Below, piece by piece: positions 1-64,000 of a stretch of DNA of 64,000 nucleotides (position 1 is its first letter; every line of letters starts with the position of its first letter). The notes beneath the pieces were generated by a model. The model was not told where the DNA came from, did no database searches, and saw only the letters and a list, made by a program, of their open reading frames with translations. The position numbers and the translations under genes are program-made. This DNA is from an uncultured Sphingomonadaceae bacterium (lineage in GTDB: Bacteria > Pseudomonadota > Alphaproteobacteria > Sphingomonadales > Sphingomonadaceae), in contig CANLQI010000001.1 in the NCBI GenBank assembly GCA_947493325.1, positions 1,627,375 to 1,691,374 on the forward strand, in the 5' to 3' direction.

Positions 1-1
1 C

Positions 2-343
2 ATCAAACCAGCCTCGGCAAGAGCGCCGTTTGAAACCAGCGGGCCCGATGTTGCAACAGCCGCCATCCCCGGCCCGTCAGCACAGCAGATGCGCGATGCC
101 AGTGCCTTACCGCCGGGTCAACAGGAAAAAATGATCCGCGATATGGTGGAAGGCCTTGATGCCCGTCTTGCAAAGAGCCCCAATGATGCGCGCGGGTGGA
201 TCATGCTGATGCGCAGCCGTATCACGCTCGGCGAAACGGCCAAGGCGCAAAAAGCCTATGCCGATGCACAGCGCGCCTTTCGCAACAAAGGTGCGGAGCT
301 GAAGCAGATCGAAGAAGCTGCAGCAGCACTGGGTATCAGGTGA
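2..343 (+). CDS. ccmI: C-terminal fragment of cytochrome c biogenesis TPR protein CcmI (5' end outside the window)
   Basis: Frame 2 is open from the window edge; ...GPSAQQMRDASALPPGQQEKMIRDMVEGLDARLAKSPNDARGWIMLMRS resembles the CcmI C-terminal TPR region. Confidence 0.75.
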   Translation: MKPASARAPFETSGPDVATAAIPGPSAQQMRDASALPPGQQEKMIRDMVEGLDARLAKSPNDARGWIMLMRSRITLGETAKAQKAYADAQRAFRNKGAELKQIEEAAAALGIR

Positions 344-382
344 TAGTTTACCCGGGCGGAAATGTCCGGCAGAAAGATATGC

Positions 383-2254
383 TTATTTCTTGCCAACTTT
401 GGTGACTTTTTCACCTTTGGCGCTCTTCCACGGCATAGCCGCCATATCCGATTTAGCAAGCTGATTGACAAAAGCCTGCGCTGCACGCGCGTCGTCAAAT
501 GGCCCTGCGAGCAGCCGGTTGGTCTTGTTAATCGGCACCATCCAGCCCTGCGTATCCTTGAAAGCGTCAGGTGCCTTGCGTGACAGGCGGCGCCACTCGG
601 AAGCGAACAGGGATGTGTCCTGTCCAATCGCAATCTGCACCCATTGGCGCGCAGGGTGGACAGGTTCAGCCGGTTTTGCAGGAACCGACTTAGGTTTGGG
701 CTTTGCTTTTGCTGGGGTAATAGTAGCCAAATCCACAGCGCGACTGTCGCGTTTCAATTCTGCTTCCGGTACATTGATATCCGACATCAGACTATCAAAA
801 CTTGGTCGCCTGGCAGGTGCTACCTGATCCCTTTTGACTTTATCAAGCGCCGAATTTGAAGATGCGTAAGCAGTCTCGGAACGTTCGGCCTCTTGCGCAG
901 GGACACTCTTGGCAAGGTCAAAATTCTCTACAGAAAGTACAGGCCGTCTGGACAGAGTCACGCGCCCTGTATCGCCTGAATTCTGTGCAAGTACAGGTGG
1001 TTTTGATGCAGAAGCAATTTGCACCGGTGCTTGCGCCGGTTTAGGCTTTGGTGATCCGGCAGTTCTTGCGGTGCCCATGTTATTATTTACGGCTATCTGC
1101 GGTTTTGTCGCAGAGGCTGTAACCGGTTTTTGAGTTATATTTGCGGGCAGAGACACAGGAGCTTTTGCGTTTTGGTCAATTTTCTTATCTGCACTCACAG
1201 CTGCGACCTGCTTGTTTTGCCGTTGCCGCTGTTTTATCAGCGCCTCTCTTTCAATCTTTTTGCGGCGCCAGTCTGCACGGTTACGTTGTCCGGGACGACG
1301 CCGCTGTTTCTTGCTGGCTTTGCGCTGTGTAGCTGGTTTGGCCTGATTGGCATCCCCAAGCGGCTTGCCAGTTGGAATTAATCCGGCATCAGCGCCCGTG
1401 CCGCCGCGCACACTTGCGTATTGTGTATTGCGCGGATTAGGGCGGCCGATATTGGCGGTCTTGGGGAAATGTCCAAAATGTGCGGCGGCGGCCTGCTGCG
1501 ATTTGGTCAGGCGCGGCATATAATCAAGGTAAGGCTGGATAGAGGCGGCCAGGCGGCGCGGCATGGTGCCACGTGCCACTTTGCGTGCTTCTTTCTTGTC
1601 GCCATTTATGGCCAATATAAAAGCCCGCATACGCCAGGCCGCAGGAATATTTTTATGCAATAACGGATTCAAAAGTCGCTCTGCACCTTTTGTATCCCCC
1701 GATATGCCGAGCGAAAGTGCATAGCGCATTGTAACCTCATCGCCGCCGCCGCGTTTCAGCGCGAGCTTATAGTCACGCTGAGCATTGGCATTATTGCCCA
1801 CCAGATCATAAGCGAGTCCGCGATCTGCAGCGATAAAGCTTTCTGTCATGCCAAGCCTTAGGGCTTCGTCAAAAAGCCGCAGCGCTTCATAAGGATTTTC
1901 AGTGCCCAGCAATGCCGATGCAAGCCCCGCCTTTACGCGCGCGTTGCGCGGATTGAGCCGTTCTGCACGGGCAAAAAATCCAAGCGCGCCATCAGGATCC
2001 TTAAGAAGTAGCGCCGCATTTCCGGCATCGATCAGCGCGTCGAGATCATTCGCATTGCGTGACAGGCGTTGCAAGGCAGCCCTGAGTTCCAGAGTGCCTC
2101 TGCCCTGCTGCATCATAAGAACGGGCATGATAATCGGCGCCGCGCCCTGTTTTGCATGGGCAACAGCGGGAGCCGCCGCCAAAGCCGAACTTATTGCCGC
2201 CGCGCAAGCGGTCAGCTTCCATTCGCCTTTTGTCAACATATGCCGCAATTTCAT
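383..2254 (-). CDS. TPR-repeat protein with C-terminal SPOR domain, signal peptide at N-terminus
   Basis: TPR-like alpha repeats (ALGFFARAERLNPRNARVKAGLASALL), C-terminal WVQIAIGQDTS...AGPFDDARAAQAFVNQL SPOR-like region. Confidence 0.75.
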   Translation of the reverse strand: MKLRHMLTKGEWKLTACAAAISSALAAAPAVAHAKQGAAPIIMPVLMMQQGRGTLELRAALQRLSRNANDLDALIDAGNAALLLKDPDGALGFFARAERLNPRNARVKAGLASALLGTENPYEALRLFDEALRLGMTESFIAADRGLAYDLVGNNANAQRDYKLALKRGGGDEVTMRYALSLGISGDTKGAERLLNPLLHKNIPAAWRMRAFILAINGDKKEARKVARGTMPRRLAASIQPYLDYMPRLTKSQQAAAAHFGHFPKTANIGRPNPRNTQYASVRGGTGADAGLIPTGKPLGDANQAKPATQRKASKKQRRRPGQRNRADWRRKKIEREALIKQRQRQNKQVAAVSADKKIDQNAKAPVSLPANITQKPVTASATKPQIAVNNNMGTARTAGSPKPKPAQAPVQIASASKPPVLAQNSGDTGRVTLSRRPVLSVENFDLAKSVPAQEAERSETAYASSNSALDKVKRDQVAPARRPSFDSLMSDINVPEAELKRDSRAVDLATITPAKAKPKPKSVPAKPAEPVHPARQWVQIAIGQDTSLFASEWRRLSRKAPDAFKDTQGWMVPINKTNRLLAGPFDDARAAQAFVNQLAKSDMAAMPWKSAKGEKVTKVGKK

Positions 2255-2349
2255 AAATCTTCCAAAATTACGTTGTTCATAACATATGGCCTATCCGGCC
2301 CGTCATGAACGACTGCTGATTCTATACCTGGCACCAACGCCTGTCTATT

Positions 2350-2378
2350 AAAGTAAAGAGGGAGCAAAATGCCCCCTC
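2350..2378 (-). terminator. Putative intrinsic terminator after ftsZ (end of dcw cluster)
   Basis: Minus-strand GAGGGGGC-ATTTT-GCTCCCTC hairpin (one G-U) followed by TTTACTT, just after the ftsZ stop. Confidence 0.55.
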
Positions 2379-2388
2379 CCCCATACAG

Positions 2389-3975
2389 TTACTGGTTATT
2401 CTGACGGTTCAGAAAACGTGGGATGTTGAGCGGATTTTCATCTTCTTCATCATCTTTCACATCTTCTTTTGCGGCTTTCTCGTTACCGCGGGACAGATTT
2501 GCCATACGCTCAAACAATGTGCCGCCGCCGTTGTTGCCGGGGTTGATACGCGGTGCGGGCGGAATTTCCGCCTGCGCGGTATCATTGGCACGCTGCGGAG
2601 CTTCAGGAAAATCATCTTCCTGCTTTGCTTCGGCTTCCTGCACAGCATCATCGACATATGTTGCAACAGCAGGTGCCGCAGCTTCACTCTGCGGCGCGGC
2701 TTCGGCCTTTACACCCATTTCATCGGCTTCATCCGCAGGGAATGTCAGGTCGAGCGGTTCTTCCTCGTCCTTGCTGCCGAAAGACGGGATCTCTTCCATC
2801 ACCGTTTCCGCGCTATCCTGCACAGCCTCTTCCTGCGGCGCAGCTTCGGTTTCGCTTTCCGCTGTTTCGGCAGCAACCGGCTCAGGTGCTTCTTCCGTTA
2901 CAGGCTCTTCATCCGCTTCCTCGGCAATCGGCGCAGCGACAGGCTCCACTTTTTGCATCGGCGTGGATTTGAACGGGAATGCGCGGGCCGGTTCCGCCTG
3001 CTCGCCATTTTCATTGTCGATACCCGTGGCCACGACGGACACGCGGATCTTGCCTTCCAGATCATCGTTGAACGCACTGCCCCAGATGATATTGGCATCG
3101 GCATCGACCAACTCGCGGATATGGTTGGCAGCCTCGTCGACTTCCATCAGGCGCATGTCCTCACCGCCCGTAATGGAAATGATGACGCCTTTTGCGCCCT
3201 GCATCGACACGCCGTCGAGCAATGGGTTCGCAATGGCTTTTTCAGCCGCTTCCAGTGCGCGGTTATCGCCCTCGGCTTCGCCGGTACCCATCATCGCCTT
3301 GCCCATTTCGCGCATCACGGAGCGGACATCGGCAAAATCAAGATTGATAAGGCCCGGCATCACCATCAGGTCGGTGATCGAACGCACGCCTTGCTGCAAC
3401 ACTTCGTCGGCAAGGTGGAATGCTTCCTTGAATGTCGTATTCGGGTTGGCAACCAGGAACAGGTTCTGGTTCGGAATGACGATCAGCGTATCAACATTCT
3501 TCTGCAGCTCTTCGATACCGGCGTCAGCCGAACGTGCGCGGCGCGTTCCCTCAAACGTGAACGGCTTGGTCACGACGCCAACGGTCAATATGCCTTTTTC
3601 GCGGGCTGTCTTGGCAATTACCGGTGCTGCGCCCGTGCCGGTTCCGCCGCCCATGCCCGCGGCAATAAAGCACATATGCGCGCCTTCCAGTGCTTCATCC
3701 ACATCAACGATCGTCTCTTCAGCGGCGGCGCGCCCCACTTCGGGACGTGAGCCAGCACCTAGGCCCTGTGTGATTTCGGGGCCAAGCTGGATGCGGCGTT
3801 CTGCCGGCGAGCTGTTCAGCGCCTGCGCGTCGGTATTGGCAACGATAAAATCGACACCCTCGACGCTGGCAGCAATCATGTTGGCGATGGCGTTACCACC
3901 CGCCCCGCCGACACCGATTACGGCGATCCGCGGGCGTAATTCGTCAACTGTGGGTGGTCCGATATTGATACTCAT
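2389..3975 (-). CDS. ftsZ: Cell division protein FtsZ
   Basis: [26 protein letters not shown] tubulin signature, long acidic linker, conserved C-terminal peptide IPRFLNRQ; start taken at MSINIGPP. Confidence 0.98.
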
Positions 3976-4122
3976 GTGTTTCCGTCTCCCGGCTTCATAA
4001 ACCAAAATTGAAGCGATTAATTTACGTCTTTCTTAATGGCACAGATTGATTCTCCGAATCACCTAAAAAATGGCTCTTTTTGGTAAAATTTTGCTTTTAT
4101 CCCCAGTTCATCGGTGAAGCGT

Positions 4123-5388
4123 TCAAAAATAGGCCTTAATCGCACGGACCACGCGCCCGAAAAGCGCACCGCCAGACATTTTATGGACCGATTGATAGCC
4201 GGTTGGCACCGTGCGAATATCAACAGGCGCATCCACCGCATAGCGCACCAATCCGGCCAGCGTTGTAAATGCCGGACCGCTATGTGCTTCGGGCATGCCG
4301 ATCAACCCCCGTGGGCGCCCGATACGAACAGTCCGGTCAAGTGCGGATTGTACGTAATCGGCTATGCCCTTCATCTCTGCGCCGCCGCCGGTCAATACGA
4401 TCTGCCGCCCGCCATTTCCAGTAAAGCCAAGCTCCTTAAGACCCTTGCCAATTTCACCGATCAGATAATCGAGCTGCTGTTTGATGACGGAGATTAATTC
4501 GGCGCGCGCAATACGGTTCTGATCATCACCCGCCGACATCTGTTCATTGGGCCCGCCCACCGGGATCATGTCACGGTGATCGGTACGGCTTGATGTGGCA
4601 GAGCCATAGAAACATTTCATCCGTTCGGCCTGATTACGGCGGATACCGAAAGCCGAGGCAATCGCATCAGTAATATCGCTTCCGCCATAGGGAATGGTGA
4701 ACAGGCCGACCAGCATATCGCCTACATAAAGCGAAATATTCGTAACCCCTGCGCCCATTTCTACAAGCGCCACGCCCAGTTCACGCTCTTCGTCGCTGAG
4801 GCAGGCCATGCCCGCCGCAATCGGCGATGCGACGATGGATTCCACGTTCAGATGGGCGGCACGGACGCAGGTATCCATGTTACGTATCGGCGCGCCGTCC
4901 GCGAGTATCACGTGAATGTCGACGCCAAGCCGGTCGGCATGCAGTCCTTCGGGCTGTTTCACGCCCGACAGTCCGTCCAGCGAATAAAGCGCAGGCTGTG
5001 CATGCAGCACGGCGCGGCCTGCCGGGTCAATCACTTCACGTCCGGCATCGAGCAGATGATTGACATCATCCTTTTCCACGCGGCCACCGCCCAGTTCGAC
5101 TTCGACGCTCGCCACACTGCTGGCAAGGCCGCCCGAGGAACAGGCGACCCAGACATCCTCAATATTGATCCCGGCAATCCGCTCCGCCTGTTCGACCGCA
5201 GTGCGCACGGCCAGTTCAGTGCGTTCCATATCGGCAATATAGCCGCGCTTGACGCCTTCGCTTGCCCGTTGACCTGTGCCCAGTACCATGAGCTCCCCGC
5301 TCTCGGTCTGCCCCGCAATCATCGCGGATACTTTCGATGACCCGATGTCGAGTGCCGTGAATATTTTCTCAACGCGCTGCGTCGTCAT
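4123..5388 (-). CDS. ftsA: Cell division protein FtsA
   Basis: FTALDIGSSKVSAMIAG, IVLTGGGAEMKGI; upstream of ftsZ. Confidence 0.97.
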   Translation of the reverse strand: MTTQRVEKIFTALDIGSSKVSAMIAGQTESGELMVLGTGQRASEGVKRGYIADMERTELAVRTAVEQAERIAGINIEDVWVACSSGGLASSVASVEVELGGGRVEKDDVNHLLDAGREVIDPAGRAVLHAQPALYSLDGLSGVKQPEGLHADRLGVDIHVILADGAPIRNMDTCVRAAHLNVESIVASPIAAGMACLSDEERELGVALVEMGAGVTNISLYVGDMLVGLFTIPYGGSDITDAIASAFGIRRNQAERMKCFYGSATSSRTDHRDMIPVGGPNEQMSAGDDQNRIARAELISVIKQQLDYLIGEIGKGLKELGFTGNGGRQIVLTGGGAEMKGIADYVQSALDRTVRIGRPRGLIGMPEAHSGPAFTTLAGLVRYAVDAPVDIRTVPTGYQSVHKMSGGALFGRVVRAIKAYF

Positions 5389-6341
5389 GCCTGCATCCCC
5401 TGCTGTGTAGTTACCTGCCGCGCAGTATCTTCTTTTTCCGGTTCGGATTTGCTTTTATCGGATTGCTTGGTCTCGGCTTCTTCTTTTTTCTTGCGCGGCA
5501 TACGCAGATACGCGCGTTCCGGGTCACGCAAATCGAAATAGGTCACGCCTTTGCCAAGCAGGCGGTTGATGCCGTCCATCCGCGCAAAATTGATCCATGC
5601 CGCCGCCGCGCTTTCCTTGCCTTCCGGCAGCGCCAGTGTCTCGCCCGATTTAAAGCTGATGTTCCAGCGGCGGTTGCCGATCCATTCGGCCTTTCTGACC
5701 ATAGGAATAAGTGCAGGCGCTTCTTCAAGCAGTGCAGTCAAATCCTCGGCGCGCTCATTGGCGCGATGGCCGGTAATAAGCGGAAATTCACGCGCCTGTG
5801 CCTGAGTTACCTTGCCCAGCACAATGCCGCTTTTGTCGATCAGCAACAGCTTGCCATCATTATTCCATGCCGCATGCGGCACGCGTTCGACAATATCGAC
5901 AATCAACGTATCGGGCAGCTGGCGCGATACCCGAGCATCCTGAATCCAGCCAAACTCCATCAAGTCACTGCGCAGCTTTTCAACGTCAACCAGCGGCATC
6001 GCCCGGTCTTTTTCGGTGAGCACAATCTCATAGACTTTCAGCCGGTTGACCTTATCGGCCCCGCGCACTGTGATATGCTTGACTTCAAAACCCGCGCGGC
6101 TCGCCGCATGCGCAAATTCCTGTTTCGCCATTGCCGGCGCGCCAAAAAATTCGGCCACGCCGTATCCGACCACACCCAGTGCCAACAACACGCCCCAGGT
6201 TGCACCGCGCTGTATCTGTTTCTCTGTAAAAGGCAGCGCCTGTAACAGCTTGTTGAAGCCCGATACGCGCTTGACCGAAGACTTGCGCGGCGCGCGTTTG
6301 CGCGGGGCCGCTTTCTTGCGTGTGGTTTTTGCCTTTGCCAT
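5385..6341 (-). CDS. ftsQ: Cell division protein FtsQ
   Basis: Single N-terminal TM segment then POTRA-like VKHITVRGADKVNRLKVYEIV; position between ddl and ftsA; start at MAKAKTT. Confidence 0.95.
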   Translation of the reverse strand: MAKAKTTRKKAAPRKRAPRKSSVKRVSGFNKLLQALPFTEKQIQRGATWGVLLALGVVGYGVAEFFGAPAMAKQEFAHAASRAGFEVKHITVRGADKVNRLKVYEIVLTEKDRAMPLVDVEKLRSDLMEFGWIQDARVSRQLPDTLIVDIVERVPHAAWNNDGKLLLIDKSGIVLGKVTQAQAREFPLITGHRANERAEDLTALLEEAPALIPMVRKAEWIGNRRWNISFKSGETLALPEGKESAAAAWINFARMDGINRLLGKGVTYFDLRDPERAYLRMPRKKKEEAETKQSDKSKSEPEKEDTARQVTTQQGMQA

Positions 6342-6345
6342 ATGT

Positions 6346-7284
6346 TCAATCGCCCGCGTCCGCGAGCGCCTCCTCCACAATTGCTTCGACCAGTTCGGCA
6401 TAATTCATACCCATATGCTTCGCCTGTTCAGGCACAAGGCTATAGGGTGTCATACCGGGCTGTGTGTTCGTTTCCAGAAGGAACAGACCGTCCGCGCCCA
6501 ATTCATCATCCCAGCGAAAATCCGACCGCGATGTACCTTTACAGCCCAGCAGCCGGTGTGCTTTCAGCGCATATTCGCGGCACAGCTGCGCTATATCTTC
6601 GGGAATATCCGCCGGGCAGATATGTGTCGTCAGCCCATCAGTATATTTGGCGTCATAATCATAGAAACCCGATTTGACCTGCAGCTCCGTCACGCACAAT
6701 GCCTTGTCACCAATCACAGCGGTGGTAAGTTCGCGCCCCTTGATGAAAGGTTCCGCCAGCAGATGATCGAAATCCTGCCATGGTCCTGTGCTGTCACGCG
6801 CAATAGGGGAGCCATAATTGCTGTCATCACGCACGATAGCAATGCCGACGGACGACCCTTCATTGACCGGTTTCAGCACATAAGGCCGCGGCAGCGGATC
6901 GCCTTCATACAGCGTCTCGCATTCCACCACCTTGCCTTCAGGCATGGGAATGCCATGCGGCACCAGCGCCTGTTTGGTAAGCTCCTTGTCAATCGCGATC
7001 ACCGATGTGACCAGCCCGCTATGCGTATAGGGAATTTGCATCAGGTCGAGCATGCCCTGCACTGTGCCGTCCTCGCCCGGCGTACCGTGCAGCGCGTTGA
7101 ACACCACATCAGGGCGTATCGCATCGAGCACCATGGCAAGGTTGCGGTCCATATCAACCCGCGACACTTTGTGCCCGCGCGATTCCAGCGCATCGGCCAC
7201 GCCATTGCCGCTCATCAGCGACACTTCGCGTTCTGCAGACCAGCCGCCCATCAGCACCGCGATATGATGTTTGGCGAGTGTCAT
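6346..7284 (-). CDS. ddl: D-alanine--D-alanine ligase
   Basis: AVLMGGWSAEREVSLMSG, HGTPGEDGTVQGMLDL, ETNTQPGMTPYSLVPEQA; start at MTLAKHH (longer ORF reads through a repeat). Confidence 0.96.
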   Translation of the reverse strand: MTLAKHHIAVLMGGWSAEREVSLMSGNGVADALESRGHKVSRVDMDRNLAMVLDAIRPDVVFNALHGTPGEDGTVQGMLDLMQIPYTHSGLVTSVIAIDKELTKQALVPHGIPMPEGKVVECETLYEGDPLPRPYVLKPVNEGSSVGIAIVRDDSNYGSPIARDSTGPWQDFDHLLAEPFIKGRELTTAVIGDKALCVTELQVKSGFYDYDAKYTDGLTTHICPADIPEDIAQLCREYALKAHRLLGCKGTSRSDFRWDDELGADGLFLLETNTQPGMTPYSLVPEQAKHMGMNYAELVEAIVEEALADAGD

Positions 7285-7302
7285 GACGCGTTCCCTTTTG
7301 CG

Positions 7303-7373
7303 CTCCTGCAAAAGTAGGAGCCTAGGGCAACCGGGTACTGCGCCGCTCTGGATTCCTGCTTTCGCAGGAATAC
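7303..7373. repeat. REP/BIME-like paired hairpin repeat, copy 1 (murB-ddl gap)
   Basis: CTCCTGCAAAAGTAGGAG ... ATTCCTGCTTTCGCAGGAAT; same architecture as the copy at 8314-8383; antisense reading gives the IPAKAGIQ string. Confidence 0.85.
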
Positions 7374-7390
7374 GATCAGGTAGCCACAGT

Positions 7391-8294
7391 TCATACCGCC
7401 TCTCCCACACGCTGGATTTCCCATTGCAGTTCAATGCCCGAATGCGCCTTCACACGTTTGCGCACTTCCTCGCCCAGCGCCTCGATATCCGCCGATGTCG
7501 CATCACCCAGATTGAGCAGGAAATTACAGTGTTTTTCGGACACCTGTGCGTCGCCCACTCGAAGGCCGCGGCAGCCTGCCGCGTCAACCAGCTGCCATGC
7601 CTTATGCCCCTCAGGATTTTTGAATGTCGATCCACCCGTGCGCGAACGCAGCGGCTGCGATGCTTCACGTTCGGCGGCGATGCGGTCCATTTCCGCGCCG
7701 ATTTCTTTCGGATCACCGGCAACGCCCCGAAACGTTGCCCCCACCACAATCGCGCCTTTGGGCAATTCGCTATGGCGATAGCGATAGCCCATATCCACCA
7801 GCGGCACCGTGGCCAGGCTACCATCACGCAGCACCAGATCGGCGCTCATCAGTATATCACACACTTCGCGGCCATAGGCACCGGCGTTCATCCGCACCGC
7901 GCCGCCCACCGTTCCGGGAATGCCGCGCAGGAATTCCAGCCCGGCAATGCCATTATCCCGCGCCTTGCTCGCCACCGAAATGCCCGGCGCCCCGGCGCCG
8001 CTGGTCAATATCCGCTCATCCACGCGGCGCGTATCAATGGCAGCAAACGCCTTGCCGAGCCGCACGGTCACGCCGCGCTTGCCGCCATCGCGGATAATCA
8101 GATTGGAACCAAGCCCCAGCGGCCATGCCTCAATATCATCATCCAGATTGGCAAGAAAATCCTGTAAATCGGCCACGTCCCTCGGTTCAAACAGCCAGTC
8201 CGCCCGGCCGCCGCTTTTGAACCAGACAAGCGGTGCCAATGGTGCGTCAGGTTTGAGCTTACCCTGTACGGATGGCATGTTGTGTGTGCTCATA
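7391..8294 (-). CDS. murB: UDP-N-acetylmuramate dehydrogenase MurB
   Basis: GLGSNLIIRDGG, FLRGIPGTVGGAVRMNAGAYG, RTGGSTFKNPEG; start at MSTHNMPS. Confidence 0.96.
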
Positions 8295-8313
8295 CGGGCT
8301 GCTCCTTCCCGTG

Positions 8314-8383
8314 CTCCTGCGAAAGCAGGAGCCCAGAGCAATGAGGCACTGCGCAGCCCTGGATTCCTGCTTTCGCAGGAATA
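8314..8383. repeat. REP/BIME-like paired hairpin repeat, copy 2 (murC-murB gap)
   Basis: GCTCCTGCGAAAGCAGGAGC (perfect palindromic hairpin) - N30 - ATTCCTGCTTTCGCAGGAAT. Confidence 0.88.
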
Positions 8384-8405
8384 CGGAAAGATGAAACCCG
8401 CCGCA

Positions 8406-9812
8406 TCATCCGCGCTTCGCCTTGATCGCATCGGCAAGCCCCGCCGCCCATTTGGTAATATCGCCCGCGCCCAGACACACGACCATGTCGCCCGCCTGGA
8501 CCGTACCAGCAAGCTCTGCAGCCAATGCATCGGCATCGGCTATGGTCGCCGCCGAACGCAGCCCACGCTGTTTCAGACCCGCAACCAGAGCTTCGGCATT
8601 AACGCCTTCAATCGGATCCTCGCCCGCTTCATACACCGGCGTCACATAGACGATATCGGCGTCGTTGAAACATTGCTGGAACTCATCCATCAGGTCGCGG
8701 AGCCGTGTGTAGCGGTGCGGCTGTACCACCGCGATGATGCGGTTTTGAGCGCCCTCGCGCGCCGCCGCCAGCACGGCTTTAATCTCGACCGGGTGATGCC
8801 CGTAATCATCGATAATGACCGCGCCACCCACTTCACCCACTTTGGTAAAGCGCCGCTTGACGCCGCCAAACGTCGCAAAACCGTTCTGCACATCTTCATC
8901 GGACATGCCCATTTGCAAACCGATCGTGACGGCAGCCAAGGCATTTTGTACGTTATGCCGCCCTGGCATCGGTAATTCGATGCCTTCAATCTTGCGGCTG
9001 GTGCCATCTTTTTCGCTGACCGTGACATCAAACCGGTTACCGCCCGGAATTGGCGTCACGTTTTCGCCGCGCACATCTGCCTGCGCGCTGAAACCATAGG
9101 TGATGATCCGGCGGTCCTTCACCTGCGGCAGGATCGCCTGCACTTCAGGATGATCGAGGCACAGGATCGCGGCTCCGTAAAAGGGCACATTTTCGACAAA
9201 TTCGATAAATGCTTTTTTAAGCACATCGAAACTGCCGTAATGCTCCATATGTTCAGGGTCGATATTGGTGACAACAGCCAGCGTCCCATCGAGCCGCAGA
9301 AAGCTGCCGTCGCTTTCGTCAGCCTCGACCACCATCCAGTCGCCATCGCCCAGCCGCGCATTGGAACCGTACGTATTGATGATGCCGCCATTGATAACAG
9401 TCGGGTCGATCCCGCCATGGTCAAGCATCGCCGCCACCATCGATGTGGTCGTGGTCTTGCCATGCGTGCCCGCAATCGCAATGGTGGATTTCAGCCGCAT
9501 CAGCTCGGCCAGCATTTCCGCGCGCTTTACCACCGGAATACGGTTTTCCAGCGCATAGACCACTTCAGGGTTCGTGCGCTTGATCGCTGTCGAGGTCACG
9601 ATCACCGCTGCGCCTTCGACATTGTCTGCCTTTTGCCCGATCATCACCTTGATACCGCGATCACGCAGACCTTCCACCACATAGCTTTCGGCAATATCGC
9701 TGCCCTGCACGGTATAGCCCAGGTTGTGCATCACTTCCGCGATGCCCGACATGCCGATACCGCCAATGCCGACGAAATGGATGGTACCGATATCAGTGCC
9801 GACTGCCTTCAT
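8406..9812 (-). CDS. murC: UDP-N-acetylmuramate--L-alanine ligase MurC
   Basis: [45 protein letters not shown]. Confidence 0.97.
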
Positions 9813-11008
9813 GCGCTGTGTCCTTCATGTGTGTCTTTTGCCAGCTGTGGGCCGCCCATGGCGCGCCTTTTCTTGCCGGATGATTGTATTCTAATAACAT
9901 CGGTGAGTGGCGCGCCGCCCATGCCCTCAACCAGATCGGCGAGATCACGCACCGCATTGGGCAGCCCGCATTTCCATGCGCCGCGTGCCGCATTTTCCAT
10001 GGTTTCGGGGTTGAGCGCGATTTTCTGAATCTGTTTGGCAAGTTCTTTCGCCGTAAAATTCGATTGTTTGATTGCCCGCGCACCGCCAGCCTCTACCATT
10101 TCACGCACATTGACGGCCTGATGGTCATCCATTGAACTGGGCAAAGGTACAAGGATGGCGGGGCGGCCTGCTACTGTCAGTTCCGCGATTGTCGAAGCGC
10201 CAGCGCGGCCGATCACCAGATGCGACCAGCCGAGTTTGTCGGGCAGATCCTCGATATATGTCGCCAGCTCCGCCGGAATGCCGTGCTCTACATATTTGGC
10301 GCGCACCGTTTCAATATCATCGGCGCGGCATTGCTGTGTCACCTGCAGGCGCTGGCGCAGGTGAACGGGAAGCATGGCGAGGCCGTCGGGCACAACTTCG
10401 GACATTATTTTCGCGCCCTGACTGCCGCCAGTCACCAGCACGCGGAACACGCCGCCTTCCAGAAAGGGCGGATAATCCTGCCCGCGCAGGGCCAGCACTT
10501 CTTCGCGCACCGGATTGCCGACCAGATGCGTTTTATCCGCATATCTGGCGTTCAGTCGCTCGACCTTCTGATAGGACGTCGCGATCGCATTGACGCGCCG
10601 CGCCATCAGACGGTTGACCCGGCCGAGCACTGCATTTTGTTCGTGCACAACCGTGGGAATGTTTGCACTGCCCGCCGCCAGCAATGTCGGCAGCGCCGGA
10701 TAACCGCCAAAGCCCACCACCGCGGATGGCTGAAATGTGCGGAACAGCTCCAGCGCCATTTTACGTCCGGCCCAGATACCGCGCAGCCCGCGCAGCTTGC
10801 CCATGATACCGCCCGTTATCCGGCTCTGCGGCAGGATATGCAATTGCGCCTTGTCGAAAATACCGGGGATTTTCGCGCCGCGGTCATCGGTCACCAGCGC
10901 CACATGATGCCCGCGCTGCATCAGCTCCGCGCCCAGCGCATAGGCCGGGATCATGTGCCCGCCCGTGCCGCCTGCCGCCAATACAAAATGTTTTGTGACT
11001 GCTGTCAT
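9809..11008 (-). CDS. murG: UDP-N-acetylglucosamine transferase MurG
   Basis: [45 protein letters not shown]. Confidence 0.97.
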
Positions 11009-12246
11009 GCTGCCTTCCCGCCGCGCAGGTTTTTACGCGTGAATTTCGAACGCTCCAGATACGGATTGCGCCGCGTCAGTGCGAGCAGCAATCCGGTGCC
11101 AAGGCACAGTGCAATCATCGACGAACCGCCATAGCTGACGAATGGCAGCGTCATGCCTTTGGACGGAAAGAGCTGCAGGTTCACAGCCATATTGATAATC
11201 GCCTGACCGCCCAGCTGCGTCGTCAGGCCCGTCACGGCCATAATGGTGAAAACGTCTTCTTCTTCCAGCAGCCGCATCAACACCCGCACGATAATCGCGA
11301 AAAATATGATCGCAATACCGCCGCATGCAAGCAGCCCGAATTCTTCGCCTATGACGGAGAAAATATAGTCGGTATGCGCTTCGGGCAGTTTGAATTTCTC
11401 TGTCCCCATGCCGGGACCCTTGCCGATAAAACCGCCGCTGGTCAGCGTGCGGTGTGCAAAGGCGACCTGATCATATTCACCGCCGCCAAAAATCCAGGTG
11501 TTAATCCGCTGCGTCGCGGTCGGATAAAAGAAATAGGCCGCAACCAGCCCGGCCAGACCGCCCGCGATTGACAGCCCGATAATCTGCGCCGACAGCCCCG
11601 CCAGCAGGATCAGCACAAACCAGATGCCACAGAAAATAATGGTCGCGCCCAGATTGGGCTGCATCATCAGGAATAGCCCAATGGTGCCGGTCAGGATCAT
11701 GGAAAGGCCCACCACCGGTAGTGTCGGGTCCTTCACTTTCCACGACAGGATCCACGCCAGCGTGATCGCAAATACAGGCTTTAAAAATTCCGAAGGTTGA
11801 ATTGTCAGGCCGTAGCCGATCCAACGCCGCGCACCGTTCACCGACGTGCCAATCAACGGCACGAGCATCAGCAGGATCAGGAAAAAGGCGCACAGCATGA
11901 TCGCCAGCCGCCGTGCCTGCGTTTTGGGCAGCATTGAGACAACGATCATGACCGGCAGGCCCAGGATCATCCACATGATCTGTTTGTAGAAATAGAGCAG
12001 GGGATCAAGCGTGGTGGTAGAGTCAGACAGACGCTGCGCCGTGGCGGGCGATGCCGCCGCAACGGCGATCAAGCCGATAGCCATCAGAACGAAGATCAGC
12101 GCCAGCAGCACCCGGTCCAATTCCCAGAACCATACCGCAAGATGCGACCGGTCCGCGCGGCCAAGACGCCCGGAAAAGTTGAGCTTACGCTTGTATTTTA
12201 GAACAGGCGATTCATGCGCGATCGTCTGCGGTGAAGAATTGCTCAT
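11005..12246 (-). CDS. ftsW: Peptidoglycan glycosyltransferase FtsW
   Basis: SEDS-family polytopic protein, IQPSEFLKPVFAI, FPSKGMTLPFVSYGGSSM. Confidence 0.96.
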   Translation of the reverse strand: MSNSSPQTIAHESPVLKYKRKLNFSGRLGRADRSHLAVWFWELDRVLLALIFVLMAIGLIAVAAASPATAQRLSDSTTTLDPLLYFYKQIMWMILGLPVMIVVSMLPKTQARRLAIMLCAFFLILLMLVPLIGTSVNGARRWIGYGLTIQPSEFLKPVFAITLAWILSWKVKDPTLPVVGLSMILTGTIGLFLMMQPNLGATIIFCGIWFVLILLAGLSAQIIGLSIAGGLAGLVAAYFFYPTATQRINTWIFGGGEYDQVAFAHRTLTSGGFIGKGPGMGTEKFKLPEAHTDYIFSVIGEEFGLLACGGIAIIFFAIIVRVLMRLLEEEDVFTIMAVTGLTTQLGGQAIINMAVNLQLFPSKGMTLPFVSYGGSSMIALCLGTGLLLALTRRNPYLERSKFTRKNLRGGKAA

Positions 12247-13589
12247 GCAGCCTCTCCATTCGATATGGCGGGCATTGCACCGTCGCTGTCAGCATGTGTC
12301 AGCGCATTCACAATCTGCCGGAAATGCTCGCCGCGCGCTTCAAAATCGCGGAACTGATCGAACGATGCGCAGGCGGGTGAGAGCATGATGACATCGCCCG
12401 GCGCTGCATTTCCCAGCGCCTGTGTGACCGCTGTACACAGCATTTCCGAAGCACTGACCGCCACGCCTTTTTCGTGCAGCAATTTCGTGTAAGCCGGCCC
12501 TGCCTCGCCGATGGTATAGGCGTGTTTGATATTGCCGAAATGCGGTTCGCATTCCTCCAGCCCCTCACCTTTGGGTAAGCCGCCGACAATCCAGTGTATA
12601 TTCTGATAGGCCGCCAGCGCAGGCGCCGTGGATGCGGGATTGGTCGCCTTGCTGTCATTGATGAAAAGGATGCCATCATGTTCGGCCATACGTTCCATGC
12701 GGTGCGCCAGACCCGTGAAACTCGCCAGAGCAGGCCGCCATTTTTCCTCGGTCACACCCAGTGCTTCTACCACGGCAATGGCGATCGCGGCATTATCGGC
12801 ATTGTGCGGTCCCTGCAGCGACGGCCAGTCCGCCTGCCCCGTCAATGCACCCGCATCAATGCTGGCCACTTTGGGACCATCGGCACGCGCCGCCACATCT
12901 GCCGCAATATCGCGCGTGGTGGCATCATTATTGCCAAATATCGCCGCATGCCCGGGCGACTGCATATCGAAAAGCCGCGCCTTGGCCGCAGCATAATCTT
13001 CGAAACCGTTATAGCGATCAAGATGATCGGGGGTGATATTGAGCAGAACCGCGACATCGCAATCGAGTGTTTTGGTGATATCAATCTGATAACTGGACAG
13101 CTCCAGCACATAGACGCCGCCTTCGGGCAGCGGTTCCTGACTCATGATCGGCAAGCCGATGTTGCCGCCCATCAACGAAGGGACGTCCGCTTCGCGCAAG
13201 ATGTGATGGATCAGCGCAACTGTGGTCGATTTGCCATTGGTACCGGTGAGGCCAACGACCCGGTGCCACGGCAGCGCTGCCCGCGCCTGCGCAAACAATT
13301 CTATATCACCGATCAGCGGCACGCCGCTTTCTTTTGATTTTTGCGCGATGGGATGTTTGTTGATTGGCACGCCCGGCGAAACGACAATCCCGTCATATCC
13401 CGTCAGATCAGCGGTCTGCGGATCGGCAATTTCCGCTTTGCCCGACGCTGCCGCACGTGCTTCCTCGCGGTTGTCCCAAGCCATGCAATGCGCACCGCTT
13501 TCCACGAGGGCATCCAGCGTCGCCATGCCCGAACGCGCCAGGCCAAGCAGGGCGTATTTTTTACGGGAAAAGGCGAGGCTGGTAATCAT
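12243..13589 (-). CDS. murD: UDP-N-acetylmuramoylalanine--D-glutamate ligase MurD
   Basis: [40 protein letters not shown]. Confidence 0.97.
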
Positions 13590-14656
13590 CTGAGTTTCAA
13601 CGTCGCCAATCCGGCCAGCGCGAGCACCAGCGAAATGATCCAGAACCGGATCACCACAGTGGATTCCGCCCAGCCAAGCTGTTCAAAATGATGGTGGATA
13701 GGCGCCATTTTGAACACCCGTTTGCCGGTGCGTTTGAAATAGAACACCTGGATAAAAACCGACATCGCCTCCAGCACGAACAGGCCGCCCACAATCGCCA
13801 GCACGATTTCATGGTGCGCAGCCACGGCAATCACGCCCAGCGCACCGCCGAGCGCAAGACTGCCCGTGTCGCCCATAAAAATGGCGGCGGGCGGCGCATT
13901 GAACCACAGGAATGCAAGGCACGCGCCGATAATAGCAGCGCAGAATATCGCCATCTGTCCCGCGCCTTCGACATAGGGAATGCCGAGGTACTCGGAAAAA
14001 TCTTCACGCCCGACCAGATAGACGATAGCCATGAATGTTGCCGTCGCGATAACCACCGGCATGGTGGCCAGCCCGTCCAGTCCATCGGTCAGATTAACAG
14101 CGTTGCCCGCACCCACGATTACGAAAGCGGCAAAGGGAATATAGAAATAGCCAAGATCAATCGACACATCGTTAAAAAACGGCACATAGAGCATCGTGCC
14201 CGTCTGACGCAGGATGAACCAGCTTGCCGCGCCAGCGATGATAAATTCCAGCAAAAGCCGGGTGCGCCCCGACACACCCTTGTGGCTGTTTTTGGTAACC
14301 TTGTCATAATCATCCAGAAAACCGATCAGGCCGAAACCGAACGTGACGGCGAGACACGCCCATACGAAAATACTGGTAAGGTCCATCCACAGAAAAACGG
14401 AAATTGTCAGCGATGTGAGGATCATAAGCCCGCCCATCGTCGGCGTGCCGACTTTGGCGAGATGGGTTTGCGGGCCATCTTCACGGATTGGCTGCCCCTT
14501 GCCCTGCCGCACGCGCAGCATGGAGATGAAGCGCGGGCCGATAAGCATGCCGATAAACAGGGCAGTGATAATGGCCGCGCCGGAACGGAAGCTCAAATAG
14601 CGCAGAAGGTTGAAAGCACCTTCAAATTCCATCCATTGTCCAAGCAAGTAGAGCAT
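13586..14656 (-). CDS. mraY: Phospho-N-acetylmuramoyl-pentapeptide-transferase MraY
   Basis: [39 protein letters not shown]. Confidence 0.97.
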
Positions 14657-14668
14657 ATCTTCCCAATC

Positions 14669-16069
14669 CTATCCGGCGGCCTGCTTATGGTCTGCTCCAG
14701 TGAGCGAACCCACAACCGCTGCCAGACCCATGGCATTGGAACCCTTCACCAGCAATGCATCGCCAGCGCATAATTGAGTTTTCAACAGTTTTTCTGCCTC
14801 CAACGCATCCGCGACATGCACGGCTTTTGTCGCATGATCGGGGTCGGACGCGATCGTTTCGGCCAGAATTTTCATTTCCTCGCCTACCAGAATGGCCAGA
14901 TCGACCTGTGCCGAACGCAGCGGCACAGCAAGTTCTGCGTGATATGTATCGCTGGCTTCGCCCAGCTCTTTCATAGCGCCCAGCAGTACGATACGGCGGT
15001 CCGCCGCTTCTGCGCCCAATGCCGCAATAGTTACGCCCATCGAAGCGGGGTTCGCATTATAGCTTTCGTCAATCAGCAGCGCCGTGCCGCCATCCAGTAT
15101 GATTTGATGCCGCGCGCCGCGTCCAGCCATACCCGGCAACTCGGCGAGAGCCAGACCCGCGGCCGCCAGATCACCGCCCGCCGCCTGCACCGCCGCCATA
15201 ATAGCCAGCGAATTGAGCACCCAGTGTGCGCCTGCCTCGGCAACTGTATAGCATAAATGTACATCACCGACCTCAGCGGTTATCAATGTGCCGCCATTTA
15301 TGGCCGCGACTGTATCGATGGCGCGCACATCCGCATCCGCATGCAGTCCGAATGTGACGATATTGGCCGCATGCTTTTCCGCTGCCGCACGCAGCCGTTC
15401 ATAATGCGGATTGTCACGCGGAATTATGGCAGTGCCGCCTTCCTGCAGCCCCTCGAAAATCTCCGCCTTGGCATCGGCAATTTCTTCCTCGCCGGAAAAA
15501 TGGCCGATATGCGCCGGGGCGATGGTCGTGATGATCGCAACATCGGGTCGCACAAGCTGTGTCAGCGCGGACAATTCGCCGCTATGGTTCATGCCCATTT
15601 CAAAAATGCCAAATTTCGTATCGGCGGGCATACGCGACAGGCTGAGCGGTACGCCAACGTGATTGTTATAGCTTTTGACCGAGCGATGCGCCTTGCCGTG
15701 CGAACAGCGGCTGAGCGCCGCGAACAACGCTTCTTTCGTGCCTGTCTTGCCCGCAGAGCCGGTGACGCCGATAATTTTGGCATCGACCCGTGCGCGCGCC
15801 GCCCGCGCCAGATCATCAAGCGCCTGCGTACTGTCGGCCACACGGATATGCGGGTGCGCACAGTCCTGCTGCGACACGGCGCCGCTGGCACCATTATCAA
15901 ACGCTTTGTCCAGATAAAGATGGCCATCGCTTTCCTCACCCTTAAGTGCAAAGAACAGATCGCCAGAGGCCACTTCACGCGAGTCAAATTCCACGCCGGT
16001 CACGTCAAAATCCATATTGGCCTTTCCATTTACAGCCTTTTCAATGTCAGAGGATTTCCATAGCGTCAT
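14669..16069 (-). CDS. murF: UDP-N-acetylmuramoyl-tripeptide--D-alanyl-D-alanine ligase MurF
   Basis: GVTGSAGKTGTKEAL, NYNNHVGVPLSL-like SYNNHVGVPLSLSRMP, LLIDESYNANPASM. Confidence 0.96.
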   Translation of the reverse strand: MTLWKSSDIEKAVNGKANMDFDVTGVEFDSREVASGDLFFALKGEESDGHLYLDKAFDNGASGAVSQQDCAHPHIRVADSTQALDDLARAARARVDAKIIGVTGSAGKTGTKEALFAALSRCSHGKAHRSVKSYNNHVGVPLSLSRMPADTKFGIFEMGMNHSGELSALTQLVRPDVAIITTIAPAHIGHFSGEEEIADAKAEIFEGLQEGGTAIIPRDNPHYERLRAAAEKHAANIVTFGLHADADVRAIDTVAAINGGTLITAEVGDVHLCYTVAEAGAHWVLNSLAIMAAVQAAGGDLAAAGLALAELPGMAGRGARHQIILDGGTALLIDESYNANPASMGVTIAALGAEAADRRIVLLGAMKELGEASDTYHAELAVPLRSAQVDLAILVGEEMKILAETIASDPDHATKAVHVADALEAEKLLKTQLCAGDALLVKGSNAMGLAAVVGSLTGADHKQAAG

Positions 16070-16236
16070 CGCGCACCGCCTTTATCCCCGCGCGCAGGAT
16101 TGCCGCGCTTCGAACGTGTAAAAACCGCGCGCAAAGGTGCTGCAAGAATATCCAAAGTGCTGGTTACGGGACGCGCACGTCCTTTTTTGATTTCCGATCC
16201 TTTCGGATAAGACGCATAAAAATTATATTCCATCAT
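16066..16236 (-). CDS. Uncharacterised 56-aa basic protein encoded between murE and murF
   Basis: Hand-translated, below the ORF track length cut-off: MMEYNFYASYPKGSEIKKGRARPVTSTLDILAAPLRAVFTRSKRGNPARGDKGGAR*; ATGA overlap with murE stop (16233-16236) and with murF start (16066-16069). Confidence 0.65.
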   Translation of the reverse strand: MMEYNFYASYPKGSEIKKGRARPVTSTLDILAAPLRAVFTRSKRGNPARGDKGGAR

Positions 16237-17660
16237 GCCGCACACTCCCGCGCTACTTCCACATCATCAAATGGCAACACACGGTCGCCCACTATCTGTC
16301 CCTGCTCATGCCCCTTGCCCGCCAGCAGAATAATGTCGTCACCGCCCGCCAATGAAATGGCATGGGCGATCGCGGTGCGGCGGTCCGCCACTTCTTCACC
16401 ATGCGTCACCGCCGCCATGATTTCACCGCGGATTGCGGCGGGGTCTTCACTGCGCGGATTATCGTCTGTGACGATCACGATATCGGACATATCGGAGGCA
16501 ATCTTACCCATTTCAGGCCGCTTGCCGGTGTCACGGTCACCGCCCGCACCAAAGAGCGTAATCAGCCGCCCCTTCACATGCGGGCGCAGCGCCTCAATCG
16601 CCGATTTGAGCGCATCGGGCGTGTGCGCATAATCGACATAGACCGGCGCGCCAGATGTGCAGATCACGGCGCGTTCCAGACGCCCGCGCACAGGCTGCAG
16701 CCGCGCGACATGGTCAAAAACTTCATCTGCTTTGCCGCCTGTCGCGAGCGCGAGCCCCGCGGAAGTCAAAGCATTGGCCGCCTGATACGCGCCGATCAGC
16801 GGCAGTGTGATACGCCGTGTCTCGCCTTCATGTTCGACCATCAGCACCTGACCAAGCTGCGTCGGCGTACGCGACAGCAGCTGGATCGTCTCACCCTTTT
16901 CACCCACGGTGAGCAGGTTCAATCCGCGTTCCTTCACAATTTCGATAACCTTGTCCGACCATGCATCATCGGCCCAGATAACGGCGCTGCCATTGTCCTC
17001 GACAACTTCACGGAACAACCGCATTTTGGCGTCGAAATAACTGCCCATATCGCCATGATAGTCAAGATGATCGCGGCTCAGATTGGTGAAACCTGCAGCA
17101 TGGACCGGAAGGCCTTCGGTACGGTATTGCGAAAGGCCGTGGCTTGAGGCCTCGAATATGGCATGTGTCACACCTTCACGCGCCAACCCGGTCATGTTCG
17201 ACAGAAATGTCACGATATCGGGCGTGGTCAGGCCAGTATAATTCTGATCTTTCGATGTGGTAATGCCGAGTGTGCCGATGGACGCCGCAACATTGCCATC
17301 CATATGCCACAGCTGCCGCGTCATTTCCGCGCAGCTGGTCTTGCCATTGGTGCCGGTAACGGCGGCAGTAATTTTCGGGACAGGCTGAAAAAAACGGGCG
17401 GCAAGCGCAGCGAATGTCTTGCGCGGCTCTTCGGATGCAATGTGTACTGCACCCTCAACAACAGCTTCCGGCCTGGCAATAATCGCGGCCGCACCGCTGG
17501 CAATCGCCGCCTCGATAAAATCCTCACCATTGAATTTTGCACCTTGAAACGCGCCAAACACAGTGCCGGGTGCGACTTTGCGGTGGTCGATGGCAAATCC
17601 GGTGACGATCCGTTCGGCGTCATCCCCGATAGCGAGCGATGACAGGCTCGACAATTTCAT
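16233..17660 (-). CDS. murE: UDP-N-acetylmuramoyl-tripeptide (meso-DAP-adding) synthetase MurE
   Basis: AAVTGTNGKTSCAEMTRQLW, VDYAHTPDALKSAIEALR, TDDNPRSEDPAAI (DNPR motif typical of the DAP-adding enzyme); start at MKLSSLSS. Confidence 0.96.
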   Translation of the reverse strand: MKLSSLSSLAIGDDAERIVTGFAIDHRKVAPGTVFGAFQGAKFNGEDFIEAAIASGAAAIIARPEAVVEGAVHIASEEPRKTFAALAARFFQPVPKITAAVTGTNGKTSCAEMTRQLWHMDGNVAASIGTLGITTSKDQNYTGLTTPDIVTFLSNMTGLAREGVTHAIFEASSHGLSQYRTEGLPVHAAGFTNLSRDHLDYHGDMGSYFDAKMRLFREVVEDNGSAVIWADDAWSDKVIEIVKERGLNLLTVGEKGETIQLLSRTPTQLGQVLMVEHEGETRRITLPLIGAYQAANALTSAGLALATGGKADEVFDHVARLQPVRGRLERAVICTSGAPVYVDYAHTPDALKSAIEALRPHVKGRLITLFGAGGDRDTGKRPEMGKIASDMSDIVIVTDDNPRSEDPAAIRGEIMAAVTHGEEVADRRTAIAHAISLAGGDDIILLAGKGHEQGQIVGDRVLPFDDVEVARECAA

Positions 17661-19354
17661 TACGTTGCTCCTTTCGGACGCCACAGCAGCGGCGTGAGTT
17701 CGGAGACATCGACATCGCGGCTATCATCGGGAACAACGCCCAGCATCGGGCCGATGCGCGGAACCAGGCGCTTTACCACCGGCGCAGCTGTCCAGCCCGC
17801 CGTGCGCTGTCCGAATGTTTCGGCAATACCCTTGGGTTCATCCAGCATGGCGATGACGACATATTTGGGATCATCCATGGGGAATGCCGCCGCAAATGTG
17901 GAAACAAGCGAGCTTTTATTATACCCGCCGCCGGACGGTTTTTCTGCAGAGCCGGTTTTGCCGCCAATCCGGAAACCCGGCGCATCAGCCTTGCGGCCTG
18001 TGCCGTCAGATACAATCATGCGCAGCAATTGCCGCATCCGCGCGCTGGTCGATGCCTTGAACACGCGGCGACCGGGATCCGCCTTGTCAGGGTCAACCTT
18101 TTCCAGCGTGGCCGGACGCCAGATACCGCCATTGACCAGCGCAGCATATGCGCTCGCCAGATGCAGCGGAGTCACGGCAATACCGTGCCCATAGGCCACG
18201 GTCATATTGGTGACACGGCCCCAGTTTTGCGGCCACAGCGGATGGCCCGCCTCAACCAGCTCAATACCGGGGCGTGCATCAAATTCGAGATCGCGGAACA
18301 TGGCTTCCATCCGCTCACGGCCCAGGTTGTCGGCAATCCGCGCAGTCACGATGTTGGAACTGTGCACCAGTGCCTCGGGTACATTGAGATAGCGGCCCTG
18401 CGAATGGTCATCCTTGATGCGAAAACGCCCGACTTTCAGGGGCTCTGTCGCATTATAGCGGGTGGCCAGATTAGCCACCGTACCTGCGTCCAACGCCGCC
18501 GCCACTGCAAGCGGCTTAAAGGTGGAACCCAGTTCATAGACACTATATGTCGCATCATTCACCTGATGCCTGAGCGCGCTTGCATCAATTTTATTGGGGT
18601 TGAATTCGGGGAGCGATGCCATTGCCATCACTTCACCTGTATGTACATCCAGCACGATACCTGTCGCCCCGCGCGCCGAATGTTTTTTCATCGTCGCGCT
18701 AAGTTCGTTTTCCAGCGCGGCCTGTACGCGGATATCAATGGAAAGCGCAGCTGGCTCAGCCAGCTTATCGGGGTCTGTCAGGCGTTTTTCCATGGCCTTT
18801 TCCATACCCATCACGCCTTTGCGGTCGGCATCGACATAGCCGAGCACATGCGCGCCCAGCCCGTGCTGCGGATAGAAACGCTCTTCTTCGCGCGGAAATT
18901 CAAAACCGACCTCGCCCAGTGCGTGCACTTTATTGGCATCTTCGGGGACAAGACGGCGGCGCAGATAGCTGGGCCGGTCCTTGTTCATGGCTTTCAGGAA
19001 TGTGGATGCCGGGGTATCGGGGAATATTTCGGCCAGCTGCTGTGCAAGCTGTTGCCTGTCGCCCAATATTTTTTCGGGAATGACGCGCAGCGCCCGCATT
19101 TTCATATTGCGCGCGAGCGGCACGCCATTGCGGTCGGTCAGGTCGGCACGCACGGGAATGACTTCGGTGGACGTCAGGCCGCTTTGCACCTGCTCCTCAA
19201 ACGCACCATAATAGACGAGCCGTAATATGAGCGTGGTGATCGCCAGCGCGAACAGCGCCAAAATGACAATCAGCCGCACCTGTGCGACCAATGTAACTTT
19301 CTGTTTGATATCAGCGAGACGGGGGCGTCCGCCTATTCCAACCAGAGCCGTCAT
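17660..19354 (-). CDS. ftsI: Peptidoglycan D,D-transpeptidase FtsI (PBP3-like)
   Basis: ELGSTFKPLAVAAAL (SxxK), HSSNIVTARIA (SxN), GKTGSAEKP (KTG). Confidence 0.95.
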   Translation of the reverse strand: MTALVGIGGRPRLADIKQKVTLVAQVRLIVILALFALAITTLILRLVYYGAFEEQVQSGLTSTEVIPVRADLTDRNGVPLARNMKMRALRVIPEKILGDRQQLAQQLAEIFPDTPASTFLKAMNKDRPSYLRRRLVPEDANKVHALGEVGFEFPREEERFYPQHGLGAHVLGYVDADRKGVMGMEKAMEKRLTDPDKLAEPAALSIDIRVQAALENELSATMKKHSARGATGIVLDVHTGEVMAMASLPEFNPNKIDASALRHQVNDATYSVYELGSTFKPLAVAAALDAGTVANLATRYNATEPLKVGRFRIKDDHSQGRYLNVPEALVHSSNIVTARIADNLGRERMEAMFRDLEFDARPGIELVEAGHPLWPQNWGRVTNMTVAYGHGIAVTPLHLASAYAALVNGGIWRPATLEKVDPDKADPGRRVFKASTSARMRQLLRMIVSDGTGRKADAPGFRIGGKTGSAEKPSGGGYNKSSLVSTFAAAFPMDDPKYVVIAMLDEPKGIAETFGQRTAGWTAAPVVKRLVPRIGPMLGVVPDDSRDVDVSELTPLLWRPKGAT

Positions 19355-20088
19355 TCATTCGCCCCCCTTTTGGGTTTGGACGGACGCTGGGTCAGCAGGT
19401 TGATATCCATTTTGGCCGCAAATCTCTCCCGTTTGAGGGCAGCAAGCTGCGTCGGCGACATTTTTTTGGCTTTAGGCGCTTCCGCCTTGATGATGCTGGC
19501 CAGTTTTGCGCCCGGCTTCTGCTTGGCTGCGGACTTCTTGTCCTCAGTTGCGACAGCAGGCTTTTCGGCAGCATCGGGAATATCAGCCTGGGCCAATAGT
19601 ACTGTGTCTTCGTCAGAATTTGCGCCTGCAGCTTCGCCCGATTTCTCTCCTGTGGCAGCATTGCCAGCATCTTTTTGGGAGCTGGGGTCGCTATCCGCGC
19701 CAACGCCGTAAGGTGAGCCGACAATGCCCGCCGGTGCGACGCCATCCAGCGTCAGCGATGCGACCCGTACAGGCTTTTTAATATTGTCATGCCCCTCGCC
19801 CAGATTGGCGAGCGAACGTTCGCCATCCAGATATTGTGCTGCCGTGGGTGCGATATAGCCGTAATCCAGCGTATTCCACTGTTCCAGTTGCTGCATGCTG
19901 GCGCGTGTGGCAAATTCGGTTTCCAGATAGCGCATTTCTTTTTTGACGCGCAAAATATCATATTCGGTCTGACGCAAGTCGCTACGCACCGCGCCGACGC
20001 TAAGCGACAGCGGGTAAAGCGAGATCAGTACAATCGCCACAAGGGCAACCCAGCCAAAATTTTTCACACGTTTGAACGCGAGTATCAT
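19351..20088 (-). CDS. ftsL: FtsL-like cell division protein with long C-terminal extension
   Basis: Short N-terminal TM followed by coiled-coil-like stretch; position between rsmH and ftsI; low-complexity Ala/Lys/Glu C-terminal half. Confidence 0.7.
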
Positions 20089-21086
20089 GCTGCCATCCTT
20101 TTATTATCACTTGGCCTTTCACTGTCACGTGGCTGCCCGTCCCATGGCGCGGCATCGCTGCGCACGGCCCAGCGCAGGGTTGCCGAACGGGCGCGGGGGT
20201 TGCGCGCGCATTCGTCTTTACCGGCGCGAATGGCCTTGGAAGGTTTATTGAATGTGGGGGCGGGACCAGTATCAGCGGCCACGGGCATATGCCGCGACTG
20301 ATTACCGGTAGAGCCGCTGCGCGCACGCAGGAATTGCTTGACGATGCGGTCTTCCAAACTGTGAAAACTGACCACAACCAACCGGCCGCCGGGGCGCAAC
20401 ATGCGTTCGGCAGCCTGCAGACCCTGCTTCAGTTCGTCCAGTTCCTGGTTGATATGGATACGGATCGCCTGAAATGTCCGCGTCGCCGGATCTTTGGGCG
20501 CGCCTGCGCGGTGACCAAGCGCTTTGCGCACGACATTCGCCAACTCGCTGGTACGGCCCAGCGGGCGCGCAGCCACGATGGCTTTTGCGATACGGCGCGA
20601 TTTGCGCTCTTCGCCATATATATAGATAATGTCGGCAATTTCGGCTTCATCGGCATTATTGACGAAATCCGCGGCGCTCATGCCGTCCTGCGCCATACGC
20701 ATATCAAGCGGACCGTCCGACTGGAATGAAAAGCCGCGCTCAGCTTGATCAAGCTGCATGGATGATACGCCGATGTCGAATACGATGCCATCGACCTGCT
20801 TTACATCCGCCGCCGCCAGCACAGTGTCAAGGTCGGCAAACCGGTGCGGGTGGAGCACCAGTTTGCCGTCTCGTGCAGCGGCCATGGCCGCTCCGTTCGC
20901 AATCGCATCGGGGTCACGGTCAAATCCGTGCACCGATGCGCCCTTATCCAGCATCGCCTGCGTATAGCCGCCCGCGCCAAACGTTGCGTCGACATGCGTT
21001 TCGCCAGGGGTGATGGCGAGCGCGTCGAGAACTTCATTGAGCATTACGGGAACATGCGGGGAATTGGTTTCGGCTGTGCGTGTCAT
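20085..21086 (-). CDS. rsmH: 16S rRNA (cytosine1402-N4)-methyltransferase RsmH
   Basis: [46 protein letters not shown]. Confidence 0.97.
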
Positions 21087-21589
21087 TTCTTTTTACCTCC
21101 CTGCGCAGACTGGCCGGCTAGGAATTCACGCACATTCATCATCGGACCCGCATAGGTTTTCTCATCCTGTTGCAGGAAGATTTCGGGGTTCCAGATGGTG
21201 ATGGTTTTCATGCTGCCGAGGAAAACAGCCTGATCGTCGATATTCGCAAGTTTGCGCAGCAGCGGCGGGAATGTGAAGCGGCCGCTCGCATCGAAGCTGA
21301 CTTCCTCAATCATCGAACCCATGTTGATTTCGGCGGCATCGCGGTCATATTCCTGACCCCGCGCAATGGCGCGTTCTTCCGCCTTATCAATTTCCGCCTC
21401 CATGAAACCGATATAGCTTTCGCCAAATGCGGTCAGACACGGCTTGCTGGGATGCTGCGAAAGGAAAAGATACCGTCCGCCGCTGCTGTCGGTAATGGTC
21501 TTGCGAAATCCGGCGGGCAGCACGAAACGGTCTTTTTCGCCGCGTACGGAGAAATTCGTTCCTATGTAATTATGCTTGCGCTGCTGCAC
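21083..21589 (-). CDS. mraZ: Transcriptional regulator / division-cluster protein MraZ
   Basis: Double SpoVT/AbrB-like repeats; first gene of dcw cluster; [19 protein letters not shown]. Exact start uncertain. Confidence 0.88.
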
Positions 21590-21960
21590 GTGACCAGTTC
21601 CACCCCGAATGCGGACGAACTTCCCCGCCCGGAAAAGCGCAGGAACACGCCTCCGGTACGCCTGACTGGCATACGGAAATATTCACCCCTTATTTGCGAT
21701 ATGGGTATCAAGTTAAAGTGCGGGATGGAAGGGGAAAACCTGTGAAATCACGTTCCATATTTATAAGGCATTGTTTTATAACAATATTTTATTTGACGCT
21801 TTTAACGGTTTTACATCCCTATCTCTATGTTCTTATAATGTTCCATATGTTTCAGCTATTTGCAGGCTTCTTTACGTATGATTTCTATAGATAAAACCGA
21901 ATCGGGGGAATCGCTGAAATGCCCATAATGCTCGCTTCACACTATCCCGGCGCAACAGGA

Positions 21961-22782
21961 TTATTCGGCATTCTCGCGCATTTGTGCTTCGGCAATAAGC
22001 TGGATCAGGAATTGTCCATTATCTGACTGCGCCATGAGCTCGCTATCGACCATGTCCGCATCCGCGATCAATATCGCCTTGCCTTTGCCAATATCACAGC
22101 GCGCCATCATCGTCAGATCGGCCACCGTACAGTCCGCAATGGCCGCGTCCTGTTCGGCCCGCCGCGCATAGCCGCCGACATCGGCGGCCAGCACAGTAAA
22201 ATCGCCCGCCTCCATCCGCTGCAGACCGCCGCCTTCCAAATCGTCAAAGGTGAAATCCAGTCCCCATCTTTCAAACAGCGGTGACATTAGCGATACCGCC
22301 TGCGGGCGGCGCTTATCACCGATCGGGTAACGACTTTCCATCCGCAGCATCGGGTCGGCCAGAATCAACGCCCTGCCGCCGCCGCGCACCCAATCGTCCA
22401 CCGCCACCAATTCTTCGGGCGTCAGCGGGCGCGGTTGCACCAATAGTAATATATCGGGATCAGCGCTGCTCAGAACATCTTCGCCCGCCACCAGGCTATC
22501 GACTGGTGTCACGTTATAACCGCTTGTCAACTCCGCGTAAAAGGGATGCGGGGCAGCACTGCTTTCCAGCAATTCCTGCATATCCTGGGTCTCGCCCCAG
22601 ATCAGCGGCAAGCTGGTCATCAGCATCAGTTCGCCCTTGGCAGAATTTGCTCCAATTGCACCGGCGCGGTCTCCATTGCGCGCATCTGATGAAGCGTACA
22701 GGGCGATGAGCACCCCCGCACCAATGACAATAGCCAATATCCATAGAGTACGGGCAGACATGAGTTTATGCAAAACGCTCAC
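21961..22782 (-). CDS. GldG-like / DUF4350-like membrane-anchored protein (GTG start)
   Basis: N-terminal TM, DPDILLLVQPRPLTPEELVAVDDWVRGGGRALILADPML. Confidence 0.6.
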   Translation of the reverse strand: MSVLHKLMSARTLWILAIVIGAGVLIALYASSDARNGDRAGAIGANSAKGELMLMTSLPLIWGETQDMQELLESSAAPHPFYAELTSGYNVTPVDSLVAGEDVLSSADPDILLLVQPRPLTPEELVAVDDWVRGGGRALILADPMLRMESRYPIGDKRRPQAVSLMSPLFERWGLDFTFDDLEGGGLQRMEAGDFTVLAADVGGYARRAEQDAAIADCTVADLTMMARCDIGKGKAILIADADMVDSELMAQSDNGQFLIQLIAEAQMRENAE

Positions 22783-23138
22783 TGCGGATCATTGGCAATG
22801 TCCGATTTTGGCTTGAGGTCAGGAACAAGCTGCCCCTGCGGGGTCGCCTCCTCTTTCGAAGCTTCCTGCTCTTCTTCGGTGGCAGGAAGGTCAGGCACAA
22901 CGCCAAGTTCGGCCAGAGGCTCTGTATTTTCCTCTTCCTGCGCGACTTGTTTTGGGTCGGTTTCGATGCTGCCTTCGCTGACGATATCCTCTACCGGCAC
23001 TTCATTGCTGGCACGGTTCACCAGCGTCGATACGCCGCCGGTGAGCAACGCAACAATAACAAGACCCGCACCGCCAATCCGCAGCCGCTGCAACGGCTGT
23101 TTGCCAGCGTCACTATCGCTTTGCAATTTAAAGGCCAT
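22779..23138 (-). CDS. Hypothetical single-TM protein with acidic periplasmic tail
   Basis: TM segment IGGAGLVIVALLTGGVSTLV, E/D-rich tail; GTGA overlap with next gene. Confidence 0.6.
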   Translation of the reverse strand: MAFKLQSDSDAGKQPLQRLRIGGAGLVIVALLTGGVSTLVNRASNEVPVEDIVSEGSIETDPKQVAQEEENTEPLAELGVVPDLPATEEEQEASKEEATPQGQLVPDLKPKSDIANDPQ

Positions 23139-23168
23139 TGATCATTCCTTTCACGCGATCCGGCACAG

Positions 23169-24152
23169 TTAGAGCCAGGGCAATACCGGCAGGTCTTTCG
23201 ATTTCAGCCAATCCGCATTGTACAGCGTCGACAGATAGCGGAAACCCGTATCGCATAATATGGTTGCAATACGCTTACCGGGACCCAGCTGCTTTGCCAG
23301 CGCCACTGCGCCCGCCACATTTATACCCGATGACAGGCCCAGACACAAACCTTCCTCTGCCAAAAGGCGGCGAACCCACTCCAGCCCTTCTTCATCACTG
23401 ATGCGGAACTGCGTGTCTATCGGCGCACCTTCCAGGTTCGCAGTAATACGCCCCTGCCCTATGCCTTCAGCGACAGAGGAACCTTCGGATTTCAGCTCAC
23501 CATTGGCAAAATATTCGTACAGGGCCGCGCCGTGCGGGTCGGTCAGCGCGATCGCGATTTTTTCGTCCTTTTCCTTCAGCCCCAGCCCGACACCGGCAAT
23601 CGTGCCGCCCGTGCCCGCTGCACAGGTAAAACCGTCGACCCTGCCGTCCATCTGCGCCCAGATTTCCTGCGCTGTCGTTTCGATATGCGCCTTGCGATTG
23701 GCAGTATTGTCAAACTGGTTGGCCCAGACCGCGCCTTCCGTTTCCCCGGCAAGGCGGCGTGATGTGTGCACGAAATGCCCTGGATTGGCATAAGGGGCGG
23801 CAGGAACCAACACCAATTCCGCACCCAAGGCGCGGAGCGTGTCCATTTTCTCTTTCGACTGGGTTTCCGGCATGACAATAACGGTTTTATACCCCAAAGC
23901 ATTCGCCACCAGCGCCAGACCAATACCAGTATTGCCCGCCGTGCCTTCGACAATTGTACCGCCGGGCTTGAGCAGGCCGCGCGCTTCCGCATCGCGCACG
24001 ATATACAGTGCGGCGCGGTCCTTGACCGAAGCGCCCGGATTAACATATTCGCACTTGCCGTAAATGTCGCAGCCGGTTTCCTCGCTCGGCCCTTTCAAAC
24101 GCACGAGCGGGGTATTCCCGATCAGCTCCAGTGTATTTGATACCATATTCAT
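23169..24152 (-). CDS. cysK: Cysteine synthase A (PLP-dependent)
   Basis: ELIGNTPLVRLKG, NPGASVKDRAAL, EGTAGNTGIGLALV. Confidence 0.92.
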   Translation of the reverse strand: MNMVSNTLELIGNTPLVRLKGPSEETGCDIYGKCEYVNPGASVKDRAALYIVRDAEARGLLKPGGTIVEGTAGNTGIGLALVANALGYKTVIVMPETQSKEKMDTLRALGAELVLVPAAPYANPGHFVHTSRRLAGETEGAVWANQFDNTANRKAHIETTAQEIWAQMDGRVDGFTCAAGTGGTIAGVGLGLKEKDEKIAIALTDPHGAALYEYFANGELKSEGSSVAEGIGQGRITANLEGAPIDTQFRISDEEGLEWVRRLLAEEGLCLGLSSGINVAGAVALAKQLGPGKRIATILCDTGFRYLSTLYNADWLKSKDLPVLPWL

Positions 24153-24215
24153 GACGTCAAGATAGGCGCCGTACCCAGCAGCGGCAAGCCATCATCTCTT
24201 TGGCCGGTGCGTAGG

Positions 24216-24680
24216 TCAGCTTTCACCGCCCGCGATCATTTCATCCATCCGCCGCTGCAATTCTTCATTGCTCAACTCTTCACGGAATGTCGATATCGAC
24301 CATTCATGCCCGAACGGGTCGCGCACCTGCCCTGAACGATCGCCATAGAACTGGTCCTGCATAGGCTGTATCTCGGTCGCTCCCGCAGCAATCGCCTGCG
24401 CAAAAACGGCATCGCAATCCTTGACATAGAACATCATTGATACAGTAGTGTGCCCCCGGCTGGCAGGCGATATCTTGTCCATTTCCGGAAATTCGTCCGC
24501 CAGCATGAATGGGTGGCCATTGATGCGCATTTCCGCATGGCCGATCTTGTCACCCATGGTGAGCCGCATGGTTTCTTCCGCACCGAAAGCGCGCGCATAA
24601 AAATCAAGCGCTGCAGCGGCGTCTTTTACTATGAGATAAGGCGTGACGCCTTCAAATCCGGGAGCTGCCCAGTCTGCCAT
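24216..24680 (-). CDS. VOC-family (PhnB/glyoxalase-like) protein
   Basis: VTPYLIVKDAAAALDFYARAFGAEE...DRSGQVRDPFGHEWSIST. Confidence 0.9.
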   Translation of the reverse strand: MADWAAPGFEGVTPYLIVKDAAAALDFYARAFGAEETMRLTMGDKIGHAEMRINGHPFMLADEFPEMDKISPASRGHTTVSMMFYVKDCDAVFAQAIAAGATEIQPMQDQFYGDRSGQVRDPFGHEWSISTFREELSNEELQRRMDEMIAGGES

Positions 24681-24736
24681 ATTCTCTCTCCTCTTACATA
24701 AAGCATATGATAGCATGCGTGATATCTTGAGAAAAG

Positions 24737-26266
24737 TCAGTCAGCCTGATCCGCCATCCAACGCGCAAATGCTGCGACTTCCTCATCATCCATATGCAGT
24801 CCGCATTTGGTGCGCCGCCATAATATGTCTTCGCTGCCACGCGCCCATTCATGGGTCATCAGATAACGTGCTTCGGCTTCATACAGACCCGTGCCAAAAT
24901 ATTGCCCCAGCTGATCCACCGAAGTGCAATCGCCAATCACCGCGTGCAGCCGTGTGCCATAGCAATGCGCCATGCGCTCCAGATGCACTGGGTCCATCCA
25001 TGGATAACCGGCCTGTATTTCCGCGAAAAACGCATCAAAATCGGCGTCTGGAATATGGCCGCCGGGCAAATGCGCTTCTGCTGTCCATGGTTCGCCGCCA
25101 TCGTCCAGATAGGCGCCCAGTTTCTGCATCGCATGTTCGGCAAGACGGCGACAGGTCGTGATTTTGCCGCCAAAAATGGAAAGCAGCGGTGCGCCCTCGC
25201 CGTCTGTCTTGCTGTCACGCGTGTTGAGGTCAAACACATAATCGCGCGTCACGGTCGAGGCATTGTCGCTCTTGTCATCATAAAGCGGCCGCACCCCGGC
25301 ATAGGTCCATACGATATCATCGCGCGTAACAGGCGTTTTGAAATATTCACTCGCCACATCGCACAGATAGTCGGTCTCCGCTTCAGAGATTTTTACCTCG
25401 CCATCTGAGAGTTTGTATGGCGCATCGGTCGTGCCGATCAGCGTAAAATCATTCTCATAGGGAATGGCAAACACTATACGTTCATCGGCATTCTGAAACA
25501 TATAGAGATGGTCGCCTTCATACAGCTTGCGTGTGACGATATGACTGCCTTTGACCAAGCGCAAATTCTGTCGTCCATCGCCCGGAAGTGCGCGGTCGAG
25601 TATATTGTCCACCATCATGCCCGCCGCATTGACGGCGATGCGCGCGCGGACCGTTTGCGATGCTGTGCCCTGCTGCGCCAGTGTTGCTGTCCCCAGTGTT
25701 GCCGTCCAAAGCCCGTCCTCACGGTGCAATGCGGTGCATTCGGTCCGGGTGCGGATTTCGGCACCTTTTTCATGCGCATCCAGTGCGTTGAGCGCCACCA
25801 GCCGCGCATCATCGGCCCAGCAGTCGGAAAACTCAAAACCCTTGGTGAGCCTGTCCTGCAATATCCCCGCATGGGGCGCTTTCGACAGTTTGACTGTTTT
25901 CGTGCCCGGCAGAATTTTGCGCGTGCCGAGATGGTCATAGATAAACAGCCCGAGCCTGAGCAGCCAGGCAGGACGCAGCCCCTTGTCATGCGGCAGCACG
26001 ATGCGCAGCGGCCAGATGATATGCGGCGCGGATTTGAGCAATATCTCGCGCTCCTGCAGCGCTTCGCGCACCAAGCGAAATTCCATATGTTCCAGATAGC
26101 GAAGCCCGCCATGCACCAGCTTGCTGCTGGCCGAGCTGGTTTCCCCTGCCAGGTCATTCTTCTCGCACAATAGCACGGAAAGCCCGCGCCCGGCCGCATC
26201 TCGCGCAATCGCCGCACCGTTAATGCCGCCGCCAATAATCAGCAGGTCGTAAATTTTATCTGTCAT
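24737..26266 (-). CDS. glpD: Aerobic glycerol-3-phosphate dehydrogenase
   Basis: DLLIIGGGINGAAIARDAAGRGLSVLL, SSKLVHGGLRYLEHMEF, FGGKITTCRRLAEHA; start at MTDKIYD. Confidence 0.96.
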   Translation of the reverse strand: MTDKIYDLLIIGGGINGAAIARDAAGRGLSVLLCEKNDLAGETSSASSKLVHGGLRYLEHMEFRLVREALQEREILLKSAPHIIWPLRIVLPHDKGLRPAWLLRLGLFIYDHLGTRKILPGTKTVKLSKAPHAGILQDRLTKGFEFSDCWADDARLVALNALDAHEKGAEIRTRTECTALHREDGLWTATLGTATLAQQGTASQTVRARIAVNAAGMMVDNILDRALPGDGRQNLRLVKGSHIVTRKLYEGDHLYMFQNADERIVFAIPYENDFTLIGTTDAPYKLSDGEVKISEAETDYLCDVASEYFKTPVTRDDIVWTYAGVRPLYDDKSDNASTVTRDYVFDLNTRDSKTDGEGAPLLSIFGGKITTCRRLAEHAMQKLGAYLDDGGEPWTAEAHLPGGHIPDADFDAFFAEIQAGYPWMDPVHLERMAHCYGTRLHAVIGDCTSVDQLGQYFGTGLYEAEARYLMTHEWARGSEDILWRRTKCGLHMDDEEVAAFARWMADQAD

Positions 26267-26267
26267 A

Positions 26268-26942
26268 TCATTCCCGCAATGCACGTATCGCTGCGCCCGC
26301 CGCAAACGGCGCAATGGCGACCAGCACCAGTGACGCCGCAGCCAGTAAAAGCAAGCCGTTTTCGCCGCCCGGAAGCACGCTACCCGCACCGAAAATCAGC
26401 ATCGGTACCGCGAGCGGCAGCAGCATCAGTCCGCCGAGCGCAGATCCGCCTTTCAATCCTGCAGTCAGCGCCGCAATCATGACGCCAAGCGCTGCCAAAC
26501 CAGGTGTCCCCAGCACCAGCCCCGCCTCCACTGTGCGTAGCTGTGCCACATCCAGCTGCAACAGGGCAGCGGCGATGATTGTGGCCAGCATCAGCGGCGG
26601 GCCGAAAGAGAGCCAGTGTGCGACAATCTTGGCCAGCATGATCCATTCTTCGGAAAAGCCGCGCACCGCCCATTGGTCGAAAAATCCGTGCTCGACGTCC
26701 GGCTGCACCAGCCGGTCGAGCGGGAGAATAGCCGCGAGCAGTGCCGCAACCCAGATCACACCGCTGCCGGTACGCGCCAGAAGCTGCGCATCCGATCCCA
26801 CGGCGAACGGATAGATCGTCGCCACCGCCAGAAAGAATATGACCGGCAGGATAAAGCCGCCGCGTCGCGTACCGCCGCGACCGCCAAAACCATAAGCATG
26901 CGACAGGTCGCGCCAGATCAATGTGCCAAACAGCTTCATCAT
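26268..26942 (-). CDS. ccmB: Heme exporter membrane protein CcmB
   Basis: Polytopic protein with FLAVATIYPFAVGSDAQLLARTGSGVIWVAALLAAILPLDRL; adjacent to ccmA. Confidence 0.93.
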   Translation of the reverse strand: MMKLFGTLIWRDLSHAYGFGGRGGTRRGGFILPVIFFLAVATIYPFAVGSDAQLLARTGSGVIWVAALLAAILPLDRLVQPDVEHGFFDQWAVRGFSEEWIMLAKIVAHWLSFGPPLMLATIIAAALLQLDVAQLRTVEAGLVLGTPGLAALGVMIAALTAGLKGGSALGGLMLLPLAVPMLIFGAGSVLPGGENGLLLLAAASLVLVAIAPFAAGAAIRALRE

Positions 26943-27565
26943 GGCCGAAAATCCTCCAGCGGCAGCTGGATCGGATGGGCAAGCGGCAATGGCTGATGCG
27001 AGGCCGCGACGATGATACCGCCATCATCCAGGTGCGCCTGCATAAGCGTGCCCAGCCGCTCCACCGAAGCCGCATCAAGCCCGTTGGCAGGCTCATCAAG
27101 CAGCCAGATATCCGTGCTGCTCACGATCACCCGTGCCAGTGCCGCGCGCTTGCGCTGGCCGGTCGAGAAATAGCGCACGGGCACATCGGCAAGGTCGGAC
27201 ATATCGACAGCTTCCAGTGCGGCCGCAATTTTTGCTTTATCCGCGTCATCAATATGCGCCCAGAAACCCAGCGCATGTCCTAGTGTCCAATGCATATCGA
27301 GCGCCAGACGCTCATCGCTGAGCGACAATGGCCCGGTCATGTGCACAGCCCCCGCATAGGGCCTTAGCAGACCGGCCAGAAGCCGCATCAGGCTGGATTT
27401 ACCCGTACCATTTGCTCCGGTCACGTGCAGTGCACTTCCTGCCTCACAGGCAAAGTTCAGGGCGCGGAAAAGTAGCTTTTCACCGCGCACACAGGCAAGG
27501 TTTTCGGCCGCAATATGTGCACCCTCGCTGCTTTCGCCCTTGGCAAGTGAAGACAAATTCCCCAT
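26939..27565 (-). CDS. ccmA: Heme exporter ATP-binding protein CcmA
   Basis: HVTGANGTGKSSLMRLLAGLLRP, YFSTGQRKRAALARV, WLLDEPANGLD. Confidence 0.92.
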   Translation of the reverse strand: MGNLSSLAKGESSEGAHIAAENLACVRGEKLLFRALNFACEAGSALHVTGANGTGKSSLMRLLAGLLRPYAGAVHMTGPLSLSDERLALDMHWTLGHALGFWAHIDDADKAKIAAALEAVDMSDLADVPVRYFSTGQRKRAALARVIVSSTDIWLLDEPANGLDAASVERLGTLMQAHLDDGGIIVAASHQPLPLAHPIQLPLEDFRP

Positions 27566-27630
27566 GTCTGTGACGCATAGGCCGAAACATGTCGGTGCGA
27601 CAAGACAAGACAGCATGGCGGAGAAATTTA

Positions 27631-27918
27631 ATGGTCACAAAACTTGACGATGCAGCACGCAAAGCGGCCCTTGCCAAACTGTCCGGCTGGGCGCATGAGC
27701 CGAACCGTGACGGCATTACCCGTACATTTGAATTTGACGATTTTGTCAGCGCTTTCGGCTTTATGTCCTCGGTCGCGCTACTCGCGGAAAAAGCCGACCA
27801 CCATCCCGAATGGTCAAACGTCTATAACCGGGTCGAAATATTGCTGACCACCCACGATGCCGATGGCCTGTCACAACGTGATATCGATCTGGCCCGGCAG
27901 ATTGATGATTTGGTTTGA
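27631..27918 (+). CDS. 4a-hydroxytetrahydrobiopterin dehydratase (PCD/DCoH)
   Basis: [47 protein letters not shown]. Confidence 0.94.
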
Positions 27919-27997
27919 ATTATCTCTTGTTCCGGCCCTGCATCCCAGAACATAGGGTATATGCCATTGGGCGTTCGCACATCTAAAACAATAATAT

Positions 27998-28088
27998 GTC
28001 ATTCCCGCGAAAGCGGGAATCTATCTCACCAAAATCATGTACAAGTGCCACCGTCGTGAGATAGATTCCCAGTCAAGCTGGGAATGAC
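27998..28088. repeat. REP doublet/BIME-like nested inverted repeat
   Basis: GTCATTCCCGCGAAAGCGGGAATCTATCTCAC ... GTGAGATAGATTCCCAGTCAAGCTGGGAATGAC: two terminal hairpins plus outer and inner complementary arms. Confidence 0.9.
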
Positions 28089-28201
28089 TGGTTTACCTTG
28101 GTCTAGACGTATAATGACCGATCAAATCCATGGTGACATATTGTTATTTTGGATATGTAAAACAAAAAATTCTGAATGACTAAGCGCATAGTAAGTTGAA
28201 T

Positions 28202-29026
28202 CTAGCCTCCGCTTTCCACCACATCTTCGAGCCCACTCGCCAGTCCTGCGGCGCGTTTGCGCAGCAAACCAGGAAACCAGCGCGCCATAAAGGCAAGCTG
28301 TTTCGCGGTCTTGTTGACCGTCGTGTGCAGTTTTTTACCATGCACCGCATCCCACGCCGCCTGTCCGATAATTTCAACCGGACTGACTTCAATGCCCACC
28401 GATTCCAGTTTTTCCCTGCCTGTCTGATTGCTGCCATTTGGCACTGCGCTCAGGATATTGGTGTCAATAAAACCGGGCATCAGCGAACGCACCCTGATAT
28501 CAAATGGTTCCCATTCAATATCCCATGCCTCGGTCATGCCGCGTACCGCGAATTTCGTCCCGCTATAGACGCTCAGCCCAGCAGAACCGTAAATTCCGGC
28601 CGCTGACGCAGTGTTGAGGAGACAGGATCCGGACGTCGCTTCCAGCATTCTGAAACAGGTCTGCGCGCCGTTCACCACGCCTGTGAAATTGACTGCGATC
28701 ATCCTGTCGATTTCTGCAGGCTCCATATCCTGGATCAGGCCGCCACTGCCAATACCGGCGTTATTGAACATGACATCCATACGCCCGCCCGTGGCGGCAC
28801 CAAATTCCTGCACGGCACGCGCCCATTGGTCACGGTCCGTTACATCGAGCAGATGCTGCGAACGCATACCGTCTGGCAACATTTCCGCCGTTTCCGCTAT
28901 GCCTGCCGCATTGATATCGGCAATCCCGACAAACCAGCCCTTGCCCGCAAAAAAGCGCGCTACTTCGCGGCCCAGTCCCGATGCGCCGCCGGTGATGAAA
29001 ATGGTTTTTGCATTGGGCATCGGCAT
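28202..29026 (-). CDS. Short-chain dehydrogenase/reductase (SDR)
   Basis: FITGGASGLGREVARFF, NNAGIG, YSGTKFAVRGM. Confidence 0.95.
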   Translation of the reverse strand: MPMPNAKTIFITGGASGLGREVARFFAGKGWFVGIADINAAGIAETAEMLPDGMRSQHLLDVTDRDQWARAVQEFGAATGGRMDVMFNNAGIGSGGLIQDMEPAEIDRMIAVNFTGVVNGAQTCFRMLEATSGSCLLNTASAAGIYGSAGLSVYSGTKFAVRGMTEAWDIEWEPFDIRVRSLMPGFIDTNILSAVPNGSNQTGREKLESVGIEVSPVEIIGQAAWDAVHGKKLHTTVNKTAKQLAFMARWFPGLLRKRAAGLASGLEDVVESGG

Positions 29027-29106
29027 GCTCTCATTTTGTTATTAACACTGATGCAAATATCTATAGGCTAGCCAGCCGCACGCGACAATGGTTATAGTGC
29101 GCCCGC

Positions 29107-29895
29107 ATGCCGGACACACCTTCCCAAAAACGCGGACCTTCGCTCGAATTTATCGACCTGTCACGCCATTACGGCGATGTTGTCGCGGTTGATACTATCA
29201 GCCAGCATATTGAACCTGGTGAATTTATCGCGCTGGTCGGCGCGTCGGGATCGGGCAAATCGACGCTGCTCAAAATGGTCAACCGCCTGATTGAACCAAC
29301 ATCAGGCCGGATCGAAATTGGCGGTGAGGATGTGACGACGCGCGAAGTGCACCGGCTGCGCCGCTCCATCGGCTATGTGTTCCAGAATATCGGCCTGTTT
29401 CCGCATATGGATATTGCGCATAATATCGCCATCGGCTCGCGTATCGGCAGCCGCCCGGTCCTGCCTGCGGGTGAAATAGCCGAGTTGCTTGAACTCGTAG
29501 ACCTGCCTGCTGATATGGCATCGCGCATGCCCGACCAGCTTTCGGGCGGACAGCAGCAACGTGTCGGCGTAGCCCGAGCATTGTCGACCAAGCCGGGCCT
29601 GATGCTGATGGACGAGCCTTTTGGTGCGCTGGACCCGATTACCCGTGAAAATCTGGCGGACAGCTATCGCGCGCTGCATGACCGGCTCGGCCTCACCACG
29701 ATCATGGTGACGCATGATATGGCCGAGGCTTTGCTTATTGCAGACCGTATATGGGTGATGGCAAATGGCAGCATTGCCGCCGATGCGAGTCCAGCACAAT
29801 TGCTCGCGGGCGGATGCAGCGAAGAGGCCGAAAACCTGGTTGCCGTGCCGCGCGGACAGGCCGAACGGCTGCTCGCCAGAAAGGCTGGCGGCTGA
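29107..29895 (+). CDS. ABC transporter ATP-binding protein, osmoprotectant (OpuCA/ProV) type
   Basis: [46 protein letters not shown]. Confidence 0.93.
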
Positions 29896-31445
29896 TGCGC
29901 GAATGGCTGAATACTATTGCCCCCGCATTTCAACGTGTGCCCGAATTGCTGGCGCAGCATCTGCAGCTCAGCTTTGCCGCGCTCGCGCTGGCGCTGCTGA
30001 TCGCACTGCCGCTGGCGGTCTTGGCTTCGCGCAACCGGCATGTCGCCAATATCGCGCTTGGCTTTGCCAGCCTTGTCCAGACTATACCCGCGCTGGCCCT
30101 GCTCGCCCTGTTTTACCCTCTGCTGCTCGCGCTTACTGCGCTGTTTGGCGATCTGATACAACCGCTGGGTTTCCTGCCCTCTTTGCTCGCGCTGACGCTC
30201 TATGCTCTGCTGCCGATACTGCGCAATGCCGTAACGGGCCTGAACGGCGTCGATCCCGCTATTGTCGAGGCCGCAGATGGCGTTGGCATGACAAAGGCGC
30301 AGAAACTGCGGCTGGTCGAAGCGCCCCTCGCCGCGCCCACCATCATGGCGGGTATCCGCACGGCGGCGGTCTGGACCATCGGCGCGGCGACATTGTCCAC
30401 CACCGTAGGCCAGCCGAGCCTGGGCGACCTTATCTTTGCCGGGCTGCAGACACAGAACTGGTCGCTAGTGCTGGCAGGGTGCCTGACATCGGCTGCACTG
30501 GCGATAATCGTCGACATACTGCTTGGCACCATCGAAAATGCGATCGCAACACGGCGCAAGCGGCGCGGCTGGATCGCGGCAGCGTTGCTTGCCGCCGGAC
30601 TCGCCTTCGCGCTTATTCCCACCACTAGCGCCGATGAAGACACCATCATCATTGGGTCCAAGCGGTTTAATGAGCAATATATACTGGCGCAGCTGATCGG
30701 GCAGCGGCTCGAACAGGCAGGCTATTATGTGCGCTACCGCGAAGGTTTGGGTAGCGCGGTCATGTTCCAGGCGGTGACCAATGATGATGTCAATATCTCG
30801 ATCGATTATGCCGGCACCATCTGGACCAATGAAATGGACCGGACCGACAGCGTGGCGCGGCCCGAAATGATCGAAACGATAACCAGCTGGTCGCGCGAAA
30901 CCTATGGCGTGAATGTTGCCGGGCCGCTCGGTTTTGAGAACACCTATGCCTTTGCGGTGCGCCCGGATGATGCAGAAAACCTCAATATCAAGACAATGGA
31001 TGACCTTGCCCGCGTCTCACCCGATTTCGTGTTTGGCACCGATCTCGAATTTCTCGAACGCCCCGAATGGCGAATGGTGAAAGACGCCTATCCGCTACGC
31101 TTTAAGAGCGAACGCGCTTTTGAGCCGACTTTCATGTACAAGGCACTGTCGAGCAGGCAAGCCGATGTCATTTCCGCTTTTTCCAGCGACGGGCGGATCG
31201 CCGCCAATAACTTCGTCATACTAGATGATCCCAAAGGCGCAGTACCTGCTTATGACGCACTGTTGATGGTCTCCCCGAAGTATGCGAATGATGCAAAATT
31301 CATCGCCGCCATTCAGCCATTATTAAATGCGATTTCAGTAGAAAAAATGCGCGAAGCCAATTACATGGTCGACCGTGAAAATGACAAGAAAAGCCCTGCC
31401 GAAGCGGCTCGCTGGCTGGCAGGACAACTGGAAAACAAGGAATAA
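29895..31445 (+). CDS. ABC transporter permease fused to substrate-binding domain (osmoprotectant/glycine betaine-choline type)
   Basis: MetI-like permease (GVGMTKAQKLRLVEAPLAAPTIMAGIRTAAVWTIGAATLSTTVGQPSLGDLI) followed by OpuAC-like domain (IIIGSKRFNEQYILAQLIGQRLEQAGY, SIDYAGTIW); TGATG overlap with the ATPase gene. Confidence 0.92.
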   Translation: MREWLNTIAPAFQRVPELLAQHLQLSFAALALALLIALPLAVLASRNRHVANIALGFASLVQTIPALALLALFYPLLLALTALFGDLIQPLGFLPSLLALTLYALLPILRNAVTGLNGVDPAIVEAADGVGMTKAQKLRLVEAPLAAPTIMAGIRTAAVWTIGAATLSTTVGQPSLGDLIFAGLQTQNWSLVLAGCLTSAALAIIVDILLGTIENAIATRRKRRGWIAAALLAAGLAFALIPTTSADEDTIIIGSKRFNEQYILAQLIGQRLEQAGYYVRYREGLGSAVMFQAVTNDDVNISIDYAGTIWTNEMDRTDSVARPEMIETITSWSRETYGVNVAGPLGFENTYAFAVRPDDAENLNIKTMDDLARVSPDFVFGTDLEFLERPEWRMVKDAYPLRFKSERAFEPTFMYKALSSRQADVISAFSSDGRIAANNFVILDDPKGAVPAYDALLMVSPKYANDAKFIAAIQPLLNAISVEKMREANYMVDRENDKKSPAEAARWLAGQLENKE

Positions 31446-31446
31446 T

Positions 31447-31971
31447 ATGCGCACCTGGATTTATGCAGCCCTAATTTTACCGTTTCTGCTTTTTGCACAA
31501 ACCGCACATGCGGCCGTCACCATCACATTTTACAGCCATGATTTCGGCAGCCATTTTCCGCACGCCTTTATCGTGCTGAAGGGCACGGTCGACAGCACGG
31601 GTGAGGTCGTCGACACAAATTACGGCTTTACTGCGGTCAATGTTTCACCCGCCATTCTATGGGGCCGCGTCAAAGGTAAGATCGAAACGTCAAAGCCGAA
31701 ATATGTTGCGGATAGCCGTCCGCATTTTTCCATCGAACTCACCGATGCACAATATGCCAGCGTGATCACCAAGGTTGAGGAATGGCGGAACAAAAAGCAG
31801 AAAAGCTATAGCCTGAACAAAAGCAACTGCGTCCATTTCGTGGGTGAAGTCGCGCGGCTATTGGGTCTGAAAACTAACCTGAAGAGCAAGTATTTCAAAA
31901 AACCCAAAACGTATTTGCGTGAGGTAGAGAGTTTGAATCCTGAACTGGAAACTATCCAAACGGCGGATTAA
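31447..31971 (+). CDS. Exported protein with LRAT/permuted NlpC-P60-like His...NCxHF layout
   Basis: Signal peptide (MRTWIYAALILPFLLFAQTAHAA), early HDFGSHFPHAFIVLKG, late KSNCVHFVGEVARLLG. Confidence 0.7.
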   Translation: MRTWIYAALILPFLLFAQTAHAAVTITFYSHDFGSHFPHAFIVLKGTVDSTGEVVDTNYGFTAVNVSPAILWGRVKGKIETSKPKYVADSRPHFSIELTDAQYASVITKVEEWRNKKQKSYSLNKSNCVHFVGEVARLLGLKTNLKSKYFKKPKTYLREVESLNPELETIQTAD

Positions 31972-32585
31972 AGCGCCGGGTTGTTATAGCTGTGCCACGT
32001 GAATATTGCGACCGCGCCGCGGTGCGGGGACCAGGGCTGGGCAAGCGCGCGGGTTTCCTTTTCGCTGGGACGTTCGGGGAGTTGTAGGATTTTGCCAATG
32101 CCCGCCTGCACAGCGAGATCGCCGGCGGGCCAGATATCGGGGCGAGCTTCCGCAAATAGCAGGTAGATTTCCGCCGACCAACGCCCGATGCCCTTCACTC
32201 TGGTCAGATATTCAATGGCCTTTTCGTCATCTTTTGGCAGGTCATCGAGCGGCAATTCGCCTGTGGTGATAAGCTCCGCCAGCGAACGGGCATAGCCCTG
32301 TTTCTGCCGCGATAGACCGCAAGCACGCAATGCATCAAAATCTGACTCCAGCACGGCTTCCGCCGGGCAGCCTTCCCCCAGATGCGCCTCCAGTTTGTTC
32401 CACACCGATGATGCCGCGGCCACGCTAACCTGCTGGCCCACAATAGTGCGCAGCAGTGTCTGATAGCCACGCTCTCGGATGCGCGGTTCGGGATAGCCGG
32501 TGCGTTCAATCGCTTCGGCCAGCAAAGGTTCGGTTTTCGCAACAACGGTCAGGCTGTCAATAATCTGCTGCTTGCTTAATCCCAT
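31968..32585 (-). CDS. alkA: DNA-3-methyladenine glycosylase II (AlkA-like HhH-GPD)
   Basis: [54 protein letters not shown]. Confidence 0.92.
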
Positions 32586-32693
32586 AACCTTGTGCTCTCC
32601 TATTGCCGCAAGATGCTCTTGCCATTTGCGGTGCAAAAAGTCATAGCAGCGGCAAGTACGCAATTGAAACTTTATTCGAGCAAAGGCCTAATC

Positions 32694-33011
32694 ATGCCCA
32701 ATATTATCGTTGTCAGCCGTGACGGAACCGAAAAGACAGTTGAAGCCGAAAACGGCCTGAGCGTAATGGAAGTCATCCGTGACAATGGCTTTGACGAGCT
32801 GCTCGCGCTGTGCGGTGGCTGCTGTTCCTGCGCCACATGTCATGTCCATGTGGATCCGGATTTCAATGAAAAACTGACGCCCATGGACGAAGATGAAAAT
32901 GACCTTCTCGACAGCAGTGACCACCGCAATGAGCAATCACGGCTTAGCTGCCAGATTACGGTTGAAGACAAGCTGGACGGGCTGCGCGTGACGATTGCTG
33001 AGGAAGATTAA
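32694..33011 (+). CDS. Adrenodoxin-type 2Fe-2S ferredoxin
   Basis: [15 protein letters not shown] and SRLSCQI cysteine pattern. Confidence 0.95.
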
Positions 33012-33790
33012 ATCCCGCCCGGGAAAGTCTCGTAGCCGTCGTCATTCAAACCCTGAATCAGCGCGGCCATGCACGTTTCCATATCGTCTTGCGAAGTCGA
33101 ACGAACCACGAAATTTGCGCCCACTGTGCCTTCGCGGAAGAATGGGTAGCTGCCGATCTGGCACGTCTCAAACGCCTTTTCGGTCTTGCGCAGCAAGGCC
33201 GCCACTTCGCTTTCGGGAATCCAGCATCCAACCGTAGCCGAAAGCAGCGGCGCGCCGCCCTCCAACTGCCCGGTCAGCGCATCCAGCATGCCCGCCGTAA
33301 TGTGCGGCACACCTGCCATCACATAGATATTCTCAATCTGGATGCCCGGTGCACCCGACATGCGGTTTTCAATCAGGTCCGCGCCATTCGGCACACGCGC
33401 CATGCGCAGCCGCCCTTCATTCACCCCGCCCTTGTGGGCGTAATATTTTTCCAGCACGGCCACCGCCTTGGGGTGATGCACCACATCCACGCCCAGCGCC
33501 GCAGCCACGGCATCCACCGTAATATCATCATGGGTCGGGCCAATGCCACCTGTGGTAAACAGATAATCGTTGCGTGCACGCAAGATATTGACCGCCTCGA
33601 CAATCGATTCCAGCACGTCCGCCACCACCCGCACTTCGGCCAGACGGATGCCCTGGACATTCAGCCAGGTCGAGATCTGCGCGATGTTCTTGTCCTGCGT
33701 CCGGCCCGACAGGATTTCGTCACCAATCACAATCAATGCAGCGGTATAGATACGGTTCGGGCTTGGGGATGTGTTCATATCAGCAGCCAT
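33008..33790 (-). CDS. CinA N-terminal / molybdopterin-binding domain protein
   Basis: [37 protein letters not shown]. Confidence 0.93.
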
Positions 33791-33843
33791 AGCCGCAATA
33801 TTGCCTCTCGCAAAGCCTCACTTTTGTCTCTATATGCATTCGC

Positions 33844-34668
33844 ATGAACGAATATCAGATTGTAGATACTGACAGTAATGTCACCCGCGACGGTACCATT
33901 AAACTGCATGGACCAAAAGGCTTTGCGGGCATGCGCAAGGCGGGCCGTCTGGCCGCTGAAGTGCTTGACGCGCTTGTCCCGCATGTTGTGCCCGGTGTTA
34001 CCACAGGCGAACTTGACGACATGGTACGCGAACATATGCTCCGCGAGGGCGGCATCCCCGCGACACTGGGCTATCGCGGCTATACGCACAGCAGCTGCAT
34101 CTCGATCAATCATGTGGTCTGTCACGGCATCCCGTCAGAGAAAAAGCTGAAAAAAGGCGATATTGCCAATGTCGATGTGACGGTCATTATTGATGGCTGG
34201 CATGGGGATACTTCGCGCATGTTTCTGGTCGGTGATGTGCCGATCAAGGCGCGCAGGCTGGTCGATGTGACATATGAAAGCCTGATGCTCGGCATCGAAC
34301 AGGCAAAGCCCGGCAACCATCTGGGCGATATCAGCCATGCGATCCAGAGCTATGCGGAAAAGCATCGTTACGGCGTGGTCCGTGAATTTTGCGGGCATGG
34401 TCTTGGCCGTCTGTTCCATGATGCGCCCGAAGTATTGCATGTCGGCCGCCCGGGCACTGGACCGGAGCTGAAACCCGGCATGTTTTTCACGATTGAACCG
34501 ATGATCAATATCGGCAAACCACCTGCCAAGGTGCTGGACGATGGCTGGACAGCCGTAACCCGCGACCGTTCACTCTCCGCGCAGTTTGAACATAGCATCG
34601 GCATTACCGAAACCGGCTGCGAGATATTTACCGAAAGTCCCAAAGGCTTACATAATCCGCCTTACTAG
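33844..34668 (+). CDS. map: Methionine aminopeptidase type I
   Basis: SSCISINHVVCHGIPSEKKLKKGDIANVDV, GHGLGRLFHDAPEVLHVGRPGTG, EPMINIGKP. Confidence 0.97.
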   Translation: MNEYQIVDTDSNVTRDGTIKLHGPKGFAGMRKAGRLAAEVLDALVPHVVPGVTTGELDDMVREHMLREGGIPATLGYRGYTHSSCISINHVVCHGIPSEKKLKKGDIANVDVTVIIDGWHGDTSRMFLVGDVPIKARRLVDVTYESLMLGIEQAKPGNHLGDISHAIQSYAEKHRYGVVREFCGHGLGRLFHDAPEVLHVGRPGTGPELKPGMFFTIEPMINIGKPPAKVLDDGWTAVTRDRSLSAQFEHSIGITETGCEIFTESPKGLHNPPY

Positions 34669-34774
34669 TCACCCGGAATATACGGTGAAACAGCGGTGGA
34701 TAATGATAAATAAGCGCTGGACCTATACCCTGCACCATGGCTAAGCTTTCCCTAGGAATAAGGGAGAAACATGC

Positions 34775-36943
34775 ATGTTTGGCGGGCGCAAAATCTGGAT
34801 AGTATTTGCGGCGATGGCCTCCCTGACGCTGGGCGCATGCGAACAATTCAAGCAAGTACAGGAAGAACGCGAAGCAAGCACCACGGTAGATGGCGCGTAT
34901 CTGGCTGATCTGGGTACGGGCGAAAACTGGGCCGCGACCGGATATAACTATGACGAGCAGCGTTATAGCCCCCTCACCCAGATAAATGCCGATAGTGTCA
35001 GCGAACTGGGAGTCGCATGGTTTGCCGACCTGCCCGACGCACGCGGTCAGGAAGCCACGCCCGTGGTCGTCGATGGCCGCATGTATATCTCGTCCGCATG
35101 GTCGAAAGTGTTCGCTTATGATGCGAAAACCGGTGAGGAACTCTGGTCTTATGATCCCGAAGTCCCCGGCGAAACGGCGGCCAAGGCGTGCTGCGATGTC
35201 GTCAATCGCGGTGTGGCTTTCTGGAAAGGCAAGATTTATGTCGGCACGCTCGATGGCCGGTTGATTGCCCTCGACGCGCTTACAGGCGCGCAGCTTTGGG
35301 TTACGCGAACCACACCCGAAGATGGCAATTATACCATTACCGGCGCGCCGCGCGTGGTGAAAAACATGGTGCTGATCGGCAATGGCGGCGCGGAATTTGG
35401 CGTGCGCGGCTATGTCAGCGCCTATGATGCCAATGACGGCACACTAAAATGGCGGTTTTACACTGTCCCCAATCCCAGCGGTGAAGCCGATGACGCGGCC
35501 AGCGATGAAATATTGCAGACGGCCAAACGCACATGGTCAGAAGGCGGCGAATGGACCGAATCAGGCGGCGGCGGCACCGTGTGGGACGCGATTGTCTATG
35601 ACCATGAACTCGACCAGCTTTATATCGGCACTGGCAATGGCAATCCATGGAACCATGGCGCGCGTTCCAATGGCGAAGGTGACAATCTTTTTCTCTCTTC
35701 CATCGTCGCGCTAAAGCCGGAGACCGGCGAATATATCTGGCATTATCAGCAGACACCGGCAGATTCGTGGGATTTTACAGCGACGCAGCCCATAATCCTC
35801 GCCGATGTTTCTTATGAGGGCGTCGGCCGCAAAGTGTTGATGCAGGCGCCCAAGAATGGTTTTTTCTTTGTCCTCGACCGCACCGATGGATCGCTGATTT
35901 CCGCCGAACCGTTTATTGACGGGATCAATTGGGCGGAGGGCTATGACCTTGAAACAGGCCGTCCGATCGAAAACCCCGAAGCGCGCTACTACCGCACCGG
36001 CAAACCATTTCTGGCTATGCCATCGGCGCTCGGCGCGCATAACTGGCATCCGATGAGCTATAATCCGAATACCGGCCTGGTCTATATTCCCGCGCAGCAG
36101 ATTGCGGCGGCCTATCTGCCGCCGATGAATGATCTGGAAAAAGTGCGCAAGCCCATTGGCTATAATACCGGCGCCAGCGGCGAAGGCTTCACCCTGCCCG
36201 ATGATCGCACTGCTGTAAAAGCGGCCATAGCTGCCACGAAAGGACGGCTTGTCGCCATTAATCCCGTCACAGGCGATATTGCATGGAAAGTCGAACAGGA
36301 AACACCGTGGAATGGCGGCACTATGACCACCGCAGGCAATCTGGTGTTTCAGGGCACTGCGCTTGGTCAAATGCATGCCTATGCGGCCGATAGCGGCGAT
36401 TTGCTTTGGTCCTATGACGTGCAATCGGGCGTGCTTGGCGGGGCGTCGACCTATATGGTCGATGGCGAACAATATATTGCCTTTCTGACCAGTAAGGGCG
36501 GTGCATTTCCATTGCTCATCGGCGAAGGCGGCGGCGCAGCCAATGCCGTGCCCAATATCCCGCGCCTGATCGTGATGAAAATCGGCGGCGATACCCAACT
36601 ACCCGCCCTGCCAAAGCAGCAACCCATCGTATGGAGCCCGCCCACACGCATCGGCACCGCGGCGCAAGTTGCACAGGGGCGTCAGCTCTATATGCGCTAT
36701 TGCTCGGTCTGCCACGGCGGCGGTGCAGTGGGCGGCGGCGTGCTACCTGATCTGCGCCGTTCGGCTGTACTGGCGGATACAGAAACCTGGAGCAAAATCG
36801 TGCTGGAGGGCGCGTTGGCGGATGGCGGTATGATAGGCTTTGCGCCTGTCTTGTCAGAAACAGAAAGCGAGGCGGTACGCGCTTATGCCATCGATCGCGC
36901 ACATTATGGCGCAGAGCATGCGGATACGGCGCAACCAGAATAG
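34775..36943 (+). CDS. PQQ-dependent quinohemoprotein dehydrogenase (type II alcohol dehydrogenase-like) with C-terminal cytochrome c domain, lipoprotein signal
   Basis: Trp-rich propeller repeats, vicinal Cys KACCDVV, TPADSWDFTATQP active-site stretch, C-terminal YCSVCHGGGAVGG heme c site, lipobox LGAC. Confidence 0.93.
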   Translation: MFGGRKIWIVFAAMASLTLGACEQFKQVQEEREASTTVDGAYLADLGTGENWAATGYNYDEQRYSPLTQINADSVSELGVAWFADLPDARGQEATPVVVDGRMYISSAWSKVFAYDAKTGEELWSYDPEVPGETAAKACCDVVNRGVAFWKGKIYVGTLDGRLIALDALTGAQLWVTRTTPEDGNYTITGAPRVVKNMVLIGNGGAEFGVRGYVSAYDANDGTLKWRFYTVPNPSGEADDAASDEILQTAKRTWSEGGEWTESGGGGTVWDAIVYDHELDQLYIGTGNGNPWNHGARSNGEGDNLFLSSIVALKPETGEYIWHYQQTPADSWDFTATQPIILADVSYEGVGRKVLMQAPKNGFFFVLDRTDGSLISAEPFIDGINWAEGYDLETGRPIENPEARYYRTGKPFLAMPSALGAHNWHPMSYNPNTGLVYIPAQQIAAAYLPPMNDLEKVRKPIGYNTGASGEGFTLPDDRTAVKAAIAATKGRLVAINPVTGDIAWKVEQETPWNGGTMTTAGNLVFQGTALGQMHAYAADSGDLLWSYDVQSGVLGGASTYMVDGEQYIAFLTSKGGAFPLLIGEGGGAANAVPNIPRLIVMKIGGDTQLPALPKQQPIVWSPPTRIGTAAQVAQGRQLYMRYCSVCHGGGAVGGGVLPDLRRSAVLADTETWSKIVLEGALADGGMIGFAPVLSETESEAVRAYAIDRAHYGAEHADTAQPE

Positions 36944-36976
36944 CAACCGGCTCTAATCACATAGCACTGCCTAAAT

Positions 36977-37084
36977 ATTGTGCAGAAAAACATAGTGGCT
37001 GCCCAATTGCTATGCACAATCCATAGCCTTCCAGACTTGTGAGCGACTGAATTCCGCGTTTTTGTACTTGGCACGATATTTGAT
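36977..37084 (+). promoter_or_regulatory. Candidate nitrogen-control region upstream of glnB: inverted repeat ATTGTGCA...TGCACAAT and sigma54-like TTGGCACGATATTTGAT
   Basis: 8-bp perfect arms at 36977-36984 and 37013-37020; -24/-12-like element at 37068-37084 with C-to-A mismatch in the -12 GC. Confidence 0.45.
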
Positions 37085-37191
37085 AGGTAATATCCTGAAA
37101 CTCCGCATACGCTCTCTTACGCGCGCGCGGGAACAACATATATTAATCTGGCAGGTTATGGGTTTTAATCAGGCCAGAGGACCAGGACTGA

Positions 37192-37533
<342 letters not shown>

Positions 37534-37627
37534 ATTTGGCGTAGTGTAAACTTAACTCTCACCACCATCCGCAGGGACCCGGCGCAGCAGTAACGCTCCG
37601 CATATCCTGCACAGAAAGGGTAATATA

Positions 37628-39040
37628 ATGGGCAAATCAGCCGCTGATATAGTAGATATGATTAAAGAGAATGACATCGAATGGGTCGATGTACGCTTCA
37701 CCGATCCGCGCGGCAAATGGCAGCATCTGTCGATGTGCGCTGACGTTGTTGACGAAGATACGCTGGAAGACGGATTTATGTTTGACGGCTCCTCCATCGC
37801 TGGGTGGAAAGCGATTAACGAATCCGACATGATCCTGCGTCCTGACCTCGACGCGGCCTATATGGACCCGTTTTCTGCAACACCCATGCTCATTCTGGTG
37901 TGCGATATCGTTGAACCCAATGATGGCCAGCTTTATTCGCGCGATCCGCGTTCGACCGCCAAGCGCGCCGAGGCGTATCTGAAATCAACCGGTATCGGCG
38001 ACACTGTCTATGTCGGGCCAGAGCCTGAATTTTTCATGTTCGATGACGTCCGTATCGAAGACGGCTATGACGGCAGCGGTTTCCAGATTGATGATGTTGA
38101 ACTGCCCACCAACACCGGCACCGAATATCCGACTGGCAACATGGGCCACCGCCCGCGCGCCAAGGGCGGTTATTTCCCCGTAGGTCCCGTGGACAGTGCC
38201 ACCGACATTCGCGGCGAAATGGTTGCGACCATGATGGAAATGGGTCTGCCCATGGACAAGCACCACCATGAAGTGGCCGCGGCGCAGCATGAGCTGGGCA
38301 TTACATTTGGTGAGCTTGTCGAAACCTGTGACCGTATTCAGGTCTATAAATATGTCGTGCATCAGGTCGCCCATGCTTACGGCAAGACCGCGACATTCAT
38401 GCCGAAACCGATCAAGGATGATAATGGCAGCGGCATGCACACGCATATGTCGATCTGGGATGGTGACAAGCCATTGTTTGCGGGCAATGGCTATGCAGGC
38501 CTGTCTGATATGGCGCTGCATTATATCGGCGGTGTTATCAAGCATGCCAAGGCATGTAACGCCTTCACCAACCCCGCGACCAACAGCTATAAGCGTCTGG
38601 TTCCGGGCTTTGAAGCGCCTGTTCTGCTGGCATATTCCAGCCGCAACCGCTCTGCCTCATGCCGTATTCCTTATGGCAGCGGCGACAAGGCGAAACGCGT
38701 GGAATTCCGCTTCCCCGATGCGCTGGCCAATCCGTATCTTTCCTGTTCAGCGCTGCTGATGGCGGGTCTGGATGGTATACAGAACAAAATTCATCCCGGC
38801 GATGCGATGGACAAGAATCTTTATGACCTGCCGCCTGCTGAACTCGCCGAAGTGCCGACAGTATGCGGCTCGCTCCGCGAAGCTCTTGAGGCTCTCGAAG
38901 CGGATCATGAATTCCTACTGAAAGGCGATGTATTCACCAAGGACCAGATTGACGCCTATCTGGAGCTGAAATGGGAAGAAGTCAGCCGTCTGGAAACAAC
39001 ACCTTCACCGGTGGAATTCGATATGTATTATTCGTCCTAA
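37628..39040 (+). CDS. glnA: Glutamine synthetase type I
   Basis: [28 protein letters not shown], adenylylation motif NLYDLPP. Confidence 0.98.
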
Positions 39041-39062
39041 AGTCAGAAACAGACAATCAAAG

Positions 39063-39096
39063 AACCCGGCCCGCAGCGATGCGGGCCGGGTTTTCT
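39063..39096 (+). terminator. Rho-independent terminator after glnA
   Basis: AACCCGGCCCGC-agcgat-GCGGGCCGGGTT + TTCTT, perfect 12-bp stem. Confidence 0.9.
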
Positions 39097-39117
39097 TATG
39101 GTTCAGCAGTAAGGCTG

Positions 39118-41340
<2,223 letters not shown>

Positions 41341-41735
41341 TCAACTATGGTTATGTGATAATCGCAAAATGCATCATCCGGACTTATTTGTCCAATCACT
41401 TAATTTTGTAAGAGTAATCGATTTTTTGCCTCTTTCTCTGGTCAGCCGGAACCCGCTGCCAACTGACGCAATGGGAAAGGAGGATCGGGCTTTCCTCCTG
41501 GATGACAAAATATTCCGGAAATATTCGCTTAGCTTCGCATTGCTTCGCACCTAGGAACGCTTTTATTCCGCCGATTTTTGAAAAATGTGTTGGATTTGTT
41601 GGATAACACATATTGCGAAAGAGCAAGCCGGTTTTGCCATATATGCCCGGTACAATACTTGGAACCATGTAGGAAAATGGTTTGCGGTATTAAGCCGCTT
41701 TTCGGTATCCACGCCTGCATTAGAGAAACACGTGA

Positions 41736-42959
41736 TCAGGTAACCTTGGCCGCTGCATTATATTCCGGTTTCTGCCACTCTTTGCGGTCCATGATCCTGC
41801 CCAGAATATCGACAGCTTTCCAGATGTCTTCAAACCCGAGATAAAGCGGCGTCAGGCCAAGACGGAGTATATCAGGCGCACGGAAATCGCCAATGACACC
41901 ATGCGCGATCAGCGCATTGTTGATAGGCCACGCATGTTCGTGCGCAAAACTGATATGGCTGCCGCGCTCCGCCGCATCGGTTGGCGAAACCATCTGGAAT
42001 TGCGGGCAGCGTGCTGCCATCAATTCGGCCATATAATCGAATAACGCCTGTGACTTTTGCCAGACGGCCTGCATATCCGCCGCGGCCATAACCTCTACAC
42101 CCGCTTCCAACGCGAGCATCGATAATATAGACGGCGTGCCCACCAGCATCCGGTCAAGGCCTGCCGCAGGTTCATAGGTATCTTCAAACGCGAAAGGCTG
42201 CCGGTGCCCCATCCAGCCCTGCAAAGGCGCGCGCAATGCCTCTTGCCGGTCCTTGGCAGCATAGATGAAGGCAGGGGCACCGGGCCCCCCGTTCAGATAT
42301 TTGTAACCGCATCCCACCGCATATTCGGCGCCATCACGCGGTAGATCGAGCGGCACCGCGCCCGTACTGTGGCTCAGGTCCCAGATAACCGGTATGCCCT
42401 TTGCCCCGGCCGCCGCCGTGATGCCCGCCATATCAAAACGCGCGCCGGTTTTGTAATGAACATGAGTGAGCAGCAGCACCGCCGTATCATCCGCAAGCGC
42501 GCTGGTGATTTCATCGCGCGGCAGAAGTTTCAGCTTCAGCCCCAGCATTTCCGCCGCCCCCGCCGCAACATGTACATCGGTCGGAAAATTGCCGGTTTCG
42601 CTGATGATATGCGTTGCATCGGGCCGCGTTTTTGCAAGTGCTGTCAAAAGTTTGAAAATATTGACCGATACTGAATCCGCTACAATTACCTCACCCGCCG
42701 CCGCACCGATCAGGCCTGCGATCTTGCCCCCGATACGCTGCGGCGCGCCGATCCAGTCATTGCTATTCCAGCTGCGGATCAGGTCATGACCCCATTGCCG
42801 CTCCACGGCGTCCTGCATGACCGCCTTTGCCTTTTGGGGCAGCGGCCCCAGCGAATTGCCATCCAGATAAGTAACCCCTTCCGGCAAATCGAAATGCTGC
42901 CGCCATTTGCCGAGCGGATCTGCGGCATCGCGTGTCTTTGCTTCTTGCAGGCTGCTCAT
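41736..42959 (-). CDS. kynU: Kynureninase
   Basis: VTYLDGNSLGPLP, IWDLSHSTGAVPLDL, CGYKYLNGGPGAPAFIY. Confidence 0.95.
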   Translation of the reverse strand: MSSLQEAKTRDAADPLGKWRQHFDLPEGVTYLDGNSLGPLPQKAKAVMQDAVERQWGHDLIRSWNSNDWIGAPQRIGGKIAGLIGAAAGEVIVADSVSVNIFKLLTALAKTRPDATHIISETGNFPTDVHVAAGAAEMLGLKLKLLPRDEITSALADDTAVLLLTHVHYKTGARFDMAGITAAAGAKGIPVIWDLSHSTGAVPLDLPRDGAEYAVGCGYKYLNGGPGAPAFIYAAKDRQEALRAPLQGWMGHRQPFAFEDTYEPAAGLDRMLVGTPSILSMLALEAGVEVMAAADMQAVWQKSQALFDYMAELMAARCPQFQMVSPTDAAERGSHISFAHEHAWPINNALIAHGVIGDFRAPDILRLGLTPLYLGFEDIWKAVDILGRIMDRKEWQKPEYNAAAKVT

Positions 42960-43858
42960 TTCAGGCCATATTCCTTCAGGATCAATGCACGCTGCCGCTT
43001 CCAGCTTTCGCTATCCGGCGCGACGAGTTCGACATGGCCTTCACTGCCTGTTTCGATAAGCTGCGGCTCTGCGTCTTTCAGCAAGCCAATATAGCGCTGC
43101 GCAAACTCCGGCGGTGCGATTTTATCGCGTGTATTGTGAAACAATACCTGCCGCACATCCGTCTGCGCCATTTCGGGCGGCGATGTCAGCGCAAATTCGC
43201 CTGCCGACATTTTCGCCGGTGCCTCTGTGCCGCAAGGGTGACCGTCGCGCTTCATGCCTTCGCGCAGGTCCGGTAGTCCGCCCTGGCTGATGGCAAGATC
43301 GAGCTTTACCGGAGCATCACCGCGCAATGGACCCGCAGGCATGGCGAGCCGGTTGGCCAGCCAAAGCGTCAGATGCCCGCCCGCGCTATGGCCAATGCCG
43401 ATAATCTTGTCAGTGCGGAAATCGTACGCGTCGGCCTGCGCCACAAACATGTCTGCGGCCAGCGCGATATCCTCAAACGTGCCCGGATATCCGCCGCCAT
43501 CCCTGTCCACGCCGCGATATTCGATATTCCAGACACCCACGCCATTGGCGCGCAAATCATCGGCAATCCAGTTCATGATATCGCGTTCGGCAATATCGGT
43601 CTGCCAACAGCCACCGTGAATCATGATAACAGCAGGCTTTGCCCCCCTGCCTTCGGGCCGCCATATATCAATCACCTGCAACGGATCGTCGCCGTATTTG
43701 ATGGTCGCATCGGGCTGTGGCTGCTCCCGCTCCAACAGATCTGGCCATTCCATAATTGCGGTCTCGCCTGCATCCGCCATCTGTGTTTCCTCCGCCTGAT
43801 CGCCGCAGCTTGGCAGCAATGCGAAAATCACAAACAGCGGCCAAAATCGCGGCATCAA
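42956..43858 (-). CDS. Lipoprotein-anchored alpha/beta hydrolase, formamidase/carboxylesterase-like
   Basis: Lipobox LLPSC, VIMIHGGCW oxyanion motif, GHSAGGHLTLW nucleophile elbow. Confidence 0.85.
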   Translation of the reverse strand: MMPRFWPLFVIFALLPSCGDQAEETQMADAGETAIMEWPDLLEREQPQPDATIKYGDDPLQVIDIWRPEGRGAKPAVIMIHGGCWQTDIAERDIMNWIADDLRANGVGVWNIEYRGVDRDGGGYPGTFEDIALAADMFVAQADAYDFRTDKIIGIGHSAGGHLTLWLANRLAMPAGPLRGDAPVKLDLAISQGGLPDLREGMKRDGHPCGTEAPAKMSAGEFALTSPPEMAQTDVRQVLFHNTRDKIAPPEFAQRYIGLLKDAEPQLIETGSEGHVELVAPDSESWKRQRALILKEYGLK

Positions 43859-46800
43859 TAATCCTTTGATATGCGCACATTGGCGCTTTGCCGTCCCAAT
43901 GTCGAGATGCTGGAGAGGATGGAGAGCCAGCGCGTGATCTGAAATTCCACCTGTGTCGCGCTATAGCCGCGGCCATCGGTAATAACTTCCACATAGACGC
44001 GGCGGGTGATGTATTTGCCCGCGGCAATCGATGTTTTCTGCCCCGTCGCGGCATCCGCGCCGATAATGCGCAGACGGTCAAGACCAACTGCACTGCGCAG
44101 CTGATTGATCGGATCAAGTCCGCCGCCGGTCCGCAAAGACGCAACCGCGGCAGCCAGCTGAACAGCTTCGGCGGCGCTAATGTCGTTGATGGAGCTTCCA
44201 AAGAGCAGCCGTGCAAGCAGCTCTTCTTCAGGCAGAGCAGGCACGGAATTAAACGTGATTTCCGGGCGCAGTCCGGTGCCGTTTACATTGATTGTGGCAT
44301 TCAGGCCCTGCACATCGGCCAGCGCCACGATATCAAGCCGCGGGTCGGGCGGGGAATTACCGCGAAAGGATATACGGCCGCGTTCAAGTTCGAAATTGCG
44401 GCCCGCGAATATATAATCACCGCGCACAAGATCCGCCCTGCCGTTGATGCGCGGTGCATCGACATTCCCGGTAAGCTTGATATCTGCGCTCCATTCGCTT
44501 TCGAGACCCAAGCCCGTCACATCCAGCCGGTTGCGTGCCTTCGCCGTGATATCATAGCGCCAGGGCCGCGCGGCGATGCGCGGTGGAAGTTCATCCGCAC
44601 GCCGGTTGATTTCACGGTAGGCAATGTTGGGCAGTTTGTTTTCAATTTCGGAATTGCCCAGCTTGAACCGGCCTTTGTTAATTGTGACATTGCCGCCCAG
44701 CACACCGCCATTGCCGCCCGATTTGATGGTGATGGGACCGGTTACCGTTGCGGCAATATCATCACGGTTGAGCAATTGCGCCCGGTTGGCCTGTAGCGTC
44801 AGGTCCACGCCAACGCCCACATCCGTGCCAAGATTTATCGTACCGCGTCCGGTAACTGTGCCGCCGCCCGGGGATGCGCCAGTAAAGCCCGTGAGTGTCA
44901 GCATAGATCCGGCAAAACGCCCGCGTGCCTTGATATTTTCCACGACTGTACCGGAAAGCGCGCTTTCCAGCCGCGCATTATCCGTGGCAAGCGAGCCGCG
45001 CGTTTGCGGATTGGCTATGCTGCCAGTGACATCGGCTGCGACATCGACTTTGCCGGTCAGGTCGAAAACTTCCACTTTCGCGAGCCGCCATAATGCATCT
45101 GCCGGACCTGAATAACGCACCTGGCCAAACAGCCGCCCGCGCTCCAGCCGCTGGAACAGATCACCCGTAGATGGCAGACCGGAAATGCGTGCCTGTATGC
45201 GGCCAAGGCTATTGTTCTTGTCACGCATAACGCCGCGCAGCGCCAGCGCATTAGCGCTAAGCGCGGCATTGACTGCGACATCCACAGGCCGCGATGTCAG
45301 CACAAGGCCTGAACGCGTAAGCCGTTTCAGTTGCAGTTTTGCGGTGCCAGTAGGCGCGCCGCCGCTTTGCTGGCGGTAGTTGATAATGCCAGATGCCGTG
45401 CCGCCCAGGCCGAGTTCCGCCACGCCCAGATCTGCGAGCGCCAGCGGCATTTTCGACACCTGAAACTTCATATCGGTAAGGCCGCCGCCAAAACGGCCCG
45501 ACAGAACGGTTGCACCCTGTCCGAAATTCACTCGGGTCTGACCTAGATTCCAGCCGCCGCCATCCAGCCGCCGCAATACGCCATTGCGCGGCATCGAGAT
45601 TTTGCGGCGGCCATATTTCCCATTGGCGGTAAAGCGCACATTGGTGGGCGCGATGTTCGCGGCGGTGCGCAATTCGAACCGGCTGCCCCGCCGCCCGGCG
45701 ATATTTGCAGTCACACGGCCTGCACCATTGGTCAGTTTTGCCCTGGCATCAAGCTTGCCGATGAACAGGTTGCCGCGCCCTATGCCCTGCGCGCTGAACA
45801 CGGCATCAATATCGCTGCGGCCGGTCACCAGAAACGCCGTAGCATCCAGCTTGCCGCGCCGTATTGTGATCGGTACAGCGCCTTCAAAGCGCGCGTTACT
45901 TGCGGTCAGGTCCGCGACAATACGCTGCCCCTGCCCCTGCGGTGAAATGGCGAGATTGCCGTCAATGCCCCCGCCACCGGCGGCGAGATTGCCGCTGATC
46001 GCCGTGCCATCGGCAATCAGGTCACCATTCAGCCGCGTTTTCGATACGAGAAGGTCGCTGATACGGATCAGCGTCCTGCCCTGCGGCTGCGCGAATATCT
46101 GTGCAACGCCCGCAAACGGCCCCAGTGTAGAGCCGCCCTTGGCATCAATTTCAAACCCGTCAGGAATTGGAGCCAGCGCAAGTTCGACCTGGCTGAGCCC
46201 CAGCGATGGCAGCGGGTTATCCAGCGTCAGCGTGGCCTTGGCCGTGTCCGGTTTACCTGCAAAGGACAATGCAAACGGACCATATTGGTCGTGCGCGCCT
46301 TTGGCAGTGAGCTGTATATTGCCATCAGCAAGCCGGCGGCCATTGCCGGTCGCGTTAATTTTGCTGGCGGTCAGGCGGATATTGTCGAGCAGCAGTGGCA
46401 GGCCCTGCCCGATGCTGAAATTACTGATGATGCGGATATTGTCGCCGGCAATACTGGTGAGCGTTTTATTGTCCACGCGGCGCATGCGGGCATCGGCAGC
46501 ACCGGTAACTTTCCATGGCAAACCGCCGCCAAATGTCGCGCGCAGCTGGCTGGTGACATTGGCAGCTCCCACATTTTCCAGCGCCAGCGCAGGAAACAGC
46601 GCGTCGCCGGACAGTGCATAGGCCCCGCGCTGCTGCAGTCCGCGCAGTTCCAGATCAGCCTTTACGCCATCCGCGACCAGCGCCAGATTGTCCGATAGAA
46701 AGCGCCCATTGCGCCAGATAATATCACCGCGCGCAGCCAGCCCGGGCAGAGTATCCGTGATCAGTGCATTTTCATTCTCGACACCCTGCGAACGCATGCG

Positions 46801-48027
46801 CAGCGGTATCAATGCGCGCGTCCCGTTCCAGTTTGCCGTGCCGCGGGCAGCCGGCTCCACCAGCGTATAGCCCGAAGCGGCCAATGCGTCCGCATTGACG
46901 CGGTAATCGATGTCCAGATCGCCAAACGGCCCGTTCAGCACCGCATCAAACTGCGTCCCGCGCAAAGCAATGTCTTCGCCAAACAGATTGTCCTTGCGCA
47001 GGCGCCCGCGGACCTGCATGGCCTCGAAAATATTCTCGCCGAGATCGACTGCGCCCACGGCCCGCATGGAAAGCGCCGCCGATTGCAGGGCGAGATTACC
47101 ATCCAATATACGGCCATCCATGGTGCCGCGCCCGTTAAAACTGACCGCTTCGCCCAATATCTGCTCCGTTACGCCCGATACAAATGGACGCGGGAATGCC
47201 TGCCCCACTACACGGCCATTGCCATCCTGCAAATATATCTTGGCCGCGGTGAGCATGTTCGCGCCGGAATCGATCCGCAGCGCGCCTTCCCAGTCCTGCC
47301 AGTCGCCGTCGCCGACAATGCGTCCGCGGAAACTGTCATCAAGACCAACGATAGCGCCAATAACCCCGCCCTGTGGCGCATTGATATCCGCGTTGATCGA
47401 CAGTTGATTCTCTTCCGGAACGGCATCAATATGCATGATAACGCGATCATCACTGTCGTCCACGCCTGCCAGCACATTGACCTTGGCCGTACCCGCCGCA
47501 ATTTCCGCGCTAATGTCCAGATTTGCAATCTGCCTGCGCCCTGCGACCGCTTCTTCGATAATCAGATTGTCGGCTTTCAGCTTTGCAATCGAGATATCGA
47601 ACCCGGGCAATAATGGGCTATCCTCGTCCAGCACCGTAAATTTGGGCTGTTTAAGCAATCGGCCACGCTTGATAATCAGCTTGCGTATGTCCAGCCGGTT
47701 ATTCAGCCAAGCCAACGGACGCCAGTCGAGCTCTGCTTCGGGGGTTTCGAAAAACAGGCCCTCGGGATCATAGGCACGCACACCTTTCAGAGTGTTTTGC
47801 CCGTAGATGGAGCCATTTATCTCATCAATTTCGATGCGCAGGCCATTGGCAAATTCGTAATCATTCAATTGCTCTGTCAGGAAACGGCGGCCGACCGACG
47901 TATCCAGCACCAGCGCCGCCGCGACCAACAAGGCCAAAGCTGCAAATAGCGCATATATGCTCCAACGCGCCCAACGCCATGAGCTTTTGCGTTCTTTCGG
48001 GGTGTCTGCTTCGTTGGTATAGCCCAT
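43855..48027 (-). CDS. tamB: Translocation and assembly module subunit TamB
   Basis: ~1390 aa, N-terminal TM, repetitive beta-rich body, C-terminal ELLARLLFGSSINDISAAEAVQLAAAVASL DUF490 region; adjacent to tamA. Confidence 0.94.
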   Translation of the reverse strand: MGYTNEADTPKERKSSWRWARWSIYALFAALALLVAAALVLDTSVGRRFLTEQLNDYEFANGLRIEIDEINGSIYGQNTLKGVRAYDPEGLFFETPEAELDWRPLAWLNNRLDIRKLIIKRGRLLKQPKFTVLDEDSPLLPGFDISIAKLKADNLIIEEAVAGRRQIANLDISAEIAAGTAKVNVLAGVDDSDDRVIMHIDAVPEENQLSINADINAPQGGVIGAIVGLDDSFRGRIVGDGDWQDWEGALRIDSGANMLTAAKIYLQDGNGRVVGQAFPRPFVSGVTEQILGEAVSFNGRGTMDGRILDGNLALQSAALSMRAVGAVDLGENIFEAMQVRGRLRKDNLFGEDIALRGTQFDAVLNGPFGDLDIDYRVNADALAASGYTLVEPAARGTANWNGTRALIPLRMRSQGVENENALITDTLPGLAARGDIIWRNGRFLSDNLALVADGVKADLELRGLQQRGAYALSGDALFPALALENVGAANVTSQLRATFGGGLPWKVTGAADARMRRVDNKTLTSIAGDNIRIISNFSIGQGLPLLLDNIRLTASKINATGNGRRLADGNIQLTAKGAHDQYGPFALSFAGKPDTAKATLTLDNPLPSLGLSQVELALAPIPDGFEIDAKGGSTLGPFAGVAQIFAQPQGRTLIRISDLLVSKTRLNGDLIADGTAISGNLAAGGGGIDGNLAISPQGQGQRIVADLTASNARFEGAVPITIRRGKLDATAFLVTGRSDIDAVFSAQGIGRGNLFIGKLDARAKLTNGAGRVTANIAGRRGSRFELRTAANIAPTNVRFTANGKYGRRKISMPRNGVLRRLDGGGWNLGQTRVNFGQGATVLSGRFGGGLTDMKFQVSKMPLALADLGVAELGLGGTASGIINYRQQSGGAPTGTAKLQLKRLTRSGLVLTSRPVDVAVNAALSANALALRGVMRDKNNSLGRIQARISGLPSTGDLFQRLERGRLFGQVRYSGPADALWRLAKVEVFDLTGKVDVAADVTGSIANPQTRGSLATDNARLESALSGTVVENIKARGRFAGSMLTLTGFTGASPGGGTVTGRGTINLGTDVGVGVDLTLQANRAQLLNRDDIAATVTGPITIKSGGNGGVLGGNVTINKGRFKLGNSEIENKLPNIAYREINRRADELPPRIAARPWRYDITAKARNRLDVTGLGLESEWSADIKLTGNVDAPRINGRADLVRGDYIFAGRNFELERGRISFRGNSPPDPRLDIVALADVQGLNATINVNGTGLRPEITFNSVPALPEEELLARLLFGSSINDISAAEAVQLAAAVASLRTGGGLDPINQLRSAVGLDRLRIIGADAATGQKTSIAAGKYITRRVYVEVITDGRGYSATQVEFQITRWLSILSSISTLGRQSANVRISKDY

Positions 48028-50201
48028 TAAAATGCCTGTCCCAGCGAGATATAGACACCTAGGCGGCTATCACCCGGCTGCGGATTAATGGGCGTGCCGA
48101 CATCTACACGTATTGGGCCAAAGCTGCTGTAATAGCGGAACCCCAGACCGGCTCCGACCCGCAAATTGGCCTTGTCCGGGAACACGTTGCTGTAAATATT
48201 CCCGGCGTCGACAAATGGTACGACACCGAAATTGCCGAAACGCACGCGGGCCTCCAGCGAGAATTCGACCAGACTGCGTCCGCCGATGGGATCATTATTA
48301 ATGTCACGCGGGCCGATTTCCTGAAAGCCGAAACCGCGCACCGAGCCACCGCCGCCCGCATATAAACGGCGTGATGGCGCGATTTGCAGCAGGTCTGCGC
48401 CCAATATCGTCCCAAGCCGCATGCGCCCGGCGATCACGACTTTCTCTGACACAGGGCGGTAATAGCTCGCGTCAATCTGCGTACGTGCATAGCCGAATGT
48501 GCCATCTTGCAGCGACAGTTCGGGCGAAAACTGTCCGCCCAACCGGAACCCTGTGGTGGGGTCCAGCAGGTCGTCCGTACCATCATAATTCAGTGAAGCG
48601 GGCAGCGCGCCGATAAAGAATGTACGCCGCTCTGTTCCCAGATTATCTGCCGTAATATCGCGCTCGTCCGTGGCCAGAATTTCCGCACCGATCGACCAGG
48701 TCCATTTCTTCTGGAATATCAGGTTGGTCTGCCGTTCCAGCGCGCCGCGCAGCAATATGGTGCGCGCATCAAATGCGTTGCGCTCCACGTTACTGACCAG
48801 AAACTGCGCGGTCAGCACCTGATCGCGCTCTTTGAAATTATTGCGGCGGTAGAGCAGACTTGCAAGCTGTTCCTGTGTGCCGCCCACTGCGCGCGCGCGG
48901 ATCATGCCTTCGGGCGGGAAGAAATTGCGGTGTTCCCAGCTTACTTCCGCGCGGATGCCTTCGCCCGAACCGTAACCCAGCTCCCCCGCAATAGTGCGCA
49001 GCGGTGCGGAGACTGCCTCTACCTTTACATCAACCGTTTTCAGTTCCGCATCTGATGAACTGTCTTCCGAAGGTACAGGTGTGAGCGTAAGTGAGGACAC
49101 CAGTCCCGTCGCCAGTATCGCACGGCGCAGATCGTCCATACGTGAACGCTGATATACATCGCCGGGGTCAAAACGCGCAATCCGCTGATAATGGCGGGCG
49201 CTCATCAGTTTTTCATCGGGCGTTATAATCTGGCCGAATTGATACTTATCCTGCGGCGTCACGGGTAGAGTGAGATCACCGGTGCGGTCGGCATGGTCGA
49301 TCAGCAAATCGGGTTCGCCTATTTCAGCAAAAGCATAACCGTTTTCGGCGAGGCTTTCATCCAGCCGGACACCTGCCGCTATGATATTGTCCGAATTGAT
49401 GGGATCACCCGTTTCCAGCCCGAATGTCTCACGAAACATCGGATAATCATCGCCAGTCCGGGTCAGTTCGCCCAATGTGATATCACCCAGCGAATATATG
49501 GGCCCCAGTTGCAGGCCAAATTCCACATTCAGCTCATTTGCAGCAGCGCCGCGCTCTATTACCCGGAGGATATCGGCATCATAATAGCCGTAATTGCGCA
49601 GCAGCTGGTCCAAAAGATCACGGTCTTCAGTCGCACGGCGTGATATTTGCGCAATATTGGCATCATCGTCATCCAATGTCTTCAGCTTTGAAAGCTGGTC
49701 GAACCGGTTCTCAAAATCATCGCGCTGCCCGCCCACAAATTCGGTGGAATCAAGATAGTCAAAAGTTACCTTATAATTGAGGTCACCTTCACTCAGCTCG
49801 ACAATGGCCGCATCGCTGAGCGTATTCTCGCGCTCGCGAAAACGTTCTTCCTCTTCGCTCGCCACTTGCTCTGCCGGCACATCGGTCTCAATCTCCGCAA
49901 GGGCGTCTGGGGTATCTTCGGGAAGCTCTTCCTGCTCCGGCAGTGGCGGCAATTCCTCAAAACCGGGCCAGTCCACTTCCATATCCGGCATTGGCGCAAG
50001 CGGTGCATCAGGGTCCAGATCCTGTGAAAGAAATTCCGTATCCGACGCGGAGAGACTGGTTGGTGAATTATCCCCGGCCGTATCTTTGGCTGCCTGATCT
50101 TCTTGTTCCGCCGGAACTTCCTGTGCATAGGCGGCAGTCGATAGGGCAAGGCCCGCCCCCACAGCTGACAGGGCAAGACATCGAATCACACCGGGCATCA
50201 C
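48027..50201 (-). CDS. tamA: Translocation and assembly module outer-membrane subunit TamA (BamA/Omp85 family)
   Basis: POTRA-like repeats, C-terminal barrel with GGGGSVRGFGFQEIGPRD and GPIRVDVGTP...YISLGQAF. Confidence 0.93.
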   Translation of the reverse strand: MMPGVIRCLALSAVGAGLALSTAAYAQEVPAEQEDQAAKDTAGDNSPTSLSASDTEFLSQDLDPDAPLAPMPDMEVDWPGFEELPPLPEQEELPEDTPDALAEIETDVPAEQVASEEEERFRERENTLSDAAIVELSEGDLNYKVTFDYLDSTEFVGGQRDDFENRFDQLSKLKTLDDDDANIAQISRRATEDRDLLDQLLRNYGYYDADILRVIERGAAANELNVEFGLQLGPIYSLGDITLGELTRTGDDYPMFRETFGLETGDPINSDNIIAAGVRLDESLAENGYAFAEIGEPDLLIDHADRTGDLTLPVTPQDKYQFGQIITPDEKLMSARHYQRIARFDPGDVYQRSRMDDLRRAILATGLVSSLTLTPVPSEDSSSDAELKTVDVKVEAVSAPLRTIAGELGYGSGEGIRAEVSWEHRNFFPPEGMIRARAVGGTQEQLASLLYRRNNFKERDQVLTAQFLVSNVERNAFDARTILLRGALERQTNLIFQKKWTWSIGAEILATDERDITADNLGTERRTFFIGALPASLNYDGTDDLLDPTTGFRLGGQFSPELSLQDGTFGYARTQIDASYYRPVSEKVVIAGRMRLGTILGADLLQIAPSRRLYAGGGGSVRGFGFQEIGPRDINNDPIGGRSLVEFSLEARVRFGNFGVVPFVDAGNIYSNVFPDKANLRVGAGLGFRYYSSFGPIRVDVGTPINPQPGDSRLGVYISLGQAF

Positions 50202-50272
50202 ACCGGATGCATATAAAATTTTCGGGAACCGCGACTTTGTAATTTTACTTCTTCCCGATCATGCGCAAGGCA

Positions 50273-51019
50273 TTAACCCTGTTTTTTATCCGTAAAGGCA
50301 GACCAGCCATCGGGGCCGAGCCTTTCCAGAGGCTGATAGCGTGTCTTATATTGCATGCGATCCGCCCCCTCAACCCAGTAACCCAGATAGACATAGGGCA
50401 ACTTTGACCTTGCGGCACGTAAAATATGATCCATGATGATAAAATTGCCCAAACCCGAGCGTGACGGGTGGTCGGGATCGAAAAAACTGTAGATCATGGA
50501 CAAGCCGTCGCCCTGTTGATCTGTCAGGCAGGCACCCACCAACCGGCCTTGCTCGCCATTTTCATCGGGCTCACGATATTCGATGATAAAACTGCTGACC
50601 GGCGTCTGTTCCACCATATCGGCATAATCGACATCGTCCATTTCCGACATGCCGCCGCCCGGATGCCGCATTTTCAGATATTCCTGTAATAACGCATATT
50701 GCTCATGCGTAGACCATGGCTTGCAGATGGTCGCAATAAGGTCGCTATTGCGGCGCAGAACGCGGCGCTGCGAGGCATTGGGCTTGAACTGGTCCGCTAT
50801 CACCCGCACGGATACGCATGCTTTGCAATCCACACAGCTGGGGCGGTAAGCCACATTCTGGCTACGGCGAAAACCGATCCGGCTAAGCGCATCATTGAGC
50901 TCATCTGCATGCTCGCCCGATAGCTCGGTAAAAACCTTGCGCTCGCTCTTACCCGGCAGATACGGGCATGGACCGGGACTGGTCACAAAAAAGCGGGGAA
51001 AGCGGGCGGGTGCACTCAC
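50273..51019 (-). CDS. bpt: Aspartate/glutamate leucyltransferase (Bpt; arginyltransferase family)
   Basis: [61 protein letters not shown]. Confidence 0.94.
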
Positions 51020-51175
51020 GTAAATTCGGCCTTTATCTGCTTAGCATCAAAAACAGAGCTTCTTATGGCAAAAAATTGCAACCGCGCAAAGCAGATTAAC
51101 CATCAAATCTGTATATACTGCGATTAAAGGCTTTATGCAGATACGCACATTAACCTGCATATAAGTCACTATCGG

Positions 51176-52405
51176 CTACGCCAGTTCGACCTGCAAGATT
51201 TGGTAATTGTCATCGCGCAATGCTTGGATAAGGCCATCAAGCTGCGCCTTGTCGCGCGCCTCGCACTCAATATCCGTGATAAGGCCTTTGGCGGGCAGGT
51301 TTGTAAATACGCGCTGATGATAGATTTCGATGATATTGACATTATGGGCATCAAATTGCCGCATCACGCGGAACAATGCACCCGGCCTGTCCTGCAACTG
51401 GATTTGTAAGCGCGCAAGACGCCCTGACCGCGCAAGGTCACGTAGCAGTACGTTTGCCAGCAGGCGCGTGTCGATATTACCCCCGCATAGGACAACGCCC
51501 ACTTTCTGCCCGGCAAAAAGCGACTTGTTTTTCATCACCGCGGCCAGCCCAGCGGCGCCTGCGCCTTCGACAACCGTTTTTTCTATCTGCAATAACAGGC
51601 TGACCGCGGTTTCCAGCGCACTTTCATTCACCAGCACGATATCATCGGCCAACTGCGATACGATTTGCGAGGTGAAATCTCCCGGCTTTTTAACCGCAAT
51701 GCCTTCGGCAAGCGTATCGCCTTCGCAGGCCATGTCCTGCCCCTTCACCCTGGCAAACATAGAGGGGTAAAGCTCGGCCTGAACACCGGTCAGCTTGATA
51801 TCCGGGTTCAACCCGCAGGCCGCCGTACCCATGCCGGAAAACAGGCCGCCACCGCCAATGGGAATAACCAGATGATCCAGATCAGGAACATCTTCCAGCA
51901 TCTCCAGTGCAACAGTGCCCTGCCCCGCCGCGATAACCGGGTCATCAAATGGATGCACGAACGTGAGGCCGCGCTCTTTTTCCAGTTCGCGGGCATGTTC
52001 ATAGGCATCATCAAATTTTTCGCCGAACAATATGACCTTGCCGCCATTGGCTTCAGTTTGCTGCACTTTAATCGTGGGCGTCGGCTTTGGCATTACGATG
52101 GTCACCGGCACGCCAAGCCGCGTACCATGATAGGCAAGCCCCTGCGCATGATTGCCTGCCGATGCCGCAATCACACCCCGCGCGCGGCTTTCCACATCCA
52201 TCTGGCTCAGGAAATTGAGCGCACCACGCTCTTTATATGCCGCCGTAAATTGCAGGTTTTCAAACTTAAGGTAAATTTCTGCGCCCGTAATCTGGGACAA
52301 TGTCTTGCTATGCAACGTGGGCGTGCGCACAATCGCGCCGCTGATGGTTTCATGCGCCACGCGGATATCGGCGAGTGTCAGGCGGGAAGCAGCATCATTT
52401 TTCAT
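51176..52405 (-). CDS. ilvA: Threonine ammonia-lyase with C-terminal ACT-like domain
   Basis: KFENLQFTAAYKERGALNFL, SAGNHAQGLAYH, C-terminal RLQIQLQDRPGALFRVMRQFDAHNVNIIEI. Confidence 0.93.
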   Translation of the reverse strand: MKNDAASRLTLADIRVAHETISGAIVRTPTLHSKTLSQITGAEIYLKFENLQFTAAYKERGALNFLSQMDVESRARGVIAASAGNHAQGLAYHGTRLGVPVTIVMPKPTPTIKVQQTEANGGKVILFGEKFDDAYEHARELEKERGLTFVHPFDDPVIAAGQGTVALEMLEDVPDLDHLVIPIGGGGLFSGMGTAACGLNPDIKLTGVQAELYPSMFARVKGQDMACEGDTLAEGIAVKKPGDFTSQIVSQLADDIVLVNESALETAVSLLLQIEKTVVEGAGAAGLAAVMKNKSLFAGQKVGVVLCGGNIDTRLLANVLLRDLARSGRLARLQIQLQDRPGALFRVMRQFDAHNVNIIEIYHQRVFTNLPAKGLITDIECEARDKAQLDGLIQALRDDNYQILQVELA

Positions 52406-52460
52406 GCGGTGTGCCCTATCTTATGTGGCACTTTTTGCAAACAGTGTTTAAGCATGCCCC

Positions 52461-53348
52461 ATGGCAAGAATAGCTTTTATCGGAATCGGTATCATGGGCG
52501 GCCCCATGGCGCGGCATTTGGCAGCGGCAGGACATGACCTGACAATATTCAACCGCACCCGCGCAAAATGCGACGCATGGATGGCCGCCAATGCGGATGC
52601 ACGCGCATCCATCGCCGATACTCCGGCAGATGCCGCGAAAGACGCAGAAATTGTGATCAGCTGCGTTGGCAATGATGACGACCTGGCCGATGTGATTATG
52701 GGGCGCGACGGGGTTTTCAAAACCATTACCCGCGATGCGCTTTTTATCGACCATACTACAGTATCGGCCCGTATCGCGCGGCAGATATCGGTTGAGGGAA
52801 AATCAGTTGGCGTGCACTGTGTCGATGCGCCCGTATCCGGCGGACAGGCGGGCGCGGAAAACGGGCAACTTTCCATTATGTGCGGGGGAACAGAGCAGGC
52901 GATGGCGGCGGCGCGGCCTATCATGGAGCCCTATGCGGCGCGTATCGTCCATGTCGGCGGGCCAGGCGCGGGACAGCAGACCAAGATGGTAAATCAGATA
53001 GCCATCGCCGGCATATTGGGCGGCCTTTCCGAAGCCCTTCGTTTCGCGCAGGCCAGTGAGCTGGATATAGAAAAAGTGTTCGAGGCCATTTCCGGCGGTG
53101 CCGCGCAAAGCTGGCAAATGGACAATCGCTGGCATTCCATGGCCGATGATAGTTTCGATTTTGGCTTTGCCATTGACTGGATGCGCAAGGATTTGGGGCT
53201 GGCCCTCGCGGAAGTGCGCAATGTAGGCGCCACCGCACCTGTCGCCGCCCTGATCGATCAATTCTATGCCGAAGTGCAGGCGATGGGCGGCAACCGTCAG
53301 GATACAAGCGCCCTGGTACGCCGGATGCAGCATAAAGGGAAGAAATAA
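52461..53348 (+). CDS. NAD(P)-dependent beta-hydroxyacid dehydrogenase (3-hydroxyisobutyrate dehydrogenase family)
   Basis: IAFIGIGIMGGPMARHLAAAGHDLTIFNRT, DAPVSGGQAGAENGQLSIMCGG. Confidence 0.94.
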   Translation: MARIAFIGIGIMGGPMARHLAAAGHDLTIFNRTRAKCDAWMAANADARASIADTPADAAKDAEIVISCVGNDDDLADVIMGRDGVFKTITRDALFIDHTTVSARIARQISVEGKSVGVHCVDAPVSGGQAGAENGQLSIMCGGTEQAMAAARPIMEPYAARIVHVGGPGAGQQTKMVNQIAIAGILGGLSEALRFAQASELDIEKVFEAISGGAAQSWQMDNRWHSMADDSFDFGFAIDWMRKDLGLALAEVRNVGATAPVAALIDQFYAEVQAMGGNRQDTSALVRRMQHKGKK

Positions 53349-55024
53349 TGACGCAGCTTTCGCATCTTATACAAAAAGGATGGGCCATATGCGCAACATT
53401 GGCCGCGCTTGCATTCTCTGCACCGGCTGTGGCCGATACGCTTATTGATAATGTGAACGGTTTCACCCTCAACGACAAAGGCGAAGTCGTCGAATTTACA
53501 GGCCTGCTGATCGATAATGAGGGCCGCGTCAAACAGCTTTTGTCGCGCAAGGACAAGCGTCCCAAAAAACCGGACTATCTGGTCGATGGCAAAGGGCAAA
53601 ACCTTATGCCTGGCCTGATTGATGCACATGGCCATGTGATGGGCATCGGCTTTCAGCAACTTACGCTCGATTTATCGGACACGAATTCGCTATCCGAAGC
53701 GCAGACGAAAATAGCGAAATACGCTGCAGATAATCCTTCCCTGCCATGGATAGTGGGACGCGGGTGGAATCAGGAAAAATGGGGTCTCGGCCGTTTTCCA
53801 ACCGCTGCAGAAATTGATGCAGTCGTTGCGGATCGTCCTGTCTGGTTGCAGCGTATAGATGGTCATGCCGGCTGGGCCAACTCACGTGCCATGGGCATTG
53901 CAGGTATAAGTGCCGGGTCAAAAAGCCCTGCAGGTGGCCGTATCGAGATGCAAGCCGGTAAGCCAAGCGGTATTTTCGTTGATGCCGCCGAATCGCTTAT
54001 CCAGAAATTCGTGCCCGCCCCGCGTGCGGCAGATCGTGACCAGGCGCTGGCAAAGGCACAGGAACTGTTATTGAGCCAGGGCATTACTGCCATTGCCGAT
54101 ATGGGAACGACCATGCAGGATTGGCAAAGCTACCGGCGCGCAGGTGACCGCGGCTGGCTGCGTATCCGCATCATGTCCTATGCAGCTGGGGTTGATGAAA
54201 TGGTTGCTATAGGCGGCACAGGCCCCACGCCGTGGCTCTACGATGACAAACTGCGTCTGAATGGTGTAAAACTCTATCTCGATGGCGCGCTTGGTTCACG
54301 CGGCGCATGGCTCAAACAGCCCTATACCGATAAGCCCGGTGAAAAAGGCCTTGCCTTCATTGATGATACAAAACTGCTCAATCAGATGAGCCGGGCAGCC
54401 ATGGATAATTATCAGATCGCGGTGCATGCCATCGGCGATCAGGCCAATACACAGATATTGGGCGCGATCGAACAATTGTCGCAAAGTTTCAAAGGGGATA
54501 GACGTTGGCGTATAGAGCATGCGCAAATTGTTGATCCTGCTGATATTCAGGCTTTTGGCAGAAACGGCATCATCGCATCCATGCAGCCCGTCCACCAGAC
54601 ATCTGACCGTTTGATGGCCGAAGCAAGGCTGGGCCAGACCCGGCTGTTGGGCGCCTATGCGTGGAAATCGATCCTGGATGCAGGTGGCAAGCTGGCATTT
54701 GGATCGGACGCCCCCGTCGAATCATCCAATCCATTCCCGGGAATCGCAGTCGCCATGACCCGCGAAGATGCCTCAGGCGAACCATTTGGTGGCTGGCAGC
54801 CGCAAGAAAGACTGACACGGCTTCAAGCTCTGGCAGGATTCACGCAAAAAGCAGCTTATGCTGGCTTTGCGGAAAAACGATTCGGCACTTTAATGCCGGG
54901 TATGCAGGCCGATTTTATCTTTGTGGATGGCGACATATTATTCGCATCACCCCGCGATATCCGCAAAATAACAGTGTTGGAGACATGGGTGGGCGGTCAA
55001 AAGTTTTATGACCGTGAGAATTAA
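53348..55024 (+). CDS. Exported amidohydrolase (YtcJ-like)
   Basis: Signal peptide; NLMPGLIDAHGHVMGIG, WRIEHAQIVDPADIQAFGRNGIIASMQPVHQTSDR. Confidence 0.93.
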   Translation: MTQLSHLIQKGWAICATLAALAFSAPAVADTLIDNVNGFTLNDKGEVVEFTGLLIDNEGRVKQLLSRKDKRPKKPDYLVDGKGQNLMPGLIDAHGHVMGIGFQQLTLDLSDTNSLSEAQTKIAKYAADNPSLPWIVGRGWNQEKWGLGRFPTAAEIDAVVADRPVWLQRIDGHAGWANSRAMGIAGISAGSKSPAGGRIEMQAGKPSGIFVDAAESLIQKFVPAPRAADRDQALAKAQELLLSQGITAIADMGTTMQDWQSYRRAGDRGWLRIRIMSYAAGVDEMVAIGGTGPTPWLYDDKLRLNGVKLYLDGALGSRGAWLKQPYTDKPGEKGLAFIDDTKLLNQMSRAAMDNYQIAVHAIGDQANTQILGAIEQLSQSFKGDRRWRIEHAQIVDPADIQAFGRNGIIASMQPVHQTSDRLMAEARLGQTRLLGAYAWKSILDAGGKLAFGSDAPVESSNPFPGIAVAMTREDASGEPFGGWQPQERLTRLQALAGFTQKAAYAGFAEKRFGTLMPGMQADFIFVDGDILFASPRDIRKITVLETWVGGQKFYDREN

Positions 55025-55329
55025 TCACATCAACATATGAAGATCATAATTAGCGGGTTGAAAATCGTGACTGTATTGCAACACTGTATTGCATATTTTT
55101 GTATTTTACGTATTATCACATTTACAGATTTCACCCTGATTTCTGCCAAAAAAATGCTTTAAGAAGGCTCAAACATATCAAAATGACACGCGTGCAGTTT
55201 CTTCGGGGTTGCTTCACACTGCCTCGCGCAATAAAAGAAGTCCAAGTCGGATTGGTAGCTTATTGATTCGCACAGAGATTTTGTATTGACTTAATGAAGT
55301 TAATGGGAATGTTTGTTTTTAGGGTTGTC

Positions 55330-55358
55330 TTAGGTAGCTAATTCAATTAACTACCTAA
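55330..55358 (+). promoter_or_regulatory. 29-nt near-perfect palindrome in leader of small exported peptide gene
   Basis: TTAGGTAG-C-TAATT-C-AATTA-A-CTACCTAA, 33 nt before the ATG. Confidence 0.7.
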
Positions 55359-55391
55359 TACGAAATGTGAGCTCAAAAAGGAGGCCATATA

Positions 55392-55622
55392 ATGAAATTA
55401 CGTTCAATCGCTACTGCAGTTGCTGCAGTTGCTCTGACAACATCACCTGTTTTGGCTCAGGTTGCTCAGACAGAAACTGTCCGCGCATCTGAGACATCCG
55501 AAGCTAAAGCCGAGCTTGAAGGCGGCAGCGGAATTATCATCGCCCTTCTTGCTGCAGCAGCAATTGTTGCTGGTATTGTTATCGCAGCAGGTAACGACAG
55601 CGATACGCCTACAAGTCCTTGA
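55392..55622 (+). CDS. Small exported membrane peptide, uncharacterised (76 aa)
   Basis: MKLRSIATAVAAVALTTSPVLAQ signal peptide, GGSGIIIALLAAAAIVAGIVIAAG TM, NDSDTPTSP tail; strong SD AAAAGGAGG; own terminator. Confidence 0.85.
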   Translation: MKLRSIATAVAAVALTTSPVLAQVAQTETVRASETSEAKAELEGGSGIIIALLAAAAIVAGIVIAAGNDSDTPTSP

Positions 55623-55645
55623 ACTGACAAGGCTAGAAATATTCT

Positions 55646-55677
55646 AAAAGGCGAGGCTTTGGCCTCGCCTTTTTTTT
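55646..55677 (+). terminator. Rho-independent terminator
   Basis: AAAAGGCGAGGC-tttg-GCCTCGCCTTTTTTTT. Confidence 0.92.
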
Positions 55678-55903
55678 GCGCTATGTAGGCACACTCTGAC
55701 TATATTCCTCATGTGCACATGAGGAATATACCATCTAACCGTGATTTTTTATATTTTGCTGGAACCAAATTCTGTTCTATAAGTTTCTCTTGCAGAACAG
55801 CAAATGCCCCCTCCCTGCTGTTCTATTCAATAACGCCCGGGTGCGCGACCTCCCCCCTTCTTTTGCCGCCCGGGCGCTATTCATTCCAGAGAGAGGAAGC
55901 ACG

Positions 55904-56053
55904 ATGCACAATACTCATTCTACGTTCGCAATATCTGCCAAGATATTATCCATATTAGCAGCATCGCTACTTGTGGTCGGATGCAATACAGTCAAAGGTC
56001 TGGGCCGCGATATTGAATCTGTTGGCCAGGCTGGTGAAGACGCTATCGATTGA
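55904..56053 (+). CDS. Entericidin A/B family lipoprotein (49 aa)
   Basis: MHNTHSTFAISAKILSILAASLLVVGCNTVKGLGRDIESVGQAGEDAID: lipobox VVGC followed by NTVKGLGRDIESVG; SD GAGAGGAAG. Confidence 0.9.
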   Translation: MHNTHSTFAISAKILSILAASLLVVGCNTVKGLGRDIESVGQAGEDAID

Positions 56054-56077
56054 TGGGCATGCCATTCCCACACAAAA

Positions 56078-56845
56078 TCAATTTGCTGTGACCTGTTCTT
56101 TCTTACGCTTCTCTGTAAGACGCATGATTAGCAAAGAGGCCTCGAACAATACGATAAGCGGCAGCCCCAGCATGAATTGCGAGATAATATCAGGCGGCGT
56201 CAGAATCGCTGCGATTGCAAAGGATGCGACGATCATATAGCGGCGTAACTTTGTAAGCTGCGCGCGCGAAACCAGTCCCGCGCGGTTGAGCAGCAAAAGC
56301 AGCACCGGCAATAAAAAACATATGCCAAAGGCAAGTATGAATTGCATGACCAGCGACAAATATTCGCCCGCGGCAGGTAAGGCTTCCAGCTGCAGGCCGC
56401 CTGTTGAACCTTCGAATTTCAGGAAATATTTGAACGCGAGTGGCATCACAACGAAATAGGCAAGCGCTGCGCCAGCAGTGAACAGCAGAGGCGTGGCTAT
56501 CAGAAACGGTAGAAAAGCGCGTTTTTCCTGCGAATACAATCCTGGCGCGACAAAAGCCCATAGCTGGTTAGCAATGATTGGAAACGCCACGAAAAAAGCG
56601 GCAAATAACGCCACTTTAATCTCCACAAAAAATGCTTCGTACAGCTTTGTGTAGATAAGTTTCCCGTCTGCGCCCTCCCCGAACGCATGAGTCAGGGGCT
56701 GCACCAGCAATCCGAAAATATCATCGGCAAAATAGAGGCAAATGGCAAAAGCAATAGCCAGCGCAGCGATGCACCACAATAACCGCTGACGCAGCTCTAT
56801 AAGATGGTCGAGCAGCGGCGCTTTGCTGTCGTCCAGCTCACTCAT
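56078..56845 (-). CDS. tatC: Sec-independent protein translocase TatC
   Basis: [38 protein letters not shown]. Confidence 0.97.
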
Positions 56846-57219
56846 TCAGGCTTGTCCTTACCCGGCTTGGATATGCTATCAGGTGAAATATAACCGTCTT
56901 CATCGGCATCAGATTTATTGCCTGTCTTATCCCCGATTTCGAGCTCCGCATCACTCTCAGATGGAAGAGGCAACATTTCGGTATCGGGCGTTTCGCGCAT
57001 GATACGCGCGTTATTTTCGGCCCATTTTTTTTCCATCTCATCCATTTCAGCTTCACGCACCATGGAATCGAAACCGCTGCGAAATTCGCGCATCATGCCG
57101 CGCGCTTTCCCGACCCATTTACCCGCATAGCGCAGCGCCATCGGCAGGTCTTTTGGACCTATAACGATAATCGCGACAATCGCGATCAACAGAATTTCGG
57201 GGGCACCAATGTCAAACAT
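56842..57219 (-). CDS. tatB: Sec-independent protein translocase TatB
   Basis: [40 protein letters not shown]. Confidence 0.95.
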
Positions 57220-57286
57220 TGCGGGGTCACTTTATGCAGGGACGAAAAGATTGAGGCATGATGCCAAACAGTAATAAACGCCCAAA

Positions 57287-57511
57287 CTATTCTTTTTCAG
57301 TTGTTTTTGTGGTTACCGGGTCATCTATTTTGACTTTGTCGGCTTCAATTTGCGCTGCCGGTTTTGCGGGCTCTTCATCTTCGGTAATGCCCTTTTTAAA
57401 GCTGCGGATGCCTTTGCCGACATCCCCCATCATTTCCGAAATACGGCCACGTCCGAAAAGTATCAGCACGAGCGCCGCAACGATTAAAAGCTGCCATAAG
57501 CTCGGTTGCAT
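57287..57511 (-). CDS. tatA: Sec-independent protein translocase TatA
   Basis: [39 protein letters not shown]. Confidence 0.95.
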
Positions 57512-57567
57512 GTCATTTCTCCTTTGGTGGCAGTTTACGCGTTATCTGCGTCACTTTCCAGCATATC

Positions 57568-58191
57568 TTACTCTTCTTTGCCAGTTTCAAGGCCAAGCTG
57601 CTCCATTGCCTCATCGACAGGATCGAGCAGACCCGCTGCTTTCAGGTCATCCATGCCGGGTAAATCGCGGCGGCTGGCAAGACCGAATTGCACCAGAAAT
57701 TCGGGTGTCGTTGCATAAATTAGCGGACGCCCCGGCACTTCGCGGCGGCCCGCCGGGCGAATCCAGCCCGCCTCCATCAATACATCAAGCGTGCCTTTGC
57801 TCGTCTGCACCCCGCGAATGGATTCAATATCGGCGCGGGTCACAGGCTCGTGATAGGCAATGATAGACAGCGTTTCCGTGGCAGCGCGCGATAGCTTGCG
57901 TGTATCCACGCGTTCGCGCCGAAGCATATGCGCCAGATCGGCGCTGGTCTGAAAGTGCCAGCTTTGCCCGCGCCGGACCAGTTCGATACCGCGCCCCGCA
58001 TAGTCGCTTTCCAGCTGCCCCAGCGCCGCCATAATATCGACCCGGTCACCGACATAGGCGCGTATCTGTTCTTTTGTCATGGGCGTTTCAGAGGCAAATA
58101 GCGCGGCTTCGACCGCCCGCGCGCCGGCCTTGCTGTCCATGGCCGGAAAGTCCTGCTCCAGCCCTTCCCCTTGGTCCACATGCTTGCTCAT
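57568..58191 (-). CDS. scpB: Segregation and condensation protein ScpB
   Basis: AVEAALFASETPMTKEQI, ETLSIIAYHEPVTRADIESIRGV. Confidence 0.95.
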   Translation of the reverse strand: MSKHVDQGEGLEQDFPAMDSKAGARAVEAALFASETPMTKEQIRAYVGDRVDIMAALGQLESDYAGRGIELVRRGQSWHFQTSADLAHMLRRERVDTRKLSRAATETLSIIAYHEPVTRADIESIRGVQTSKGTLDVLMEAGWIRPAGRREVPGRPLIYATTPEFLVQFGLASRRDLPGMDDLKAAGLLDPVDEAMEQLGLETGKEE

Positions 58192-58985
58192 CGCGCAGTC
58201 CTGACCATTAGCGGTGCAAATGCTTCATCCTGCGCCAGCTCTATCCGCCCCTGCTTGGCGAGTTCCAGCGCCGCCAGGAAACTGGATGCCAGCGCCGAGC
58301 GACGCAGTTCTTCAGATGCATGGGAGGGGAGAAAATTCTGCAAATCCGTCCAGTCTATAACCGTTCCGATCATCGCCGAAACCCTTGCCAAAGCTTCCTC
58401 CAGCGTCATGACATCGCGTTTTTTGACCATATGCACGGCGGGCTGTACACGCATTTTGACCTGTGAATAAGCGTTGATCAGATCGAAATAACTGCATTCC
58501 CACCGCTTGTTCGCGACAGTTTTCAATCCTTCGGGCTTTCCGCGCATAAACACATCACGCGCCATCCGGTCCCGCGCCATCAGCCTTGCACCCGCTTCCC
58601 GCATGGCGTTCAGCCTTTGCAACCGGATTTGCAGCCGCAGGGCCAGCTCTTCGGGCGATGGATCGACCTCCGGGTCTTTGGGCAGCAAAAGCGCGGATTT
58701 GAGATAGGCAAGCCATGCCGCCATCACCAGATAATCGGCCGCGAGTTCAAGTTTCAACACCCGCGCATTTTCAATGAATGTGAGATATTGCTCGGTCAAT
58801 TCCAATATGGAAAGTTCACGCAGGTCAACTTTCTGATTACGCGCGAGCGCCAGCAACAGATCCAGCGGCCCTTCCCACCCGTCTATATCAATTCTCAGCA
58901 CATCTTCCGGCGCTGCGCCATCCGCCTCACCCAATGAAGCCGATGTCGGCGTTATGGCAGGGTCAAGGAAATCGAGTTCATTCAT
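58188..58985 (-). CDS. scpA: Segregation and condensation protein ScpA
   Basis: DGWEGPLDLLLALARNQKVDLRELSILELTEQYL; start at MNELDFL with ATGA overlap to nagZ stop. Confidence 0.95.
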   Translation of the reverse strand: MNELDFLDPAITPTSASLGEADGAAPEDVLRIDIDGWEGPLDLLLALARNQKVDLRELSILELTEQYLTFIENARVLKLELAADYLVMAAWLAYLKSALLLPKDPEVDPSPEELALRLQIRLQRLNAMREAGARLMARDRMARDVFMRGKPEGLKTVANKRWECSYFDLINAYSQVKMRVQPAVHMVKKRDVMTLEEALARVSAMIGTVIDWTDLQNFLPSHASEELRRSALASSFLAALELAKQGRIELAQDEAFAPLMVRTAR

Positions 58986-59989
58986 GCCAGCGCGAGTAAC
59001 TCGTCCCGTTTGGCGAGGCATGCGGCGCGGCGCTCTATCGCGGCACCGGGCTGAATATACTGCAACGCTTTGTCGAGACGCACTTTGGCCGCATGGCCGA
59101 TATCAGGCAGCAGCTCTGCAATGCCCTGCATCTCATCCATCCGGCCCCAGCAATTAAGCGCAATATCGCACCCGGCCTCGACCGATTTCAGCGCCCGCGT
59201 GGGTACATCACCTTGCAATGCCTTCATGTCGAGATCATCAGACATCAGCAAACCGTCAAAACCGATTTGCCCGCGGATAATCTCGTCAATCACAGTCGGC
59301 GACTGTGTCGCGGGGCGCGCATCATCCCATACCCGGTATACAATATGCGCGGTCATCGCCATCGGCGCATCGCTGAGCGTCCTGAACGGCGCAATATCGA
59401 TTTCCAATGCTTCTGCGTCCGCATCAACATGTGGCAATTCCATATGGCTATCGACCACAGCGCGGCCATGGCCTGGCATATGCTTGACCACGCCTTCGAC
59501 ACCGCCGCGACGCAGTCCGTCGAGCGTGGCACGGCCCAGAGCCGCCACCCGCATCGGATCATTGCCCAGGGCGCGATCGCCAATCGCCGGTGTGGTTTCC
59601 GCCTGGCTTACATCCAGCAGTGGCAGACAATCTACATTGATGCCGACCTCATGAAGATCAAGCGCGATGGCTTCTGCATTGGCGCGCATCGCCTCAATCG
59701 CGCTTGCAGGCGCAACGTCGTATAATGCGTCAAATTTCGCGCCTGCGGGATAGGCGGGCCAATGCGGCGGCCCCATGCGCGCGACACGGCCGCCTTCCTG
59801 ATCGATAAGGATCAGCACATCATCGCGCCCGTGTAGTTCGCGGATGCTGTCGGTCAGTGCGCGCAGTTGTTCCCGTGTTTCGATATTACGGCCGAAAACA
59901 ATGTAGCCCGCCGGGTCTGCATCGGCGAAAAATGCACGCTCTTCGGCAGTCATAACCAATCCAGAAAGGCCGAAAATTACAGGTTTCAT
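58982..59989 (-). CDS. nagZ: Beta-N-acetylhexosaminidase NagZ
   Basis: LILIDQEGGRVARMGPPHWP, VVKHMPGHGRAVVDSH, FDGLLMSDDLDMKAL. Confidence 0.97.
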   Translation of the reverse strand: MKPVIFGLSGLVMTAEERAFFADADPAGYIVFGRNIETREQLRALTDSIRELHGRDDVLILIDQEGGRVARMGPPHWPAYPAGAKFDALYDVAPASAIEAMRANAEAIALDLHEVGINVDCLPLLDVSQAETTPAIGDRALGNDPMRVAALGRATLDGLRRGGVEGVVKHMPGHGRAVVDSHMELPHVDADAEALEIDIAPFRTLSDAPMAMTAHIVYRVWDDARPATQSPTVIDEIIRGQIGFDGLLMSDDLDMKALQGDVPTRALKSVEAGCDIALNCWGRMDEMQGIAELLPDIGHAAKVRLDKALQYIQPGAAIERRAACLAKRDELLALA

Positions 59990-60090
59990 GCACCCGTCCA
60001 AATGCAAACATTCAACATGTAAGCAGTTTGGACCGATATAGCATCGGGGTAAAGAGTCTGCGGCATCTATATTGTGGAAATAGGCGAATA

Positions 60091-60822
60091 TTAACGCCGA
60101 ATATAACACGCACCGCCCGAGGCTTTCAGCCGGTTGCACACATTATTGGCCGTGGCTGTATCCGGCGCGATTGCGCTGAGGCGGTAGACAGTGCCGCCAT
60201 CGACATCTGCAGGTACAATCGTTTTGGGCAAACCGGCGATATAGTCATATTTGCGGGCCAGTCCGTTCCAGCCAGTGACAGCCAGTGCTTCGGTGCTGTA
60301 AGCGCCAAGCTGCACAACCACGCCTCTGGCCGCCGCTGGCCTTGGTGCAGGAACGTCAGCCTCTGACGGTGCAGATGGGGCTGGCGCCGGTTGAGCTGAT
60401 GCGAGAGGTGCCGTTTTGGGCTTTGGCTGCACAGGCGGTTTGGCTTTGACTGCCCCCGCTTTTTTCGCCGCACTTTCGGAATCGCCAATTTTGGCTTGTT
60501 TTGGAACGCCTTCGCTCGCGCTGAATGTCGCGTCGCCTGTGCCTTCAAATTCCTTGCCCTGCGGGTCTTTGGGCCGGACCTTATAAGGTGTTTTTTCCGC
60601 CATGATAACACTGCCATCGCCGCTGCTGCTCACTCCGCTGCCGCTGCTTAGGAACCAGTATATCGCGCCGATTATGGCCGCCAGAGCGATAAGCCCGATC
60701 AGGACAAGGCCTATGGTTCGCCCGCTATCGCCATTGTCATACGCATCATATTCTTCGGCGGATTCAAGCCAGGGCAGACTGTCATCTTCGTTAAAGCCCA
60801 AATTGTCATTATTGACTGTCAT
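60091..60822 (-). CDS. SPOR-domain membrane protein
   Basis: TM IGLVLIGLIALAAIIGAIYWFL; C-terminal VVQLGAYSTEALAVTGWNGLARKYDYIAGL SPOR domain. Confidence 0.9.
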   Translation of the reverse strand: MTVNNDNLGFNEDDSLPWLESAEEYDAYDNGDSGRTIGLVLIGLIALAAIIGAIYWFLSSGSGVSSSGDGSVIMAEKTPYKVRPKDPQGKEFEGTGDATFSASEGVPKQAKIGDSESAAKKAGAVKAKPPVQPKPKTAPLASAQPAPAPSAPSEADVPAPRPAAARGVVVQLGAYSTEALAVTGWNGLARKYDYIAGLPKTIVPADVDGGTVYRLSAIAPDTATANNVCNRLKASGGACYIRR

Positions 60823-60867
60823 ACTGTTACCCGCCGCGCACAATATCTGAATATAGCGGAGTGAAAA

Positions 60868-62592
60868 TCACATTTCATTGGCTGCTTCCACCCCCATAAT
60901 GGCCAACCCATTGGCAATGGTTTGCCCTATATTTTGCGCGAGGAAAAGCCTTGCGGCCGTCATTTCGGCATTATCCGCCATCAATATCCGTTTTTCCGGC
61001 CGGTCATTACCCAGATTATAGAACCCGTGAAATGCCGCCGACAGGTCATTCAGATAAAATGCAATCCGGTGCGGTTCGCGGCTTTGTGCGGCGGACTCCA
61101 CAATGCGCGGGAATTGCGCAGCCTGCTGGATCAACGCAATTTCTTCCGCGCCCAGTGTGTCAAGATGCGTATCGGATGGCGTGATACCGTCCGCCGCCGC
61201 CTTGCGCAGCATCGATTGAATCCGGGCATGCGCATATTGCACGTAAAATACCGGGTTATCACGGCTGGCCTCGACAACTTTGGCAAAGTCGAATTCCATC
61301 TGCGCGTCCGCCTTGCGGGTCAGCATCGTGAAACGCACAGCGTCCTTGCCGACTTCATCGACCACTTCTTTCAGCGTTACGAACGTTCCCGAACGTTTCG
61401 ACATTTTGATGGGCTCACCATCGCGCAGCAGCTTGACCATCTGCACCAGCTTCACGTCAAATTTGGCATCTTCCCCGGCCAGTGCCGCGACCGCAGCCTT
61501 GATCCGCTTGACCGTACCGGCATGATCCGCGCCCCAGATATCAATCAGCTCATCGGCATTTTGCAGTTTTTGGAAATGATAGGCGAGATCGGCACCAAAA
61601 TAGGTCCATTTGCCATCGGATTTCCGGATCGGCCGATCCTGATCATCACCAAATTTTGTGGAGCGGAACAACGGCAGTTCGACCGGCTCCCAATCATTCA
61701 GCGTCTTGCCTTTGGGCGCTTCCAATATACCGTCATAGACAAGGTCACGCGATCTCAGCTCTGCCTCGGCGGCTTCCGCCTTGCCCTCGACATGCAATTG
61801 CGCTTCGGATGCGAATTCATCATGAACTATGCCCAGCAGCGCGAGGTCTGCGCGGATCATATCCATCATGTCATTCACCGCCTCTTCGCGGAACAGTACC
61901 AGCCATTCGGATTCGTTCGCATCTTTGTATGCATCACCGAATTTTTCCGCGAGCCGCACGCCTGTAGGAACCAGATAATCACCCGGATACAGCCCCTCGG
62001 GAATTGCGCCAATATCCTCGCCTAGCGCTTCACGATAGCGCAGATGGGCAGAGCGGGCGAGTGTATCGACCTGTCCGCCCGCATCATTGATGTAATATTC
62101 GCGCACCACTTTATGCCCCGCAAATTCGAGCAGCGAAGCAAGCGCGTCACCAACCACGGCGCCGCGGACATGACCCATGTGCATCGGACCAGTGGGGTTG
62201 GCAGAAACATATTCAACATTGACGGTGCGGCCCGCGCCCATATCGGACCGGCCATAATCCGGCCCCAGCCGCGCAATTTCGGCAAGTCCGGCGATCCAGC
62301 ACGAATCGCTAAGGCGCAGGTTGATAAACCCGGGCCCGGCAATTTCGGCAGCCTTTACTTCTTCGATTTTTTCCAACTCTGCGGCAATTTGGACGGCCAA
62401 TGCACGCGGGTTCGTTTTGGCCTGCCGCGCCAATACCATGGCGGCATTGGTGGCAAGATCGCCATGTGCAGCATCACGCGGAGGTTCTACGGTCACGCCC
62501 GCACGCACAGTCTGCGCGGGCAATTCTCCGGCGGCAACCAGCGCATCCAGCGCGCTGTCTACATGGGCGGCAAAACGGCTGTAAATAGTCAC
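60868..62592 (-). CDS. argS: Arginyl-tRNA synthetase
   Basis: VEYVSANPTGPMHMGHVRGAVVGDALA, MSKRSGTFVTLKEVVDEVGKDAVRF. Confidence 0.98.
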   Translation of the reverse strand: MTIYSRFAAHVDSALDALVAAGELPAQTVRAGVTVEPPRDAAHGDLATNAAMVLARQAKTNPRALAVQIAAELEKIEEVKAAEIAGPGFINLRLSDSCWIAGLAEIARLGPDYGRSDMGAGRTVNVEYVSANPTGPMHMGHVRGAVVGDALASLLEFAGHKVVREYYINDAGGQVDTLARSAHLRYREALGEDIGAIPEGLYPGDYLVPTGVRLAEKFGDAYKDANESEWLVLFREEAVNDMMDMIRADLALLGIVHDEFASEAQLHVEGKAEAAEAELRSRDLVYDGILEAPKGKTLNDWEPVELPLFRSTKFGDDQDRPIRKSDGKWTYFGADLAYHFQKLQNADELIDIWGADHAGTVKRIKAAVAALAGEDAKFDVKLVQMVKLLRDGEPIKMSKRSGTFVTLKEVVDEVGKDAVRFTMLTRKADAQMEFDFAKVVEASRDNPVFYVQYAHARIQSMLRKAAADGITPSDTHLDTLGAEEIALIQQAAQFPRIVESAAQSREPHRIAFYLNDLSAAFHGFYNLGNDRPEKRILMADNAEMTAARLFLAQNIGQTIANGLAIMGVEAANEM

Positions 62593-62721
62593 GTAATCAT
62601 CCTGACATAGATCAATAGCAAACCATGCGAAAAGGCTGGTCCGGTCCGTTCCACGTCTAGCCCATGTCCCTCGCAGGGGAAAGAGGTAGTATTATCTTAA
62701 TGATATGAAACGGGAACGCGA

Positions 62722-63375
62722 TTAACGCGTGACGTTATATTGCAGCTGGTCACCCGAAAGCTGGAATCCGACCAGCAATTCAAAACTGGTACGGGCCAGC
62801 GCCGCACGCACCGCAGGATCGGACAACGGGTCTACTGCCGCATCAACATCGCCGCTTTTACGCTTGCGCGTGATTTTTTCGCGGATATCGGCGGGAAGCG
62901 TTGCCGCGGCCTTGTCGATATAGGCTGCACCTTTGCCCTGTGCCTGCGCACGGTAAGCACCGTCAGCAAAATTCAGCGTGACAGAGCCGATGCGTTTGGA
63001 CACAACCGACGTGCCGCCGCGCACTACGGTGGAGAAAAAAGGCAGTGTCACCTGCCGCGCGCCGCTTGCATTTGTGCGGCGGGCCTGCACATCAAATGTG
63101 GCGACAGCGTAGATTTTTTCGGCTTGGTCATTGCATGCACTGCGCAGGTTAGTAACATTCGCCACAACATCAATCGCGCTCGCGTCCGTGCTGTTTGCCG
63201 GATTGAACAGCGTTATGTCGCCTGTGTAATCGGGAATAGCGACAGATGGGCAGGCCGATAATGTCGAAGTAATTCCTACGCCCTGGTCCACACGTATCTC
63301 GTTGTCGGAAGCACAACCGCCCAAAACCAGCAGCGATGTCGCAATAAGAATGGATTTTGCGCGTAATGTCATCAT
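62722..63375 (-). CDS. Hypothetical lipoprotein
   Basis: Lipobox LVLGGC after short signal; no family recognised. Confidence 0.75.
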   Translation of the reverse strand: MMTLRAKSILIATSLLVLGGCASDNEIRVDQGVGITSTLSACPSVAIPDYTGDITLFNPANSTDASAIDVVANVTNLRSACNDQAEKIYAVATFDVQARRTNASGARQVTLPFFSTVVRGGTSVVSKRIGSVTLNFADGAYRAQAQGKGAAYIDKAAATLPADIREKITRKRKSGDVDAAVDPLSDPAVRAALARTSFELLVGFQLSGDQLQYNVTR

Positions 63376-63496
63376 AATCTCGACTTTTCCTTCAATAGGT
63401 GTTTATTGGCTTCATATCCGCCCCATATGGGAAGCGCAACGCCTGTCATTACTATCGCAGGCTGAATATACTGGGTAAAATGAACGGTAACCGAAT

Positions 63497-64000
63497 ATGA
63501 AACAGCATCTTCAGCTTTTAATTGCCGCACCGCGCGGGTTTTGCGCAGGCGTGGACCGGGCGATTGATATTGTCGAAATCGCGCTGCAGAAATATGGCGC
63601 ACCTGTCTATGTGCGTCACGAAATCGTCCATAACAAATATGTTGTCGACAGCCTGAAGGCCAAAGGTGCCATATTTGTCGAAGAGCTGGACAAGGTGCCA
63701 GACGATGCACCTGTGGTGTTTTCCGCGCACGGGGTACCCAAGGCAGTGCCGCACAAAGCGGCAGAGCGCGGCCTGACCTATGTAGATGCCACCTGCCCGC
63801 TGGTTTCCAAAGTGCACCGTCAGGCGGAGCGGCAGGTGGAAGCAGGACGGCATATCATTTTCATTGGCCATGAAGGCCATCCTGAAGTCATCGGTACATT
63901 CGGCCAAGTGGACGCGGGTCAGATGACTCTGGTCGAAACCCCCGAAGATGTGGCAGCGCTCAATCCCGATGATCCCACTAATCTGGCATTTTTGACGCAA
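63497..64000 (+). CDS. ispH: 4-hydroxy-3-methylbut-2-enyl diphosphate reductase IspH (3' end outside the window)
   Basis: Hand-translated [50 protein letters not shown]...[10 protein letters not shown]...[11 protein letters not shown]. Confidence 0.96.

Follow-up and report, generated by a model that had tools for sequence, protein, structure and literature searches.

The 56-codon open reading frame ORF56, which lies between murE and murF in the dcw operon of an uncultured Sphingomonadaceae bacterium, is probably a relay cistron that preserves the ribosome hand-over from murE to murF and whose N-terminal half was co-opted as a microprotein specific to the genus. This reading was built from sequence comparison, in which ORF56 appears as a real gene under selection that is very probably translated. 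The mur joints offer a natural experiment on ATGA overlaps: unrelated inserts at the same joints keep the reading phase and not the sequence, which suggests that selection acts on the passing of ribosomes along the mur genes, or on their unbroken translation, as such.

The features discussed are listed in Table 1, where positions are those of the window, i.e. the whole 64,000-nucleotide stretch of DNA that was analysed. The coordinates, the frame and the two ATGA overlaps given for the 56-aa ORF in the original prediction were all confirmed in the sequence. On the minus strand ORF56 runs from an ATG (16236-16234) to a TGA (16068-16066), the murE TGA being 16235-16233 and the murF ATG 16069-16067, and 163 nt separate the murE stop from the murF start. 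Both neighbours are ordinary Mur ligases according to Pfam. A start/stop overlap of -4 or -1 nt, as expected of coupled pairs, was found on both sides of ORF56. An upstream GTG at 16245 would give an alternative product of 59 aa but is a poorer candidate start than the ATG that overlaps the murE stop. The GGGAG before this ATG forms a predicted duplex of -10.2 kcal/mol with the 16S tail in all three congeners, and Shine-Dalgarno-like pairing occurs in the genus at both restart sites, that of ORF56 and that of murF. The 4-bp coupling described earlier for murG/ftsW, ftsW/murD and murD/mraY holds, and 4-nt overlaps also join murC/murG, ftsI/ftsL, ftsL/rsmH and rsmH/mraZ in the dcw cluster of the window.

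Table 1. Positions of ORF56, its partners and the related elements in the window
Feature	Position	Strand	Basis
ORF56, 56-aa relay cistron (putative) between murE and murF	16066..16236	-	Sequence; same frame, spacing and overlaps in G001 and G002
murE, upstream partner	16233..17684	-	Pfam Mur_ligase_M 3.4e-45, Mur_ligase_C 6.9e-32
murF, downstream partner	14669..16069	-	Pfam Mur_ligase_M 5.6e-43; 87-89% identity to congeners
ATGA overlap, ORF56 start on murE stop	16233..16236	-	Sequence; identical in G001 and G002
ATGA overlap, murF start on ORF56 stop	16066..16069	-	Sequence; ATGA in G002, TAATG in G001
ORF56 codons 1-23, conserved peptide MMEYNFYASYPKGSEI(K/R)KGR(A/V)R(P/R)	16168..16236	-	pN versus pS; third-position changes
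ORF56 codons 24-56 and stop, fast-evolving tail with conserved hydrophobic/amphipathic pattern	16066..16167	-	pN/pS; predicted helices
GGGAG, Shine-Dalgarno-like, 8 nt before the ORF56 ATG, within the end of murE	16245..16249	-	Sequence
Second relay, 39-aa ORF between murC and murB, ATGA at both ends, built of a palindromic repeat	8290..8409	-	Insert absent in G001 and G002
Third relay, 37-aa ORF between murB and ddl, ATGA at both ends, same repeat	7281..7394	-	Present in G001, absent in G002
Dispersed palindrome TATTCCTGCGAAAGCAGGAATCCAG within the murC-murB relay	8359..8383	-	Sequence
Same dispersed palindrome within the murB-ddl relay	7348..7372	-	Sequence

To place ORF56 among its counterparts, 177 murE-murF junctions were extracted and classified. 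The two genes overlap or sit within 15 nt of each other in 90 junctions, and about 50 carry an in-frame murF extension that begins on or just after the murE stop. An insert (counted for family junctions only, at >35 nt and with murF extensions excluded) was present in 30 junctions from 14 genera of the family, three of which belong to the ORF56 genus. The 27 inserts from the 13 other genera measure 46-265 nt, consist mostly of GC-rich repeat-like DNA and are unrelated to ORF56, and their lengths and sequences vary even within genera. A relay ORF from the murE stop to the murF start was open in all 30 inserts (27/27 outside the ORF56 genus), while 10.5/30 were expected after insert shuffling, 1.9 with one added nucleotide and 0.2 with two. 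Kinship was handled by counting genera and distinct lengths, since genomes of one genus are not independent, though lengths differ within genera; among 23 distinct genus/length cases, drawn from 14 genera, 21 had a gap length of 1 mod 3 (P = 1.1e-8), and the figure was 20/22 without the ORF56 genus and 13/14 with one case per genus (P = 6e-6). The relay ends on murF with an NTGA or TAATG/TGATG-type overlap in 28/30 junctions and with an 8-nt overlap in the other two, and the two exceptions to the 1 mod 3 rule still finish in an 8-nt overlap. Start codons of some downstream genes were inferred by alignment. Four junctions had no overlap (uncoupled), all of them outside the family. A coupling cistron had been one of two functions proposed for ORF56, and it is the better one, every non-extension insert of the family being kept as a double-overlap ORF.

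The murF extension was also observed in its own right. In many other genera (e.g. L037, L048, L185) MurF begins on the murE stop with about 20 additional N-terminal residues, which read roughly HPALRxWPxxxRDxLPLALW, are similar across many genera and are absent in the ORF56 genome. Homology of ORF56 with this extension was considered and rejected on inspection.

The overlapping-step test was applied to 41 dcw clusters at gaps of at least 35 nt, a step being an in-frame extension or one to three relays. Gaps were crossed by overlapping steps only in 28/29 cases at murE-murF, 4/4 at murG-murC, 22/24 at murC-murB and 16/17 at murB-ddl; the lone miss at murE-murF (L234) is a murF extension whose start sits just past the stop. 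The ftsA-ftsZ spacer, a built-in control of similar length, was crossed in 3/39, near the shuffled rate of 2.2, while ftsQ-ftsA was crossed in 2/8 and ftsI-murE in 0/5, the latter perhaps due to start-site assignment. Because of these counts against the ftsA-ftsZ control, the relay rule, as read from the clusters compared, applies to the mur/ddl joints but does not extend to all spacers. An apparent failure of 4/16 at murC-murB in the first automated counts was discarded, as these were really chains of two or three relays, some with a real small gene. Such chains of overlapping mini-ORFs in series are seen at murC-murB of L226, L212 and L219 (65 + 55 + 7 aa in L226), and murB-ddl of L240 and L250 carries a different inserted gene of 164-165 aa with ATGA/GTGA overlaps at both ends.

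Within the genus of the window (G000 for the window genome, G001 and G002 for its congeners) some of these joints exist both with and without an insert. At murB-ddl a direct ATGA (4-nt overlap) is found in G002 and the 37-aa relay in G000 and G001; at murC-murB the direct ATGA is found in G001 and the relay in G000. The 23-nt core of the palindrome from which both relays are built, TTCCTGCGAAAGCAGGAATCCAG, has 56 copies in the genome at no more than two mismatches, and the reversed control has 0. At nine other co-directional spacers of the genome the palindrome occurs with no relay, as judged from crude and noisy gene calls. Since the palindrome lacks a relay there and the mur joints have one, the relay seems to be imposed by the location and not carried by the repeat. 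Many copies of the palindrome apparently lie between convergent genes.

For the inserts at the mur/ddl joints, phase and openness are thus what the compared genomes conserve, and sequence is not. According to the favoured reading, ribosomes ending murE would halt at its TGA, reinitiate at the ORF56 ATG that overlaps it, translate 56 codons and terminate at a TGA sharing bases with the murF ATG, where they would start again. The junction would stay translated, and ribosomes would be passed from murE to murF, like at the direct ATGA overlap of insert-free relatives. The coupling may be partial, because murF has a Shine-Dalgarno-like sequence of its own. This same sequence also suits a different reading, by which the ORF merely keeps the spacer covered with ribosomes so that Rho spares transcription into murF, and reinitiation is not the selected step. 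The loading of Rho on untranslated RNA with resulting polarity is established (review PMC12548453), and such protection would equally favour open frames in long inserts. It has no need of a stop placed exactly on the next start, yet all 30 relays end in an overlap with murF; this argument is weak, because the TGA of the old ATGA was already present. Protection from Rho as the sole explanation seems rather unlikely, and we infer that the selected quantity is the ribosome hand-over (coupled reinitiation) and/or the protection of the mRNA from Rho.

The search for relatives bears on a further reading, in which ORF56 exists mainly to supply MurE/MurF or the divisome with a trans-acting accessory factor and merely happens to lie at this joint. 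The ORF56 product had no match in Pfam, NCBIfam, PHROGs or PDB sequences, and no phage or plasmid relative was found among the phage and plasmid records searched. A profile of the three sequences found the genus only, with no convincing relative among 401 family and 401 order genomes; it scores limited candidates per genome, by which very distant copies could escape, and many junctions were also read directly. Weak extra matches had E values of about 0.006-0.009, and those in G133 and G051, the two examined, map to unrelated loci. ORF56 DNA is single copy in the genome, and a repeat origin was ruled out by the absent second copy and the lack of an inverted repeat beyond a 9-nt palindrome. No Rfam family was found in the window between 7200 and 17700. 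In the family/order profile search no other genus thus showed an orthologue at this position, which a known dcw component would have. The comparison across Sphingomonadales that had been suggested for the junction therefore came out differently for its two aspects: the sequence of ORF56 was found in its genus only, while the double-overlap architecture recurs across the family.

An accessory factor would agree with the conserved, aromatic-rich N terminus of ORF56, with its conserved hydrophobic pattern, and with a different, apparently conserved protein of 64-67 aa between murC and murB in several genera. Against it, the position and length of ORF56 follow the same rule as the unrelated inserts, and ORF56 is absent from all other genera tested and belongs to no known family. 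As the main reason for ORF56 this is unlikely. The accessory role for Mur ligases or the divisome named in the original prediction is possible for the conserved N-terminal half within the genus, and nothing points to a partner. The unannotated murC-murB protein itself was seen in L211, L212, L214, L215, L216, L219, L226, L227 and L250; it is helical-looking, ends roughly in WxSWxxLWGxK and has NTGA coupling at its start. Two of its sequences gave no Pfam match and one negligible NCBIfam match, and it appears to be the product of a small, conserved dcw gene.

The conservation of ORF56 was measured on three sequences, those of the window genome and its two congeners. The 163-nt spacing is exact in 3/3 genomes, with ATGA on the murE side in all. 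The protein identity among congeners is 53-56% for the ORF56 product against 87-89% for MurF. The frame is open in all three, and column shuffles preserved three open frames in 94/20,000 cases. In codons 1-23, pN was 0-0.055 and pS 0.57-0.78 (pN/pS 0-0.10), and 13 of the 16 variable columns were at third positions. The first six codons or so are invariant in DNA too, and in codons 7-23 the DNA varies and the protein is constant. Codons 24-55 are weakly constrained (pN/pS about 0.56-0.77), and the third-position bias among the three genomes is not significant there (27/72 variable columns). The whole ORF56 has a pN/pS of 0.37-0.44 versus 0.06-0.12 at the adjoining ends of murE and murF, a level of constraint that codons 1-23 equal, and the peptides of repeat-type relays evolve nearly freely (pN/pS 0.5-1.05). 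Purifying selection on amino acids, which marks a functional microprotein, was thus evident for codons 1-23 and weak for codons 24-55. Because the first 23 codons or so are under strong purifying selection, the product is very probably a functional microprotein in the genus.

These results support well the earlier view of ORF56 as a real translated cistron, which now draws on a conserved frame, conserved overlaps and the purifying selection on codons 1-23. The strongly basic character that had been noted is correct for the window (12 K/R versus 4 D/E) and weaker in the congeners (10 K/R versus 6 D/E, and 9 versus 5). As to the proposed amphipathic segment, the hydrophobic pattern is kept around L28-F39 in the tail and the sequence is not; helices were predicted at residues 27-31 and 33-40 by single-sequence structure prediction with low confidence (mean pLDDT 61).

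Selection on the peptide also separates the favoured reading from a pure coupling device, in which ORF56 serves only by being translated and its peptide is a waste product, like that of the repeat-type relays in other genera. The unrelated inserts of the 13 other genera do the job with nearly neutral peptides, and the C-terminal half of ORF56 is weakly constrained, both as this reading would have it. The excess of pS over pN in codons 1-23 and the third-position changes would be needless for a pure coupler, and a constraint on the initiation region could cover the first six or so codons but leaves codons 7-23, with their changing DNA and unchanged protein, unexplained. We consider a pure coupling device improbable. 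Since repeat-type relay peptides are nearly unconstrained, the conservation of the ORF56 N terminus exceeds the need of either mechanism, coupled reinitiation or protection from Rho. A chance open frame in the spacer, for which it can be said that GC-rich DNA has long open frames and that single shuffled inserts of kept length retain the relay about one third of the time, is refuted by the three-genome conservation, the third-position bias and the family-wide phase rule and has a negligible probability.

With ORF56 taken as a relay whose first half is a microprotein, its history was likely one of two: either an insert, obliged to act as a relay, later had its first half recruited, or an incoming small gene was adapted to the rule. 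Our guess is that the peptide acts locally on the Mur enzymes or the membrane. More generally, and only tentatively, the mur stretch of the dcw operon might have to stay continuously translated, which would force inserts into overlapping relay ORFs; these could serve as a nursery for new genes, ORF56 and the murC-murB protein of 64-67 aa being recruited microproteins. This would be a plausible way for an essential operon to gain a new protein-coding gene. Both points, the selected hand-over and the route to new genes, can be tested at the bench with the before/after pairs that one genus provides.

The closest known case to ORF56, by analogy, appears to be the mycobacterial interspersed repetitive units (MIRU). 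In a review (PMC12548453, after Supply 1997), these are described as short ORFs between co-directional genes with a 4-nt overlap to the downstream gene, and their insertion as little harmful to expression; a short inserted ORF tied to the downstream gene by a 4-nt overlap is what they have in common with ORF56. Like MIRU, ORF56 has an internal ORF with NTGA-type overlaps of its neighbours, ATGA at both ends in G000 and G002 and ATGA plus TAATG in G001. MIRU are dispersed multi-copy repeats, whereas ORF56 has one copy; by the tests made, ORF56 resembles MIRU in the way it works but, lacking their repeat nature, does not belong to them. The second and third relays of the window do consist of repeats, which alone does not make them MIRU. 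In other genera the relays are formed by many unrelated inserts, and it therefore seems to be the location that selects the relay. In a literature search that left subscription journals mostly uncovered, no report of such relays in dcw clusters was found. NTGA overlaps are known for translational coupling by termination-reinitiation, in which ribosomes terminate and restart (PMC12548453, PMC6728339), and the relays have the same overlap types (-4, -1 and -8 nt) at both ends; here two coupled steps would run in series via a mini-cistron, or via two or three mini-cistrons at some murC-murB joints. Short upstream ORFs that deliver ribosomes to the next start, and the bicistronic design, are a further known parallel (PMC12548453). 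ORF56 shares with these a short ORF whose translation would feed the next start, and differs in being natural, in being also coupled to the upstream gene and in having a conserved N-terminal peptide.
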